NCBI GenBank assembly: GCA_002794785.1
Contig: NBBA01000007.1
Span: 1,302,001 to 1,366,000 of the forward strand
Direction: 5' to 3'
Length of the DNA stretch: 64,000 nucleotides
Origin: Coniferiporia sulphurascens
Taxonomy: Eukaryota; Basidiomycota; Agaricomycetes; Hymenochaetales; Hymenochaetaceae
The translations under genes and the position numbers were made by a program. How positions within the stretch are numbered: position 1 is the stretch's first letter; every line of letters begins with the position of its first letter. The notes beneath the pieces are model-generated. The model was given only the letters and a program-made list of their open reading frames with translations, ran no database searches and was not told where the DNA came from. Of this stretch, positions 1 through 64,000 are shown piece by piece.

Positions 1-1749
1 CATCTACAAGGGTGCCTCCCCTTTCTCCACAAATTTTCTTTGTTCCCTTCCCCCCTCTCTTATTATTCCAAATATGCTAAGACTCTCCATTCTCTGCACC
101 TCTGGCGCACCCCGCACTCCATTGGTAGAAAACACTATAATAAAACCGTAACTAACCATCCCTTTTCCACTTCTCTGCAGGTCCGGGTACCTCGGGTTCA
201 ACCAGTCCCTGTATACACTCATCCCCCATGGACAGATCCTCTGGCATTTATGAACGGCAGAGTCTCGTTTGCCACTCCTATCACTCCAGTCAGCGAAGAC
301 ACCCACAAGGAGTTTGTGGGCACCACACGCTCCCTGAGCACCCTCCCCCACCTCCAGGTGTTTACCGATGGCTCGCACATGGGTACTAACTCCGGATCAG
401 CCGTATGTGCAATGATGGGCCTTACCCACCTCAAATCCTGCCGGCTCGCCTCTCCCACCTGTGCCACAGCAACAGATGCAGAGATCTTCTCCCTCACCTC
501 TGCACCGAGCTGGGCCGCCCACCAACTCCGGGACCTCTTGCCTGTCGCATCTGACATCTTCTTTTTGTCAGATTTGCTGATGTCACTCCACCTTATCCAC
601 ACCTGGGCGCCAGTACTGGGTGCCCATCTCCTTCACCAATGGAAGGCTGGGGTCCAGACCCTTCTGGATTCATACCCAGATCTCTCTGTCCACTTCATGT
701 GGTGCCCAGGTCACTCCAACATTCCCAGAAACGAATGGGCAGACTGAGAGGCGAAGTTTGCAACTAATTTGCCCCCGTCTTCGCTTGCACCCTCCACCTC
801 TGCACTGAAGGAGGCCACCATCAACACTCTGATGGAGCACTGGTCCCTCTCACTTGCCCACCCCCTAGCCTCGACAGCTGACAAATACCTTGCTGTCAAC
901 GGCATCCCTTCCTGCCACCCATGAAAGCTACTCACGCAATCGGTCAACCACCCCTGTTGGGAGCTGTCCGCAGTCGCCCAGGTCCTATGTCGCTCCGGTC
1001 CCTATGGGGGCTACTGGCTGAGCTTCGACTCAGCCTACCGGCGCAGGCACGGCCTGATCTCACACTGCAGATGGCACAACCACCCCCCTTGGCCGGCTCA
1101 GTTGACTGCCCATGTACTGGGTGGGTGTTGTACATTCCATCCCTGGATCCGCAAGGTCTGGCCCCCACATGACCCACTTCCGACCCACCATACCGAGTGG
1201 GCCAAGGAGAACTGCCTCCAGGTTCCACACCATTGGCTGAAGCTGACGGGGAACCTGAACCACCTCTCCAACCGCACCTCTGCCGCCATCCACCTGGCCT
1301 TCGCCATGATGGAGCTGGAGGGACACCCTACCAATGAAGATATGGACTTGGACCTCCTCCAGGAATACATGAGTCGTATGCTTGGACCCCATACCCAGGA
1401 CCCAGACCTGGCTCTATTGGAGCTTTCAGGTGCACTTCCCCCCATTTCCTCTGATCTGTGACTGCCTTTTGGACTCTCCCGTGTATGTCCCAGCTGGCAC
1501 TCTCACCCTCCCTTTCCTATTCTAAGCTACCCCATTTACCTGCCCTTGCCCATTTGGCCTTGCCATAGTGATATGTATTCCTCCCTCTTTCTTCTCTTAT
1601 ACTAATAGGGGCCCTCCACACCTTGGCACCCCTCAGGGAGCAGGGCCCCCACCCAGTTTTGTGTGCTGTGCAATGACGGGCACCTCTGTTGTTATGTAGT
1701 TAGGGCCCCCCCTTCAGGGGGGCAGCTTGTAATTATGTAATACTGCAGG

Positions 1750-1780
<31 letters not shown>
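1..1780 (+). mobile_element. LINE A, 3' part (Tad1-like, RNase H to 3' tail)
   Basis: Sense-strand 3' part of a LINE ORF2, entered from the left window edge. It covers the RNase H domain (FTDGS near 360; WCPGHSN...NEWAD near 700) and the C-terminal His/Cys-rich segment (RRRHGLISHCRWHNHPPW near 1040-1085), ending at a TGA at 1459-1461. The frame is broken at 745-747 and near 921, so the copy is dead. The 3' UTR (1462-1750) ends with a GC hairpin (C7-TTCA-G6 at 1706-1722), the conserved block AGCTTGTAATTATGTAATAC and a (TAA)n tail. The tail directly abuts LINE B, so A probably inserted into B and B's missing 5' part would lie left of the window. Confidence 0.88.
1751..1780 (+). repeat. (TAA)n microsatellite tail of LINE A
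   Basis: About nine TAA/ATA units follow the conserved GCAGGAATAA end. It marks the 3' terminus of LINE A. Other copies end in poly(A) or in AATAAA-like runs, so the tail sequence varies between copies. Confidence 0.9.
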
Positions 1781-4431
1781 TCAAGGCCATTTGGTCTATG
1801 ATGCTGCCCAACACCTCCTACAGATTGTGGAGTGTGCCCACTCGGAGGGCCTCGTCTGCTCAGCCCTAGCAGTCGACATTCAAGGTTTCTTCAACTCGGT
1901 GCACCCCCAACTCCTTCATCAACAATTGTTGGACCTCAGTTGTGCACCAGACATGGCCAACTGGTGCTTATCCTTCATGACGGACCGGCAGGTCGCTGTC
2001 ACCTTCGATGGCACCACCCTCCCTACCGCCCCCAAACCCGATTTCGGCACACCCCAGGGGTTGCCAGTCTCCCCCATCCTGTTAACTATATTCACAGGGG
2101 TGGTCCTCCGGCACTTCCACCAAGCCGGCACCACTGCCCTGGCATATGTTGACAACCACTTACTTATTTGTGTAGGTCCCTCAGTGGCATCCAACTGCCG
2201 TGCTCTCACCCTCGCCTACCAACAACTTGACACCCTCTTCGGCACCATCGGTCTCAACATCGAAGCTGCCAAGATGGAGTGTCTCCACTTTCACCCCCCA
2301 TGGCGACGAACTGGCTATGATGGCTGGGACACTGCTGGCATCCAGGTCAACAACAACACCCTGATCCGCCCCTCCATCCCACTGCAATGGCTGGGGATAT
2401 GGTGGGACCCGGGCCTTTCCTTCAAGCCCCATGTCGAGTGCATGTGCTCCAAGGGGCTCTCCACCCTCACTACTCTCCACATTCTGGGCAACACCCAACA
2501 CGGCATCTCGGCCCTCCTCCTCTGCCGCCTGTACACCTCCTGCATCCGCTCCATCCTGTCATGGGGGGCACCAGTCTGGTACCATGGCCACCGCCAAAAA
2601 ACCTTGGTAAACTGTCTCCAGGCCATGCAAAACACGGCCTGCTGCTGGATTCTGGGCGTCTTTAAAGGCGCCTCCCCCCATTCCACTAATTTTCTCTGCT
2701 CTGTTCCCCCTCTTTCTTTCTATTTCGAATATATAAAGACTACCCATTCCCTGTGCCTTTGGCACACCCTGCACTCTATTGGCTGCAAATTATTTAAAAA
2801 CATAGCTAACAGACCTTTTTCCCTTTCCCTGCAGGTCTGAGCCCCTCAGGTTCAACAAGCCCTGCATACATGCATCCCCCATGGACAGACCCCCTGGCCT
2901 TCACCAACAGCTGAGTCCACTTCACCACCCCCATCACCCCAGTCAGCGCCGACACTTGCAAACAGTTTGTGAGCACTGCATGGGACCTCAGCTCCATCCC
3001 CCATGTCCAGGTATTCACAGACAGCTCCCAAATCAACGACAAGTCGGGGTCGGCCATCTGTGCCATGCTAGGCCCCACCCATCTCCGGTCATGCCGACTG
3101 GAGTCCCCCACCTGCGCCACAGCCATGGATGCTGAGGAGTTCTCCCTCACCATGGCCCCAGGCTGGGCTGTGCACTGCCTCCCGGTGCAACTGCATGTTG
3201 CATTGGACATTTTCTTTCTGTCCAATTTGCTGACTGCCCTACACCTTTTTTGCACGTGGGCTGCCACACCAGGCGCCCACCTCCTTCACATATGGAAAGC
3301 GGGTGTGGAGACTCTGCTGGACTTGTACCCCCAGATCACTGTTCACTTCATGTGGTGTCCTGGTCACTCGGACATTCCCAACAATGAATGGGCTGGCATG
3401 GAAGTGAAACTGGCTACTGAGCTCCCTCCATCCGATCTTAAGCCCTCCACCTCCATGCTAAAAGAAGTCGCCATCCGCACCCTCATGGACCGGTGGACAT
3501 TCTCGCTTGCACACCCCCTTGCCTCCACCACCGACAAATACTTGGTGGTACACAGCCTCCCTTCTCGCTGACCCCAAAAGCTAATCATGCATTCAGTTGA
3601 CCACCCATGAAGCGAGCTATCTGCAGTCGCTCAGGTCCTCTGTCGTGCCAGTCCCTATGGGGGCTACTGGCTGAGTTTTGACTCAGCCTACTGGCGCAGG
3701 CATGGCCTGATCTCGCATTGCAGGTGGCACAACCACCCCCCATGGCCCGCACAGTCGACCGCCCACATCCTTGGTGGCTGCAGCACTTTCCACCCATGGA
3801 TACAATGTGTATGGCCACCTTGGGACCCTCTCCCAGTCCACCATTCGGAGTGGGCTGACAAAAACTGCCTCCCGGTTCTGTGCCGTTGGCTTAAACTAAT
3901 GGGGCACTTGAACTGCCTCTCTGACAGGACCTCGGGGGCCATCCAGCTGGCCTTTGCCATGATGGACCTTGACGGCCACCCAACCAACGAGGATATGGAC
4001 CTGGACCTCCTTAGGGATTACATGCATTGTATGCTTGGACCACGAACCCAGGACTCGGACCCAGCCCTTTTGGAGCTATCAGGTACACTTCCTCCCTTTC
4101 CTCTCAATTAGCATCCACCTTTCAAATTCCCCTGAATATGTCTCGGCCGGTGCTCTCGCCCTCCCTTTCCATTTCTAAGCTTCTTACTTTAACCTGCCCT
4201 TATCTGCTTGGTTTGTTCATAGCGATATGTATTCCTCCTTCTTCGGTCTCTCTAACTCAATAGGGGCTCTTCACACTCTGGCTCCCTTTGGGGAGCAGAG
4301 CCCCTGCCCAGTTTTGTGTGATGTGCAATGACAGGCGCCTCCATTGTTATGTAGTTAGGGCCCCCCCTTTGGGGGGGCAGCTTGTAATTATGTAATACTG
4401 CAGGAATAATTTTAAAAAAATAAAAAAAAAA
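1781..4431 (+). mobile_element. LINE B, 5'-truncated, RT to tail
   Basis: A LINE of a second subfamily starting inside the RT. Reverse transcriptase is readable at 1791-2840 (QGFFNSV motif A, GTPQG motif B; the catalytic box reads YVDN instead of YVDD), RNase H at 2969-3571 (FTDSS, WCPGHSDIPNNEWA), and the C terminus at 3899-4111 ending in a TAA/TAG-type stop. Stops at 2840 and between 3571 and 3899 show it is a pseudogene. The 3' UTR carries the hairpin C7-TT-G7 (4361-4377) and a poly(A)-rich tail (4405-4431). The upstream junction with the tail of LINE A suggests that A interrupted B. Confidence 0.85.
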
Positions 4432-4965
4432 GCTAGGGCAGAAGGGGGGGACTGAGAGGGAGAGGGAGACTCCGAACATCCAAACTCACGGGCACTTAAG
4501 GAGCTGTGCCCAGATGGATCCATTGGGGTTGGAGAAGGAGAACGCCATGGGGCACCTGTTGAGGGTCGGTAGGTGTTCGTCAGTGGCAGCAAAGTGGGGG
4601 TTGACGACAAAGTCGAGGAGGCGGAGTGTCGGGTTGTGCCTGACTTCGGCCATGAGGGCCTTAGGGGTAATGGTGTGGCCGTTCTGGCCAAAGAGGTAGT
4701 CCTTGCACAGCACCATGGAGATGTGAAGCATGGACTGGGGGCGGACATGGATGGGGGTGAAAGAGAACATTCTTGGGATCTTGGTGACCTCCAAGGACAG
4801 ATTCTTCTTGCGCATGTGGGCAGCGAAGGCCATGGAGTGCCGATCAATGATCATGTCCATGGCCGGGGTGGTGGAGGAGGGATGCTTGGCGATCGAGGTC
4901 ACGAGGTTCCCCTTTATGTTGAACGAGGAGGCCAGAACCGTGACCTGGTCAGCAGTGGGAAGGGA
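4432..4965 (-). mobile_element. LINE C, ORF1 fragment (inverted)
   Basis: Minus-strand fragment of LINE ORF1 (gag-like): it reads from LPTADQVTVLASSFN through IPRMFSFTPIH and LMAEVRHNP to about SPPSALA, where the poly(A) tail of LINE B cuts in. The same ORF1 region lies in plus orientation in LINE D (about 5090-5630), so together they form a large imperfect inverted repeat with arms near 530 bp and a spacer of about 125 bp. It holds the portion upstream of the zinc knuckles only. No intact gene. Confidence 0.8.
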
Positions 4966-5914
4966 GCCGCCCCCACCCCCAATGTATGCCAAGGACCTGA
5001 CCCTGGTCCTCCTACCGACTATTGCGATTAAATCCGAGGTCCAGCTCCCAGCCATGCACCTAACTGCCACAGCCCATGAGTTTTTCTCTGCCCTTCCCAC
5101 TGCTGACCAAGTCACGGTCCTGGCTTCCTCCTTTAATGTAAAGGGGAACCTTGTGACTTCTTTCGCCAAGTGCCCCTCCTCCACCACCCCAGCCACGGAC
5201 ACAATCATCGATCGGCACTCTGCGGCATTCGCTGCCCACATGCGTGAGAAGAGCCTGTCCCTGGAGGTCAGTAAGATACCAAGGATGTTCTCCTTCACCC
5301 CCATCCATGTCTGCCCTCGGTCCATGCTCTGCATCTCCATGGTGCTGTGCAAGGACCACCTCTTTGGCCAGAATGGCCACACCATCACCCTGAAGGCCCT
5401 CATGGCCGAAGTTCGGCATAACCCGGCACTCCGCCTCCTCGACTTCATTGTCGACCCCCACTTCACTGCCACCGACGATCACCTCCCGACCCTCGATAGG
5501 TGCCCTGTGGCATTCTCCTTCTCTGACCCCGATGGATCCATCCGGGCGCAGCTCCTCAAGCACCCGCAAGTGTGGATGTTCGGCGCCTCCCTCTCCCTCT
5601 CGGTCCCCCCCTTCTGCCCCAGCCTCACCCAATGTGAATGCTGCCAGGGCCTAGGACAAGGAACGAAAGGATGCCGAGCCCAGCCATGTTGCACCGACTG
5701 TGGAGGAGGTCACCTCTCCCACAACCACCATAAGTTGTGTGCATCCTGTGCCACCGAAGCCGTCGAGGGTGACCACTGCCCTCACCCTCGCTACTGCATG
5801 AACTGCAAAGGCGACCACCCCACCACCTACCCCCAGTGCCCCAAGAAACGGCGTTACTGCCAGATTGAGGCAGCCATTGAAGGGCCCGAAGATGAAACAA
5901 TGGAGGACTCATGA
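4966..5914 (+). pseudogene. LINE D ORF1 (gag-like, three zinc knuckles), C-terminal part
   Basis: The readable part starts at PPPPPMYAKDLTL and runs to EDS-stop at 5912-5914. The C terminus has CCHC-type knuckles: CECCQGLGQGTKGC (near 5635), CCTDCGGGHLSHNHHKLC and CMNCKGDHPTTYPQC. This is the layout of Tad1/I-clade LINE ORF1 proteins, which bind the element RNA. The N-terminal part seen in LINE K (34186-33823) is missing here because the copy is 5' truncated. The stop overlaps the ORF2 start as ATGA (5911-5914). Confidence 0.8.
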
Positions 5915-6923
5915 ATAGAGACATCTCTATACTTCAGTGGAATGCTGCCCACTCTCTAGCCATGGTCCATTCCCTTATTCCGATCCTTACCACTGACCCA
6001 TCCCCACCCACCATCATTTTAATCCAGGAGCCACCCTGGTATCAAATCGGCCTCCAGCCATCCCTCATGTTACAATTTTCCTTTACTTTCCCTTATTGCG
6101 CTGACTCACTTCCTCTTCATCATCATCAGTCAGCACAACTCCCCCATTTCTCTGCCTTACTAATCCTCACTTCACCTTGCACCATAAGATGCCATGATGA
6201 TGCCATATCGCATCACCATGATGTGCTTTACTTACTGATAGCCCTACTTGCATTACCAAGGCATTCCTTGGGTTTCCATGACCTTCCATAGTCTGGCAAA
6301 CTACCCTACACAGGCCGCTACAGTAGTAAACACATAGAGTAGCATATAAGCATGTAACTTCAGTAGCACAAGCCCTAAGCTTGTGCTCTTTGTTCATACA
6401 AGCCCATTATCTGCTACCACCAGTTTACTGTGTCCCCTTAAGCCACTGAGTCGCTTCATTGTAACCCAACTCAACTAAGAAGCATACTGCGCCCACATCA
6501 TCGATCAGGAAGCCCCACTGATGATCATCTTCGACTTACGACATCTAGGAAGCCCTGTTGTCATCACCACCAGCCACGACGATCAGGAAGACCCGACATT
6601 GATCACCGTGTAACTGTCGAGCTTAACACCTCACTGACCCCACCGGCATGCCAGTCCTCAATGTACCATTCCTCCCAGGGTACACAGCCATCCTTCCCCT
6701 GGCCACTCGGCCGAGGGTTGTCACATATGTATCCCACGCCATCCCCTCGACCGCTTGGTCAGTCCTAGGTGCCGCCTCCTCTGGCACTGACATCCTCACC
6801 ATTGAAATCCGCTCCCACCTGACAATCCACCTGTGCAACCATTACAGCATGCACGCCCCAGACTGCACCACTGCCACCCCCCTCTACCCCAGTAGGTTGT
6901 TTCTTTTCATAATCCCACCGACA
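5911..6923 (+). pseudogene. LINE D ORF2, APE-type endonuclease domain (interrupted)
   Basis: ORF2 starts MNRDISILQWNAAHS; the WN and the QEPPW motif near 6030 are the APE/EEP endonuclease signatures used for target nicking. A solo LTR splits it at 6067/6629, and LINE E splits it again at 6923/8782, after which VAGDFNHCHHSW (GDFN motif) and SDHAIL follow on the far side (near 8815 and 9060). The 4-nt ATGA overlap with ORF1 suggests stop-restart translation. Confidence 0.8.
6068..6628 (+). repeat. Solo LTR of gypsy family LTR-A (copy 1)
   Basis: Starts TGTTACAATTTTCC and ends GAGCTTAACA, the reverse complement of the LTRs of the gypsy element at 17685-25002. It is flanked by a perfect 5-bp TSD CCTCA (6063-6067 and 6629-6633) inside the LINE D endonuclease region. 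It contains a TATA-like CATATAAG and the conserved stem AGCACAAGCCCTAAGCTTGTGCT. No internal region: it is the product of LTR-LTR recombination. Confidence 0.92.
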
Positions 6924-8781
6924 GGGGGCGGGATGACCTAGCAGAAAAAACGGCTGCGCTGACAGCGGTTGATCATGCAGGCATTCAGGCTTGGGGTTCG
7001 ATTCCCCATTGTACCCTATGGGGTCTTCCAAGGTGGCACCTGGATTGCAAACTAGCCTTTCCAGATTGGTGGGCATGAAGCACACTAGAAGCACCTGACC
7101 CCTATGAGTAAGGCCTCATTTGACAAAGCCTAGACCATCCATGTGCTGGCAGAGCATGGAACCCAGGCTGGTTGGTCTGGGAGGTCGGACTTCCCCCCTG
7201 TTCACAGGGTGGGAAGTTTTTATACATGCATCCCCCATGGACGGACCCCCTGGCCTTCACAAATGGCCAAGTCCACTTCACCACCCCCATCACCCTGGTC
7301 AGCACAGACACTCGCAAGCAGTTTGTGAGTGCTGCAAGGGCCCTAGGCTCCACCCCCCATGTCCAGGTATTCACAGATGGCTCCTGCATCAACAATAAGT
7401 CAGGCTCAGCCATCTGCGCTATGCTCAGCCACACTCAACTCCGGTCACACTGACTGGAATCCCCCACCTGTGCCACAGCCATGGACACCGAGGAATTCTC
7501 CCTCACCACGGCCCCGGGCTGGGTAGCACGCCGCCTCCTGGCGCAACTGCATGTCGCATCAGATATTTTCTTTCTGTCTGATTCACTGACTGCCCTACAC
7601 CTTTTTTGCACATGGGCCACCACACCAGGTGCCCACCTCCTTCACATATGGAAAGTGGGTGTGGAGACTCTGTTGGACTTGTACCCCCAGCTCACTGTTC
7701 ATTTCGTCTGGTGCCCCGGTCACTCGGACATCCCCAGCAATGAATGGGCTGACATGGAAGCAAAACTGGCAATGGAGCTCCCCCCATCCAACCTAAAGCC
7801 CCCCACCTCCGCGCTAAAAGAGGTCGCTGTCCGCACCCTCATGGATAGGTGGACACTCTCGCTTGCCTGCCCCCTCGCCTCAACTGCCAACAAATACTTG
7901 GTGGTACATGGCCTCCCCTCTCGCCGACCTTGAAAGCTGCTCATGCATTTGGTCGACCACCCATGCAATGAGCTCTCTGCAGTTGCGCAGGTCCTCTGCC
8001 ACGCCGGTCCCTATGGGGGTTACTGGCTGAGTTTTGACTCGGCCTACTGATGCAGGCATGGCTTGATCTCGCACTGCAGGTGGCACAACCACCCCCCATG
8101 GCCCACGCAGTCGACCGCCCACATCCTTGGCGGCTGCAGCACCTTCCACTCATGGATATGACGCGTATGGCCACCTTGGGACCCTCTCCCAGTCCACCAC
8201 TCAGAGTGGGCTAATGAAAACCACCTCCCGGTTCTGCAATGTTAACTTAGGCTAACAGGGCACTTGAACCGCCTCTCCGACAGGACCACAGGCACCATCC
8301 GGCTGGCTTTTGCTGCGATGGATCTGGATGGCCACCCAACCGATGAGGACATGGACCTGGACCTCCTTCAGGATTACATGCAACGTATGCTCGGACCACA
8401 AACCCAGGGATCGGACCCAGCCCTTTTGGAGCTGTCAGGTACGCTCCCTCCTTTTCCCTCTGATTAATGCCTGCCTTTCAAATTCCTTTGAATATGTCTC
8501 GGCCGGCACTCTTGCCCTCCCTTTCCACTTCTAAGCTTCTTACTTTAACCTGCCCTCACCCACTTGGTTTGTTCGTAGCGATATGTATTCCTCCTTCTTC
8601 AATGTTTTTCTTACTAAATAGGGGCTCTTCACACTTCAGCACCCCTTGGGGAGCAGAGCCCCCACCCAGTTTCATGCGATGCGTGATGATGGGCGCCTCC
8701 ATTGTTATGTAGTTGGGGCAGCTTGTAATTATGTAATACTGCAGGAATAATAATAAAAATAAAAATAAATAAATAAAAAAC
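6924..8781 (+). mobile_element. LINE E, chimeric: tRNA-like 5' head fused to LINE 3' part
   Basis: Inserted in LINE D with a 13-bp TSD AATCCCACCGACA (6911-6923 and 8782-8794). The first roughly 280 bp are not LINE: they carry a B box GGTTCGATTCC (6995-7005) inside a perfect T-arm (TGGGG/CCCCA) and an A-box-like TGACCTAGCAG at 6934-6944. From about 7205 it continues as 5'-truncated LINE subfamily B sequence: RNase H (7172-7933, frame broken near 7453), C terminus to the TAA at 8465-8467, and a 3' UTR in which the GC hairpin is deleted, then an AATAAA-rich tail. The head and the LINE part share one TSD, so they arrived together, most simply by template switching during reverse transcription or as a long SINE. 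Confidence 0.85.
6934..7005 (+). other. tRNA-derived pol III promoter-like head (A and B box)
   Basis: A-box-like TGACCTAGCAG and a consensus B box about 60 nt apart. A perfect 5-bp T-stem with a 7-nt loop TTCGATT is present. No matching acceptor stem can be drawn with the sequence after the T arm, so this is tRNA-derived, not a working tRNA gene. Confidence 0.65.
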
Positions 8782-8794
8782 AATCCCACCGACA

Positions 8795-10988
8795 TTAGCC
8801 TCCACTCTACTGGTGGCAGGCGACTTCAACCATTGCCACCACTCATGGTTCAAACTCCTTGCTGCACAGCAGGAGGACTTGAGGGCACAACCCCTCAATG
8901 ACTCCTTCCAGGAGCACAGCCTGGCACCAGCTCACCTTCCGGACTCTGACTCATGGCCCATTGACAATTGTCAATGGTGCCCAATTGACATGATCTGGTC
9001 CCCCCCACGATAAACCCTGACACGATTATAGATTTGGGCACCTCAACCACCTCCCCATTATCTGACCATGCCATCCTGCACTGGTCCTTGCCTTTTCGGC
9101 CCCCAGCCCTGGTCATTAAAACATGCCGGTTACTCTCGGCTGACAGGGAAGAATAGTCTGACATTGCCTTTCCACTACTTGAAACCACCTTTCACCTTCC
9201 GGCAGATAGCACCCTCACCCTCAATGTCAAAGTGCAGGCGGTGGTCGACTCTATGATCGCAGCCCTTGCACCCTTCACCCGACTCACCAAGCTGTCCAAA
9301 ACCGAGGTCCCCTGGTGGACTCCAACATGTAAGGCTCTCCTCCAGGGGATCTCGATGGCCACCACCCCCCTTCAGCATTCAGCAGCCCGCCACGCATTCA
9401 AACACGGTGTTTGTGCGGCCAAGCAACAGTTTTATGCTGACCAAGCAGACCAAGCAGACGCCTCCAACATCTGGAGCTGGGCCAAGCGTGGCCTCGGCAA
9501 CCGACCTACCCCAATCCCCTTGCTCAAAAAGTGTGACAGCACCTTCACCCAAACAGACAATGAGAAAGGTGAGCTTTTCTGCACTACTTTCTTTATGCCC
9601 CCTCCACCCCACCAAGCAGCCAACACCCTGCCGCCTCCCTGCCAACCAGCTGCCCCACCCATACTCCTCTCGGAGCTCATGGGGGCACTGTCTGACACCT
9701 CCAACTTGTCGGCTCCGGGCCCCTCGGGCATTGGCTACTGCCCCCTGAAATGGGTGGTGGATGCCTACCCTGACGAGATTCTCACCCTTTTCAATGACTG
9801 TCTGCGCATGGGGCACCACCCCAAGTGTTGGTGGGCAGCAAAAGTGGTAATGCTCCAGAAGCCAAACAAGAAGGACCCATTCTCGCCACGATTGTACCGG
9901 CCCATTACCCTTGAGGAGACCCTAGGGAAACTCCTTGAAAAGATTATTGCTAACTGGCTCCAATTCCTCGCTAACACGAGGGATTGGCTGCCACCTAACC
10001 AGTATGGGGGGCATCAAGGACATTCTGTCTATGATGCCGCCCAACACCTCCTACAGATTGCAGAGCGCACCCACACCAAGGGCTGTGTATGCTTGGTCCT
10101 CGTGGTCAACATACAGGGTTTCTTCGACTCAGTTCACCTGCAACTCCTCCACCGGCAACTTTTGGACCTCCAGTGCCCACCTGACATGGCAGACTGGTGT
10201 CTGTCCTTCATGATGGACCAGCAGGTCGCCATCACCTTCGACGGCACCACCCTCCCAACAGCCCAGAAACCCGACCTCGGCACCCCACAAGGGTCCCTGG
10301 TATCCCCAATCCTCTCAACCATATTTGTGGGCTTGGTCCTCTGGAAATTTCACCAAACCGGCACCACCACTCTCGCATATGTCAATGACCACCTCCTAGT
10401 GTGCATCGGACCCAGCATGGCATCCAACTGCCAGCAACTGTCTAACACCTACCACCAACTCAATGCCCACTTCGGCACGATTGGTCTTAACATTGAAGCC
10501 ACCAAAACGGAGTGCCTCCACTTTCACCCACCCCGATGATGATCAGCTGCCTACACAAACTGGGACACTGCTGGGGTATGGGTTGCCCCCACCACACTAA
10601 TCCGACCCTCCATCCCACTCCGCTGGCTAGGGATATGGTGGGATCCCGCTCTCACCTTCAAGGCCCATGTTGAGCGCATGCGTTCCAAAGGTCTCTCCAC
10701 CCTCACCGCCCTCTGCATCCTTGGCAACACTGAACACGGCATTTCGGCCCTTCTCCTCCATCGGCTGTACACCACCTGTGTATGCTCAGTTCTCACATGG
10801 GGCGCACTGGTGTGGTATCATGGCCGATGCCAAAAAACCTTAGTAAGCCGCCTGCAGGCTGTGCAAAACACGGCATGCAGATGGATTCTAGGCATCTATA
10901 AAGGCGCCTCTCCCTTCTCTACAAACTTCCTTTGTTCCCTTCCCCCGCTTTCCTATTATTTTGAATATGCTAAGACCCTCCACTCTCT
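8795..10988 (+). pseudogene. LINE D ORF2, end of endonuclease plus reverse transcriptase
   Basis: Endonuclease end (VAGDFNHCHHSW, LSDHAILHW) is followed by the RT region readable at 9232-10539. The RT shows VNIQGFFDSV (motif A), GTPQGSLVSPIL (motif B) and YVND in place of YVDD (motif C), so the catalytic pair is damaged. A stop at 10537-10539 precedes a further readable stretch from about 10678 to YAKTLHSL at 10988, where LINE F enters. Confidence 0.85.
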
Positions 10989-13298
10989 TTTTTTTTTTTT
11001 TAAAATTATTCCTGCAGTATTACGTAATTACAAGCTGCCCCCCTGAAGGGGGGGCCCTAACTACATAACAACGGAGGCGCCCATCATCGCACATTGCACG
11101 AAACTGGGCGGGGACCCTGCTCCCTGAAGGGTGCCAGGGTGGGTAGGGTCCCTATTAGTGAAGGAAAGGAGAGGGAGAGGAATACATATCACTACGATGA
11201 AGCCAAGCGGATGAGGGCAGGTAACGGGGGTAGCTTAGAATAGGAAAGGGAGGGCGAGAGCACCGGCCGGGACATATGGGGGAGAGTCCGAAAGGCAATC
11301 ACTGAGTAGAGGGAAAGGGAGGGAGCATACCTGAAAGCTCCAAGAGAGCCGGGTCCGGGTCCTGGGGTTGGGGTCCAAGCATATGACTCATGTATTCCCT
11401 AAGGAGGTCCAAGTCCATATCTTCATCGGTAAGGTGCCCCTCTAAGTCCATTGCAGCGAAGGCCAGGCAGATGGTGGCGGAGGTGTGGTCGGAGAGGCGG
11501 TTTAAGTGCCCTGTCAATTTCAGCCAGTGGCGCAGAACCTGGAGGCAGTTTTCATCGGCCCATTCGGTGTGGTGGGTCGGGAGTGGGTCATGGGGGGGCC
11601 AGACCTTTCGGATCCATGGCCGGAATGTGCGGCACCCGCCCAGGACATGGGCAGTGGATTGGGCTGGCCAGGGGGGGTGGTTGTGCCACCTGTAGTGTGA
11701 GATCAGGCCGTGTCGGCACCGGTAGACTGAGTCAAAGCTCAGCCAGTAGCCCCCATAGGGACTGGCACGACAGAGGACCTGGGTGACTGCCACTAGCTCC
11801 TGGCGGGGATGGTCAACCGACTGGTTGAGTAGCTTCCATGGTCTGTGTGAGGGGATGCTGTTGACAGCCAAGTACTTGTCAGCTGTCGAGGCCAGGGGGT
11901 GGGCAAGAGAAAGCGACCATTGTTCCATTAGGGTGTTGACAGCGGCTTCCTTCAGGGCGGAGGTGGAGGGGGTGAGGGAGGACGGGGGGAGATTCATCGC
12001 AAACTTGGCCTCGTGGTCGGCCCATTCATTCCCTGGTATGTCGGAGTGACCTGGACACCATACAAAATGCACGGAAAGTTCTGGATATGATTCCAAGAGA
12101 GTCTGGACCCCAGCCTTCCATTGATGAAGGAGGTGGGCACCTGGGACTGGCACCCATGTGTGGATAAGGTGGAGTGCCGTCAGTGAATCTGACAGGAAGA
12201 AGATGTCAGATGCGACAGGCAGTAGCTCCCGGAGGTGGTGTGCCGCCCACATAGGTGCGGAGGTAAGGGAGAAGATCTCCGCATCCATTGCTGTGGCACA
12301 TGTAGGGGAGGCGAGTCGGTGAGATTTTAGGCGGGTGAGGCCCATCATGGCGCAGATGGCGGAACCGGACTTCGACCCCATGTGGGAGCCATCAGTGAAG
12401 ACCTGGAGGTGGGGGAGGGTGCTCAGGGAGCACGCGGCTTCCATGAATTGTTTGCGGGTGTCCTTGCTAACCAGAGTGATAGGAGAGGCAAATGATACTT
12501 GGCCTTTCATAAATGCCAGAGGATCCGTCCATGGGGGATGAGTGTATGCAGGGACTGGTTGAACCCGGGGGACCCGGACCTGCACAGAAGTGGAAAAGGG
12601 ATGGTTAGCTACTGTTTTATAATAATGTTTTCTACCAATGGAGTGCAGGGTGCACCAGAGACACAGAGAGTGAAGGGTCTTTGCATATTCAAAATAATAC
12701 GAGAGAGGGGGAAGGGAACAAAGGAAATTTGTAGAAAAAGGGGAGGCACCTTTATAGACGCCAAGAATCCATCTGCATGCCGTGTTTTGCACAGCCTGCA
12801 GGCGGCTTACTAAGGTTTTTTGGTGCCACCCATGATACCAGACCGGCACTCCCCATGTAAGGACGGAGCAGATGCAGGCAATGTATAGGCGACAGAGGAG
12901 GAGGGCCGAGATGCCGCACTCGGTGTTGCCGAGGATGTGGAGGGCAGCGAGGGTGGAGAGGCCTTTGGAGCGCATTCGCTCTACATGGGTCTTGAAGGTG
13001 AGGGCGGGGTCCCACCAAATCCCCAGCCAGTGGAGGGGGATCGAAGGTCGGATAAGCATGTTCGAGTCAACCTGAACCCCAGCTGAGTCCCAGTTGGTGT
13101 ATGCTGAGGAACGGCACCAGGGTGGGTGGAAGTGAAGGCACTCTGTCTTGGCAGCCTCAATGTTGAGACCGATGTCACCAAAGAGAGTGTCGAGTTGGCA
13201 GTAGGCGGTGGCAAGTTGCTGGCAGTTGGATGCCATGCTGGGGCCGACACACACAAGGAGGTGGTCGTCGACATATGTGAGGGCAGTGGTGCCGGTTG
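10989..13298 (-). mobile_element. LINE F, young 5'-truncated copy with intact 3' coding part
   Basis: Minus-strand LINE inserted in D. The left side starts with its poly(A) tail (T-run at 10988-11002), then the 3' UTR with hairpin (near 11040-11056), then coding sequence from a stop at 11299 up to its truncated 5' end near 13298. It is flanked by a TSD of about 14 bp, ACCCTCCACTCTCT (10975-10988 and 13299-13312). Its reading frame is unbroken over about 660 codons, starting just before an intact YVDD box, which makes it the least decayed LINE in the window. Confidence 0.88.
11299..13298 (-). pseudogene. LINE F ORF2 3' portion: RT motif C, thumb, RNase H, C-terminal Cys/His
   Basis: An open frame of about 660 residues. 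It begins TALTYVDDHLLVCVG (RT motif C with both Asp), passes through a thumb/connection region, then RNase H with VFTDGSHMG (Asp), DAEIFSL (Glu), SDSLTAL (Asp) and WCPGHSDIPGNEWAD, and ends with a Cys/His cluster (CRHGLISHYRWHNHPPW...HVLGGC) typical of this LINE. The polymerase fingers and palm upstream, the endonuclease and ORF1 are absent through 5' truncation, so it cannot move by itself. Confidence 0.85.
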
Positions 13299-14223
13299 AC
13301 CCTCCACTCTCTGTGCCTCTGGTGCACCCCACACTCTGTTGGTAGAAAACATTATTATAAAACCATAACTAACCGCCCCTTTTCCACTTCTCTGCAGGTC
13401 CAGGTCCCTTGGGTTCAACTGGTCCCTGCATACACTCATCCCCTGTGGACGGACCCTCTGGCATTTACCTCCAGATGTGTTTCTTTCGCCACTCCTATCA
13501 CTCCGGTTAGCGAGGACACCTGTAAGGAATTCGTGGTTGCTGCCTGCTCCCTGAGCACCCTCCCCCACCTCCAGGTTTTCACCAATGGCTCACACATGGG
13601 CTTGAAATCCGGATCGGCCATTTGCGCCATGACAGGCCTCACCCACCTCAAGTCGTGCCAGCTTGCCTCCCCCACCTGCGCAACAGCCATGGATGCGGAA
13701 ATATTCTCTCTCACATCCACGCCGAGTTGGGCCGCACACCACCTACAGGAGCTCCTGCCTGTTGCATCTGACATCTTCTTTTTGTCAGATTCACTGATGG
13801 CTCTCCACCTTATACGCACATGGGCGCCAGTCCCAGGTGCCCACCTCCTCCATCAATGGAAGGCTGGGGTCCAGACTCTCTTGGACTCATACCTGGATCT
13901 CTCCATTCATTTCATATGGTGCCTGGGCCACTCCGACATCCCAGGGAATGAATGGGCGGACTGCGAGGTGAAGTTTGCAACAAATCTACCCCCGTCTTCC
14001 CTCGCACCCTCCACCTCAGCACTGAAAGAGGCTGCCATGCACACTCTCATGGAGTGCTGGTCCCTCTCACTCACCCAACCCCTTGTGTTAGATTCACTCC
14101 CTGATTAAGGGTTAGAAACAAGTGATAACAGATTCACACAATGTTACTAGTTAGTTTAGGGTAGGCTTGGTACCCTTCACTCGCTAGAGTGTTAGAGCTG
14201 ATGATGGTGGTAAGAGACAAGAG

Positions 14224-14268
14224 ATGAATTAAACTGCTTTTTACCGCAATTTTACATTGGGCTTTTAT
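14224..14268 (-). promoter_or_regulatory. Core promoter of ORF-bearing element copy 1
   Basis: TATAAAA (14262-14268, minus) lies exactly 34 nt before the A of CAGTTTAATTCA. The same spacing occurs in the other two copies, which makes the second motif a likely transcription start region (start of R). Confidence 0.65.
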
Positions 14269-14727
14269 ACCCTACATGTTGTAACCTATTTACTATGTTC
14301 CAGTAGATACTACAACATACTACTCTTGATTTATAAGTCATAGGAATGTTCCAGTACAATCCTGTACATGCTATTTACTATTCTTAGCTTCCTATGAGTC
14401 AGCTACATATTCCGGTATGTTCTACAGCCTACCATGCTATCTTTATCTTATGCTAGAACCTTCCCTGAGTTTCCATCGAGTCATACAGTATAATACCTAA
14501 GTTAACCATTCTCGGATACTACTATACCTATGATGCTTTTCCTTATTTCCTAATCGGTTCTGCTGTGCGATGCACTATACTTGGCTCCCATCAATTGCAT
14601 CTTCAATTGATTGCCATGCTTCCATCAGCTATTCTTAGCCAAACACTTAGATATACTTGTGTGGCTCAGCGATTATGCTAGTCTTCCTAATCTTATCTTG
14701 TTGTGGCTTGTTACTTATTACCGTAGA

Positions 14728-15378
14728 CTAGGATTGAGTCATACCTTCCATAATATCATTAAAAGGGGTTCGTTCTGGTGTTCTATCATCTACTGGCATA
14801 AAGAGCACTTCAGGTCCTATAGCGTTTATATTTGTTATCCTGCTATATCCTGGTGTGACTCTGTACGAAGGTTCATCATTGAACCATCGTATTATAATTT
14901 CTTTATCTATTGGTACTAACTCCTGTCTTAGATTTGGTTCCTTTCGATCTACTGTTGTGTGTCCTTTGGCTATGAAGTTGGCCTTGTATGCAAATAGTTG
15001 TTCTCGTAATTGTTTATTGATAGTATGAACTATTTGGTGTGCCACTTCTGCATAATTGGTTGATGTAATAACTGCCCTTTGATAACATAATTCATTATGT
15101 GGCTGATTATAAATCTTGGTTCTTGTGTAAGCACTGATTACATATCTATTCAATTGATACGAGAACATAGTTGCTCTATGTTCAATTATTACTTCTAGCC
15201 TTTCCGCCACTTGTTGTTCCCTTGTAGTATGATCAAATGTAATTTGACAGTTGTCATATCCTGCATTCTGTCCTACTGTTGCACATGCAATGTTAAATGC
15301 TTTCCATGCCACTTGATCTACATCTTTACAGCATTGGCACAGATTCCTTGTATCGATTAAAGTTACGGGTCTTGCCAT
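14728..15378 (-). CDS. Unknown protein encoded in LTR-like element (intact, 216 aa)
   Basis: I do not recognise this protein. It starts MARPVTLIDTRNLC and has a possible metal-binding LCxCC/LCxxC near residue 14, the block NCQITFDHT (about residue 43), AKGHTTVD (about 140) and PGYSRI...DDRT near the C terminus. No signal peptide or membrane segment is visible; it is polar and helical-looking in the middle. A near-identical copy (with stops) is at 30958-31605, and a diverged homologue keeping the same blocks is at 37204-37812. It uses AT-richer codons than the host LINE. It lies upstream of the element's own TATA box, so it would be expressed from a transcript that runs through the 3' LTR. Function unknown; coding status is supported by conservation. 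Confidence 0.7.
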   Translation of the reverse strand: MARPVTLIDTRNLCQCCKDVDQVAWKAFNIACATVGQNAGYDNCQITFDHTTREQQVAERLEVIIEHRATMFSYQLNRYVISAYTRTKIYNQPHNELCYQRAVITSTNYAEVAHQIVHTINKQLREQLFAYKANFIAKGHTTVDRKEPNLRQELVPIDKEIIIRWFNDEPSYRVTPGYSRITNINAIGPEVLFMPVDDRTPERTPFNDIMEGMTQS

Positions 15379-15476
15379 GTCGATCTTGCTAATCCATTGA
15401 TCTGGCGATCATGATTTTCATCAATTTACTAACACCTTGCCTCAACAGCCGACAAATACCTCACTGTCAACAGTAT

Positions 15477-16039
15477 TGTTAAGCTCAACGGTTACATGGT
15501 GATCGATGTCGGGGCTTCCTGATCATCGAGACTGGTATGTACAGCAACAGGGCTTCCTAGATGTCATAAGGTGGGGAAGATCAGCGATGGGGCTTCCTGA
15601 TCATTGAGAAGGTACATGAGGGTCATCTTAGAGGAGTTGGGTTACGATGAAGTGCCAGATGATGAGGTAGAGCACACAGAGGGCACTGAGGTGCATATAA
15701 TGGGCTTGTATGAACAAAGAGCACAAGCTTAGGGCTTGTGCGATCTACGTTACATGCTTATATGCTACTCTATGTGTTTGCTACTGTAGCATCTTGTGTA
15801 AGGTCGTTTACATGGCTATGGAAGGTCATGGAAACCCAAGGAATGTCTTGGTAATACAAGTATGATGATCAGTAAGCAAAGCACGTCATGGTGATGCAAT
15901 ATGGCATCATCATGGCGTCTTATGGTGTAATGCGAATAAGGATGAGTAAATGAAGAGAAATGGGGGAGTTGCACTGACTGATGATGATGAATGGGAAGAG
16001 AGTCAGCACAGAGAAGGAAAAGTAAAGAAAAACGTAACA
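15477..16039 (-). repeat. Solo LTR of family LTR-A (copy 2)
   Basis: Reads TGTTAAGCTCAACGG...AACGTAACA on the plus strand, so it is in minus orientation. A perfect 5-bp TSD AGTAT (15472-15476 and 16040-16044) sits in the LINE D sequence encoding the segment after RNase H. It contains the conserved hairpin GAGCACAAGCTTAGGGCTTGTGC (shortened here) and a TATA-like box on the minus strand. Confidence 0.92.
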
Positions 16040-17684
16040 AGTATCCCCTCATGCAGTCGGTCAACCACCCTTGCCAGGAGCTCTCCACAGTCGCCCAGGT
16101 CCTATGTCGTGCCGGCCCCTATGGGGGCTACTGGCTGAGCTTTGACTCAGCCTACTGGTGCAGGCATGGCCTGATCTCGCACTGCAGGTGGCACAACCAC
16201 CCCCCCTGGCTGGCCCAGTCAACCGCTCACATATTGGGTGGATGTCGCACTTTCTGACCATGGATCCACAAGGTCTGGCCCCCCTGCCTCCCACTTCCAA
16301 CCCACCACATCAAGTGGGCTGATGAAAACCTTCTCCCGGTTCTCTGCTGCTGGCTCAAACTAACGGGGCACTTGAACCGCCTATCTGACCATGCCTCAGC
16401 AGCCATCCACTTGGCCTTCGCTGCGATGGAACTGGATGGACACCCAACCAACGAAGATATGGACTTGGACCTCCTACAGGATTACATGAGTCGTATGCTT
16501 GGATCCTGTTCCCAGGACCTGGACCCGGCTCTCTTGGAGCTTTCAGGTGCGCTTCCTACATTTTCCTCTGCCTAGTGCCTGCCTTTCAGACTCCTACCCA
16601 CATGTCCCAGCTGGTGCTCTCGCCCTCCCTTTCCTATTCTAAACTACCTCCTTTGCCTGCCCTCACCCGCTTGGTATAGTTGTAGTGATATGTACTCCTC
16701 CCTCTTTCTTCCTGTCCATTTACTAATAGGGGCCCTTCACACCTTGGCACCCTTTGGAGAGCAGGGCCCCTGCCCAGTTTCGTGTGTTGTGCAATGATGG
16801 GCACATCTGTTGTTATGTAGTTAGGGCCCCCCCTTTGGGGGGGCAGCTTGTAATTATGTAATACTGCAGGAATAATTTTTTTTAAAAAAAAAAAATTGTC
16901 AGCTGTTGAGGCAAGTGGGCAGGCAAGTGAGAGGGACCATTGCTCCATGAGTGTGTTGATGGCGGCCTCTTTCAGCATGGAGGTGGAGGGTGTGAGGGGA
17001 GATGGGGGCAGGCTGGTTGCGAGCTTTGTGTCATGGTCCGCCCATTCATTCCCGGGAATGTCAGAGCGACCCGGACACCATACAAAATGAATGGAAAGGT
17101 CCAGGTATGAGTCCAAGAGAGTCTGGACCCCAGCCTTCCATTGGTGGAGGAGGTGGGCACCTGGGACTGGCGCCCATGTGCAGATGAGGTGGAGAGCCAT
17201 CAGTGAATCTGACAAAAAGAAGATGTCAGATGCAACAGGCAGGAGCTCCTGTAGGTGGTGTGTGGCCCAACTTGGTGTGGATGTGAGAGAGAATATTTCC
17301 GCATCCATGGCTGTTGCACAGGTGGGGGGGGCAAGCCGGCGTGACTTGAGGTGGGTGAGGCCCCTCATGGCACAGATGGCTGATCCAGACTTCGAACCCA
17401 TGTGCAAGCCATTGGTGAAAACCTGAAGATGGGGGAGGGTGCTCAGGGAGCAGGTGGTGGCCATGAATTCCTTATGGGTGTCCTCGCTAACTGGAGTGAT
17501 TGGAGTGGTGAATGAAACTCATCCAGCGGTGAATGCCAGAGGGTCTGTCCATGGGGGATGAGTGTATGCAGGGACTGGTTGAACCTGGGGGACCCGGACC
17601 TGCAGAGAAGTGGAAAAGGGACAGTTAGTTACATTTTTATAGTATCTTTTTCTACTGATGGAGTGCGGGGTGCACCAGAGGCGC

Positions 17685-18185
17685 TGTTAAGCTCAACAGT
17701 TACACAGGGATCGACATTGGGGCTTCCTGATGCCGGTAACAAGATGGATCAATGTTGGGGCTTCCAGATCATTGCTAAGTATGTGGTGGTCTTCTTAGAG
17801 GAGTTGGGTTATGACAAAGTGGCAGTTGACTAGGAGGGGCACACAGTAGCTGGTGAGGTGCAGTATTGGGCTTGTATGAACAAAGAGCACAAGCTTAGGG
17901 CTTGTGCTACCAACTTTACAGGCTTATATGCTACTCTATGCGTTTGCTACTGTAGTTGCTTGTGTGCGGTTGTTTACATGGCATGGAAGGTCATGGAAAC
18001 ACAAGGAACATATCAGTAAGCAGAGGATGTCATGATGGTGCAATATGGCATCATTATGGCATCTTATGGTGTGCTATGACATATGGGGGAGCAACAAGGA
18101 GAAATGGGGGAGTGGCACTGATGGGTGATGACAAAGAGGGAATGAGTCAGCGCCATGAGGCGAAGGGTAAAGGAAAAATGTAACA
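17685..18185 (-). repeat. gypsy 3' LTR (501 bp)
   Basis: TGTTAAGCTCAACAG...AAATGTAACA on the plus strand. Next to it, in element sense, the purine-rich AGGGAGGCAA (18186-18195) is the probable polypurine tract. It retains about 180 bp that the 5' LTR lacks. Confidence 0.9.
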
Positions 18186-18412
18186 TTGCCTCCCTGTTAG
18201 GATCGACAAGTCACTGAATTGTCAAAATAAAATAAAAGAAACAAGAAATGGCATTCAGCCAAGAAGGACGATAACAGATAGGGAAGTGGGCATAAAAAAA
18301 AGAAAGGTCTAGAAAAATGCACTGTTAGGCAGTTTAAGGTCGTGCCTGGGAGTAGTAGTTTAGGGCCATTGTGGGCCAACACTAGTTTACTGTCATTGTG
18401 GACTTGAATCCT

Positions 18413-19075
18413 CTAGTTAGAGGGACCATTGTCATCAGGACCTTTGTCCATCTTTTCAGTGTCTGTGGGATTCTCCATAACCCTCAGTGGTGTGGCTGGT
18501 GGTGAGGGTACTTCGAGTCGGAGACATTGTTCCCGAATGGCAAGATCTGCTGCTAGTCTGAGTTCATATTGTCGATACACCTGTTCATGGAGATCGGCAA
18601 TGTGTAGGAGCGCTTCTGGGGTTGGGAAGTTGTCAGCGTTGAACTGAAGAGCTGGGAATTGTGGCAGAGCATGGATTATGGGGTCGGTTGTGTCAGGATC
18701 AGTGGCCAAAATAGTGTCACGGAGGGTGTCAATTTGTTGGGCAGCTAGGACGGGTGTGGGGAACGTGTGGGTGGTGGAGGAAATGATGGTGGCTGGTGCA
18801 GGTCTGACAGTGTTGTTCCGGAAACATCGGTTGAGGGTGGCTAGAGCTGTGTGTTCCAGAGGAGTGATGCTGGGATCGGAAAGGATAATAGTACTGAGGG
18901 CTTCCACCCCTTGCTCAGTTTCAGGGAGGATCATAGGGGGGTGTAGGTTGTGTGGGCGACGGCAGGGAACAATTGGAACACAGGCGCAGAGGTAGATGAA
19001 GACAATGAGGCCAGTAGGAATGGTGACACCAAGATACCAGATGTGGGAGTGGTTGGCAACAAAGAGAGTGGGCAT
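18413..19075 (-). CDS. Extra 3' ORF of the gypsy element with one membrane segment (220 aa)
   Basis: An intact ORF between the end of pol and the 3' LTR, starting about 36 nt after the pol stop. Residues about 12-36 form a strongly hydrophobic stretch (IWYLGVTIPTGLIVFIYLCA), a probable membrane segment or signal anchor. The rest is polar, with a helical segment (LHEQVYRQYELRLAADLAIREQ, split here as about residues 165-187). I do not recognise it. It stands where env-like ORFs stand in some gypsy elements but has no recognisable fusion or cleavage motif. It is free of stops while gag and integrase are not, which may be chance for its length or a sign of later constraint. Confidence 0.55.
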   Translation of the reverse strand: MPTLFVANHSHIWYLGVTIPTGLIVFIYLCACVPIVPCRRPHNLHPPMILPETEQGVEALSTIILSDPSITPLEHTALATLNRCFRNNTVRPAPATIISSTTHTFPTPVLAAQQIDTLRDTILATDPDTTDPIIHALPQFPALQFNADNFPTPEALLHIADLHEQVYRQYELRLAADLAIREQCLRLEVPSPPATPLRVMENPTDTEKMDKGPDDNGPSN

Positions 19076-19104
19076 GATGGTAAGGTGGGGAAAAGACTGA
19101 AGAA

Positions 19105-20632
19105 ACAGTTAAGAGATATTTTTGAGGTTTTTATATTTTTCCAGGATGTCAGGAGCATGCACCAGGTCTTTTTCAGCGAGCCATTGGTTCTCCGATGAAG
19201 GGTAGCCAGTCCATTTGACAAGGAATCACCGTCTGTTCCCGGCGCCTTTGTGCGATATGATGGCTTCGATTTCATATTCCTGCTGATCATCAATAAGGTC
19301 AGGAGGCAGTTGACTAAATGGGGGGCCATGCACTTCAGTTTCCATATATGCTGACAGCAGCAAGGCATGGAAAACGGGGTGTATGCACCATGCACCTGGC
19401 AACTTGAGGCGATAGTTCAGGGGTGACAATACCTGAACAATGGGAAATGGTCCCTCCCGCTTAGGTGACAATTTGTGGGAGCAGTTTGGGAAATGCAAAT
19501 TTGTGGCTTCCAGCCACACTTTGTCACCTAGCTTGAGTGGTTTGAATCCGCGTGCACCAAATCGGGCCATATGGGTGTGGGCTAAGTCGTGTGCAGCAAG
19601 TGCTTCTTTACGGATTGACATAAGAAGCCATAAATGTTGCGAGAGTGATGGCAGATCTGAGTCTTCGATCACAGATGGGATCGGGATAGGGTTATACCCA
19701 AGCATGATGGTGAACTGTGTTGTCTTTGTCACCGAATGGGTCTGGATGTTATGCAAGAACTCCAGGTCCATTAGAGAGTCTGCCCAGGAATGAGGCGATG
19801 TGCCACAATAAATGCACAGGTATGCTTTGACCTCCTGGTTAGCATGTTCGGTTTGACCATCAGTTTGTGGGTGGTATGCAGTTGACAGTTTGGACTTAAT
19901 TCCAAGGTGTTTGCAGAGGGTCTGGAAAACCTGCGATGCAAATTGAGGTCCTTGGTCCGAAATTATGCATTTGGGAAGTCCAAAACACCGGTAGACATTG
20001 TCATGGTACACTTTTGCTGTGCCAAGTGCATTGATTGTCTTGTTACAGGGAATGAGGACAATTCCCTTAGACGAGTCATGGTCCACCACAACCATGATCG
20101 AATTGTATCCATTTGAGACAGGTAAATCGGTGATGAAGTCTGTAGACACCAACTGGAATGGGAGCATGGAGGTGTCTGCAGGTATTGGTAATAGCGGTGG
20201 CTTGGTCAGATGCATGTTGATTTTCATCTGTTGGCATGCAGCGCATCCTTTGACATAGTTTCCCACAAATACAGTTAAGCCGGGCCACCAATAGTGTTGT
20301 CACACTAGTTGGGAGGTTTTAAATAAGCCTGGGTGGCCAAATGACGGGAGATCATGGAACATTTGCAAGATTTCATGTTTGATTTCTGCACTGTCTGGTA
20401 CATAGACCCGTTTCTGGTAACGGAGGAGACCGGAGTCAATAGTCCAGTCATCAAGGGAGAAGCGGAACGGAGATGGGATTTTTAGTGCCCATGCATCCTG
20501 AATTGCTTTTGCAAATGAGTCGTCTTCCTGTGCATCTCAAATGCGGTTCTGGAGATCGATATTGATTGTCCCGATAAATAACGTATCTGATAACATAATA
20601 CGTTCTTCCAGTGGTTCTTCGCCATGGTCAGG
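19105..20632 (-). pseudogene. gypsy integrase with chromodomain
   Basis: The HHCC region is damaged (stop near 20300) but keeps CAACQQMK. The catalytic core has STDFITDLP, ISDQGPQF and the Glu in HPQTDGQTEHANQE. The C-terminal part has the GDKVWLEATNL block, and a chromodomain follows (EYEIEAIISHKG, then FLVKWTGYP...ENQW), interrupted by a TGA at an expected Arg near 19227. The chromodomain places it in the chromoviruses and would direct integration to marked chromatin. Confidence 0.85.
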
Positions 20633-22275
20633 TCATCTAGATAATGCATTGGCTCCAGGAATGGACTTTCCTGGGTGATGGGTAATGACGCAATTGAACT
20701 GGGAGAGGAAAAGATTCCATCGCAATTGTCTCGGAGTTAAGTGGTGCTCTGAACGGAAGTATGAAAGGTTCTTGTGGTCACACCAAATCGTGGTAGTATG
20801 CGGGTTGCCGAGTAGGTAGTGGTGCCATGCTTCGAGGCCACGTATGATGCCGAGAAGTTCTCTATCATAGACTTCATAGCGCTGTTGGGCTGGTCTGAAT
20901 GTCTCTGATTTATATCCACAGGGTTGTAAATCACCATTGGAATTCAACTGGTAGAGGACGGTGCCAGAGGCGACTTTAGATGTGTCCGTTTTGAGAATAA
21001 ACAGCTTGGTGGGGTCAGGTACGAGTAGGGCCGGTTTGTCAAGGAAAAGCGCTTTGAGTTTAGTAAATGCTTGGTCATGTTCGGGTGTCCATTTCCATGG
21101 TTCATTGGTGCGGGTAAGCTCATTAAGCGGGTAAACAATATCTGAAAAGCTGGGGATAAAACATCTGTAATAGTTACAGAATCCCATGAAGCTTTGGAGC
21201 TGTTTGACAGTGCGTGGGGTGGGCCAATCGGCAATGCCAGCAAGTTTGACCGGGTCCATATGAATGTTGTCTGGGGTGATGATCATTCCCAGAAATTCAA
21301 CATGTTGTACACCAAAGAGACATTTCTCTGGTTTGCAGTAGAGATCGTTGGCGGCGCATATATCAAGAATTCGGCAAGTGCATTGATAAAGTTCTTCCAT
21401 TGAGTTAGCTGGGATGAGTACATCATCCATGTAAATCATGGTTCCATCTTTGAGAATTATGAAATGGAAAGTGTTGTCCATGAAGGCTTGGAATGTGGCT
21501 GGCAAATTGCATAAGCCAAAGAACATGATGGTTGGTTTGAATAGTCCACAAGGAGTTTTAAAAGTGGCTTTCCATTGATCGCCATCTTTTATCCGAATGT
21601 TGTTGTAGCCAGAACAGAGGTCAAGTTTCATAAAATACTTGGCTCCCTTGAGTTTGTCCATGAGATCGGTAATCAGGGGTAACGGGTATGTGTTCTTGAT
21701 GGTTCCCTCATTAAGGGCTCGATAATCTTGGCATCCACAAAGACTAGTATCCTTCTTCCCGACAAAGAAGAAAGGAGATGCCATTGGCGACTTGGATGGG
21801 TGGATGTAGCCTTTGTGAAGATTTTTGTCTAGGAACTCGTCAAGTGCTGCCAGTTCTTTGGGTGCCAGTGGGTAGACTTTACAGTCTCGTGGTACAAAAT
21901 CAGGTTTGAGATCAATAGTGTGGTCATATGGTCTGGAGATCAGGAATCGTTCTGCGGATTTCTTGTGGAAAATGTTGAGGTACCAGTGGTATTCAGGTGG
22001 AATCATGTCTTCCACAAGTTTTGTTTCTTTAACCTGTTCCTGAGCAAGTGTGGTAGTGGTGGTGACCTTTGTGATAGAGAGAGTGCCTTTATTCCAATCA
22101 ATAACCAGGTTATGGTTCTTTAACCATGGTAGGCCAAGGATGATGTCCTCCTTGCCTAGGGATGTCACAAGGAGTTTCATAGGGAGTGGTTTCCCTTCAA
22201 TGCGAACCAATCGCCATGTGTATTTGGTGATGGTTCCATGCTCGTTGGTGGAGCCATCCGCATTAAGAACAGTAA
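20633..22275 (-). pseudogene. gypsy reverse transcriptase / RNase H
   Basis: A long open stretch with RT motifs: YPLP...KLDLCSGYNNIRI, FGLCNLPATFQ and IYMDD (motif C). The tether and RNase H follow (LKTDTSK, YEVYDRELLGI, WCDHKNLSYF), and the ANALSR that ends RNase H. The apparent ATG upstream lies in the inserted TIR element; the true polyprotein continued from the protease through LTVLNADGS, which now begins right at the insertion border. Confidence 0.88.
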
Positions 22276-22916
22276 GGCCCCATTCAGCAATCCCGGATTC
22301 AGCCTCCACCTTTCGAGGTGGACCATTTGCTCAAATCCACTCGAAGCGGAAGAACGGAAGTCACGTAACAGTCACGCAAAGTAACAACATGTCATGCTTG
22401 CTGTATTTGGAGTGTAGACACATAAATGGAAATTTGCTTAGCTAAAACCCCAATCATCTCTTATATATTGCCGAATTTTTTTTTTTTCATTTTTATAATA
22501 ATATGATTGTAAGCCTTGTCCTGGCCAAATCATTCATTTTATTGCATCACAACATTAAAAATCATCTGAAGTGACCAGAAGACACTATTAGAAGAGGTCT
22601 GAGACTACTGATATTAATTGAAGAGGCATTGCTGGTTGACATTGAATAGAGGTGTGTACAAAATATTAAAGCCAAAGGAATATTTATCATTATGGCAATG
22701 GCGTGATTTTTGTAATCGTGAGAATGCAAACTGCAAGTTTACAGGCACAATCTGGATAGATCTATTATTACTAAGCGCCAGCTGTAACGAAGTGACACGG
22801 CTTGAAGCCGAAGCCGTAGTTACTGAACGCTTCTGTATGCCCTCAGCCCCCGGCATATGTCAGCCTTGAAAATTTGGCAGGGGGCGGAGCTGAATCTGGG
22901 ATTGCCGAATGGGGCC
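22276..22916. mobile_element. Non-autonomous TIR element, PIF/Harbinger-like (641 bp)
   Basis: Both ends start GGCCCCATTC, continue GCAATCCC with one transition difference, then GATTCAGC; about 30 bp of terminal inverted repeat with three transition mismatches. The target TAA is duplicated (22273-22275 and 22917-22919). The 3-bp TAA TSD and GGCC start match PIF/Harbinger elements. The interior is AT-rich and has no transposase; short ORFs in it are not convincing. It separates the gypsy protease from RT. Confidence 0.8.
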
Positions 22917-22935
22917 TAATGGGGCAGGCAAGCGT

Positions 22936-24430
22936 TCACGTCGGTATGTGATGCTTAATGACAAATTTTGCATCAATAAACTGGCCTTCAGCACCAGAAT
23001 TGATGAGCGCATTGGTGGGGACAGTTTTGTCATAGACAATCATAGAAATTGGGATCTTCATTGCGGGGAGCGAAGGATCGGAATTTACAATTGGAGACAT
23101 GGTAACAGGAAGACTTAGCATCTGTCTAATCTTCCTCTTTAAAAACCCTGCTTATCCAGGATGTCAAAAATCTCGTCTTTCTTGGTCTCGTCGAAGTGAC
23201 TGAGTAGGTTACAGATGTTCACAGCAATGAACTTGGGAGAGGTGTTCTCCGGGGTTGGTTTGGGTGTCTCGACAATGGGGAATGCATTATCAATGGTGCG
23301 GACTGTGTGCGATTGGCTGGGTCCTTGCTGGTACCTGGTACAGTCGCAAGCATTGTGGCCTTTTTCTCTGCAGGCAAGACAATGTCCTTTGCGTAAGCAT
23401 TTGGCATGCTCTTCCTCCGAGAGGCGTGGTGGGTGGTTGGTAGAGTTAACCTGTGTATTGCGCTGGTTAGCCTGTCCTTGTTGGTGCTGTTGGTTGTTCC
23501 CAGAGTTATGGAAACAGTTCTCTTGTTTAATGGGAGCTGGTCCCGGGCCACAGAGGGCCTTGAGTCGTTGGTAGACGGCGTCCTGTTTGGAGGCCTTGTG
23601 GTACCATTCCTCGATGGTGGTGGGTGGTTTGGCGTTAGATAGGATGTGTGCTAGAAGGCCATGTTTCAGGCCTTTCTCATAGATGGAAATGAGGTTGTTG
23701 TCGCCAGACATCCCGGCTCGGGTGACGAGAGATTGGAAGCAGCTGTTGTAGTCGTTGGTGGAGCTGGTCTGTTGGAGGCTCATGATCTCTTGAGAGGCTT
23801 TGGCGACGTCATCTGTGGTGATGAACGTGTTTTTGAAGTCGCATTTGAAGTCGCCCCAGGTCCTGTATCCAACTATGGTAGAGAGGACCTGACCATTTTT
23901 GTCTTTGGCAAAAGCGGATGCCAGTGTCTCTCAGTTGATGGCCCAGTCTCCAGCAGTGCCTGTCTGCATATAGGAGAGGACAAAGTTGATCTTTAACTCA
24001 TCAGTGTTATAGATGTGACAGTTGATGTGGAGGTATGCTTCGCAGCTGGATAGGAAACATCTAGCATACTTGCAGTCCCCATCGAAGGTATTGGGGTGGG
24101 CAAGGTTGATCTCTTTGGGCATGGGTGGGTTGTTTGACATGTTGTTGTCATCGTCTGGTATGGGTGTTCGGGTATGGGGAAAGCAGGTGCGGTAATCAGG
24201 TACGTTTTCAGCAAATGTGATGCAGGCATCTTCAGCATTGTTTGCTTTGGACCACTGATAGTCTCTGTGGGTGTTTTGGAGCCAGGTGTAGTAGTCGAAC
24301 TTGGAGGAGTTTGGTTGTTTCTTCTTGAAACACTTTAGCTCATGGTCCTAGGTGGTGCCAATGATCTGAGCAGTGGGGAAGGGTGCTTTGAACGACAGGG
24401 TGGGCAGAGGGTTAGTGCTTGGACGTTGGA
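22936..24430 (-). pseudogene. gypsy gag and aspartic protease
   Basis: Gag reads from about 24430 (stops at an expected Trp near 24348 and at about 23935) through a capsid-like region (FDGDCKYARCFLSSCEAYL, GTAGDWAI, YRTWGDFKCDF) and a CCHC knuckle CLACREKGHNACDC near 23375. Protease follows with ALINSGAEGQFID, where the catalytic DSGA has become NSGA, then HIPT-stop-TLACP at an expected Arg. A stop near 23139 separates the two. Confidence 0.8.
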
Positions 24431-24452
24431 TACATCAGCAAAAAAAGTGGGA

Positions 24453-24463
24453 AAGCTTGTGCT
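24453..24463 (-). promoter_or_regulatory. Putative self-priming primer-binding site of the gypsy element
   Basis: Two nt inside the 5' LTR border the sense strand reads AGCACAAGCTT. This is not a tRNA 3'-end complement (no TGG), but it is perfectly complementary over 11 nt to AAGCTTGTGCT in the LTR (24881-24891, minus). That matches the Tf1/sushi self-priming design. Confidence 0.55.
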
Positions 24464-24465
24464 AG

Positions 24466-25002
24466 TGTTAAGCTCAACAGTTACGTGGGGATCGACATCA
24501 GGGCTTCCTGATCGTCGAGAATGGTGGTGACGGCAACAGGGCTTCCTGATGCCAGTAACGAGATGGATCGACATCGGGGCTTCCGTGTTGAAGTTCGAGC
24601 TTGATGCCGAGACAGCGTCGGAGTTGGAATAATTTTTTGTAGTATTTTTCTTGTTGTATGCGTGCTCGGTTTCCCTTGTGTGATTATCTACTGGTTAAAC
24701 GATATACTTGGATACGGAGTGCATTCACTCATGCCGCGAATTGCTGAATTCCAACATTCCAGATTGTTGCTAAGTACATGGTGGTCTTCTTAGAGGAGTC
24801 GGGTTACAATGAAGTGGCAGTTGACTAGGAGGGGCACACAGTAGCTGGTGAGGTGCAGTATTGGGCTTGTATGAACAAAGAGCACAAGCTTAGGGCTTGT
24901 GCTACCGACTTTACAGGCTTATATGCTACTCTATGCATTTGCTGCTGTAGTTGCTTGTATGAGTCAGCGCCATGAGGCGAAGGGTAAAGGAAAAACGTAA
25001 CA
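24466..25002 (-). repeat. gypsy 5' LTR, with nested insertion and a deletion
   Basis: Reads TGTTAAGCTCAACAG...AACGTAACA. Compared with the 3' LTR it carries a 171-bp insertion plus 5-bp duplication (24586-24761) and lacks about 180 bp near its other end (junction TTGCTTGT/ATGAGTCAGC near 24955). Confidence 0.88.
24586..24756. mobile_element. Short LTR-like insertion (171 bp)
   Basis: Starts TGTTGAAG and ends TTCCAACA with TSD TTCCG/TTCCA (24581-24585 and 24757-24761), which restores the uninterrupted LTR sequence found at 17685-18185. TG...CA ends and 5-bp TSD suggest a solo LTR of a small LTR element (TRIM-size). No ORF. Confidence 0.75.
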
Positions 25003-25846
25003 GGTGCAGAGAATGGAGAGTCTTAGCATATTCAAAATAATAAGAGAGGGGGGGAAGGGAACAAAGAAAATTTGTAGAGAAGGGGGAGGTGCCCTTATAG
25101 ACACCAAGAATCCATCTGCATGCCGTGTTTTGCACAGCCTGCAGGCGGCTTACTAAGGTTTTTTGGTGCCGGCCATGATACCACACTGGCATGCCCCAAG
25201 TGAGGACGGAGCAGACACAGGTGGTGTATAGTCGGCAGAGGAGGAGGGCCGAAATACTGCGTTCTGTGTTGCCAAGGATGCGGAGGGCGGCAAGGGTGGA
25301 GAGGCCTTTGGAGCGCATGTGCTCGATGTGGGCCTTGAAGGTGAGGGCGGGGTCCCACCATATCCCTAGCCAGCGAAGTGGGATGGATGGTTAGATGAGT
25401 GTGGTGGGGGCTACCCAAACCCCGGCAGTGTCCCAGTTGGTGTATGCATCTGAGTGGCGTTGGGGTGGGTGGAAGTGGAGGCACTCCGTTTTGGCTGCTT
25501 TGATGTTGAGACCGATGGCACTGAAATGGGTGTTGAGCTGATGGTAGGTGTTGGACAATTGCTGGCAGTTGGATGCCATGCTGGGTCCTATGCACACAAG
25601 GAGGTGGTTGTCTACATATGCGAGGGCAGTGGTGCCGGTTTGGTGAAATTTCTGGAGGACCATGCCTGCGAATATGGTCGAGAGGATCAGGGAGACCGGC
25701 GACCCTTGGGGGGTGCCAAGGTTGGGTTTCTGGGCTGTTGGGAGGGTGGTGCCATCGAAGGCGATGGCGACCTGCTGGTCCGTCATGAAGGACAAGCACC
25801 AGTCTGCCATGTTGGGCAGGCACTGGAGGTCCAACAGTTGCTGGTG

Positions 25847-26941
25847 GACCGCAAATCGTGTGCCCACTGCGCAATGGATGCAGTGCCCGAAGGCGACACA
25901 TGTCCCCACCCCCGCCTCTGCAACAACTGCAAGGGCGACCACCCCACCACCCTACCGGCCTGCCCTAAGAAGAGGCATTACTGCCAAATCGAAGAGGCCC
26001 TCGCCACCAACCCCACCAACGAACAGATGGAGGAGCTATGATAGAGACACTCTCTATCTTGCAGTGGAACGCTGCCTGCTCACTTGCGGCGATACATTCC
26101 CTAATTCCCGTCCTCACAACTGACCCCTCCCCACTGCACCTAATTCTTATTCAGGAACCACCCTGGTATCAAATAGGCCTGCAACCCTCACTCACTGACC
26201 CAGCCGGCACCCCAGTCCTCAATGTCCCTACCATCCCAGGATATGTACCTGTTCTACCACCAGAGGTTCACCCTTGGGTAGTCACATATGTATCCAGGGC
26301 CCTCCCCCCTACTTCATGGTCAATCCTTGGAGCCGCATCTCATGGCACCAACATTCTGACAGTGGAGGTACAATCCCAACTCACCCTCTGGGTGTGCAAC
26401 TACTATGGCATGCACCCCCTGGACTGAGAGAATGCCTCCCCTCAGTACCCAGGTGAGTCCTTTTTATTCTCACTCCCCTCAGTGCTAGCCACCACTCTAC
26501 TTGTGGCAGGCGAATTCAACTGTCGCCACCACATGTGGTCCGAACTCTCAGCCACACAGCGAGATGACTTGGGGGCGCAACCCCTCGATGACTTTTTCCA
26601 TGGGCATGGCCTGGCGCCTGCCCACCTTCCTGACTCTGACTCGCGACCCGACAGCAATCATCATTGGTGTCCCATTGACATGATCTGGGCCCCACCTGCG
26701 TTCAACCCTGATTCTATTCTAGATTCGGCTACCTCCGACCTGTCACCACTGTCCGACCACGCTATCCTGTGATGGTCACTGCCATTTCGGCCCCCCCCTC
26801 CTGTCCTAAAGACCTGCCGGCTGCTACCAGCCGACAAGGAGGAATGGACCAACATAGCCTTCCCTCTACTTGAAGCAGCCTTCCATCTCCTGGGGCTCGA
26901 CACCCATGCCCTGGACATTAAAGCGAAGGTGGTCATCGACT
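25847..26941 (+). mobile_element. LINE H: ORF1 end plus endonuclease, probable inverted 5' part of LINE G
   Basis: Plus-strand LINE starting in the ORF1 zinc knuckles (SCAHCAMDAV, CPHPRLCNNCKGDHP), ORF1 stop at 26039-26041 overlapping the ORF2 ATG (26038-26040) as ATGA. The endonuclease reads ILQWNAACS, LIQEPPW, VAGEFNCRHH (GDFN changed to GEFN), LSDHAIL. It ends near KVVID where the tail of LINE I enters. Together with G it has the order expected for a twin-primed insertion. Confidence 0.8.
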
Positions 26942-27885
26942 TTTATTATTATTATTATTCCTGCAGTATTACATAATTACAAGCTGCCCCCCCTGAAGGG
27001 GGGGCCCTAATTACATAACAATGGAGGCACCCATCATTGCGCAACACATGAAACTGGGCAGGGGCCCTGCTCCCCGAAGGGTGCCAAGGTGTGGAAGGCC
27101 CCTATTAGTACAAAGCAAAAAGAGGAGGGAGGAATACATATCACTACGATGATACCAAGTGGACAAGGGCAGGCAAAAGAGGTAGCTTAGAATGGAGAAA
27201 GGGAGGGTGGGAGCACCGGCTGAGACATACAATTAGGAGTCTGAAAGGTGGTCACAAATCAGAGAGGAAGGGTGGGAGCATACCTGAGAGCTCCAAGAGA
27301 GCCAGGTCCGAGTCCTGGGTATGGGGTCCAAGCATACAACACATGTAGTCCCGAAGGAGGTCCAAGTCCATATCCACATCGGTAGGGTGGCCGTCTAGTT
27401 CCATTGTGGCAAAAGCCAAACGGATGGTACCCACGGTTCTGTCAGAGAGGCAGTTCAAGTGCCCTGTCAGCCTGAGCCAGTGGCACAGAACCAGAATAAG
27501 GTTCTCCTCAGCCCATTCTGAGTGGTGGACTGGGAGGGGGATTTTGGCTGGCCATATGCGCTGAATCCAGGGTTGGAAAGTGGTACACCTGCCTAAAATG
27601 TGGGTGGTCATCTGCACTGGCCATGGTGGGTGGTTATGCCACCTGCAGTGGGAGATCAGGCCATGCCTGCACCGGTAGGCTGAGTTGAAGCTCAGCCAGT
27701 AGCCCCCATAGGGACCGGCATGGCAGAGGACTTGTGCCACTGCAGAAAGGTGATGGCGAGGGTGGTCCACAGAGTGGGTGAGCAGTTTCCACAGGCGATG
27801 GGAGGGGATGCCATGCACTGCCAAGTATTTGTCGGCGGTGGAGGCAAGAGGGCGGGCCAGTGATAGTGTCCACCATTTGACCAGA
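26942..27885 (-). mobile_element. LINE I, 5'-truncated 3' end
   Basis: Minus-strand LINE: (TAA)n tail at 26942-26960, 3' UTR with hairpin (about 26985-27003), then an open frame 27252-27884 encoding the region after RNase H (WTLSLARPLASTADKYL, CRHGLISHCRWHNHPPW, ...LLELSG). No RNase H domain remains. It lies between LINE H and the 5' UTR of LINE J; no TSD could be recognised. Confidence 0.82.
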
Positions 27886-29729
27886 GTCTTGGCCAGAATT
27901 AAGAGCACCCTTGCAGGACTCAAACAATGCATGTGTTACAATTTTCCTTTACTTTCCCTTAATGCGCTGACTCACTTCCTCTTCGTCATCATCAGTCAGC
28001 GCAACTCCCCCATTTCTCTGACTTACTCATCCTTATTCCGCCTTGTGCCATAAGATGCCATGATGACGCCTTATTGCACCATCATGACGTGCTTTGCTTA
28101 CTGATCACCGTACTTGTATTACCAAGGCCTTCCTTGAGTTTCCATGACCTTCCATAGTCTGGTAAACATACCTAACCAAGTTGCTACAGTAGCAAACACA
28201 TAGAGTAGCATATAAGCATGTAACTTCAGTAGCACAAGCCCTAAGCTTGTGCTCTTTGTTCATACAAGCCCATTATCTGCTACCACCAGTCTACTGTGCG
28301 CCTCTTCAGCCATTAGTCGCTTCGTCATAACCCGACTCTGCTAAGAAGCATACTGCATCCACATCGTCGATCAGGAACCCCCACTGATGATCATCTTCGA
28401 CTTACGACATCTAGGAAGCCCCGTTGCCATACTACCAGCCCCAATGATCAGGAAGCCCCGACGTCAATCACCGCGTAACCGTTGAGCTTAACAGCATGTA
28501 CCTTCCTCGGGATATGCAGCGACCGAAACTGCTCCCGCTGTCCTCTATGACATATGGGCGCTATATTGGAGCACTAGGGTAAGGCATGCTGCACCAGGGG
28601 GCTACCCTGGGTGAAGGTTGCGGTGCCATAGACACTACTCCACCCATATGGACTGACCCCCCTACCCTACACATTCCCTCCCCGACCATAGAGGTCCTGT
28701 AGAGTACTGCTGCGCTTCTGGGAATCAACTTAAGCCTGTAGTGGGAATTACCCCCACACGAACCGATGGAGGATTTAGTCCTCTGGAGCCACTGAGGGGA
28801 ACTCTCCCACAGTGCTACGGCCTGAGACACTACACTTCAGCATGCCGGGATGCCGACACACGCTCCATGCAGGCCCTTTCCCATGCCCTGGCATGTACTT
28901 CAGAAACAGCTGTTACAGCTGGAATACTCAGGAACCAAGGTCATGGGACAAACACCCAGTCAATGCCCAGCCCCCACTTCTGGATCCGCGATCATACCAG
29001 GATCTCCATCTCGCATACCCGACCCTGGTGGCAAAGCCATCCCAGGGAGTAAGGGATACTAACCACCTCAAGGGGGTCCAACCCACCCAAGAGGCCCATG
29101 GTGCCCTGTCGCCTTTCAGCATCGGGTGGTTCTTACCGCCATGCCATGTGTTATGAGCCCCCTATCTCCTTTTAGCATGAAGTGCTGTCATCAGAGACCC
29201 TTTTGGGAATTTGGGGGAGCAGTTTTTGATTTGTCATGCTAGGGACAACATGAGCTCCGAGGTACCCAGGAGGGCAGTGCTCAGCACCCAAAGGTGCGAT
29301 CCGGGTTGCCCCAAACCGAGGTTTCCCAACCGAAGTCACCTGCTGCAAGGCAGGGGGTTTCCCCCCCCCTGTGAGGACGTTAACGTCATGTCCCCCCCCA
29401 CCAAGCCCACATACAATGCAGGCCCGATGAGCATGCCACCCCGAGAGAGCAGCACAGATGCCAGAAGAAATCATCCTCACCAAGTCATTCGACCAGAGGC
29501 AACATTTTTGATGGGTTGCCATGACAATCAGCAAGCTCCACACTCGTTTCCCACCACGTTATGGTGACCGACAACTGTCCCCAGTGCACTAGGGTGAGTT
29601 GGAACCTTCTCTTGTATGATGCCCAGTCCCAGAGAGTCCAGACAAGGTTGGGTAGCTGTGACATACCCCCAGACAACCCCCAGTGAAAACCAGAGATGGT
29701 GGTGGTAAGAGGACAAGAAGGATGTCTGG
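27886..29729 (+). mobile_element. LINE J, 5' UTR only
   Basis: Non-coding plus-strand sequence matching the 5' end of LINE K (for example AATTAAGAGCACCCTTGCAGG here and ATTAAGGGCGCCCTTGCAGG in K), and later blocks such as GATGGTGGTGGTAAGAGG. It is interrupted by solo LTR copy 3 (TSD GCATG). It ends in a junction with the endonuclease end of LINE K. The many overlapping ORFs of 60-120 codons are not conserved with K and are not called. Confidence 0.7.
27934..28493 (+). repeat. Solo LTR of family LTR-A (copy 3)
   Basis: TGTTACAATTTTCC...GAGCTTAACA, same family and orientation as copy 1. Perfect 5-bp TSD GCATG (27929-27933 and 28494-28498) within the LINE J 5' UTR. TATA-like CATATAAG and the AGCACAAGC stem are present. 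Confidence 0.92.
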
Positions 29730-30398
29730 GTTGATTGATGGTGGGGCCCATACCATGTCGATTGGGCAGCATCGATGCCCTGGGAGGGGCCGAGTGTCGC
29801 AGTCAGGTGGGTGGGCCGGTTCATGGCCATGTTCCCTGAAAAAGTCATCCAGAGGTTGCGCTCTGCAATCTTCTTCTCGGGTGGAGTCGAGTTTGGACCA
29901 CGAGTGGTGACAATGGTTGAAGTCGCCAGCCACCATGAGGGTAGATGCGAGGGCCAGAGGGAGAGAAAAGAGGAACGACTCACCTGGGTACCCCAGTCTA
30001 GCATCTGCCCGATCAGGGGGCAGCATACCATAGTAGTTGCACACCCTAACCAGGAGGTTGCCTTGGATCTCCACTGTCACAATGTTGGTGCTGCTAGAGG
30101 CTGGGCCGACTACTGACCATGAAGACTGGGGGAGGGTCCTTGAGATGTAGGTGACCACCCTGGGTCAGGTGGCAGGAGGGAGTACTGGGACAAAGCCTGG
30201 GATTGTCAGTATGTTGAAGACCGGGTCCCCGACTGGGTTGGTGAGGGAGGGCTGTAGCCCGATTTGATACCACGGCGGCTCCTGGATCAGAATCAGGTGA
30301 GGGGGGGAGGGTTCATCAGTAAGGACAGGAATTAGGGAATGAATTGCCGCAAGTGAGTGGGTGGCGTTCCACTGGAGTACACAGATTTGTGCACTCAT
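29730..30398 (-). pseudogene. LINE K ORF2 endonuclease domain (partial)
   Basis: Starts MSAQICVLQWNATHS at 30398 (ATGA overlap with the ORF1 stop, 30398-30395) and shows LIQEPPWYQIG, YISRTLPQSSWSV and VAGDFNHCHHSW. It is the APE-type endonuclease. A stop near 30163 and the loss of everything after PSINPDI make it non-functional. Confidence 0.82.
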
Positions 30399-30957
30399 TG
30401 GTCCTCCTCCATGAAGGCATTGGTGTCCTCTTCTACCTGGAGGGCGGAGTCGATGGTATGGAAGCACTTCTTCTTCGGGCAGGTGGGAAGGGTGGCGGGA
30501 TGGTCACCCTGGCAGTTAGCACAGTGGCGGGGGTGGGGGCAGGCATCTCCTTCGACTGTGTCATTTGCACAGTATGTGCACGACTTATGATGATTGGCCA
30601 TTAAGTGCTGTCTGGCACATTCAGCACAACAAGCCTGGGCTTGGCAGCCCTTCTTTCTGTGGCCGAGTCCTTGGCAGCGCTCACATTGGGTGAGGCCGGG
30701 GCGGACTGGTGGGACCGAAAGGCAGAGGGAGGATCCAAATAGGTGTTAAGCCTACTGATTAGGTAAGGCTTAATAAGTGATCGACAAGGATCAACTGAAT
30801 AAGACAAGGTAGAGACAAGATGACAATTGAGCAAGGGTTTCCCCAAGGACTAGTAGACTGGTGGACTGGTGACTGGTGACTTAGTATCCCACAGAGGAGA
30901 TTGTTAGTAAATTGATGAAAATCGTGATCGCCGGATCAACAGATTAGCAAGATCGAC

Positions 30958-31605
30958 ATGGCAAGACCTGTAACTCTAATTGATACCAGGAACCTATGCC
31001 AACGCTGTAAAGATGCAGATCAAGTAGCATGGAAAGTGTTTAATATTGCATGCACAACAGTAGGACAGAATGCAGGATATGACAACTGTCAAATTACATT
31101 CGATCATACTACAAGGGAACAACAAGTGGTGGAAAGGCTAGAAGTAATAATTGAACATAGAGCAACTATGTTCTCGTATCAATTGAATAGATATGTAATC
31201 AGCGCTTACACAAGAACCAAGATTTATAATCAGCCACATAATGAATTATGTTATCAAAGGGCGGTTATTACATCAACCGACTATGCAGAAGTGGCACACC
31301 AAATAGTTCATACTATCAATAAACAATCACGAGAACAACTATTTGCATACAAAGCCAACTTCATAGCCAAAGGACACACAACAGTAGATCGAAAAGAACC
31401 AAACCAAAGACAGGAGTTAGTACCAATAGATAAAGAGATTATAATACAATAGTTCAATGATGAACCTTCATATAGAGTCACACCAGGGTATAGCAGGATA
31501 ACAAATATAAATGCTATAGGGCTGGAAGAGCTCTTTATGCCAGTAGATGATAGGACACCAGAATGAACCCCTTTCAATGAAATAATAGAAATGAATCAAT
31601 CTTAG
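30958..31605 (+). pseudogene. Unknown LTR-encoded protein, copy 2 (three stops)
   Basis: Same ORF as at 14728-15378 (MARPVTLIDTRNLCQRCKD). It is broken by TAG at 31450-31452, where copy 1 has the Trp of IIRWFNDEP (TGG to TAG, with the preceding Arg CGA changed to CAA), and by TGA at 31564-31566, where copy 1 has CGA (Arg). All changes are transitions of the CpG or C/G to T/A type. The final TAG is at 31603-31605. Confidence 0.75.
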
Positions 31606-32063
31606 TCTATGGTAATAAGTAACAAGCCACAACAAGATAAGATTAAGAAGGCTAGCATAATTGCTGAGCCACACAAGTATATCTAAGTGTTTGGCTAAGA
31701 ATAGCTGATGGAAGCATGGCAATCAATTGAAGATGCAATTGATGGGAGCCAAGTATAGTGCATCGCACAGCAGAACCGATTAGGAAATAAGGAAAAGCAT
31801 CATAGGTATAGTAGTATCCGAGAATGGTTAACTTAGGTATTATACTGTATGACTCGATGGAAACTCAGGGAAGGTTCTAGCATAAGATAAAGATAGCATG
31901 GTAGGCTGTAGAACATACTGGAATATGTAGCTGACTCATAGGAAGCTAAGAATAGTAAATAGCATGTACAGGATTGTACTGGAACATTCCTATGACTTAT
32001 AAATCAAGAGTAGTATGTTGTAGTATCTACTGGAACATAGTAAATAGGTTACAACATGTAGGG

Positions 32064-32108
32064 TATAAAAGTGCAATGTAAAATTGTGGTAAAAAGCAGT
32101 TTAATTCA
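32064..32108 (+). promoter_or_regulatory. Core promoter of ORF-bearing element copy 2
   Basis: TATAAAA at 32064-32070 and CAGTTTAATTCA at 32097-32108; A-to-A distance 34 nt as in the other copies. It lies downstream of the ORF, so a transcript starting here would leave the element and run into a former internal region. Confidence 0.65.
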
Positions 32109-33566
32109 TCTCTTGTCTCTTACCACCATCATCAGCTCTAACACTCTAGCGAGTGAAGGGTACCAAGCCTACCCTAAACTAACTAGTAACATTGTGTGAA
32201 TCTGTTATCACTTGTTTCTAACCCTTAATCAGGGAGTGAATCTAACAGAGATAGTGAACGAGTAGGCTCTATTGAACGAAGAGCACAAGCTTAAGGCTTA
32301 GTGCTCTAAAAGTGAGTTCTTATATACATGTGTAGAAACCTATGGAACATGATGGAATGCTGACTGAGTGAAGACAAAGGTCAGTCAGCATGGAAGGGAG
32401 TAGAAACTGGTAGAAGAGTCTGACTGATCATGAGACTAGGATCAGTCAGTGTACAAGTAGAATTAGTCAGCGAAGATGACTAATGCCGATAAAGGCGATG
32501 AGTAAAGGAAATTTGTAACAATAGGTATACCTGGTTTCTCTTGAGGAGGCGAGCATGGGTCTGGCCATCTGGGTTGACAAAGGTGAACAAGACTGGGCAA
32601 GTCTTCAATAAGGGGAGCTTTTCCGGCAGTGTCACGTAGTGTGGAGCCACTACAAAGTCTAGGTGGCGTAGGGAGGGGTTTTGTCTGACCTCTTCGAGGA
32701 GTGTTGCTTCGTTAATTGGGTGGGGGTTTTTCCCAAAGAAGACATCTGTACAGGGCACCATGGAGATGCACAGTGTCGATCTTGGGCATACTCTGGAGGG
32801 GGTTAGTTGGAAACGGTCCGAGATGGGTTGGTCCGCTGGTCGGGCTAGGCAGTGGTCATGCATGTACTTCATGAACACATCCACATGGCGATCAATGATT
32901 GCTGATGTGGTGGGGGTGGAGGAGGCTGGCCTTTCTGCAAAGGTGGTCACCAGGTTGCCCTTTGTGTTGAATTTGGAGGACAACATGGTGACCGTGTCAG
33001 CAGTGGGCAGGGCCCGGAAGAAACCCTGGGCCAATTCAGTGAGGGAGGCACCTGACTTACACATAGCAGCAGGTGCAATGAGGTCCTGCAGTGTTAGAAC
33101 CAAGGTGGGTTCCTTGGCATACATCTTGGGTGGTGGTGGTGGTTGCCGGACTTTCTTCACCTTCTTTGCTGGGGCTGTCTGGGCTGTGGGGGGCTGGGGG
33201 AGGTTAGCTGCAATCGCTGCTAACTGTGCATATGTCATTGGTGCTCCTGCAGGCACGACTTTTGCCACAGCCTCAAGCTGAGCTGGTGTAATGGTTGTGG
33301 TGACTGGTGCCACAGTGGTGGGAGCGGGGGTGGTTCCTCCCACATTGATGGGAGTCTGCTGAGGGGCCTGTTGAGGCCGCGGAGCAGGGCGAGAGGCCAA
33401 GGAGGAGACCTGCCTGGTGAGGTTCCCTACATCGATGGATAGGCATTTAACAATGTCTGCCAGTACTGTAATCTGCGAGTCAGGGAGGGTAGGTTGGACT
33501 TGAGCCTGCGGTTTGGGCCTAGTGCTAAAGGTAAACAGGGCTCTGAAGGCTGAGGAGAAGGGTGCA

Positions 33567-33822
33567 TCTTAAAATCTACACACGTTGTGGTAGACGATGA
33601 GGTACAGTGGTGAAGTTCAGGCGAAGGTGGGTTATCAGCGTAAACTGATGTATTTCATGGTAGAGACCAGCTTTCCTTATATACATCTACCGTGAGCTAC
33701 ATATACTATAACTATCATAGCTCTTATCATATGGCGTTATCATTGCATTATTGTTCACTTAGTAAGATAGTTATTCATATGACCATCTTTATATTTAGTT
33801 AGTTCATTATATTTATTTAATA
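33567..33822 (-). repeat. Solo copia LTR (256 bp)
   Basis: Reverse complement of the 255-bp LTRs of the copia element at 39430-44817 (TATTAAATAAATATA...GATTTTAAGA). TSD GTGCA (33562-33566) and GTGCG (33823-33827), one CpG-type mismatch. It keeps several CpG sites lost in the copia LTRs, and so serves as an ancestral reference. It splits LINE K ORF1. Confidence 0.88.
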
Positions 33823-35226
33823 GTGCGCTGAGGGAAATTTGCGCCCCCATTGTGGATTGGGCATATACCTGTTCCGCTGAGCAGGTGGCGATGTGGTCCG
33901 GGTCATCCTGTTCTTGTGTCCGGTAAGCTGTTGACAATGCTCTGTGGCTGAGGGCTGTTAATTTCCCCAGGAATGCTGCTGTTGATTGTATGACCGAGGT
34001 GGAGCTGGCGGCCTCTTCGATCTTGGCCTTGAGGTTTTCAAGGGCCCTCTCGATGTTTGGTGCAAAGTCTGTCAGAGCTCGAATGAACTCTGGGGTGGCT
34101 GGCCGGTTATGAGGGGTCTCAGGGGATAGGACGTCAGCATTGCATTTGCCTGTTGACGGTGGGGGTGTATGCGGGTCATCCCGCATTTGGTCGTCCTCTC
34201 CAGGCCCTGCTATAAGCTGTGCCTGGGTGACGTTGAGGGCAGTCTGGGTTCCTTGTTGCGGCCACTGGTGGAGGTCGTTGAGGGGGGCGAAGCAGTTGGG
34301 GGAGCCAATTCATGCCAGTGGGGACAGTGAATGGCTTCAGGGGGCGGTGGGCAACTGGCGGCAGCCAGGGTTAGCCACTCCAGATGCAGTAGAACTAGCC
34401 ATAGATAGGCCTGTGGGTCGTAGGGGACAACCACTGAAACGATCTGCCATGGGGGAGTTTGAGCTGCCCATGCTAGGGAGATGGTGGTGGTAAGAGGTCA
34501 AGAAGGGATGGTCACTGAGGCACTGTAGCAGCGTCATCTGATGGCATGAAAGGGGCTCACACCCGCCAGGGGGCACGCAACCCATCAATAATGTTGCAAT
34601 GGGGGGGATGGCTCGGTGAGTACAAGATCCTCTCTCATGTCTGCTGTGCTCTCTTGGGGCATGGTGCTCGGCAGCGCAAGGGGCGCATGCCTGCCAGTCA
34701 GGGGGGGACACAACGTTAATGTCCCCACACCCATGCCAGGGGGGGTAACCCTCTGCCCTTCAGTGGTCGGCTTCGGTTGGGAGACTTTGGGTTTGGGGAA
34801 ACTCGGATCTAACCTTTGGGTTGTGCCTTCGGGCATGGGGCTGTGTTGTCCTTGGCATGACAAATCATAAAAACGGCTGCCCCAAATCCCAAAAGGGTCT
34901 CTGATGATGGCACTAGTTGCTATAAGGGGATAGGGGCTTCTTAACACATGGGCTTGAAGGGCAAAAACCAACTGACTCAAAAGAGACAGGTCACCATGGG
35001 CCCCTGGGGTAGATGATTTGCTCTCACTCAGCAGGTGGTTAGTCAAGTGGACTCCCTGGCAGCCTCAAAAGAGATAGGCCGGGGTCCAAGCCTCTGGCAA
35101 CATGGTAACTCTGGTATGCCACAGATCCAGAAGCAGAGCCTAGGCCTTGAGTATTCATCAGGGCAACTCAGTCTCTGAAGTGCATGCTGGGGAACAGGAA
35201 ACTCCAGGGGTGGGCATGGAATGTAA

Positions 35227-36116
35227 CACCCCAGCAGATTGGATCGATCCAATCCCGTCACTGACAGGGATCTGATCATTAGGCCATTAGGTACTAGTTA
35301 CATAATTAAAATAACTGGAAAACACGGCAACACTGTGGATTGAACACAGAGCCCTATTAACTCCATTGCACAGTTTTAACCATTAGACTATAGGCTCATA
35401 TAATGAATCACAAACAGTAGAAAAAATATACCGATAAAATGATTACATAAGCCTGATGTATGCTGTTATATTTCGATCCGATCTCACTGAATACTGCACC
35501 AAATCAAATGAAATAAAAACGCTCACAAGCGGGGTTTTAATACCTACAAAACGCACGAACACCGAGCCGATTAGGTGAAGACTTGAGCCCTCTAGGTCAC
35601 AAGTATTACTCTCACTCATAATACTTGTGACCTAGAGGGCTCAAGTCTTCACTTAATCGGCTCGGTGTTCGTGCGTTTTGTAGGTATTAAAACCCCGCTT
35701 GTGAGCGTTTTTATTTCATTTGATTTGGTGCAGTATTCAGTGAGATCGGATCGAAATACAACATAACTATATGTGAATTCTGTGCTGTAATTACATTAAG
35801 TAAAACACATAATGGCCATTACAATTTAAGGCTATTTTCTGGCCTAATAAGGCTGAATTTTATAATGGAGGGACTAAAAACTATAGTCTTTGTCCTCCAT
35901 ACCTAATGCATATAATGCATAAAAGAATTAAAACTTCGAAAGGGTGTATGGTCTAATGGTTAATGCTGTCATGTAATTGTGCATTAAGGCTGTGGGTTCA
36001 AATCAGGGCTCAGCCATTTTTTCCAAATTTCCAAATTAGGCAACTTGGTGCTTGCCAATCCTTGTGATCAGATCCCTGTCACCGACAGCATTGGATTGAT
36101 CCATTCTGCTGAGGTG
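35227..36116. mobile_element. 890-bp TIR/foldback element with outward tRNA-like boxes
   Basis: Outer inverted repeats of about 52 bp (35227-35278 and 36065-36116): CACCCCAGCAGATTGGATCG on the left, its inverse on the right with about five differences. Just inside each end is a tRNA-like pair of boxes in inverse orientation: TAGTCTAATGG and TGTTCAATCC on the minus strand (35390 to 35337), TGGTCTAATGG and GGTTCAAATC on the plus strand (35949-36004), the latter followed by TTTTTT. The centre is the hairpin 35469-35758. No transposase and no clear TSD. It may be an inverted dimer of a tRNA-derived SINE or a TIR element; it is inserted in the LINE K 5' UTR. Confidence 0.65.
35469..35758. repeat. 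Near-perfect hairpin, 139-bp arms, 12-nt loop
   Basis: The left arm 35469-35607 and right arm 35620-35758 are inverse complements with one mismatch (G/A near 35571). The loop is ACTCTCACTCAT. Several CpG sites are intact in both arms, unlike in the surrounding decayed repeats. The arms are bordered by TA on both sides, compatible with a Tc1/mariner-type palindromic MITE (TTTCGATCCG...CGGATCGAAA) inserted at TA. Confidence 0.85.
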
Positions 36117-36447
36117 CCTGGTGGAACCCTGCCCCCACTATGGAGTGGGCTGTAGTGGTGGGGGGTAGTTCCCTCTACTGGCTCCAGAGCACTAAATCTG
36201 CCATGGGTCCATGTAGGAGTAAGTCCTACTGCAGGCTTGAGTTGATTCCCAACAGACAGCCACACTCCATATATGCTCACAGGGATGCTGCTGACACTCC
36301 CTTTGCATTGAGGAGGACAGCATATTGCACCGTTTAAAATACTCCCGCCCTCTGACATACAAGGCGGGTACCCTTTTTAAGGAAGTGATGTTATGAGGAA
36401 GGCATAGGCAAATGTGGGCCCTGCAAGGGCGCCCTTAATGTTGGTTC

Positions 36448-36753
36448 GGACTCTCCCTTGTATGTCCTGGCCGGCGCCCCCATCCTCCCTTTCCTATTCT
36501 AAGCTACACCTTTTGCCTACCTTCACCCATTTGGCTTCGCTGTAGTGATATGTATTCCTCTCTCTTTTCTTTCCATTACTAATAGGGGTCCTTCACACCT
36601 TGGCACCCTTCAGGGAGCAGGGCCCCCACCCAGTTTCGTGTGTTGCGTGATGATGGGTGCCTCTGTTGTTGTGTAGTTAGGGCCCCCCCTTCGGGGGGGC
36701 AGCTTGTAATTATGTAATACTGCAGGAATAATTTAGAAAAAAAAAAAAAAAAA
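36448..36753 (+). mobile_element. LINE L, 3' UTR and tail only
   Basis: Starts GGACTCTCCCTTGTATG, which is the LINE 3' UTR just after the ORF2 stop, and ends with hairpin C8-TTC-G7 (about 36685-36702), the conserved AGCTTGTAATTATGTAATAC block and poly(A) to 36753. An extremely 5'-truncated insertion of about 300 bp. Confidence 0.85.
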
Positions 36754-37203
36754 GGGCAACCTGGTGACCACCTTTGCAGAAAGGCCAGCCTCCTCCACAC
36801 CCACCACATCGGCAATCATTGATCGCCATGCAGATGCGTTCACGAAGTACATGCATGACCACTGCCTAGCCCAACCAGCCGACTGGCCCATCTCAGACTG
36901 ATTTCAGCTAACCCCTTCCAGAGTTCGCCCCAGATCGATGTTGCACATCTCCATGGTGCCCTGCACAGACATCTTCTTCAGACAGAACCCCCACCCAATA
37001 ACCAAAGTGACACTCCTTGAAGAAGTCCGGCAAAACCCGTCTGTTAGGAATTGATGAATAAGCTTGCTTACAAGCTTAGACAATGACACCAGCAACTACC
37101 AATACAGGAAGGGACTCCCACAGAGACTATCCAGCGATCATTCAACATGGGGACAGAACTAACTAGAAAACCAGGACTTCTTGGGAACATCAGACCAATC
37201 ACA

Positions 37204-37812
37204 ATGCTCAAGTGACCACTAAAGACTCTTGACACATCAAGACTCTGCCACCAATGCCAGACCACATACAATCAATCATGGGAAGCACTTAACATGGTAA
37301 TAACTGAATGCTTTTACATGGCAGGGTACATGAACTGCCAGGTAACTACAGATCACACTGTAGACCCTATAGGCAATGGCACAGAGGTCAGGGTAACGCA
37401 TACAGTACAAATGTACATCTTCGATGTACAGGAGTTTTTGCACAACATCCATGTCCAGATGATAGTGAACCCACACATACATGACAAGGAATGTGACCTA
37501 CAAGTGGTCTCAGGATCCTTCCTGTACAGGACGTTGCAGGATAACACATTCCTAGCTAATGCTCACCGATTACGCACAAAGGTAATCACCCTCTTCGAGA
37601 ATCTATCAGCAAAGGGATTGACGACCGCTGATCAACAGATCGGCAACGTTAATCTTTATGTGATAACACTATGGTTATCAAATGGATCACCCCCAGTGCC
37701 ACCTCCAGGATATACGTGACGTATCACTAGGATAAACCACATTAATGAGCCACCAGATAACGTGATCGACGACAGGACACTGACTGGAAGGTACCTGCCT
37801 ATGGACCTTTAA
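37204..37812 (+). pseudogene. Diverged homologue of the LTR-encoded unknown protein
   Basis: 202 codons from ATG 37204 to TAA 37810-37812 with two internal TGA codons (37213-37215 and 37717-37719), each at a position where copy 1 suggests Arg or a CGA codon. Conserved with copies 1/2: TLDTSRLCHQC (vs TLIDTRNLCQRC), WEALNM (vs WKAFNI), MNCQVTTDHT (vs DNCQITFDHT), AKGLTTAD (vs AKGHTTVD), PPGYT and the C-terminal DDRT. Such block conservation over diverged DNA shows that the protein was under selection. Confidence 0.72.
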
Positions 37813-38108
37813 CCAATATCGCATCATGTGATTAAGCCACACTCGGCAGGAACTGAAGCACTTACCAAAGCCAGCCACAAACTCTAAATGACAAGTGTCC
37901 AAGATGACAAGACAACATGCAGGAACCAGTACAGGAGGCCACCAAGACAAGTTAATGACTTACCAATCATCAAGCTGTTAGGCAGCATCTCAACAAGAAG
38001 CCACTGGCACATAAGTCTACAGGGTAGCATGCAGAACAGTGGGGTGACATGCACAGCCTAAGCATCATGGTAGAGTCATTATGACAGCATATGACTTCGC
38101 TATGAGCT

Positions 38109-38169
38109 CAGTGGAGCCTAGTGGAGCATAGTGGAGCGCATGGAGCACAGTGGAGCTCAGTGGAGCACC
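38109..38169 (+). repeat. Direct repeats of AGTGGAGC in element copy 3
   Basis: Six tandem units of about 10-11 bp (AGTGGAGCNN), about 180-240 bp upstream of the TATA box of the element, with further isolated GTGGAGC units near 38290-38335. The position fits a U3 enhancer-like array. Confidence 0.7.
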
Positions 38170-39429
38170 AATGGCCAATCATAGATAGTTATTTCTCATA
38201 TGATCACCTTATGGTGTCATTTGCACTGGTATGCAGCTCCAAGTCAGTGGGGCCTATGATGATGCTATGAGGCATCATAGCTCCAACTGCAGAGCATTGT
38301 GGAGCATCTGCTGTGGAGTGCATTCAAGTGGAGCTTCTTCTACATGTATTTAAGAAGGGCCTAGGCCAGCCTAGAGCCCCAGTTTAATTCACCTTCTCAA
38401 TTCTCTCAGACTTCTCCTGAGCGAAGTACCAACATCTACCGACTTATTCTTGACTCAATCACATGCCTCATCTCTATCTTGACTACTTGTTCCATCGGCT
38501 AGCCACGGTTACCCTTGGTCCTAACACCATCCCTCTGCCACCTCGACTTTGTGGTGGCACCACACTACACAATGTTACCAGAGAAGCTTCCATTATTGAA
38601 GACCTGCCTGGTTTTGTTCACCTTTGTTGACCCAGATGGCCAAACCCACGCTCACCTCCTCAAGAGGAACCGGGTATACCTTTTTGGATCCTCCCTCTGC
38701 CTTTCAGTCCCACCGGTCTGCCCCAGCCTCACCCAATGTGAGTGCTGCCAAGGACTCGGCCACAGAAAGAAGGGCTGCCAAGCCCAGGCCTGTTGTGCTG
38801 AATGTGCTGGTCAGCACTTAATGGCCAATCATCATAAGTCATGCACATACTGTGCAAATGACACAGTCGAAGGAGATGCCTGCCCCCACCCCGCCACTGT
38901 GCTAACTGCCAGGGCGACCACCCCACCACCCTTCCCACCTGCCTGAAGAAGAAGTGCTTTCACGCCATCGACTCCGCCCTCCAGGTAGAAGAGGACACCA
39001 ATGCCTTCATGGAGGAGGACCAATGAGTGCACAAATCTGTGTACTCCAGTGGAACGCCACCCACTCACTTGCGGCAATTCATTCCCTAATTCCTGTCCTT
39101 ACTGATGAACCTTCCCCCCCTCACCTGATTCTGATCCAGGAGCCACTGTGGTATCAAATCAGGCTACAGCCCTCCCTCACCAACCCAGATGGGGACCCGG
39201 CATTCAACATACTGACAATCCCAGGCTTTGTCCCAGTACTCCCTCCTGCCACCCAACCCAGGGTGGTCACCTATGTCTCAAGGACCCTCCCCCAGTCTTC
39301 ATGGTCAGTAGTTGGCCCCACCTCCAGCGGAACCGACATCGTGACGGTGGAGATCCACAGCAACCTCCTGGTTAGGGTGTGCAACTACTACAGTATGTTG
39401 CCCCCTGATCAGGCAGGAGCTAGACAAGG

Positions 39430-39684
39430 TATTAAATAAATATAGACAAATGAGTAAATATAAGATGGTCATATGAACAATCATCTTACTAACACAATGA
39501 TAAAGCAACAATAACACAATACAATAAGAGCTATGATAGTTATAGTATATGTAGCTCATGGTAGATGTATATAAGGAGAGCTGGTCTCTACTACGAAATA
39601 CATTGGTTTACACTGATAACCCTGTTCCCTCTCAGCCTTACCACTGCACCTCATTGTCTACCACAAAGTGTGTAGATTTTAAGA
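39430..39684 (+). repeat. copia 5' LTR (255 bp)
   Basis: TATTAAATAAATATAG...GATTTTAAGA. A TATA-like TATATAAGG lies near 39569. Borders are fixed by comparison with the 3' LTR and the solo LTR. The terminal TA is probably a mutated TG. Confidence 0.9.
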
Positions 39685-39702
39685 GGTTATGAGCCTTGAC
39701 TC
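39685..39702 (+). promoter_or_regulatory. copia primer-binding site
   Basis: GGTTATGAGCCTTGACTC begins directly after the 5' LTR. It resembles the copia-type PBS that pairs with an internal initiator-Met tRNA half. By similarity only. Confidence 0.5.
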
Positions 39703-39738
39703 TATAACTAACAAAACAATTAACAATATAATGAAACT

Positions 39739-41330
39739 ATGTCCTCACTGTCCGGTAGCAAACCTGAGACTGAAATTGAATGAAAAAATCATGAGCACAA
39801 TGAACGAACAAATATAAACAATTTATGAAAAATTGCTAACAATCTAAAAATAGTACATCTTCAAACACACACTGCAGAAGAATTACAAATAAAAATTAAT
39901 GCAGCAAGAGAAGCCAGTGAGCAATTTAATCTCATAATGGAATGTAATAAAAGACTAATACTGATACACGGAAATGTTAATGAAATATGAGCAAGAATTG
40001 AAAGGTATGATGCAGCCACAAATGAACAAAGACAAAATTACCAAACTAATTATTTAAATGAACAAAAGGAAAAAGCTAAACAATTAGGTATATCCAATTC
40101 AGGTGACGTAACCCAAATAAGAATTTGAATTAGTGAGTTTAACGATTTAAAAACGGATGAAGAATGAACTAACTTTAAAAACACAAATCCATATATAAAA
40201 TCAGAAGAAGAAGAAGAAGAAGAAAAAGAATTGAGTGAGCCATCTGATCCTGGAGATGGATCTGATGCTAATGACGAAACAGATGAACTGGATATGGCCC
40301 AAAAACTCGCAGAAATCCAAAAATTCTTCGACAGAATCGAAAAGCTCGATGGATGCTGAAACTTTAAACTTTGGAATTTCTGTATCAGAAGTGCAATCAA
40401 AAGTGCAGGTTACAGTAACCTGCTCATTAACACACCAGGAACTGGTGAAACTGGAGTCACTAGTGCTCTATATAATGGCACTATGCATACTATGCCCAAT
40501 AAAATATTGGCTTATTATCTTAATTTTTCTAAGGATATACCAGCGCTTCTTAAAGCACTTGATGGACAATATAATGTCCAGACAACAATTACTAAGGGCT
40601 TTAACGAGGCTGCCCTTTTTGATATCAGAGGCCATGTCAGCCATTTCGATGGAATGCTCAACAGGCTCTCCAACCTTTATGAGGAGCTCATTGCCCAGGG
40701 AGTCAACATCTCCGAATCGACTTATATATTGGCCATTACAAGAGCAACTCCTGAACAATATCAATATGTTTTAACTCAAAGTGAGTTATATATAAAAACA
40801 ATTAACGAAACAAATGCAAACATGAAGAACCTGCCTATCACACTAACCCCAACATTTTTATTAACAGCTTTACAAAATGCCTTTGAGGGTTGGCATAAAA
40901 ATCATCAGAGGACAGGAGCAGCAGCTAACCACCTGCCCAAGGACAAGTGGACACACCCTTATTTTAGGGGCCACAGATGCAGTTACAGCCGCAGTGTTCA
41001 ACCACAAGGTTGCAGTTATAGGGGCCGTGGCAGATTTAGAGGATGAGGATGTGGGGGATATTCCCCTAACCAACAATCAAATGTGGTAAAGTGCTATAAC
41101 TGTAATAAATTAGGGCACTTTAGTTGAGACTGCTGGGCGCCAAAAATGGAATGGACAAAAGCGGCCCACCAGAAGAAAAAAGAGGAAGTGAATGAAAATG
41201 AGAAAGGAAAGGGGAAGGAAATGGGTGTGTCAGCAGCACCAATGACGACTGGGGCAAGTGCATCCCAGGCTAAACATACTGCAACAGCAGCAGCAGCAAC
41301 AAACATTGCATCAAAATAAGTGCCGTAATT
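39739..41330 (+). pseudogene. copia gag region
   Basis: The frame starts near MSSLSGSKPETEIE. An acidic repeat (GAA)n encodes poly-Glu at about 40202-40230. The copia gag core begins at FFDRIEKLDG (about 40325), and a retroviral zinc knuckle follows at CYNCNKLGHFS-TGA-DC (about 41090-41135). TGA at 41125-41127 stands where the knuckle almost always has Arg. Internal stops are TGA. Confidence 0.82.
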
Positions 41331-44300
41331 GGCCGAGGTGAAACCGCCTTTATCGAGGAGATAGACAATGATTTTGAAATGGGAGAATTCCCAATATACT
41401 CCTATAACGACTTCCTAGACACTCTAGGTCAACACAATAACCTAGGAAATTTTGATAGTGCCATGGAAGATGTGGATGACAATAATCTTGATGTAAGCAC
41501 ATACACAGCTACTACAAATGAATTTGCTAACAATGTTTATTCTTCAATGGATATAATTGATACTGGTGCAACAATACACTTAACGCCATATCTAAATTGA
41601 TTACAAAATACTTATAAAACCAACGCAATAACAATAACGGCCGCAAACAAATCAATGTTTACATCAAATATAGTAGGGGATCTTAAGCTTTACATCCCCA
41701 ACGGACACTCAGTAAGTGTCATAACATTATCAAATGTATATTACAATCCTAAAATGAATATGACATTAGTCTCTCAAGGACTTCTATGTCAAGATGGTTA
41801 CAAATTTATTTATAAAGAAAATGAATGTGTAATAAAGTATCCTAATGGATCTTTATGCAGAAAAATTAAAAACACAAATGGATTGTATAGTATATTTAAC
41901 AACGATGTACATGCGGCCACGAAAAATGTAACATTATTTGAACTTCACAAAAAACTTGGTCTTATAAGCTATGCTTACATAAAGTGATTACTAAAAGAAG
42001 ATCAAATTACAAATAACAAAATTTCAAATTATGATGAAACTCAATGTACAATTTGCATAGAAGCAAATATAAAAAGAATGCAAATCCCAAAATTACATAT
42101 TTCAAAGTTAGCAGAAAAATTTGGCGATCATATCCATATGGATATATGGGGACCTGCATCCACACATGCTATTGGAGGATATAAATATCTCCTAACTCTA
42201 GTAGATGATGCTACTAGATGGATTAAAATGATTTTATTAAAAACAAAAAATGAAGGATATAATGCATTTACAACTTGGGCTACAATGCTCAATACACAAT
42301 ATAACATAAAAATAAAAATATTACAAAGCGATAACAATACAGTGTTTTTAAGTGAACAATTCACTGAATTTTTAGAAAAATATGGAACAATATGAAAGCT
42401 GACTGTTCACAATACACCACAACAAAATGGAGTAGCAGAATGATCACATCAAACAATTCTAAATAATACACAAGTTAACCTGCTACAAGCAAAATTACCA
42501 CTAAGCCTATGGGGTGAAGCTGTAAAATACAGCACTTATGTGTACAATAGAACTCCAAAGAGCACTATTGACTTTAAAACACCATATTACAAACAATATA
42601 ACAAAAATTACAACATAGACAATTTAAAAGAATTTGGCCAATATTGCATAATATGACAAGAAGACATTAATAAATTACAACCAAAAGGAATATATGCACA
42701 ATGGCTAGGATTTGATGAGGAAAGTAAAGGTCACAGAACCTATCATCACAGAAAAACTACAGTCAAATGAAATTTACAATTTTTAGATTCTCCACCATCT
42801 AAAATTGAAGGGGAGAATATTACAGAAAAACAAAATGAACAAATACAAGAATTAACAAAAGAAAGACCAATAAGAGCAATCAAACCAATGAAACAATCAT
42901 TAGGTCTTAACTTCGACAAACAAAACATGGTAGCCTATCTTACAGAATTTAATCAATTCAATATGGAATTAATAGGCAATCCTAATTCATATCAACAAGC
43001 GATTAATAGAATTGATGCAAATCAGTGGATCACAGCAATGAAAGAAGAAATAAAAATGCTAATCGAAAGATCTACATGGACGATCATTGATCCACCAAAT
43101 AATGCAAATATAATCAGAACAAGATTTGTTTACAAAACAAAAAGATTAGCAAATGGAGAAATTGAACGTTACAAAGCAAGGTTAGTAGTTCAAGGATTTG
43201 CCCAAATGGAAGGTGTCAACTACTATTCAAACAATACATTCACTCCAGTGGCACAATTAGCCACAGTAAGAACTATATTAAGTTGGAGTGCAACAAACAA
43301 TTATGAAATTCACCAAATTGATATTAAATCAGCTTACTTATATGGTGAATTAGAAAAAGACAAAAATATATATATAAAGCCACCACCAGGAAATTTAGTT
43401 GAAACAAAACCTGGACAAGTTTTAAAACTAAACAAAGCCTTATATGGATTAAAACAAGCTGGCAGATGATGGTACAAAAAATTATCAGAAATACTAATAG
43501 GAATTGGACTCATATGAGCAGTCCAAGATAATGCAGTATTTTTTAGAAAAGTAAAAGAAAAAACAATTCTAATACTTTTCATACATGTTGATGACATAAT
43601 GATATGTGGCTTAAATTTACTAATAATAAAAGCCTTTAAAGATGAAATTGGAAAACATGTAAAATTTACTGATGGAAACGATGTGCATTGGTTACTTGGT
43701 ATAGAAATCGAATGTAATTGAGAAGAAAGAATAATCAAATTAAGGCAAAAGAATTATATCAATACAATCATTGAAAAATATAATTTAAAAAATGCTGCAA
43801 CAGTACGAACACCAATGACACCAGGACAAGTGTTAAAATCACTTGAAAATCCAACCAATGAAGAATTAAACTTCATAAGACAAATACCTTATATGAATAT
43901 GGTTGGAGCATTACGATATGCAGCTGATTGTACAAGACCTGATATATCATTTGCAACAGGTCAATTCACTAGGCATTTAAACAAACCTAGTATAGAACAT
44001 TATAATGCAGTAAAACACTGCTTTAAATATTTAAAAGGAACAAACAATTATTGGTTAATACTCAGGGGTAAAGACCCAATTGAGTTAATCAGATATACTG
44101 ATGCCAATGGAATGACACAGGAAGGCCATAAAGCAATATCCGGATATATATTTCAAATAGGAAATGCAACAATGTCATGGTCAAGTAAAAAACAAGAATT
44201 AGTGTCATTATCAGTATGTGAAGCAGAATTACAAGCTTTAACTCATGGAGTTAAAGAAGCTATATGGCTACAAAGACTGGTTGAAGAGGTACTGCAGACC

Positions 44301-44555
44301 TTGGATACACCTACAAAAATCTTATGTGATAATCAAGCAGCCATAACAATAGTTAACTCAACAGAGCAAAAATATACACAACAAACAAAACATATTAATA
44401 TACGAAAAGATTTTTTATGAGATTATATAGAAAATGAAACTATATCAGTTTCATATATTCCAACTGGACAGCAAAAAGCTGATATTATGATGAAAGTGCT
44501 AACAATCGAATTAATCAAATGTTTTACAAGTCTACTCTGCTTAGTAAAAGTTTGA
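41331..44555 (+). pseudogene. copia pol: protease, integrase, RT, RNase H
   Basis: Protease IIDTGAT near 41557. Integrase: zinc region partly readable, then HMDIWGP (Asp), LQSDNN (Asp), NGVAE-TGA-SHQT where the Glu is followed by a conserved Arg position now TGA (42441-42443). RT: WITAMKEEI, FVYKTKRLANG, QIDIKSAYLYG (motif A), LYGLKQAGR, IHVDDIMICG (motif C, Asp pair intact). RNase H: RYTDANGM, SWSSKKQELVSLS, CEAELQAL, DNQAAI. Stops at 42393, 42441, 42654, 42768, 43467, 43515, 43719 and 44418 are all TGA. The polypurine tract AAGGGGAG precedes the 3' LTR. Confidence 0.88.
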
Positions 44556-44562
44556 AGGGGAG

Positions 44563-44817
44563 TATTAAATAAATATAGATGAATGAGTAAATATAAGATG
44601 GTCATATGAACAACCATCTTACTAACACAATGATAATGCAACAATAACACAATACAATAAGAGCTATGATAGTTATAGTATATGTAGCTCACAGTAGATG
44701 TATATAAGGAGAGCTGGTCTCTACTACGAAATACATTGGTTTACACTGATAACCCTGTTCCCTCTCAGCCTTACCACTGCACCTCATTGTCTACCACAAA
44801 GTGCATAGATTTTAAGA
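44563..44817 (+). repeat. copia 3' LTR (255 bp)
   Basis: Same length as the 5' LTR, with fewer than ten differences. At three sites one LTR has TG where the other has CA, which points to a lost CpG in the ancestor. Confidence 0.9.
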
Positions 44818-45784
44818 AAGTACTACAGAGTACTACCACTTACTACAGAAATGGCCATTGTCTACCAGCTATTTGAGTTTTTCCTGAAGTTTCCCAGATG
44901 TTGTACACCTACATTTCACTTTTCTGCTTGACTTTTGACCATAACACTGGGAATTCTTATAATTTATGCTTTTAATGTCTACCACATTATTCTAGATATT
45001 GTTAATGCATATATTCCTCAGTATATTCAATTGAGTGTATACATTTACCATCAAGATTTCCATAAATGCTACTTATATAATTGGAATAACCCCTCTGGTA
45101 ATGCATAACCTCTAATAATGCATAGACAGACCCTTCCACCAACACCTATACATTTACATTATGAGGGGTTCGACTGTATTAAGCCTTACCTAATCAGTAG
45201 GCTTAACAGTTTCACATGCTGCACAATGACTGGCACCTCCATAGTTAGTAAATCATATATTAGGTAATTCCAAAGGAATAATAAGAATTAAAATAAAATA
45301 AAATAAAACTGCAAGTTGTGACACTATCTGCAGAGGTGCCTCAGTAATATTCATACCTACCAAGGTGAACATGCACAGCTGGCCCTATCATTATGTGGCA
45401 AATATTCAGAAAAATGAGATGGGGGAGACACAGAGAGGGGATTGGGGATTTTAATTGGTGTCCGAATTCTTTGACCCACACAAGTTATATTTCTCAAAAT
45501 AAATTACACTGGCATCTAAAGACATCTTGTCTTGCATAACCCCTTGTAATGCATGGGCTGACCTAGTTCGATTGTATCTCGTCTCTTTAAACAACCACAA
45601 TATATTCACCGCATTGTAGTGCACTGTAAACCTCAGCTTATTGCTCCGACTCGGGAATCTCGGATTCCCCCTCTATTCCCCAGACGCAGCCACGATAAAC
45701 TCTGAGGCCGCCGGAAGGGTGGTCTGAAACCTACATCTACCTCCCTCAGGCAATCTGGAACAGCTAGATTATGGTCCTCCGTCA
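44818..45784. other. Gene-poor border between transposon nest and gene block
   Basis: No gene recognised. 44818-45176 is AT-rich sequence without matches to the other repeats here. 45177-45208 is a 32-bp terminal fragment of LTR-B (TTAAGCCTTACCTAATCAG...TTAACA). 45209-45308 is a decayed LINE 3' UTR end (CACATGCTGCACAATGACTGGCACC..., tail AAAATAAAATAAAATAAAA). 45309-45784 holds nothing I can identify and includes the 3' flank of NDC1. Confidence 0.6.
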
Positions 45785-48389
45785 TCAGGCGCCGTAATCC
45801 ACAAAACTCTGGAGCCTTGAGGCGACTTTGTGAGGGAATTTGAAGGATGTCAGCCGATCCCCGAAGGTATTAACAATTAGGGCAACGCCAGAAATCAGTG
45901 CTGGAAAAACTCGCGTCGGTAGTGCGTGCAGTTCATCGAGCTGTAGAGCGTACCTGTTTTTAGGACGTCAATCCATTCTTCGGCAAGAGCGACTTCCGTT
46001 TTCAGAGCTATAAATTCTCGCATCTCCGCGGGAGTTAACTTACTCTAGAAAAAGCTCAACAGTCACATTCTCCGAAATGAAATAAAGGATACGAAACAGC
46101 AACGCTTACCTCGTCAGTTCGGACTGTAGCGGACAAGGAAGCGAACAATTCTTGTTGATATTCCTCGATAGCCGAGAGGTACAATACCATGGCCTCGAGA
46201 ACTTTAGGTATGTCTCGCTGAACATGTCCAAGTGCGTCCTCCGAAAGCGAGTACGATACAAGCGCACTTAGCACTAGTGTGCAAGTGGAATATCAGCATA
46301 TGATAAATCGTCGAGTCCCCAATCCGGTACGCACCTTCTGCAATCATGGAGTCCAAATCCCTATTGGGCAGCGCCTTTTGAGCGGCCTTGTCCTTTCTTT
46401 CTCTAATCCACCAGTCGACAACGTTGTAGCAGTCTAAGGGGGCCAGGAGCTTATACAACATGACCCGGATACCGGATAGAACCGACGGGTCCAAGGATAT
46501 TTTGTCTAGACGTTTCTTCGGAGCAGCCCATAATCTTGAACCTGCGCCAACAAGTTCCGAATATCCAATTGCCTTGTAAGATGTACGAGTCAAGGCTTTA
46601 GTGATAGGGCCATCTGAAGACAGTGTGTCTGCGAGTTCGTTGACGGACGAAGTCTGTATTGGCTTGTATACTTGGCCATGTATAACAGACGTTGACGACT
46701 TTTCCATGTCCTTTGATGCTTTGGCGACTGGGACCGCTATCAATAACGAAAGCATACCAATTAGATGTGTCTTACGAAAATAAATTACCGAAACTGGTAC
46801 TAACTTCGGGGAGTAACCGGAGGATGACCGCGAAGCAAAAATAGCTGGTAGTCTCTGCCTAAAAGCAAAAGACATCGGCGGACGATTGTAGCCCACAAAG
46901 TCGGGTTATGCTTCGTGTCAGAATATATAGCAAGTCGTGTTGCTTGCGCTTTCCCCGATGCAGAAGAAAGCAAGCAAAGCTCATGGAAAGCATGAAGCTT
47001 AAATTATTTAGAGGATAACGGTCTAATGAGATGCACTTATCATTCGGATAGGAGATTACAACGGACCTGGAAATAAGTTTCGGTTGATGTTATTCCCGAT
47101 ACGAGCACAGTACCAAAATCCTTAAGTCCCCCCGCGACTTCGACTGGCTGATAAACGCTGGGTACATTTCGGTCTTGTTTGAAGAAAGGCTTAAACTCAC
47201 GAGAGAAAATGCGATGTCAAACATCGTTGATGTAATATCCCAGGTGAGGTGAGTGGAAAGCGTAATCGAGTACGCGTGCACGATCAGGTCAAAATGAGAC
47301 CAGAGGAATGATACAGTAAATTTAGGGCGAAGAAAGTGGGCCATCAGGGGGCTAAGAAGAGTTAGTATGATTGAAACGAAAATAGATTGTGAACTAACCG
47401 AAGCAGACCGTGCAGAATGGGAACACGGTAGAGGATGGGTAATATAGCCATGCGCAGTATGGCAAAAAAGAAAAGCGACACTAGCAATGACATCGTGGAA
47501 AGGAACACCATGGAAACGACGGAAGACGTAAGAAATGATAGTACTTGATTGGATATCTATTTGAGATGTGAACAGCAGGGTAAAGGATTGAAGAAAGCGC
47601 CTAACATTACAGTGTCTTGTCCAGCGTATGTCGAAGCGACTCTTAAGAACGTCGCGGAGCCAATATAACATCGCACCAGAGGCTTGAGCCAAGAAAAGAT
47701 AGAGTAAACGACCATTAATATGGTAAGGGTGTTTCCTTTGTGATTTACAAGTCAAGTCCGAGACAAACGATGTTTGGCACGGCACTCACTTTGATCCCGC
47801 CCATAAACCCAGCTTTAAGTCGACCAGTTCATTCACCCCCATGAATTTGGACATCAACGAATGACAAATCGTCAAGGAAGTGGCCGAAGCTAGGAGGACA
47901 AGCAAAGCGCGTTTATACTGGTGCTGGTAAGCATGAAGAGCAAGTGTTTGGTGGGGGGACAAAGACGGCGAACGCGTTGCTGTTCGGTTTTGCATCAAAA
48001 TTAGGGCATGTTATTTTTGTGACAAATTTAAGCTCGCCATTTATGTATGCCTTTCTTAACAACGCGATAGGAATGGAGCCGAACGACCACAAGAGAGCAG
48101 CATAAGCAAATGTTACGGGAGAAACCCATTTTGCCAGCCAACCAACGGGCCCGACAGCTTCTAGCCCACCCAGCCGAGATGTTGTTTGAAAAGCAGCGAA
48201 TGCCCAGGTTGAAGCCGCAGACACTATCAGTACGTTGCGAGAGAATCTTCGAGCCAGAATTTTCTTGGCCAATGGCTCATAGAGCTGCGATGAGGGAGGG
48301 ATTGAAGGCGTGGAACGCGTCGGAAGAGAAGACGGAATTGCTGTGACGGGGGTCGAGAGCATACCGCGGCGCGCTGGAGAACTTATCAT
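45785..48389 (-). CDS. NDC1: Nucleoporin NDC1 (transmembrane nuclear pore / spindle pole protein)
   Basis: NDC1 anchors the nuclear pore complex and, in fungi, the spindle pole body in the nuclear envelope. Start chosen at ATG 48389-48387 (MISSPARRGMLSTPV); an in-frame Met at 48362 is an alternative. The N-terminal half has about six membrane segments (for example NVLIVSAASTWAFAAF, WVSPVTFAYAALLWSFG, RALLVLLASATSLTICHSL). The conserved THLTWDITSTMFDIAFS, LWATIVRRCLLLLGRDYQLF, LSALVSYSLSEDALGHVQRDI, LEAMVLYLSAIEEYQ and the terminal NTFGDRLTSFKFP blocks follow. About nine introns; the first (48037-47980) fits only with a GC donor. The stop TGA is at 45787-45785. Intact. Divergent from PEX19. 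Confidence 0.85.
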
Positions 48390-48537
48390 AGATGATGACG
48401 GACCCAAATAAACGAGTAGCAGGACCACTGCAGTAGTGCACCTCGAAAATGGCAACCGCGCAAACGGGTGGCCGGGAAGTGCGTGTGGTTGTGCGTCACA
48501 AACGCGCACGTCACAGCATCCTCTTGTCTCGTCCACC
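48390..48537. promoter_or_regulatory. Bidirectional promoter region NDC1/PEX19
   Basis: 148 bp separate the chosen NDC1 start from the PEX19 start, so both promoters and 5' UTRs must share this GC-rich segment. No TATA box is evident. Confidence 0.6.
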
Positions 48538-49789
48538 ATGCCCCCTCGACCTAGAGCACAGGAAGAAGATGTAGATGACTTGGATGGTGAAAAACATTTT
48601 ACGTCACGGTCTCCAGTATTAACTATACTTGTTTGTTAGACATCGTTGAGCAGTTCGATGCAAAACCGGCGAATGAAAGTCGACCTGCTCATACTAAAGC
48701 ACGGCCGGATACACCTCGCAATGCTGCCACCGTTTCCCCGGCATCAGCAAGCGGATCTCTTGAAGAAGTCCCCCAAACTCCAAAGGATGCTTCCGCTCCA
48801 ACCGACCGGCTCCCTGAAGAGCTTGCAAAGCAGCTCGCAGAAGGCATGGAGTCTTTAATGCGCGAACTTTCTGGAAACTATCATGCTCCTAGCTCAGAGG
48901 AGAGGAAGCGGCAGGAAGATTGGGAGAAAATGCTGATCGATGGGATGAACGGGATAAAAGTAAACGAGCCACCTCCTGAAGGATTATCGCAGCCGCAGCA
49001 GAGTCATGAAGATGCCTTCCAGACGAGAATTCTGCAGGCTATGGAGAAACTGAAGGATAGCGAGTCTGGTTCTGCAATGCATGTCGGTTGTGACGTCCAA
49101 TTCTTAGAGCCGTTATAGTCGAATGCTAATTTTTGCCTTATTCCACTGTCCAAGACAGGTGTACCATCTGACTCTCCGGCTCCAGGTGACCCTCTTGAAG
49201 CCATCCTTAGTCAATTAGCTCCCGGCCTAGACGAACCAGGAGAGGATGACGAAAACTTGCAAAGCATGCTTGAAACCATGATGCAGCAGCTGATGAGCAA
49301 GGGTGTCTTGTACGAGCCGTTAAAAGAGTTACACGAGAAGGTGAGATCCAGTCTCGTCAATCTTTGTAAATTAAGCGCAACTTATTCCCCTCACCCTTTC
49401 GGCCACAGTTTCCATCGTATATGGCCGAGAATAACAAAACCCTTTCTGCAAGTGATAAAGTACGTTTTGAAAACCAGATGGCCAGGGTCTCGCAGATTGT
49501 GGAGATTTTCGAGGATCCTTCATATGAAGAAGATAATAAGGATAAGGGGGCACGCATTGTCTCGTTGATGAACGAGGTATGTTGATAGCTATTACTCTTC
49601 TATTTCCAGCTTTACGCCGGCTTCGACGAGCATTCACTTCTTGTGTTAGCGGGACTGACCGAAGCTTGGCTCTGACAGATGCAATCCTTCGGCTCTCCTC
49701 CGTCTGAGATCATGGGACCCTTACCTCCAGGACTTGATTTCAGTTCGAATGGCCCATCCGACTTGCCAGAGGGATGTACCATCTTCTGA
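48538..49789 (+). CDS. PEX19: PEX19, peroxisomal membrane protein import receptor
   Basis: PEX19 is the soluble chaperone and receptor that binds peroxisomal membrane proteins and docks on PEX3. Exons 48538-48586, 48640-49068, 49159-49340, 49409-49576 and 49679-49789; all joints keep frame with GT-AG borders. Domains: an acidic N terminus (DDLDDIVEQFD, the PEX3-binding helix), a central low-complexity part, helical cargo-binding region (LQSMLETMMQQLMSKGVLYEPLKEL, split as about residues 200-225) and SASDKVRFENQ...EIFEDPSYEE. The protein ends CTIF, a CaaX box, so farnesylation as in other PEX19 proteins is expected. About 312 aa, usual for the family. Intact. Confidence 0.93.
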
Positions 49790-50294
49790 ATTCCATCCAA
49801 CAACCCGATGCCCTATTTTGCCACGAACATGAAGATTCCGCAAGCTGTAAAACCAGATTGTACTTACATAATAATTATCAACCATTGTGTAGCAACACAA
49901 TCGCGCGGCTCATGAAACTTATATTGAAGTACGACTGAGTATGAGACATGTATTAAACAAATCCATGATGACGCGGAGGCATTAAGGCCGTCGGGGGCAT
50001 TGTCCAGGTCATTTCAAATATAGAAGCTAAGAAAGGTCTGTGCACTTGGCAGATAAACATAGACCTTGTCCTGACCCTTTCCGTGATCGTTTGGATACAT
50101 TGTAATGGTGAGCGCGGTAAACGGTGCTATTATTGTACTGTACAGTAACAGTACTCAGTAACAATATCAAGAAAGGGAAACACGCGATCACATGCACTTC
50201 ACGTGATGTAATCCGTGTCGCGAATACGTTCACCAGTTACTACGCGACTTTTGACCCTTTCAACAACGGCGATACCTACCTCCCAGCCTTTGTT
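49790..50294. other. Intergenic region PEX19-DNA2
   Basis: No gene seen. It holds the PEX19 3' end and the DNA2 promoter. A short A/T and GTAC-rich stretch with small inverted repeats (TACTGTACAGTA near 50137-50150) is present. Upstream in-frame codons before the chosen DNA2 start lack similarity to the family. Confidence 0.5.
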
Positions 50295-53200
50295 ATGACT
50301 GGGGCACGTGCGGTTGATTTCACTCAAGATGAGGCCATTTTTATGCGGGAACTGCTTTCTGGCGCCGACTCTTCTTACTTTGACACCGTGCCTTCCCCTG
50401 ATCAAACCCCCAAGAAATCTATGAAAGTGCCGGCAGAGTCTGGCGCATGTGCGCAAGGGAATCCGGGTTGCAAGAATGGGTCCGATGAAATCGATCTTGC
50501 GACCCTGCTCGAAGGTGCGGAAGACTGGGATTGGGGTGACATGGCCGATGATCTGCTCTCCTCTGCAAGTGAGAAAGTTGCTGTGCGGTTATTGGCTTCT
50601 ATGTCGTACCCTCTTCTCTGATCTGTGAAACAATAGGAGTCTAAACCCGATAAAGTTTCGGTAAAGAGTGAACAGCCGGTATTTCGATGTATAGTCCAGT
50701 CTATGGATTTGTGTGGCCACGAGACAGTAAGCGCCACCACTTCGAATATGCATAATCCTTACAAACAATTTCAGATTCTTAATGTTCTATCAGAAGATGG
50801 GATGGACCGCAGAGCCGTGGCTCTTGTAGACGACTGGCTCGAGACTGAAGTCCACCCAGGTACGCAATCTATGTTTCGGCTGTAATGTATACATCTGAGC
50901 AAAGCCGTCCCGCCCTACAGGAGACGAGTTAAATATTGTTGGCCCCTTCTCTATGCCTTCGACGTTATCGACCCTCCCTACTATTACAGTTTCAGCGAAA
51001 CAAAACCTTATCATTCTCCATCCGGACACCCTTCTTACGGTGACATCTGTTGCCAATGCTCCGCACTGTGCACGTCGTCCGCTCCTTTCACTCCTCTTGC
51101 GTCCTACATCAGACTCGACACCGGCGCTCGTGTGGGGAAGTGTACTCCATGAGGTTTTACAACGATGCCTTGCCGGGCAGCGCTGGGATGAGTCTCACAT
51201 CGAGGCGCTAGTCGATGACATTGTCCAGAAACATCTGGAGGACCTTGTACGCATCGGAGTGGGACTGGACGAAGCAATAATGGAGGTGAGGAAGCGTGCT
51301 GGCGGACTGAGGTCCTTCGGAGAACGGTTTATAGGGAAGACGCCGAAGGTCAGTTTCATCATGTGAAAGAAAACCTCACTCATAACGATAATAGACCGAT
51401 GCAATCCTAATGAATACCCGTGCAGGGCAAGGATCCGTAACTCGCTTGGCGATCACACAACTACTGGACGTAGAGGAGGATATTTGGGCGCCCAAATATG
51501 GACTTAAAGGAAAAATTGACGCATCTATTGAGGCGCGACTTGAGGAATACACCTCTCCTGTCTCCCAATACAAGCGGTATGATCCTACCCCCCAACTCAA
51601 ACTATCCGCAAGCACAAGTACACCAATGCCACTCGAAATCAAGACAGGGCGCGCGGTTGCGGGAATGGAACATCGTGCGCAAACGATGCTGTACACATTG
51701 CTCATGAGCGAACGTTATGGAACTCCTTTGCCAGGTTGTACGTCTGAGTTTATTTCCGACTCTGCACCAGCGCCAGTTGCTCCTAGCGGACTATTGTATT
51801 ATACGCAAAGTGAAGAGGTCATCCGCGTCCCTTCTGGTTGGAACGAGGTGCGCGGGTTGATCATGGCAAGAAACGAAATGGCGGGATATTTGATGCGAAG
51901 GATAAGGAAAACGAGGGGAAATAAGTCAGAGGATAACCAGAGTGGGGAGAGTACAAAGCACGAAGATGGCCATAGTGAAGAACGATCTTTCTTACCGCCG
52001 ACAATAGACCAAGAGCGTGCCTGCGGTAGGTGCTATACTGCTGACGCATGCATGTTATATAAGAAGGTTCTTCTCACCTTTTATAGCCACACAAAATGTA
52101 CTGACTCACGTTCTCATTCTTGTCAGGCTATCGAAGGAGCTGAAGACATAATCTCTCCTATTGCCGAGCTTTACAGATTGAAAACAAGCCATCTCACGCC
52201 CTCGCAGCTTGCATTCTTCAGGAAATGGGAGCACTTGATAACACTCGAGGAGCAGGACATTGCACGCTTTCGTAAGGAGCTCTGGACAATTGGCGCACGT
52301 GCGCGCGAAGAGAAGGGCAGATGTCTCGCTGCCATGGTCCTCGACACGACATTTAGTTATCCAAAAAATAAAAATACGAAGGATAATCGTATCCGCCAGT
52401 TCGCGTATCGCTTTATTCGTCAAAAGTATTGCTTCCCAATGTTGGCCGCTGGCAATGCAGACAGATACCAACTCTCAAGCCTCATACAAGGGCATATAAT
52501 GGCGGGTGAGGCGATAACGGTGTCGGTTGCAGATGACCCCCGTTTCATCGCGCTCGCGCGAGGGTTCGTACTCGAGCTCACGCCGGATGGTGTCATAATC
52601 AGCGTTGACCACAACATCTCAACGGATTTCATTCGTGCGCGAAGCGACAGATACCAAGCTAACGAGGAAATTGTCTTCCGCATAGACAAAGACGAGATGA
52701 CACGCGGATTAGCGCGCGTCCGTGACAACCTCGCTCAGCTCTTCTACGTTACCGGGGACCGCCGGAGGCTTGAGCTCATCGTAGACCTCAGAAACCCTGA
52801 ATTTGGATCGGATATTCGTATACCCTCCACAAAAGGGTATGAAGTACTTAACCACAGCCAGCAGCAGGCAGTAGCGCATGTGCTCAGAGCAAACGATTAT
52901 GCACTCATCCTCGGTATGCCCGGCACAGGAAAGACGACGACCGTCGCAGAGATTATTCGAGTACTCGTTAGCATGGGAAAGACTGTGCTTTTGACCTCTT
53001 ACACGCATTCCGCCGTCGACACTATCCTGCTCAAGCTAAAGGAAGGTGCTCATTTCGATATTCTGAGGATCGGAAATACGGACAAGGTATGATAAGACGG
53101 TATATTATCCGTCTAACAGAAACTAAGGGGTGGATTAGGTTCATCCTGGTGTTCGTAAGTTTACACTCGGAACACAGGATAATTCAACCACGGTCGAGCA

Positions 53201-54620
53201 GCTTGAAAAGCGGCTACTTGAACCACCAGTAGTTGCAACCACTGCTTTGTCTATGGACCAGTAAGTGAACTCTTTTAGCAGTTTGGCCAGCATAGAACTG
53301 ACCGGGTCTTAAAGCGCACTTTTCTCAAGGCGAAGATTCGACTATTGCATTGTAGATGAAGCATCGCAGATTACGCTACCCACATGTGTGGGTCCCTTAA
53401 GGTTTGCTGACAAGTTCATCCTCGTCGGTGACCATTTTCAGCTTCCCCCACTAGTACGTCATATTCTCCATTTAAATTGCAACATATATATCTTAATTTA
53501 CGTTGGAACGAAGGTTAAAAGTCGAGATGCACGGAAGGGGGGGCTTGATGTCTCGCTCTTTCGAAGATTGTCCGATGCTCATCCGAGCGCCGTAAAGGAC
53601 TTAGCATTCCAATATCGCATGAACGCAGATATCATGCTTTTGTCAAACAGGTTAATTTATAACAACCGTTTGAAGTGTGGGTCCCTCGAAGTTGCGAACC
53701 GTTTTCTGCAAATACCGAACAAAGAATTGGCGGATCCTACGTGCGACTTTAGTGCTTCCGGTCCGAGGTGCTGGCTGTGGCAAGTCATGAATGAGAGGTA
53801 CGCATAACTTGAGAAACCAAGCTACAGACAAATCTCATGCGTACCGCAATAGATGCAAGGCAGTTTTTGTCGACACTGATGCGCTACCAGCATTAGATTC
53901 ACGCATTGGTGACCTCATACAAAACGAAGTAGAGGCTTCTCTGGTTCAGCAGCTTACGAAAGCTTTGCTGGCAGGTGGAGTTCGACAAGAACAGATTGGC
54001 ATCATTTCTTTATACCGCCAACAAGTCAAGCTGCTTTCCCACCTGCTACAAGAGTGTAAGGATGTCGAAATATTGACAGCTGATAAAAGCCAGGGGCGTG
54101 ATAAGGACTGCATCATTATTTCTCTGGTTCGCGCGAACGAGGACAATCAGGCATGTACTCCATGCAATAACCGATGCTTTAAGATTGTTCACCATACTTA
54201 TCACCTTCCACTCTATTTACGTTACAGATCGGAGACCTGCTTAAAGACTGGCGCCGCATTAATGTTGCGTTCACCCGAGCTCGCTCAAAACTCGTTATCT
54301 TCGGAAGCAGGAAGACCTTAAAGGCATCATCACTTCTCGCAGATTTCTTCATGTTAATGGAGGAGCGCGGGTGGGTACTAGCGCTACCACCGGGTGCAGA
54401 TACCATGCATAGTCATAGAGGGTGTGAGCTGCCTTCAGACAGCGTTTCGAGGACTGGAGCAATCAAGCGCCCCCCTATAGATTCGGATTTCCCGTCATCG
54501 GGAGAGTGTGTTGACAGTGAACAGGCACCTCCACACAAGAAAGTCAAAAAGGCGTTGATAGAAAATGGACTGATACGGGCCCGACCTATTCTGCGGGATC
54601 TTTTGAACAATACAGAATAG
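50295..54620 (+). CDS. DNA2: DNA2 nuclease-helicase
   Basis: DNA2 trims Okazaki-fragment flaps and resects DNA ends. Start ATG 50297 region (MTGARAVDFTQDEAIFMREL) chosen because the family begins with a similar EEAAFMRELL block. Nuclease domain: first Fe-S Cys in NAPHCARRPLL, VWGSVLHEVLQ, GLKGKIDASIE, LEIKTG...AQTMLY, then CGRCYTADAC completing the Fe-S cluster. Helicase domain (SF1): GMPGTGKTTT (Walker A, about 52915), IVDEAS (motif II), GDHFQLPP (III), FQYRMNADIM (IV), LTADKSQGRDKDC (V), VAFTRARSKL (VI). About eight introns; that at 54151-54227 has GC-AG borders (CAG/GCATGT...ACAG). Stop TAG 54618-54620. Intact; converges on ULA1. Confidence 0.92.
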
Positions 54621-54797
54621 AATACAAGGACTTCCATCCTGTGCGAAATACGTTTGTGCGTGCAGTTGGTGTACATGTGTCTCCTTTTATAATGTATACA
54701 TACTGGCGTAGCAGTCGTAGTCAACTACAGAAGTTATTAATATGTACATTGTTAGAGCCCTGTCTATTATGCTTGCTATTTCACATCTACTGTAATA

Positions 54798-56672
54798 TTA
54801 CACATCCAGTATACCAGTCCAACTGCCGATTAAATCCACAACGCAGATACCTTTGACTGGAACATACTGCCTCGTTATCACCTTGATAGCCTCTTGCGCG
54901 ACGAGCCCACCCAAGAACGCAGCCGTGTTCGGCAGGTCAGCAGTTGGAGTTCGCGCACTATGGCATTAATATTAAGCATTTGGTTGTGTTTGCGGGCACA
55001 AAAAAGGTAGCTTACACTTCTCCGACCGCCACACTGATCTCTTCAGGAAGGTCAGAGTAGCTGGGAAGCGCGTTCTGAATATAGGCGATGAGTCGTTCTT
55101 CAGTCACATCCTGCGAGTTTAGGTTGTCGGCAAGTAGGTGCGACAGCGAGGATAGTGCAAGGTGTATTGCCATCACTTTTCTCGCATCTTCAGATAGCAT
55201 GAGCTTGGCTGTTACAAGATTAAATATTGAAGCCCAAATAGTAAATATGAATACGGCATACCGGTGGCCATAGGATCCTCGTCGAGGGCTCCCCATCTGT
55301 GCCCACGAATAACCTTCAGACCATGTGCGTTGCGCACGAACTCATCAACCACCGCTGGGTCCGATTCCACACCACATTGCCTAAGGATCGCGGTAAATTG
55401 CGCCTTTTCCTCTTCAGCCTGCGCTTTATATAGTTTCTGCAGATGTATGTAACTCCCTGTGTCAGCCTTCATGTCAGGCAGTGTCGGGGTGAGTGGCAGC
55501 GTGTGCGGTGGCCTCGCCGTGAACGTCTTGAGGGCTGCGAGTAAATGGAAGAATGGCGGAGAGGCAGGGCTAAGCGTGTCAAGCGCAGGGTCGGAGAAAA
55601 GTGCCTCAATATCGGAGGGCACTCCCGTCTTGGTCCACGCGCGGTACGCTTGTGCAACGGCCTCATCAAAGTTTTCTTCATCCGCCTTCTTCTTCATTTT
55701 GGTGATGCTTTTTTTAAACTCTGCCCGTTCCGAATATGTCTTGGGTGGTTGGCCATCATGCTGTATGTACTAATGAGCCCCACTTACGCCGTAGAAATTG
55801 AGGAAGCATCCCTTACAGATACTTTCCATTCGTCCAGGGCGCGGACGAGGATGACAACATACGGGATGTGTCCATGATCCGTGGCATCCATACCATCGAA
55901 ATCAAGGGAACGCGCGTGCTCGTTTAGGGACGGGAACGATTTGTCGATTCTTAGGGACGGTGCAACCTCGGGGTGTGAATTAACAACTAGACACGGTTTC
56001 TCTCAGTATAGTACATGTGCGGATAATGAGGATAAACATTACCTGTATGCTCGTGAATTTGGATGAAGAATTCAGCCAGGAAACCTGCGGAGCGTACAAC
56101 AACAAGTGGAGGCAAAGAGGGGTCGGACCAAAGAAGTCTCGATAGTGCATCTAACAGTGTTGTAGATAAATTATGTACGATAATGAGACTGAAAGAGGCG
56201 AGATATGAGGTATCCGCCAAGCGTTCGGCAAGAGACTTCAAATTTATGGTGAGCGGCTGAAAACGCGCCTAGCAGAGGAATCAACGCACACCTGCGTCCG
56301 GGACTCCTTCAACACTCTCGTTCAGCTCTCGCAACAACCGGACAGCTTCTTGTGCACGCGACTTGCCCACGCTGTCCGGGCCCTCGAAAAAGAAATTATT
56401 CCCTGCATCCTCTTGAGAGACGACATCTGCATCGAGAATAGTGAAGTGGCCGACGCCAGGGAGCACGAGGTTTTTGAGGATGGATGTGGATGTGGCGGAA
56501 GCGGAGACAACAAGGACGCGTGCGGACTCGAGTGCGCTCTGACCAGAAGCTGCCCAGAGGCTATATGCATCGGCGACGTTGAGAAAGCGCATTATATGCT
56601 ACTTGACAAGAGACGGGCGCACCGCAGCTGCCGGTCGTACCGGCGAGTCTTGCTGTCTGGCTGAGCGGGCAT
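54798..56672 (-). CDS. ULA1: ULA1 / APP-BP1, regulatory subunit of the NEDD8-activating enzyme E1
   Basis: It pairs with UBA3 to activate NEDD8/Rub1 for cullin modification. Exon 1 is 56672-56623 ([17 protein letters not shown]), the conserved start of the family, spliced to 56560-56290 ([46 protein letters not shown]), then 56256-56043 ([42 protein letters not shown]). Later exons carry [34 protein letters not shown] and [12 protein letters not shown]. The last exon ends [25 protein letters not shown]...SWTGILDV with stop TAA 54800-54798. As in the family it lacks the catalytic Cys of full E1 enzymes. Intact. Confidence 0.9.
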
Positions 56673-56915
56673 GCTGAGGGCGGCAGATGGTGAGCATCGG
56701 TGAGCAGACACGATATATGCGCTTCAATACGCACCTGGGTGCCTGAACGGCCGTGGTCGCTGTTTCAATGTCCTGCGAGTCCTTCATCGTCGTGATCGGG
56801 GCGTCGTGGACGTGGTCTTCGGGAGAGGTCACAACCTCGGATGTGACATCGCGCTTGTCACTGCATATTGTGACTTCTGGCCGACGCGCCAACGCGCGCA
56901 GTGACGCTCGCCATC
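56673..56915. promoter_or_regulatory. Bidirectional promoter region ULA1/PSF1
   Basis: 243 bp between the ATG codons of two divergent genes. Rich in CG; no TATA box is apparent. An ORF across it is not conserved with any family and is explained by high GC. Confidence 0.6.
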
Positions 56916-57524
56916 ATGGCCAGCGACGGAAAACAACTCGGCGACCTCGCAACGCAGCTCGTCACAGAATCTCGCCGCTCGACAGCAACGGACACACTCT
57001 TCAAATACAATGACACGCTCGTTCGCACTCTCATCCGTGAGCAGCGCGGTCTCGAAACACTTATTGACGCCGCGCTCGATGCCATGTCCGACGGCGTCGT
57101 CCCACCCTCCGTGGTAATCTACCAGGCGACTGTGATGCGCAATAAACGGTGTCTACTGGCATATCACCAACATCGCATGAATTTTCTCAAGGACCTTTTC
57201 TGGTCTTTAGGCGGTGCCCTCCCTCCGATTCTATCGAACACGCAAATTCGCGCAAACCTCGCACCGCACGAGGTCGACTTTCTGCGCGAGTATAATGCAA
57301 TGGTGGTAGATTTCAGAGCGGACTTCACGGACGAGCTCGACATCACGAGCGGGATTACACAGCCGCCGAAAGACATTCATGTGCTAGTGCGTGTCGTGAA
57401 GGATTGCGGGGTGATCGAGACGGAGGCTGGTGCAATTGATTTCCAGAAGGGCCAACGGTTCATGGTGAGGAGGGCAGACATCGAGCACCTCGTCGTCCAA
57501 GGATACCTAGAGGAGGTTAGCTGA
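56916..57524 (+). CDS. PSF1: GINS complex subunit PSF1
   Basis: PSF1 is part of the GINS tetramer that joins CDC45 and MCM2-7 in the replicative helicase. 202 aa, single exon, usual length. Start MASDGKQLGDLATQLVTESRRS chosen because family members start just before GDLANKLVQESRRS; an in-frame ATG five codons upstream is less likely. Conserved blocks: FKYNDTLVRTLIRE, RNKRCLLAYHQHRM, LAPHEVDFLREYNAMVV, then the C-terminal B domain (PPKDIHVLVRVVKDCGVIET, FMVRRADIEHLVVQGYLE). Divergent from ULA1; PSF1 stop to the next gene is 92 bp in the same direction. Intact. Confidence 0.93.
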   Translation: MASDGKQLGDLATQLVTESRRSTATDTLFKYNDTLVRTLIREQRGLETLIDAALDAMSDGVVPPSVVIYQATVMRNKRCLLAYHQHRMNFLKDLFWSLGGALPPILSNTQIRANLAPHEVDFLREYNAMVVDFRADFTDELDITSGITQPPKDIHVLVRVVKDCGVIETEAGAIDFQKGQRFMVRRADIEHLVVQGYLEEVS

Positions 57525-57616
57525 TGCCATTAATTAATGTCAATATTACTGTATGTACTTAGTTTGTGGTATACGATTATGTAAGCACTCGCGGTCGACT
57601 CGAGCGAAGCGGCGTG

Positions 57617-58839
57617 ATGCACTCGAACGCTGGAATGTTGCGCTCATCGTCCCGCCCCCGACTCGCAGCGGCGAGGTTTAGAGATTCCATCCCTCGCCGC
57701 AGCCGAGGCCCATGCGTCAATGCAGTGTGTCGCCCCTATAGCTCAGATGCCCTGCTACTTGCCACTGGTTCTGCTTCGTCTCCTGGCTCGAGCATGCCAC
57801 CACCACGGCCTGAGCAGAATCAAGAAGACGACTGCGTCTCTGACAGCGAATGGGAACTGCGTACAGGTATGGTACGTCTTGTCTTGCCTTTATGCGCGAG
57901 ACCACACTCAGGTCGATGCAGAACGACTCCAGTTGGACTTCCTTAATCCTGCCATGAGCTAAACGGCTTGCAACGACACAAGGTCGCGCCATGGACATTC
58001 TACAGCGGACTCTACCTTCATTTTTTGGCACCGGGCTCGTTTCAACGAACTATCACCTTCCCCTTCACGTACATGGACTCCTTGGTGGCAGCCTGGGCGG
58101 TAAAGGTAAACGCAAGGCTCAGGCAGACGAACCGCGTGTGGACGACGAAGAGGGCATTTATGCACGCACAATTCGCCTCGAGTACACCCCGCCCATCACG
58201 CTCCCTGCGCCGTTCCCGCATGTGCTTAGCGTCGAAGGCAAGTCTTCAAGCCTTGCGTAGACGTATTCCTATGATCACTAAACTTGACTACTCATTGATG
58301 TATGAATCAGGTCTCCCTCTCTATGTTGCTTCTTCTGTATTTGTGCGTCACACGATGAACACTCTCTACACCGACCTTTCGGTGTCCAAACATAAAGTCT
58401 ACGTTCGGTCGGGTCCGTCCTCGCCTTCCAAAGGTGCTCCATCTCCGTTCCCAACTACACAACCTGCCGATGGTGGCGCCGGAAAGACGACTGCTCACCG
58501 TGATAAGGCAATTACGATTAGTCTTCTTGTCTCAGGTATGGGTAGACTAGGACTAAGTGCTGAACGCGCGGAGTGGGATGTGTGGGTAGTGTGCAATTTC
58601 ATGTTCCGTGTATGTTAATACAGATCCCTCACAGGACGTCGACGTACTCGTTTTGTCCTCGCACGGGTCTCATCGCGCGCCACACTGTGAATGCCATCGA
58701 TCCTGCGCCGAGCGAGACCGTGTACACGGCGCTCCAAAACGCACTCGCGACACTCAGCGGCGGACTCACAGGCCCGCCGGGAAACAAAAAGGGGATAATA
58801 ACCGTCGCGCACAAGCTCAGGAAGGAGACATGTCGGTGA
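57617..58839 (+). CDS. DUF2358 / C6orf136-like protein, probably mitochondrial
   Basis: The function of this family is not known. Exon 1 57617-57866 encodes an Arg/Ser-rich N terminus (MHSNAGMLRSSSRPRLAAAR...) that looks like a mitochondrial presequence. Exon 2 57983-58237: GRAMDILQRTLPSFFGTGLV, GIYARTIRLEYTPP, PAPFPHVLSVEG. The intron 58238-58310 has GC-AG borders (GAAG/GCAAGT...TCAG). Exon 3 from 58311: LPLYVASSVFVRHTMNTLYTDL, ISLLVSG. The last exon (from about 58622) has the family signature YSFCPRTGLIARHTVNAIDPAPSE, where vertebrate members have GLICRHRLDKL. Stop 58837-58839. A donor for the short last intron is uncertain. Confidence 0.72.
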
Positions 58840-59200
58840 CTGATTCATACCAACTCAACAAGTCGAATTCCAGTTTTACTCCCTTTAAACCCCACTCAGT
58901 CGGTTTATAATGCTCACAATAATTGTAAATTTTTAATTTCCAATACACACGTGGATGAGGCAAAAGGATGCCAAGACGAATTAAAGAGGTATCTGGCATA
59001 CGAACATTACGACAACGAATGCCACAAAGAAAGAACAGAAGCAAAATATGAGTGAGCCAGCGTAAACCTCAAGGAAAATGAAGAGCGTCGAACCCGTTCG
59101 GCGGGGTATGTGTGAGCGAACGTAGACTATAAGTGGATAACTTTGAGGAGGATATGGGCGACCGATGCAAGGTACAGCTCATGACAGGCATGATATTCAC
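58840..59200. other. Convergent intergenic region
   Basis: Lies between the 3' ends of the DUF2358 gene (plus) and the LysM gene (minus). Nothing recognised apart from their 3' flanks. Confidence 0.5.
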
Positions 59201-60024
59201 TTAAAGCTCGTCGCACCACGGAAGGTCCTCATCATCGTCATCGTCGCTGTCATCATCACTGTTGGATGTAGGAACGGCTTCGACACTGCTAACAGTGGAG
59301 GAAGGAGCAAAAGTCGAGACAACTGAGGTGGGATTAACAGCGGTAGACGGGATTGCTGTCGCCACAAGACCGCTCGACGGTACCGGCGGGACCAATGCGG
59401 ACCCGGCAACACAAAGAACCTTGGAAACACTCATTAGGATTAGTCTGCTAAATAAAAGTGGTAGCAACTCACCTCGCCAACGTAAATGTTACCACACTCC
59501 GAGTCTATGTTCGGGTTGTTCGTCCAAAGCATCGTCGAATTGATACCGAAGGCACTCGCTATGCTATCGCAAGTGTCCAGTGTCTTCACAATATACGTCG
59601 TCGCTGAAATGGACACCCCAATTAAGAGACCCCGCCGCGATATAATATATTATCTTTGCAACGTACAACAGTCCTCGCCGACAGTGCCAAGGCAAATCAC
59701 CTCGTTAGCGACGAGGTTGCTGCATCCACTGTTAATCTGAGAGTTGATTGCAGCGAGCTGGTATGTCGACGCGTTGTTGGCAGCGGAAATACTGTCGCAA
59801 ATGTCACCGTCCGTGACAGTGTACGTGCGGGCCTTAGGACATTATAAGAACTCAAACATTCGTAGAGGAGAGTGCAAAGAACTTACACAGTCGGCCGCAA
59901 GCGCAGCTACAAAAACGAAGAAAAAGTCAATGATTGATTGATCCGTGTAGGCAGACAAGATGTGCTTACTGCTAGCGAAAAGAGGGAGGGCAGCGATCGC
60001 AGCAAGTAAAGTCTGGGCAAGCAT
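59201..60024 (-). CDS. Secreted protein with two LysM domains and an acidic tail
   Basis: LysM domains bind chitin or related glycans; secreted fungal LysM proteins often shield hyphae from chitinases or hide chitin from hosts. Five exons: 60024-59970, a 20-nt micro-exon 59906-59887, 59832-59667, 59603-59473 and 59419-59201; all joints keep frame (196 aa). Signal peptide MLAQTLLAAIAALPLFASTALAA followed by DC. LysM1 is about residues 26-75 (RTYTVTDGDICDSISAANN...VICLG); LysM2 about 82-126 (TTYIVKTLDTCDSIASAFG...GEVLCVA), both with paired Cys. The C-terminal part is Ser/Thr/Val-rich, then a run of Asp/Glu, ending WCDEL. No catalytic domain, no GPI signal evident. Family certain, role inferred. 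Confidence 0.85.
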
Positions 60025-60258
60025 GGTGAGGGGGGACGAGGGGAAACGAGCGGGAAAAGCGTAAAGAGCGGCGGTCGTCGTTGACGAGGTGGTGGATGAG
60101 GAGGAAGGATGGCAAGCGAAATTGTGCCGTGTCCATTTATAGGTCGCAGTAACCAAGGTCGCTTGGCACCCTCGCTTATCAACAAGCAGGACTAAAATCT
60201 AATGCAATTTAAAATGTAATTATGCCGTCGTCCTATGCTACTTTTGTCCTTTCTACAG
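60025..60258. promoter_or_regulatory. LysM gene promoter / UTP22 3' flank
   Basis: 234 bp between the LysM start and the UTP22 stop, both on the minus strand. It must hold the LysM promoter and the UTP22 terminator. Short pyrimidine-rich runs lie near the LysM start; no clear TATA. Confidence 0.45.
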
Positions 60259-63200
60259 CTATGAATGCGCGTGCTGAACTTCTATGACCTCGACCAAGCC
60301 ATCCCCGAGTCTCTGCATTTCCGCCAAAACCGAAGCTTGATTGAGTACAACTTGCCCTTTAGGTTTGTTCTTCTCAACAGACTGAAGCGAAAAGAGTTTA
60401 AAGACTAGTCCCATGGAAAAATACGGCAAAGAACTCACAAGCGGAATTGACGAGTAGTCCGCTAACACGCGAAGTGGCTTAGCATCGAAAAGGCTGGGGT
60501 CCCATATTGCCCCAATAACGCTACCCCCGTAATGATCGAAGAAAAATTCCAAAGTGCCCGCGAACACACGCTGAAGAATAAAAAAGGTCATCAGAGATTT
60601 GTTTAAGAAGGTGCAGCAGACAAGTATTTCCACCTTTAAATCATTGTAATACATGCACACATAATCAAAATTGACGCGCAGTGGTTGAAAGTTTTCAGGA
60701 AGCGGCGAAGGAATGTTTGCGTATTTGACATCAGATTTTACCCCAATATCCGACGTCATGACACTCTGATGAGTGCGGCATAGTATATCAGATTTGAGAC
60801 GGATGAGTATATCGTAATCACTGGAAGGATGAAGAAAAAGAGTCTGTGTACATGTATACGTTAGTAAGTGAACAACCATGGAACAAAAACTGTGCCTTGC
60901 CTTTGGAATCAAGACATCTCTTTCACATGACAGAACGTGATGCGCGCACGACTTCGCCAGGGCTTGTATGCGTCGGGCAACGAGTGCATCAGGCCCCTCA
61001 GATGTCCAGATGTGTCCTTCCTGGTCTTCACTCGTTGAGATCGTCCACACACCCCTCCCCGATCCTGCTTTTACAGAGACAGCAGAATCGTCTTTTGTGA
61101 TTCCTAAATTCGTTTCGTATACAGGCACGAACAGCCCAGACTCCCAAGCCCAATCCCTTAAGAAGCAAACTACACGGAAGAAGCCCAGCTCCTTTGTGGC
61201 AGGCGTCTCCGCTTTGCCCTCATCGATACGCTGTAGGGCATCCTTTGCGTCCCCGATGAATACGAATGCACAGAGCAACTCAATAGCTTCACCACTAACG
61301 TGGCCTTCAAAAATCCAGTGTGATGCTAGCCACCGCTTAACGAGTCGCACCGTGCCAGAGTATGCGGGCAATCGGTGGCAGATATTTGCTATAGCCCGAT
61401 GATGCTTGGGAGCATGGATGTAACGTTGGTTGTAAAACCGGTATGCCTCAAGAGTAACTTGCCGCCCGGGCTGTCCGAGAGTACTTGCATTCGCGTTCAA
61501 AGTCGAGTCCTTCGTTGTGGATGTACGTTTCTTTCCAAGCAAGCGGTCGAAATGAGATGTCTCACGATCATGCCAAATCCGAGCAACAAACGACCATCCC
61601 TCCGTAGTAACGATCTCCAGGTAGCTGCGGTCTGACATTTCCGGCGAAGCTTGCTCTTCTCCTGTGACGACGACTGCCTTCAGGCCAGGTACTTTATTCA
61701 TCAGAGCGCTTGCTATCCGCTCGAAAAATGCCAGCTTCATCTTTTGGATTGCAAAGAAGTCATCTGGCCAGCGGCCAGAACGCTCGAACTGCAGCACAAT
61801 ATCCATTGAAGGGGAATAGCGCATCGTCGAAGGTAACGCGGTGGCGTTTTTGTGGGACAAAGGAACCGGAGCAAAAACGCTAGTGTATCGCAGATCACTC
61901 GATGCCGGACCGACATTCAAAATAGCGAGGGGAATTTCTTCATCCAGTCCCTTTAAGTCACGAACGAGTTTATCGAAAGCTGCCATTGCACTCTTGAACC
62001 CTGGTTGAACACCTGGAAGAATCAGTCTCCGGGAGAGCTCGTCCGGTATGCGAAGCAAGTCATCGAAACCCTTTTGGAGTGTCTGGACATCCTTCTCCGC
62101 GTCCAAGCCTAAATGGCGCGCGACGGCAAAACTCACTATGAAAGACGGTATTCGAGCACGTTCATCAGAGTTCCCCACTTCCCAAACCACACTCTCGACG
62201 ATACGCCCATCCTTGAATCGTCGGAGTTCCGCCTTGCTGCCCCAGAAATCGCGGAAGTCTGTTGCCTCCTCGCTATCTTGCTCAGACGCCGCAGGTCCAT
62301 GATCCACAAGCCGGAAAGCATTGGATTGATTAAGAATCAGGCCGATATGAATCTTGGAAAGAGGGAAGGCTGAATTGGCGTGCGAAATAGGTCGAGGATC
62401 GTTAATCGGACCGAAAATAGCAATAGCATGCACGCGATCCCCTAACGCACGCCGTAGGACGATCGCCAGTGTGCATAACACATATTGTGATGGAGAACCA
62501 TAATCTAGGGACTCGACAATATGTGATTTACGCACTGCTGCGTTCTTAAGATCAACACTGACGAAAAGCTGATTAGATAGTGACGACCAGCATGGGTGAA
62601 GGAGCAAAAGCTACCTCAGGACGACGTCAAACCGCGTCGAAAGCTGTCTGCGGTCTTGCAGGAAGAGCTCCGGAAAGGGATCCGCTGTTGTAGAGCCAAT
62701 ACTGTTATTCAGTAATTCAAGCGTTGTCCTGGCATCGTGCCGCAACTGCTCAAAAGGAGTTAGCTCAAGCTAAGCTGTAAACAGACATGAACGGGACATA
62801 CGAGGTCAAGAGAGGCAAGTGGTACACCCGACAGCAGATTTATCGAAGCGGAGTCAACAAAAACGGCGCTGCGACACGACTTGTACGTATCTGGTAAAAA
62901 CTGGATGTCCATCAGACTAATTTCCGATGAAAATGGGAACACAAACCTTGAAGTCACCCTTCGTGAAAACTGGCTCGACTGCAAAGTCGCGTTTTGCTTC
63001 CAAGTCCTGTAAGCATACCTCGAAAAAGACAAAAAAGACAAGAAGCCTCACCCAGAAAATCAAGAGCTGCACGGAATAGTTGATAAGAGCTCAGACTGCG
63101 GCCCACTGTTCTCCGCGAAGTCGCTTTTGGAACTTTTTTCCCGGTATAATCTTCTCCGACGATAAGGACACGCAAAAGTGAGGCCCAAAAGAAACCTTTT

Positions 63201-64000
63201 CCCTCGAAGCCAATTATGCACCCTCGGCCCTTTGGTCCGGGACTATATCCACGCTGATTTGCCCAGACGCGTAGAAGGGCAAGCGCGTCTCTGAAAGACG
63301 GTACCTCGTGTAAAAGTTCATGAGTCTGCAGCAGACGCGCGCGGGCGGCCGTGCACAGCAAGAGGTCGGAATTGTAAATAGGCGTGTTAAGAGCAACAGC
63401 CTCCTCGGATCCCCCTGCAGACCTCACGCGGAGGTTACAGCGATCTGGAGACAAATGGTGCAAGGAAATAGGGGCAGAATTCGAGAGAATTGGGAGCAAT
63501 CTAATACGAGCGTTAAGGCCCGTAAAATCCGTTGACGAACCATCTGTAAATTGAATTTATTACACATACTGTCCAATGTCTTTTGCGCTGGACCTACCTT
63601 TCCGGGCCATCAAGACGAGCGAGGTGAGGCGATTGTCCGGGGAATGCGAATCATAAAAAACGTCGACATTTAGCTTTTTGCTAGTTGAAACGGCAGACGC
63701 CAGTGAAGCCAGGTAATATGCTCTTTTGTGGAAGAAGCGACAATCTAAATAGTCTTTTTCCTGAAAAAGAGTCTGAAGAAATGCTCGTGAGGGATGTGAA
63801 ACACATTTAATGGACATATATACATACTGCGGGCATTTCCACAGCGACATCAACGGTCCACGACGTGCTGCTTGCGCTTTTTACACCCACTTTATTCGCC
63901 CAACTGCCAACTAGAGCGATATCGCTGGGTCTTTCAAACGCGACCTTCCACGCCGTATTTTCGCTCGGCTGGGGGGTGGGATATGGGACGGCTATGTGCT
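60259..64000 (-). CDS. UTP22: UTP22 / NRAP, nucleolar pre-rRNA processing factor (5' end outside window)
   Basis: UTP22 acts in the UTP-C part of the small-subunit processome with Rrp7. Stop TAG 60261-60259; the protein enters from the right edge at about VPYPTPQPSENTAWKVAFERPSDIALVGSW, so only the N terminus is missing. Conserved Nrap blocks: LFQEKDYLDCRFFHKRAYYLA, IIGFEGKGFFWASLL, FPLSKIHIGLILN, DFWGSKAELRRFKDGRIVESVVWEV, HHRAIANICHRLPAYSGTVRLVKRWL (shown split across 61390-61320), FFFDHYGGSVIGAIWDP. Many introns; three in the 3' half (near 60415, 60610 and 60840) are multiples of three without stops. The nucleotidyltransferase-like fold is non-catalytic in this family. Confidence 0.9.

Follow-up and report, generated by a model that had tools for sequence, protein, structure and literature searches.

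MMTV, a betaretrovirus, primes with tRNA; lentiviral nef and the 3′ accessory genes of foamy viruses reach into U3, overlapping it only. The sag gene of MMTV lies entirely within U3 of the 3′ LTR (PMC3621094, consulted in part). The plant elements Grande, RIRE2 and Retand carry an extra conserved gene, whose function is unknown, near the 3′ end; it is in sense or antisense orientation and in most cases occupies the interval from pol to the 3′ LTR (PMC7264820, in part). In fungal chromoviruses a chromodomain ends pol, and some of these elements have an additional ORF of unknown function (PMC2864245, in part). In Tf1 of S. pombe the primer-binding site (PBS) is found just past the 5′ LTR and is complementary to RNA nt 1-11 (PMC7175516, in part); Tj1 of S. 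japonicus also has a self-priming PBS complementary to the RNA 5′ end, and its LTR is 244 bp long (PMC4600332, in part).

The window analysed here is a stretch of 64,000 nucleotides (C7:1302001-1366000) of a fungal genome that was searched as a whole (39.3 Mb, 31 contigs). Our interpretation, to which we give a probability of roughly 0.87, is that repeated units in the window are solo LTRs of a self-priming, chromodomain Ty3/Gypsy retrotransposon (family A, with a sister family B), whose U3 gene is the last cistron and encodes an accessory protein. The element resembles the Tf1/sushi group (Tf1, Tj1 and Tcn1 of Cryptococcus) in its 11-nt self-complementary PBS (seen here in B), its gag, PR, RT, RNaseH and IN, and its 5-bp target site duplication (TSD), but it differs from Tj1 in that the LTR is 1.35-1.49 kb long and holds a conserved gene in U3. 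As with MMTV sag, the gene lies wholly inside U3, its location and selection being observed for A and its expression presumed; unlike MMTV, the element would be self-priming, and its host is a fungus. No sequence relation between the A ORF and sag was found, as judged from Pfam at cut-off and solved chains rather than by direct comparison. The LTR contains the ORF in its entirety, in contrast to nef and the foamy-virus genes, and also in contrast to Grande, RIRE2 and Retand, for which the part of PMC7264820 consulted places no such gene in the LTR, and to the fungal chromoviruses of PMC2864245, where the corresponding part reports no LTR gene. The original prediction that the family is an unrecognised one agrees with the literature searched, in which no LTR-borne gene was named for any fungal retrotransposon, most subscription papers being beyond the reach of that search.

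The features on which the analysis is based are as follows (window coordinates, strand, feature).

30902..32247, +, solo LTR of family A, copy 2, recognised from its ends, TSDs and genome matches; U3 would be unit nt 1-1196 and R-U5 nt 1197-1346 if the transcript starts at AGTTTAATTCA
30897..30901, 5′ TSD GAGAT of copy 2
32248..32252, 3′ TSD GAGAT of copy 2
30958..31605, +, U3 frame of copy 2, homologue of the 216-codon ORF, with stops at codons 165 and 203
32064..32069, +, TATA box TATAAA of copy 2, 34 nt before the presumed start
32098..32108, +, AGTTTAATTCA of copy 2, presumed transcript 5′ end and self-primer, after which 139 nt remain
14086..15434, -, solo LTR of family A, copy 1
14728..15378, -, U3 ORF of copy 1, intact, 216 codons
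14081..14085, TSD CCTTG of copy 1
15435..15439, TSD CCTTG of copy 1, other side
14225..14235, -, AGTTTAATTCA of copy 1, presumed start and self-primer
37042..38526, +, solo LTR of family B, 1485 bp, with the same end motif as A and flanks CCGTC/CCATC (imperfect TSD), inside a LINE-like frame
37054..37809, +, U3 frame of the B copy in the window, 252 codons interrupted by in-frame stops; identity to the A protein 24-27%
38381..38391, +, AGTTTAATTCA of B, 34 nt after TATTTAAG (38347)

Copies 1 and 2, each of 1.35 kb, are 95.6% identical, and the TGTTAG...CTAACA ends and perfect 5-bp TSDs that had led to their description as units are real. An ORF had been reported to begin at nt 57; the ATG is there in both copies, but the 216 codons are intact in copy 1 only. 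The TATA and initiator-like motifs reported 3′ of the ORF, with about 140 nt behind them, were borne out by the positions of TATAAA and AGTTTAATTCA. With up to one mismatch, CAGTTTAATTCA occurs three times in the window versus 0.40 expected, and the three places are copies 1 and 2 and the unit at 37042-38526. In an alignment of 19 full-length A rows, the longest invariant run (58 nt, 1191-1248) spans the primer and early R; a run of this length was matched in 0.4% of 5000 permutations with CpG sites fixed (p 0.004).

The searches with the family B unit began at 37043, one base inside the unit start. At the DNA level the similarity of A and B does not exceed chance (blastn gave 12 short matches, the best with E 0.25); one of these matches is at the equivalent place over AGTTTAATTCA and another (E 3) is at the 5′ end. 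Their U3 ORFs are homologous and collinear and occupy the same LTR position: the ORF at window 37294-37719 is 24% identical to the A protein (E 5e-12), and the longer B frame is 27% identical over 200 residues. The spacing from the TATA element (TATAAA in A, TATTTAAG in B) to AGTTTAATTCA is 34 nt in both families, and R-U5 would measure 150 nt in A and 146 nt in B.

Two loci tie family A to internal retrotransposon sequence, and one of them to a Gypsy pol. The unit at C2:700944-702289 (+) and a unit on C14 (-) have the same internal sequence directly before the 5′ end (C2:700473-700943 and C14:498462-498779, 288 of 318 alignment columns identical). This internal sequence ends in a purine tract, CTTAAGAAGGG, and the order at both junctions is CAAAATTTGATCTTAAGAAGGG, 3 nt, then TGTTAG. 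A genome search with the 471-nt internal piece returned three matches, namely C2, C14 and one of 50 nt. Upstream at C2, a pol frame of 872 residues comprises the C-terminal part of RT, RNaseH, H2C2, the integrase core and a chromodomain; the N-terminal part of RT is in the preceding frame, separated by stops. The order RT-RNaseH-integrase-chromodomain is that of a Ty3/Gypsy (Metaviridae) chromovirus. Between pol and the 3′ internal end sits a nested B unit flanked by the TSD GGAAC. A search with the remaining internal region returned 12 matches, of which one is the region itself, one is C18 at 72% and ten measure 50-163 nt. Among the 53 pol matches listed (best 52 of 148 candidates scored), the C2 and C18 pol sequences are mutually closest, with 69% identity over 351 residues, whereas the other 51 rows do not exceed 42%.

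The C18 locus supplies the opposite end of an element, in family B. Here the B unit at 245572-247055 ends in CTAACA, followed by TC and then TGAATTAAACT, which is the exact complement of AGTTTAATTCA (11 of 11 nt) and begins 2 nt past the LTR; this was observed for B only. Judged by its base sequence, the junction is a Tf1-type self-priming PBS. The order along C18:245572-253125 is LTR, PBS, a 2.2-kb leader, a gag-like part (Ty3 capsid, below the Pfam cut-off), a CCHC knuckle, aspartyl protease, RT and RNaseH; stops break up these frames. Pol is truncated at 253126 by an inverted B LTR whose 20-nt 5′ flank and search score equal those of the first, and C18:245572-254608 can be described as a B element closed off by this inverted LTR. 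The leader, with its further frames, distinguishes the C18 element from the Tf1/sushi group. Within the leader (C18:247069-249295; L061 170-2396) are stop-to-stop frames of 199 residues, the first of them beginning within the end of the LTR, and 256 residues, with no Pfam match. The 5′ part of the internal region had no other genome match (1 candidate). A search with CTAACATCTGAATTAAACT allowing up to three mismatches gave seven places, one of them exact (C18), versus nine for a reversed control, and therefore only the exact match counts. When the presumed RNA was folded from its start to the PBS, nt 1-11 paired with the PBS in both the minimum-energy and the centroid structures (z -2.83; 0 of 200 shuffles as good). 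Because the start was chosen from the complement, the fold speaks for compatibility and is no independent proof.

The A-internal junctions at C2 and C14, together with the LTR-PBS-gag-pol order at C18, support the original prediction of solo LTRs with a gene in U3. We propose that the LTR consists of a U3 of 1.2-1.34 kb with the sense gene at its 5′ end, a TATA element, a transcript start at AGTTTAATTCA and 146-150 nt of R-U5. Pol II would initiate at AGTTTAATTCA within the 5′ LTR, and nt 1-11 of the RNA would fold back onto the PBS behind that LTR, where they would serve as the primer for reverse transcription, as they do in Tf1. The full RNA would terminate in the 3′ LTR, whose U3 gene would then be the last cistron. 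The copy of the gene in the 5′ LTR, being upstream of the promoter, would not be in that RNA, and the U3 protein would most likely be made from a spliced or subgenomic 3′ mRNA and aid the element as an accessory protein. For family A, in which the primer half is seen, priming in this manner is presumed; its own 5′ LTR-PBS junction was not found in the genome by the PBS motif search with up to three mismatches.

One could envision that the units are LTRs but that the ORF is a passenger, that is, a captured gene piece or a chance frame with no function for the element. We consider this unlikely, and the codon-level variation of family A bears most directly on it. The 19 aligned A rows represent 18 distinct copies (L004 is the same as L012_0). 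CpG-capable sites vary at 108 of 110 positions versus 11.9% of the other 1236 sites, for which reason they were treated separately; decay this strong suggests DNA methylation of these repeats. At the non-CpG sites of the ORF, variation at codon positions 1 to 3 is 14/198, 18/199 and 41/192 (Fisher p=1.3e-5), whereas the three phases of the noncoding control 705-1190 are flat (20/147, 17/151, 19/150). Mean pairwise dN/dS over 180 codons is 0.15 for A1-A1, 0.14 for A2-A2, 0.19 for A3-A3 and 0.13 for both A1-A2 and A1-A3. These five group comparisons do not include A2-A3, and window copy 2 is absent from A1-A2 and A1-A3; the filter of more than 150 differences of 540 removed, judging by the pair counts, L006 (a frameshift) and L012_1 (a short deletion). 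Neutral simulation at the observed CpG rate gave a dN/dS of 0.44 with a 0.5% quantile of 0.19, a value that A3-A3 equals and is thus borderline, while the other four comparisons fall below it. The p-values are optimistic, given that the copies share ancestry. These results show that the U3 ORF of family A is under purifying selection, as would not be expected of a passenger.

The passenger interpretation draws on three other observations. Firstly, the A ORF has no Pfam match at cut-off, none in NCBIfam and none among solved structures. Secondly, most of the ORF copies listed contain stops, only 27 of the 150 matches being free of them within the matched stretch (hand count); the stops are mostly TGA and at recurrent codons, as expected of CpG decay after insertion. 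Thirdly, the codon signal in B (15/220, 9/217 and 20/207 non-CpG variable sites at positions 1 to 3, 10 copies) is not significant (p=0.065). Against it stand the absence of any gap column in the 756 nt of the B ORF alignment of the same 10 copies, the fact that both families, with pol sequences related as described above, have homologous and collinear ORFs at this place in the LTR, and the existence of similar proteins elsewhere. Among 5.8 billion predicted proteins the A ORF has two relatives, P0001 (199 aa, 62% identity) and P0002 (124 aa, 67%), both on contigs of less than 1 kb; a profile search returned the same two only, with nothing in viral contigs, and no protein relative emerged from a search with 149 residues of the B ORF. 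Structure prediction for the U3 protein was poor (mean pLDDT 47.3). The columns invariant in a five-row protein alignment include C17, C44, H50, H67, H94 and C98.

A second alternative is that the unit is a complete small element, a single LTR-like cassette mobilized by an integrase in trans, which never had two LTRs. The numbers appear to favor it. A DNA search of the genome with copy 2 gave at least 45 matches (best 40 of 231 candidates scored), the A ORF at least 150 (150 of 320 candidates scored) and the B unit at least 46 (best 40 of 96 candidates scored); repetition of the A unit on this scale is not chance. Internal DNA was found at C2, C14 and C18 only, versus the at least 150 ORF matches, and no complete LTR-gag-pol-LTR element is among the listed copies (150 A matches, 44 of 46 B matches). 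The inverted TGTTAG/CTAACA ends with a 5-bp TSD would also suit such a cassette. The genome check proposed with the original prediction, for two LTRs flanking gag-pol, thus came out only in part: LTRs adjoin gag-pol sequence on one side, on the 3′ LTR side for A (two loci) and on the 5′ LTR side for B (one locus), but never on both sides at one locus. Among the listed matches no gag-pol enclosed by two LTRs of the same element came to light, an outcome that the original prediction had named as a possible refutation.

The bare cassette is nevertheless very improbable in our judgment, given that the units adjoin internal retrotransposon DNA at their exact LTR ends, next to the purine tract in A and the PBS in B, and that the flanks point to recombination between copies. 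Of the full-length A copies read at both ends, 18 are distinct, and nine of these have a direct perfect TSD. When the disturbed copies L015 and L016 are counted, a nested or tandem part being allowed for, 11 of 19 have a TSD and eight have none; the copies read were best-scoring or near-neighbour ones and not a random sample. The eight with mismatched flanks include the two copies that adjoin internal DNA, on C2 and C14, as well as C2:689610 (+) and C2:693666 (-) (L009 and L010, region C2:688600-703300). The latter two are 99.1% identical and share GAAAC reciprocally, and their outer flanks can be read as the two portions of a single Gypsy integrase frame, which points to an inversion through recombination. 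Furthermore, we know of no mechanism that copies a bare LTR. If the units are instead solo LTRs of a retrotransposon, then LTR-LTR recombination has likely stripped nearly all of the internal regions. A genome rich in solo LTRs has precedent in Cryptococcus, with five families of solo LTRs, and in S. cerevisiae, with 280 solo LTRs or fragments versus 51 elements (PMC7175516, in part).

Several candidates for the missing parts were rejected. Pairs of A units within 14 kb number 12 in the same orientation and 22 inverted (hand count drawing on 150 matches for A, 53 for pol and 44 of the 46 for B, all lower bounds). Only one of the 12 same-orientation pairs, at C2, encloses a related pol; the other 11 were set aside as full elements because no match to the C2 pol (53 listed) lies between the members, whose open-frame lengths differ. 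The C2 pair (689610/700944) does enclose pol, but its left copy is recombined and flanked by another, interrupted Gypsy gene. For the 5′ half that the C2 element lacks, sought behind a unit with the 3′ flank CTGCT, the best candidate was C8:1726966, which by eye is a LINE region with other LTRs. The 3′ flank GTGGC of L007, considered as a PBS, is by eye the integrase end of another Gypsy, and a PBS match with three mismatches at C6:261419 sits, as read, within a diverged A copy. Inverted unit pairs with equal scores occur elsewhere, for example at C6:1984900/1986318.

The least probable alternative, that the C2 Gypsy pol is not the owner and unit A simply adjoins one repeat at two places, could appeal to the heavy rearrangement of C2 and the nested inserts in its pol region, but two A copies at unlinked loci, equally oriented relative to the purine tract, start no more than 3 nt away from it, B independently shows the LTR-PBS-gag-pol order, and the C2 and C18 pol sequences are each other's closest listed matches.

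Genes inside an LTR are known from retroviruses; in a self-priming fungal Ty3/Gypsy element, with the gene under purifying selection, the arrangement would have arisen independently. A U3 gene is doubled with each insertion and left behind in every solo LTR, so that dead insertions become dispersed gene copies, and repeat annotation may conceal protein genes within LTRs. The U3 ORF now constitutes a defined protein family open to testing. A broader hypothesis, which we offer tentatively and hold to be somewhat less likely than its converse, is that A and B belong to a lineage of "complex" fungal retrotransposons. The accessory gene in U3 would have been kept for long while the DNA of A and B diverged past alignment, and the relatives in two database proteins and the leader frames could be part of the same picture. 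Possible roles of the protein are regulation of the element or an action on the host, against silencing for instance, and intact solo LTRs could remain a source of it.

Insertions of other LTRs nested within the units were noted in both families. Two in A are at unit positions 1211-1222 (L015, L016), +15 to +26 of the presumed start, and three in B are at unit positions 1191-1216 (L056, L057 and C2:894197-895988), roughly 123-148 nt 5′ of the start presumed for B. Such clustering might reflect promoter-linked insertion, the numbers being small; an insertion hot spot at the transcript start was rejected, as A agrees with it and B does not. The copia element at window 39429-44817 has 256-nt LTRs that are 97% identical, and was rejected as owner of the units on the length of these LTRs and its different place. 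A solo LTR-like sequence of 0.56 kb, TGTTAAGC...TTGTAACA, is frequent close to the units (L016 1141-1699, L007 482-1028 and near window 15463). The window also contains an inverted repeat at 35464-35763, with 145-nt arms that are 99% complementary and a loop of 10 nt.
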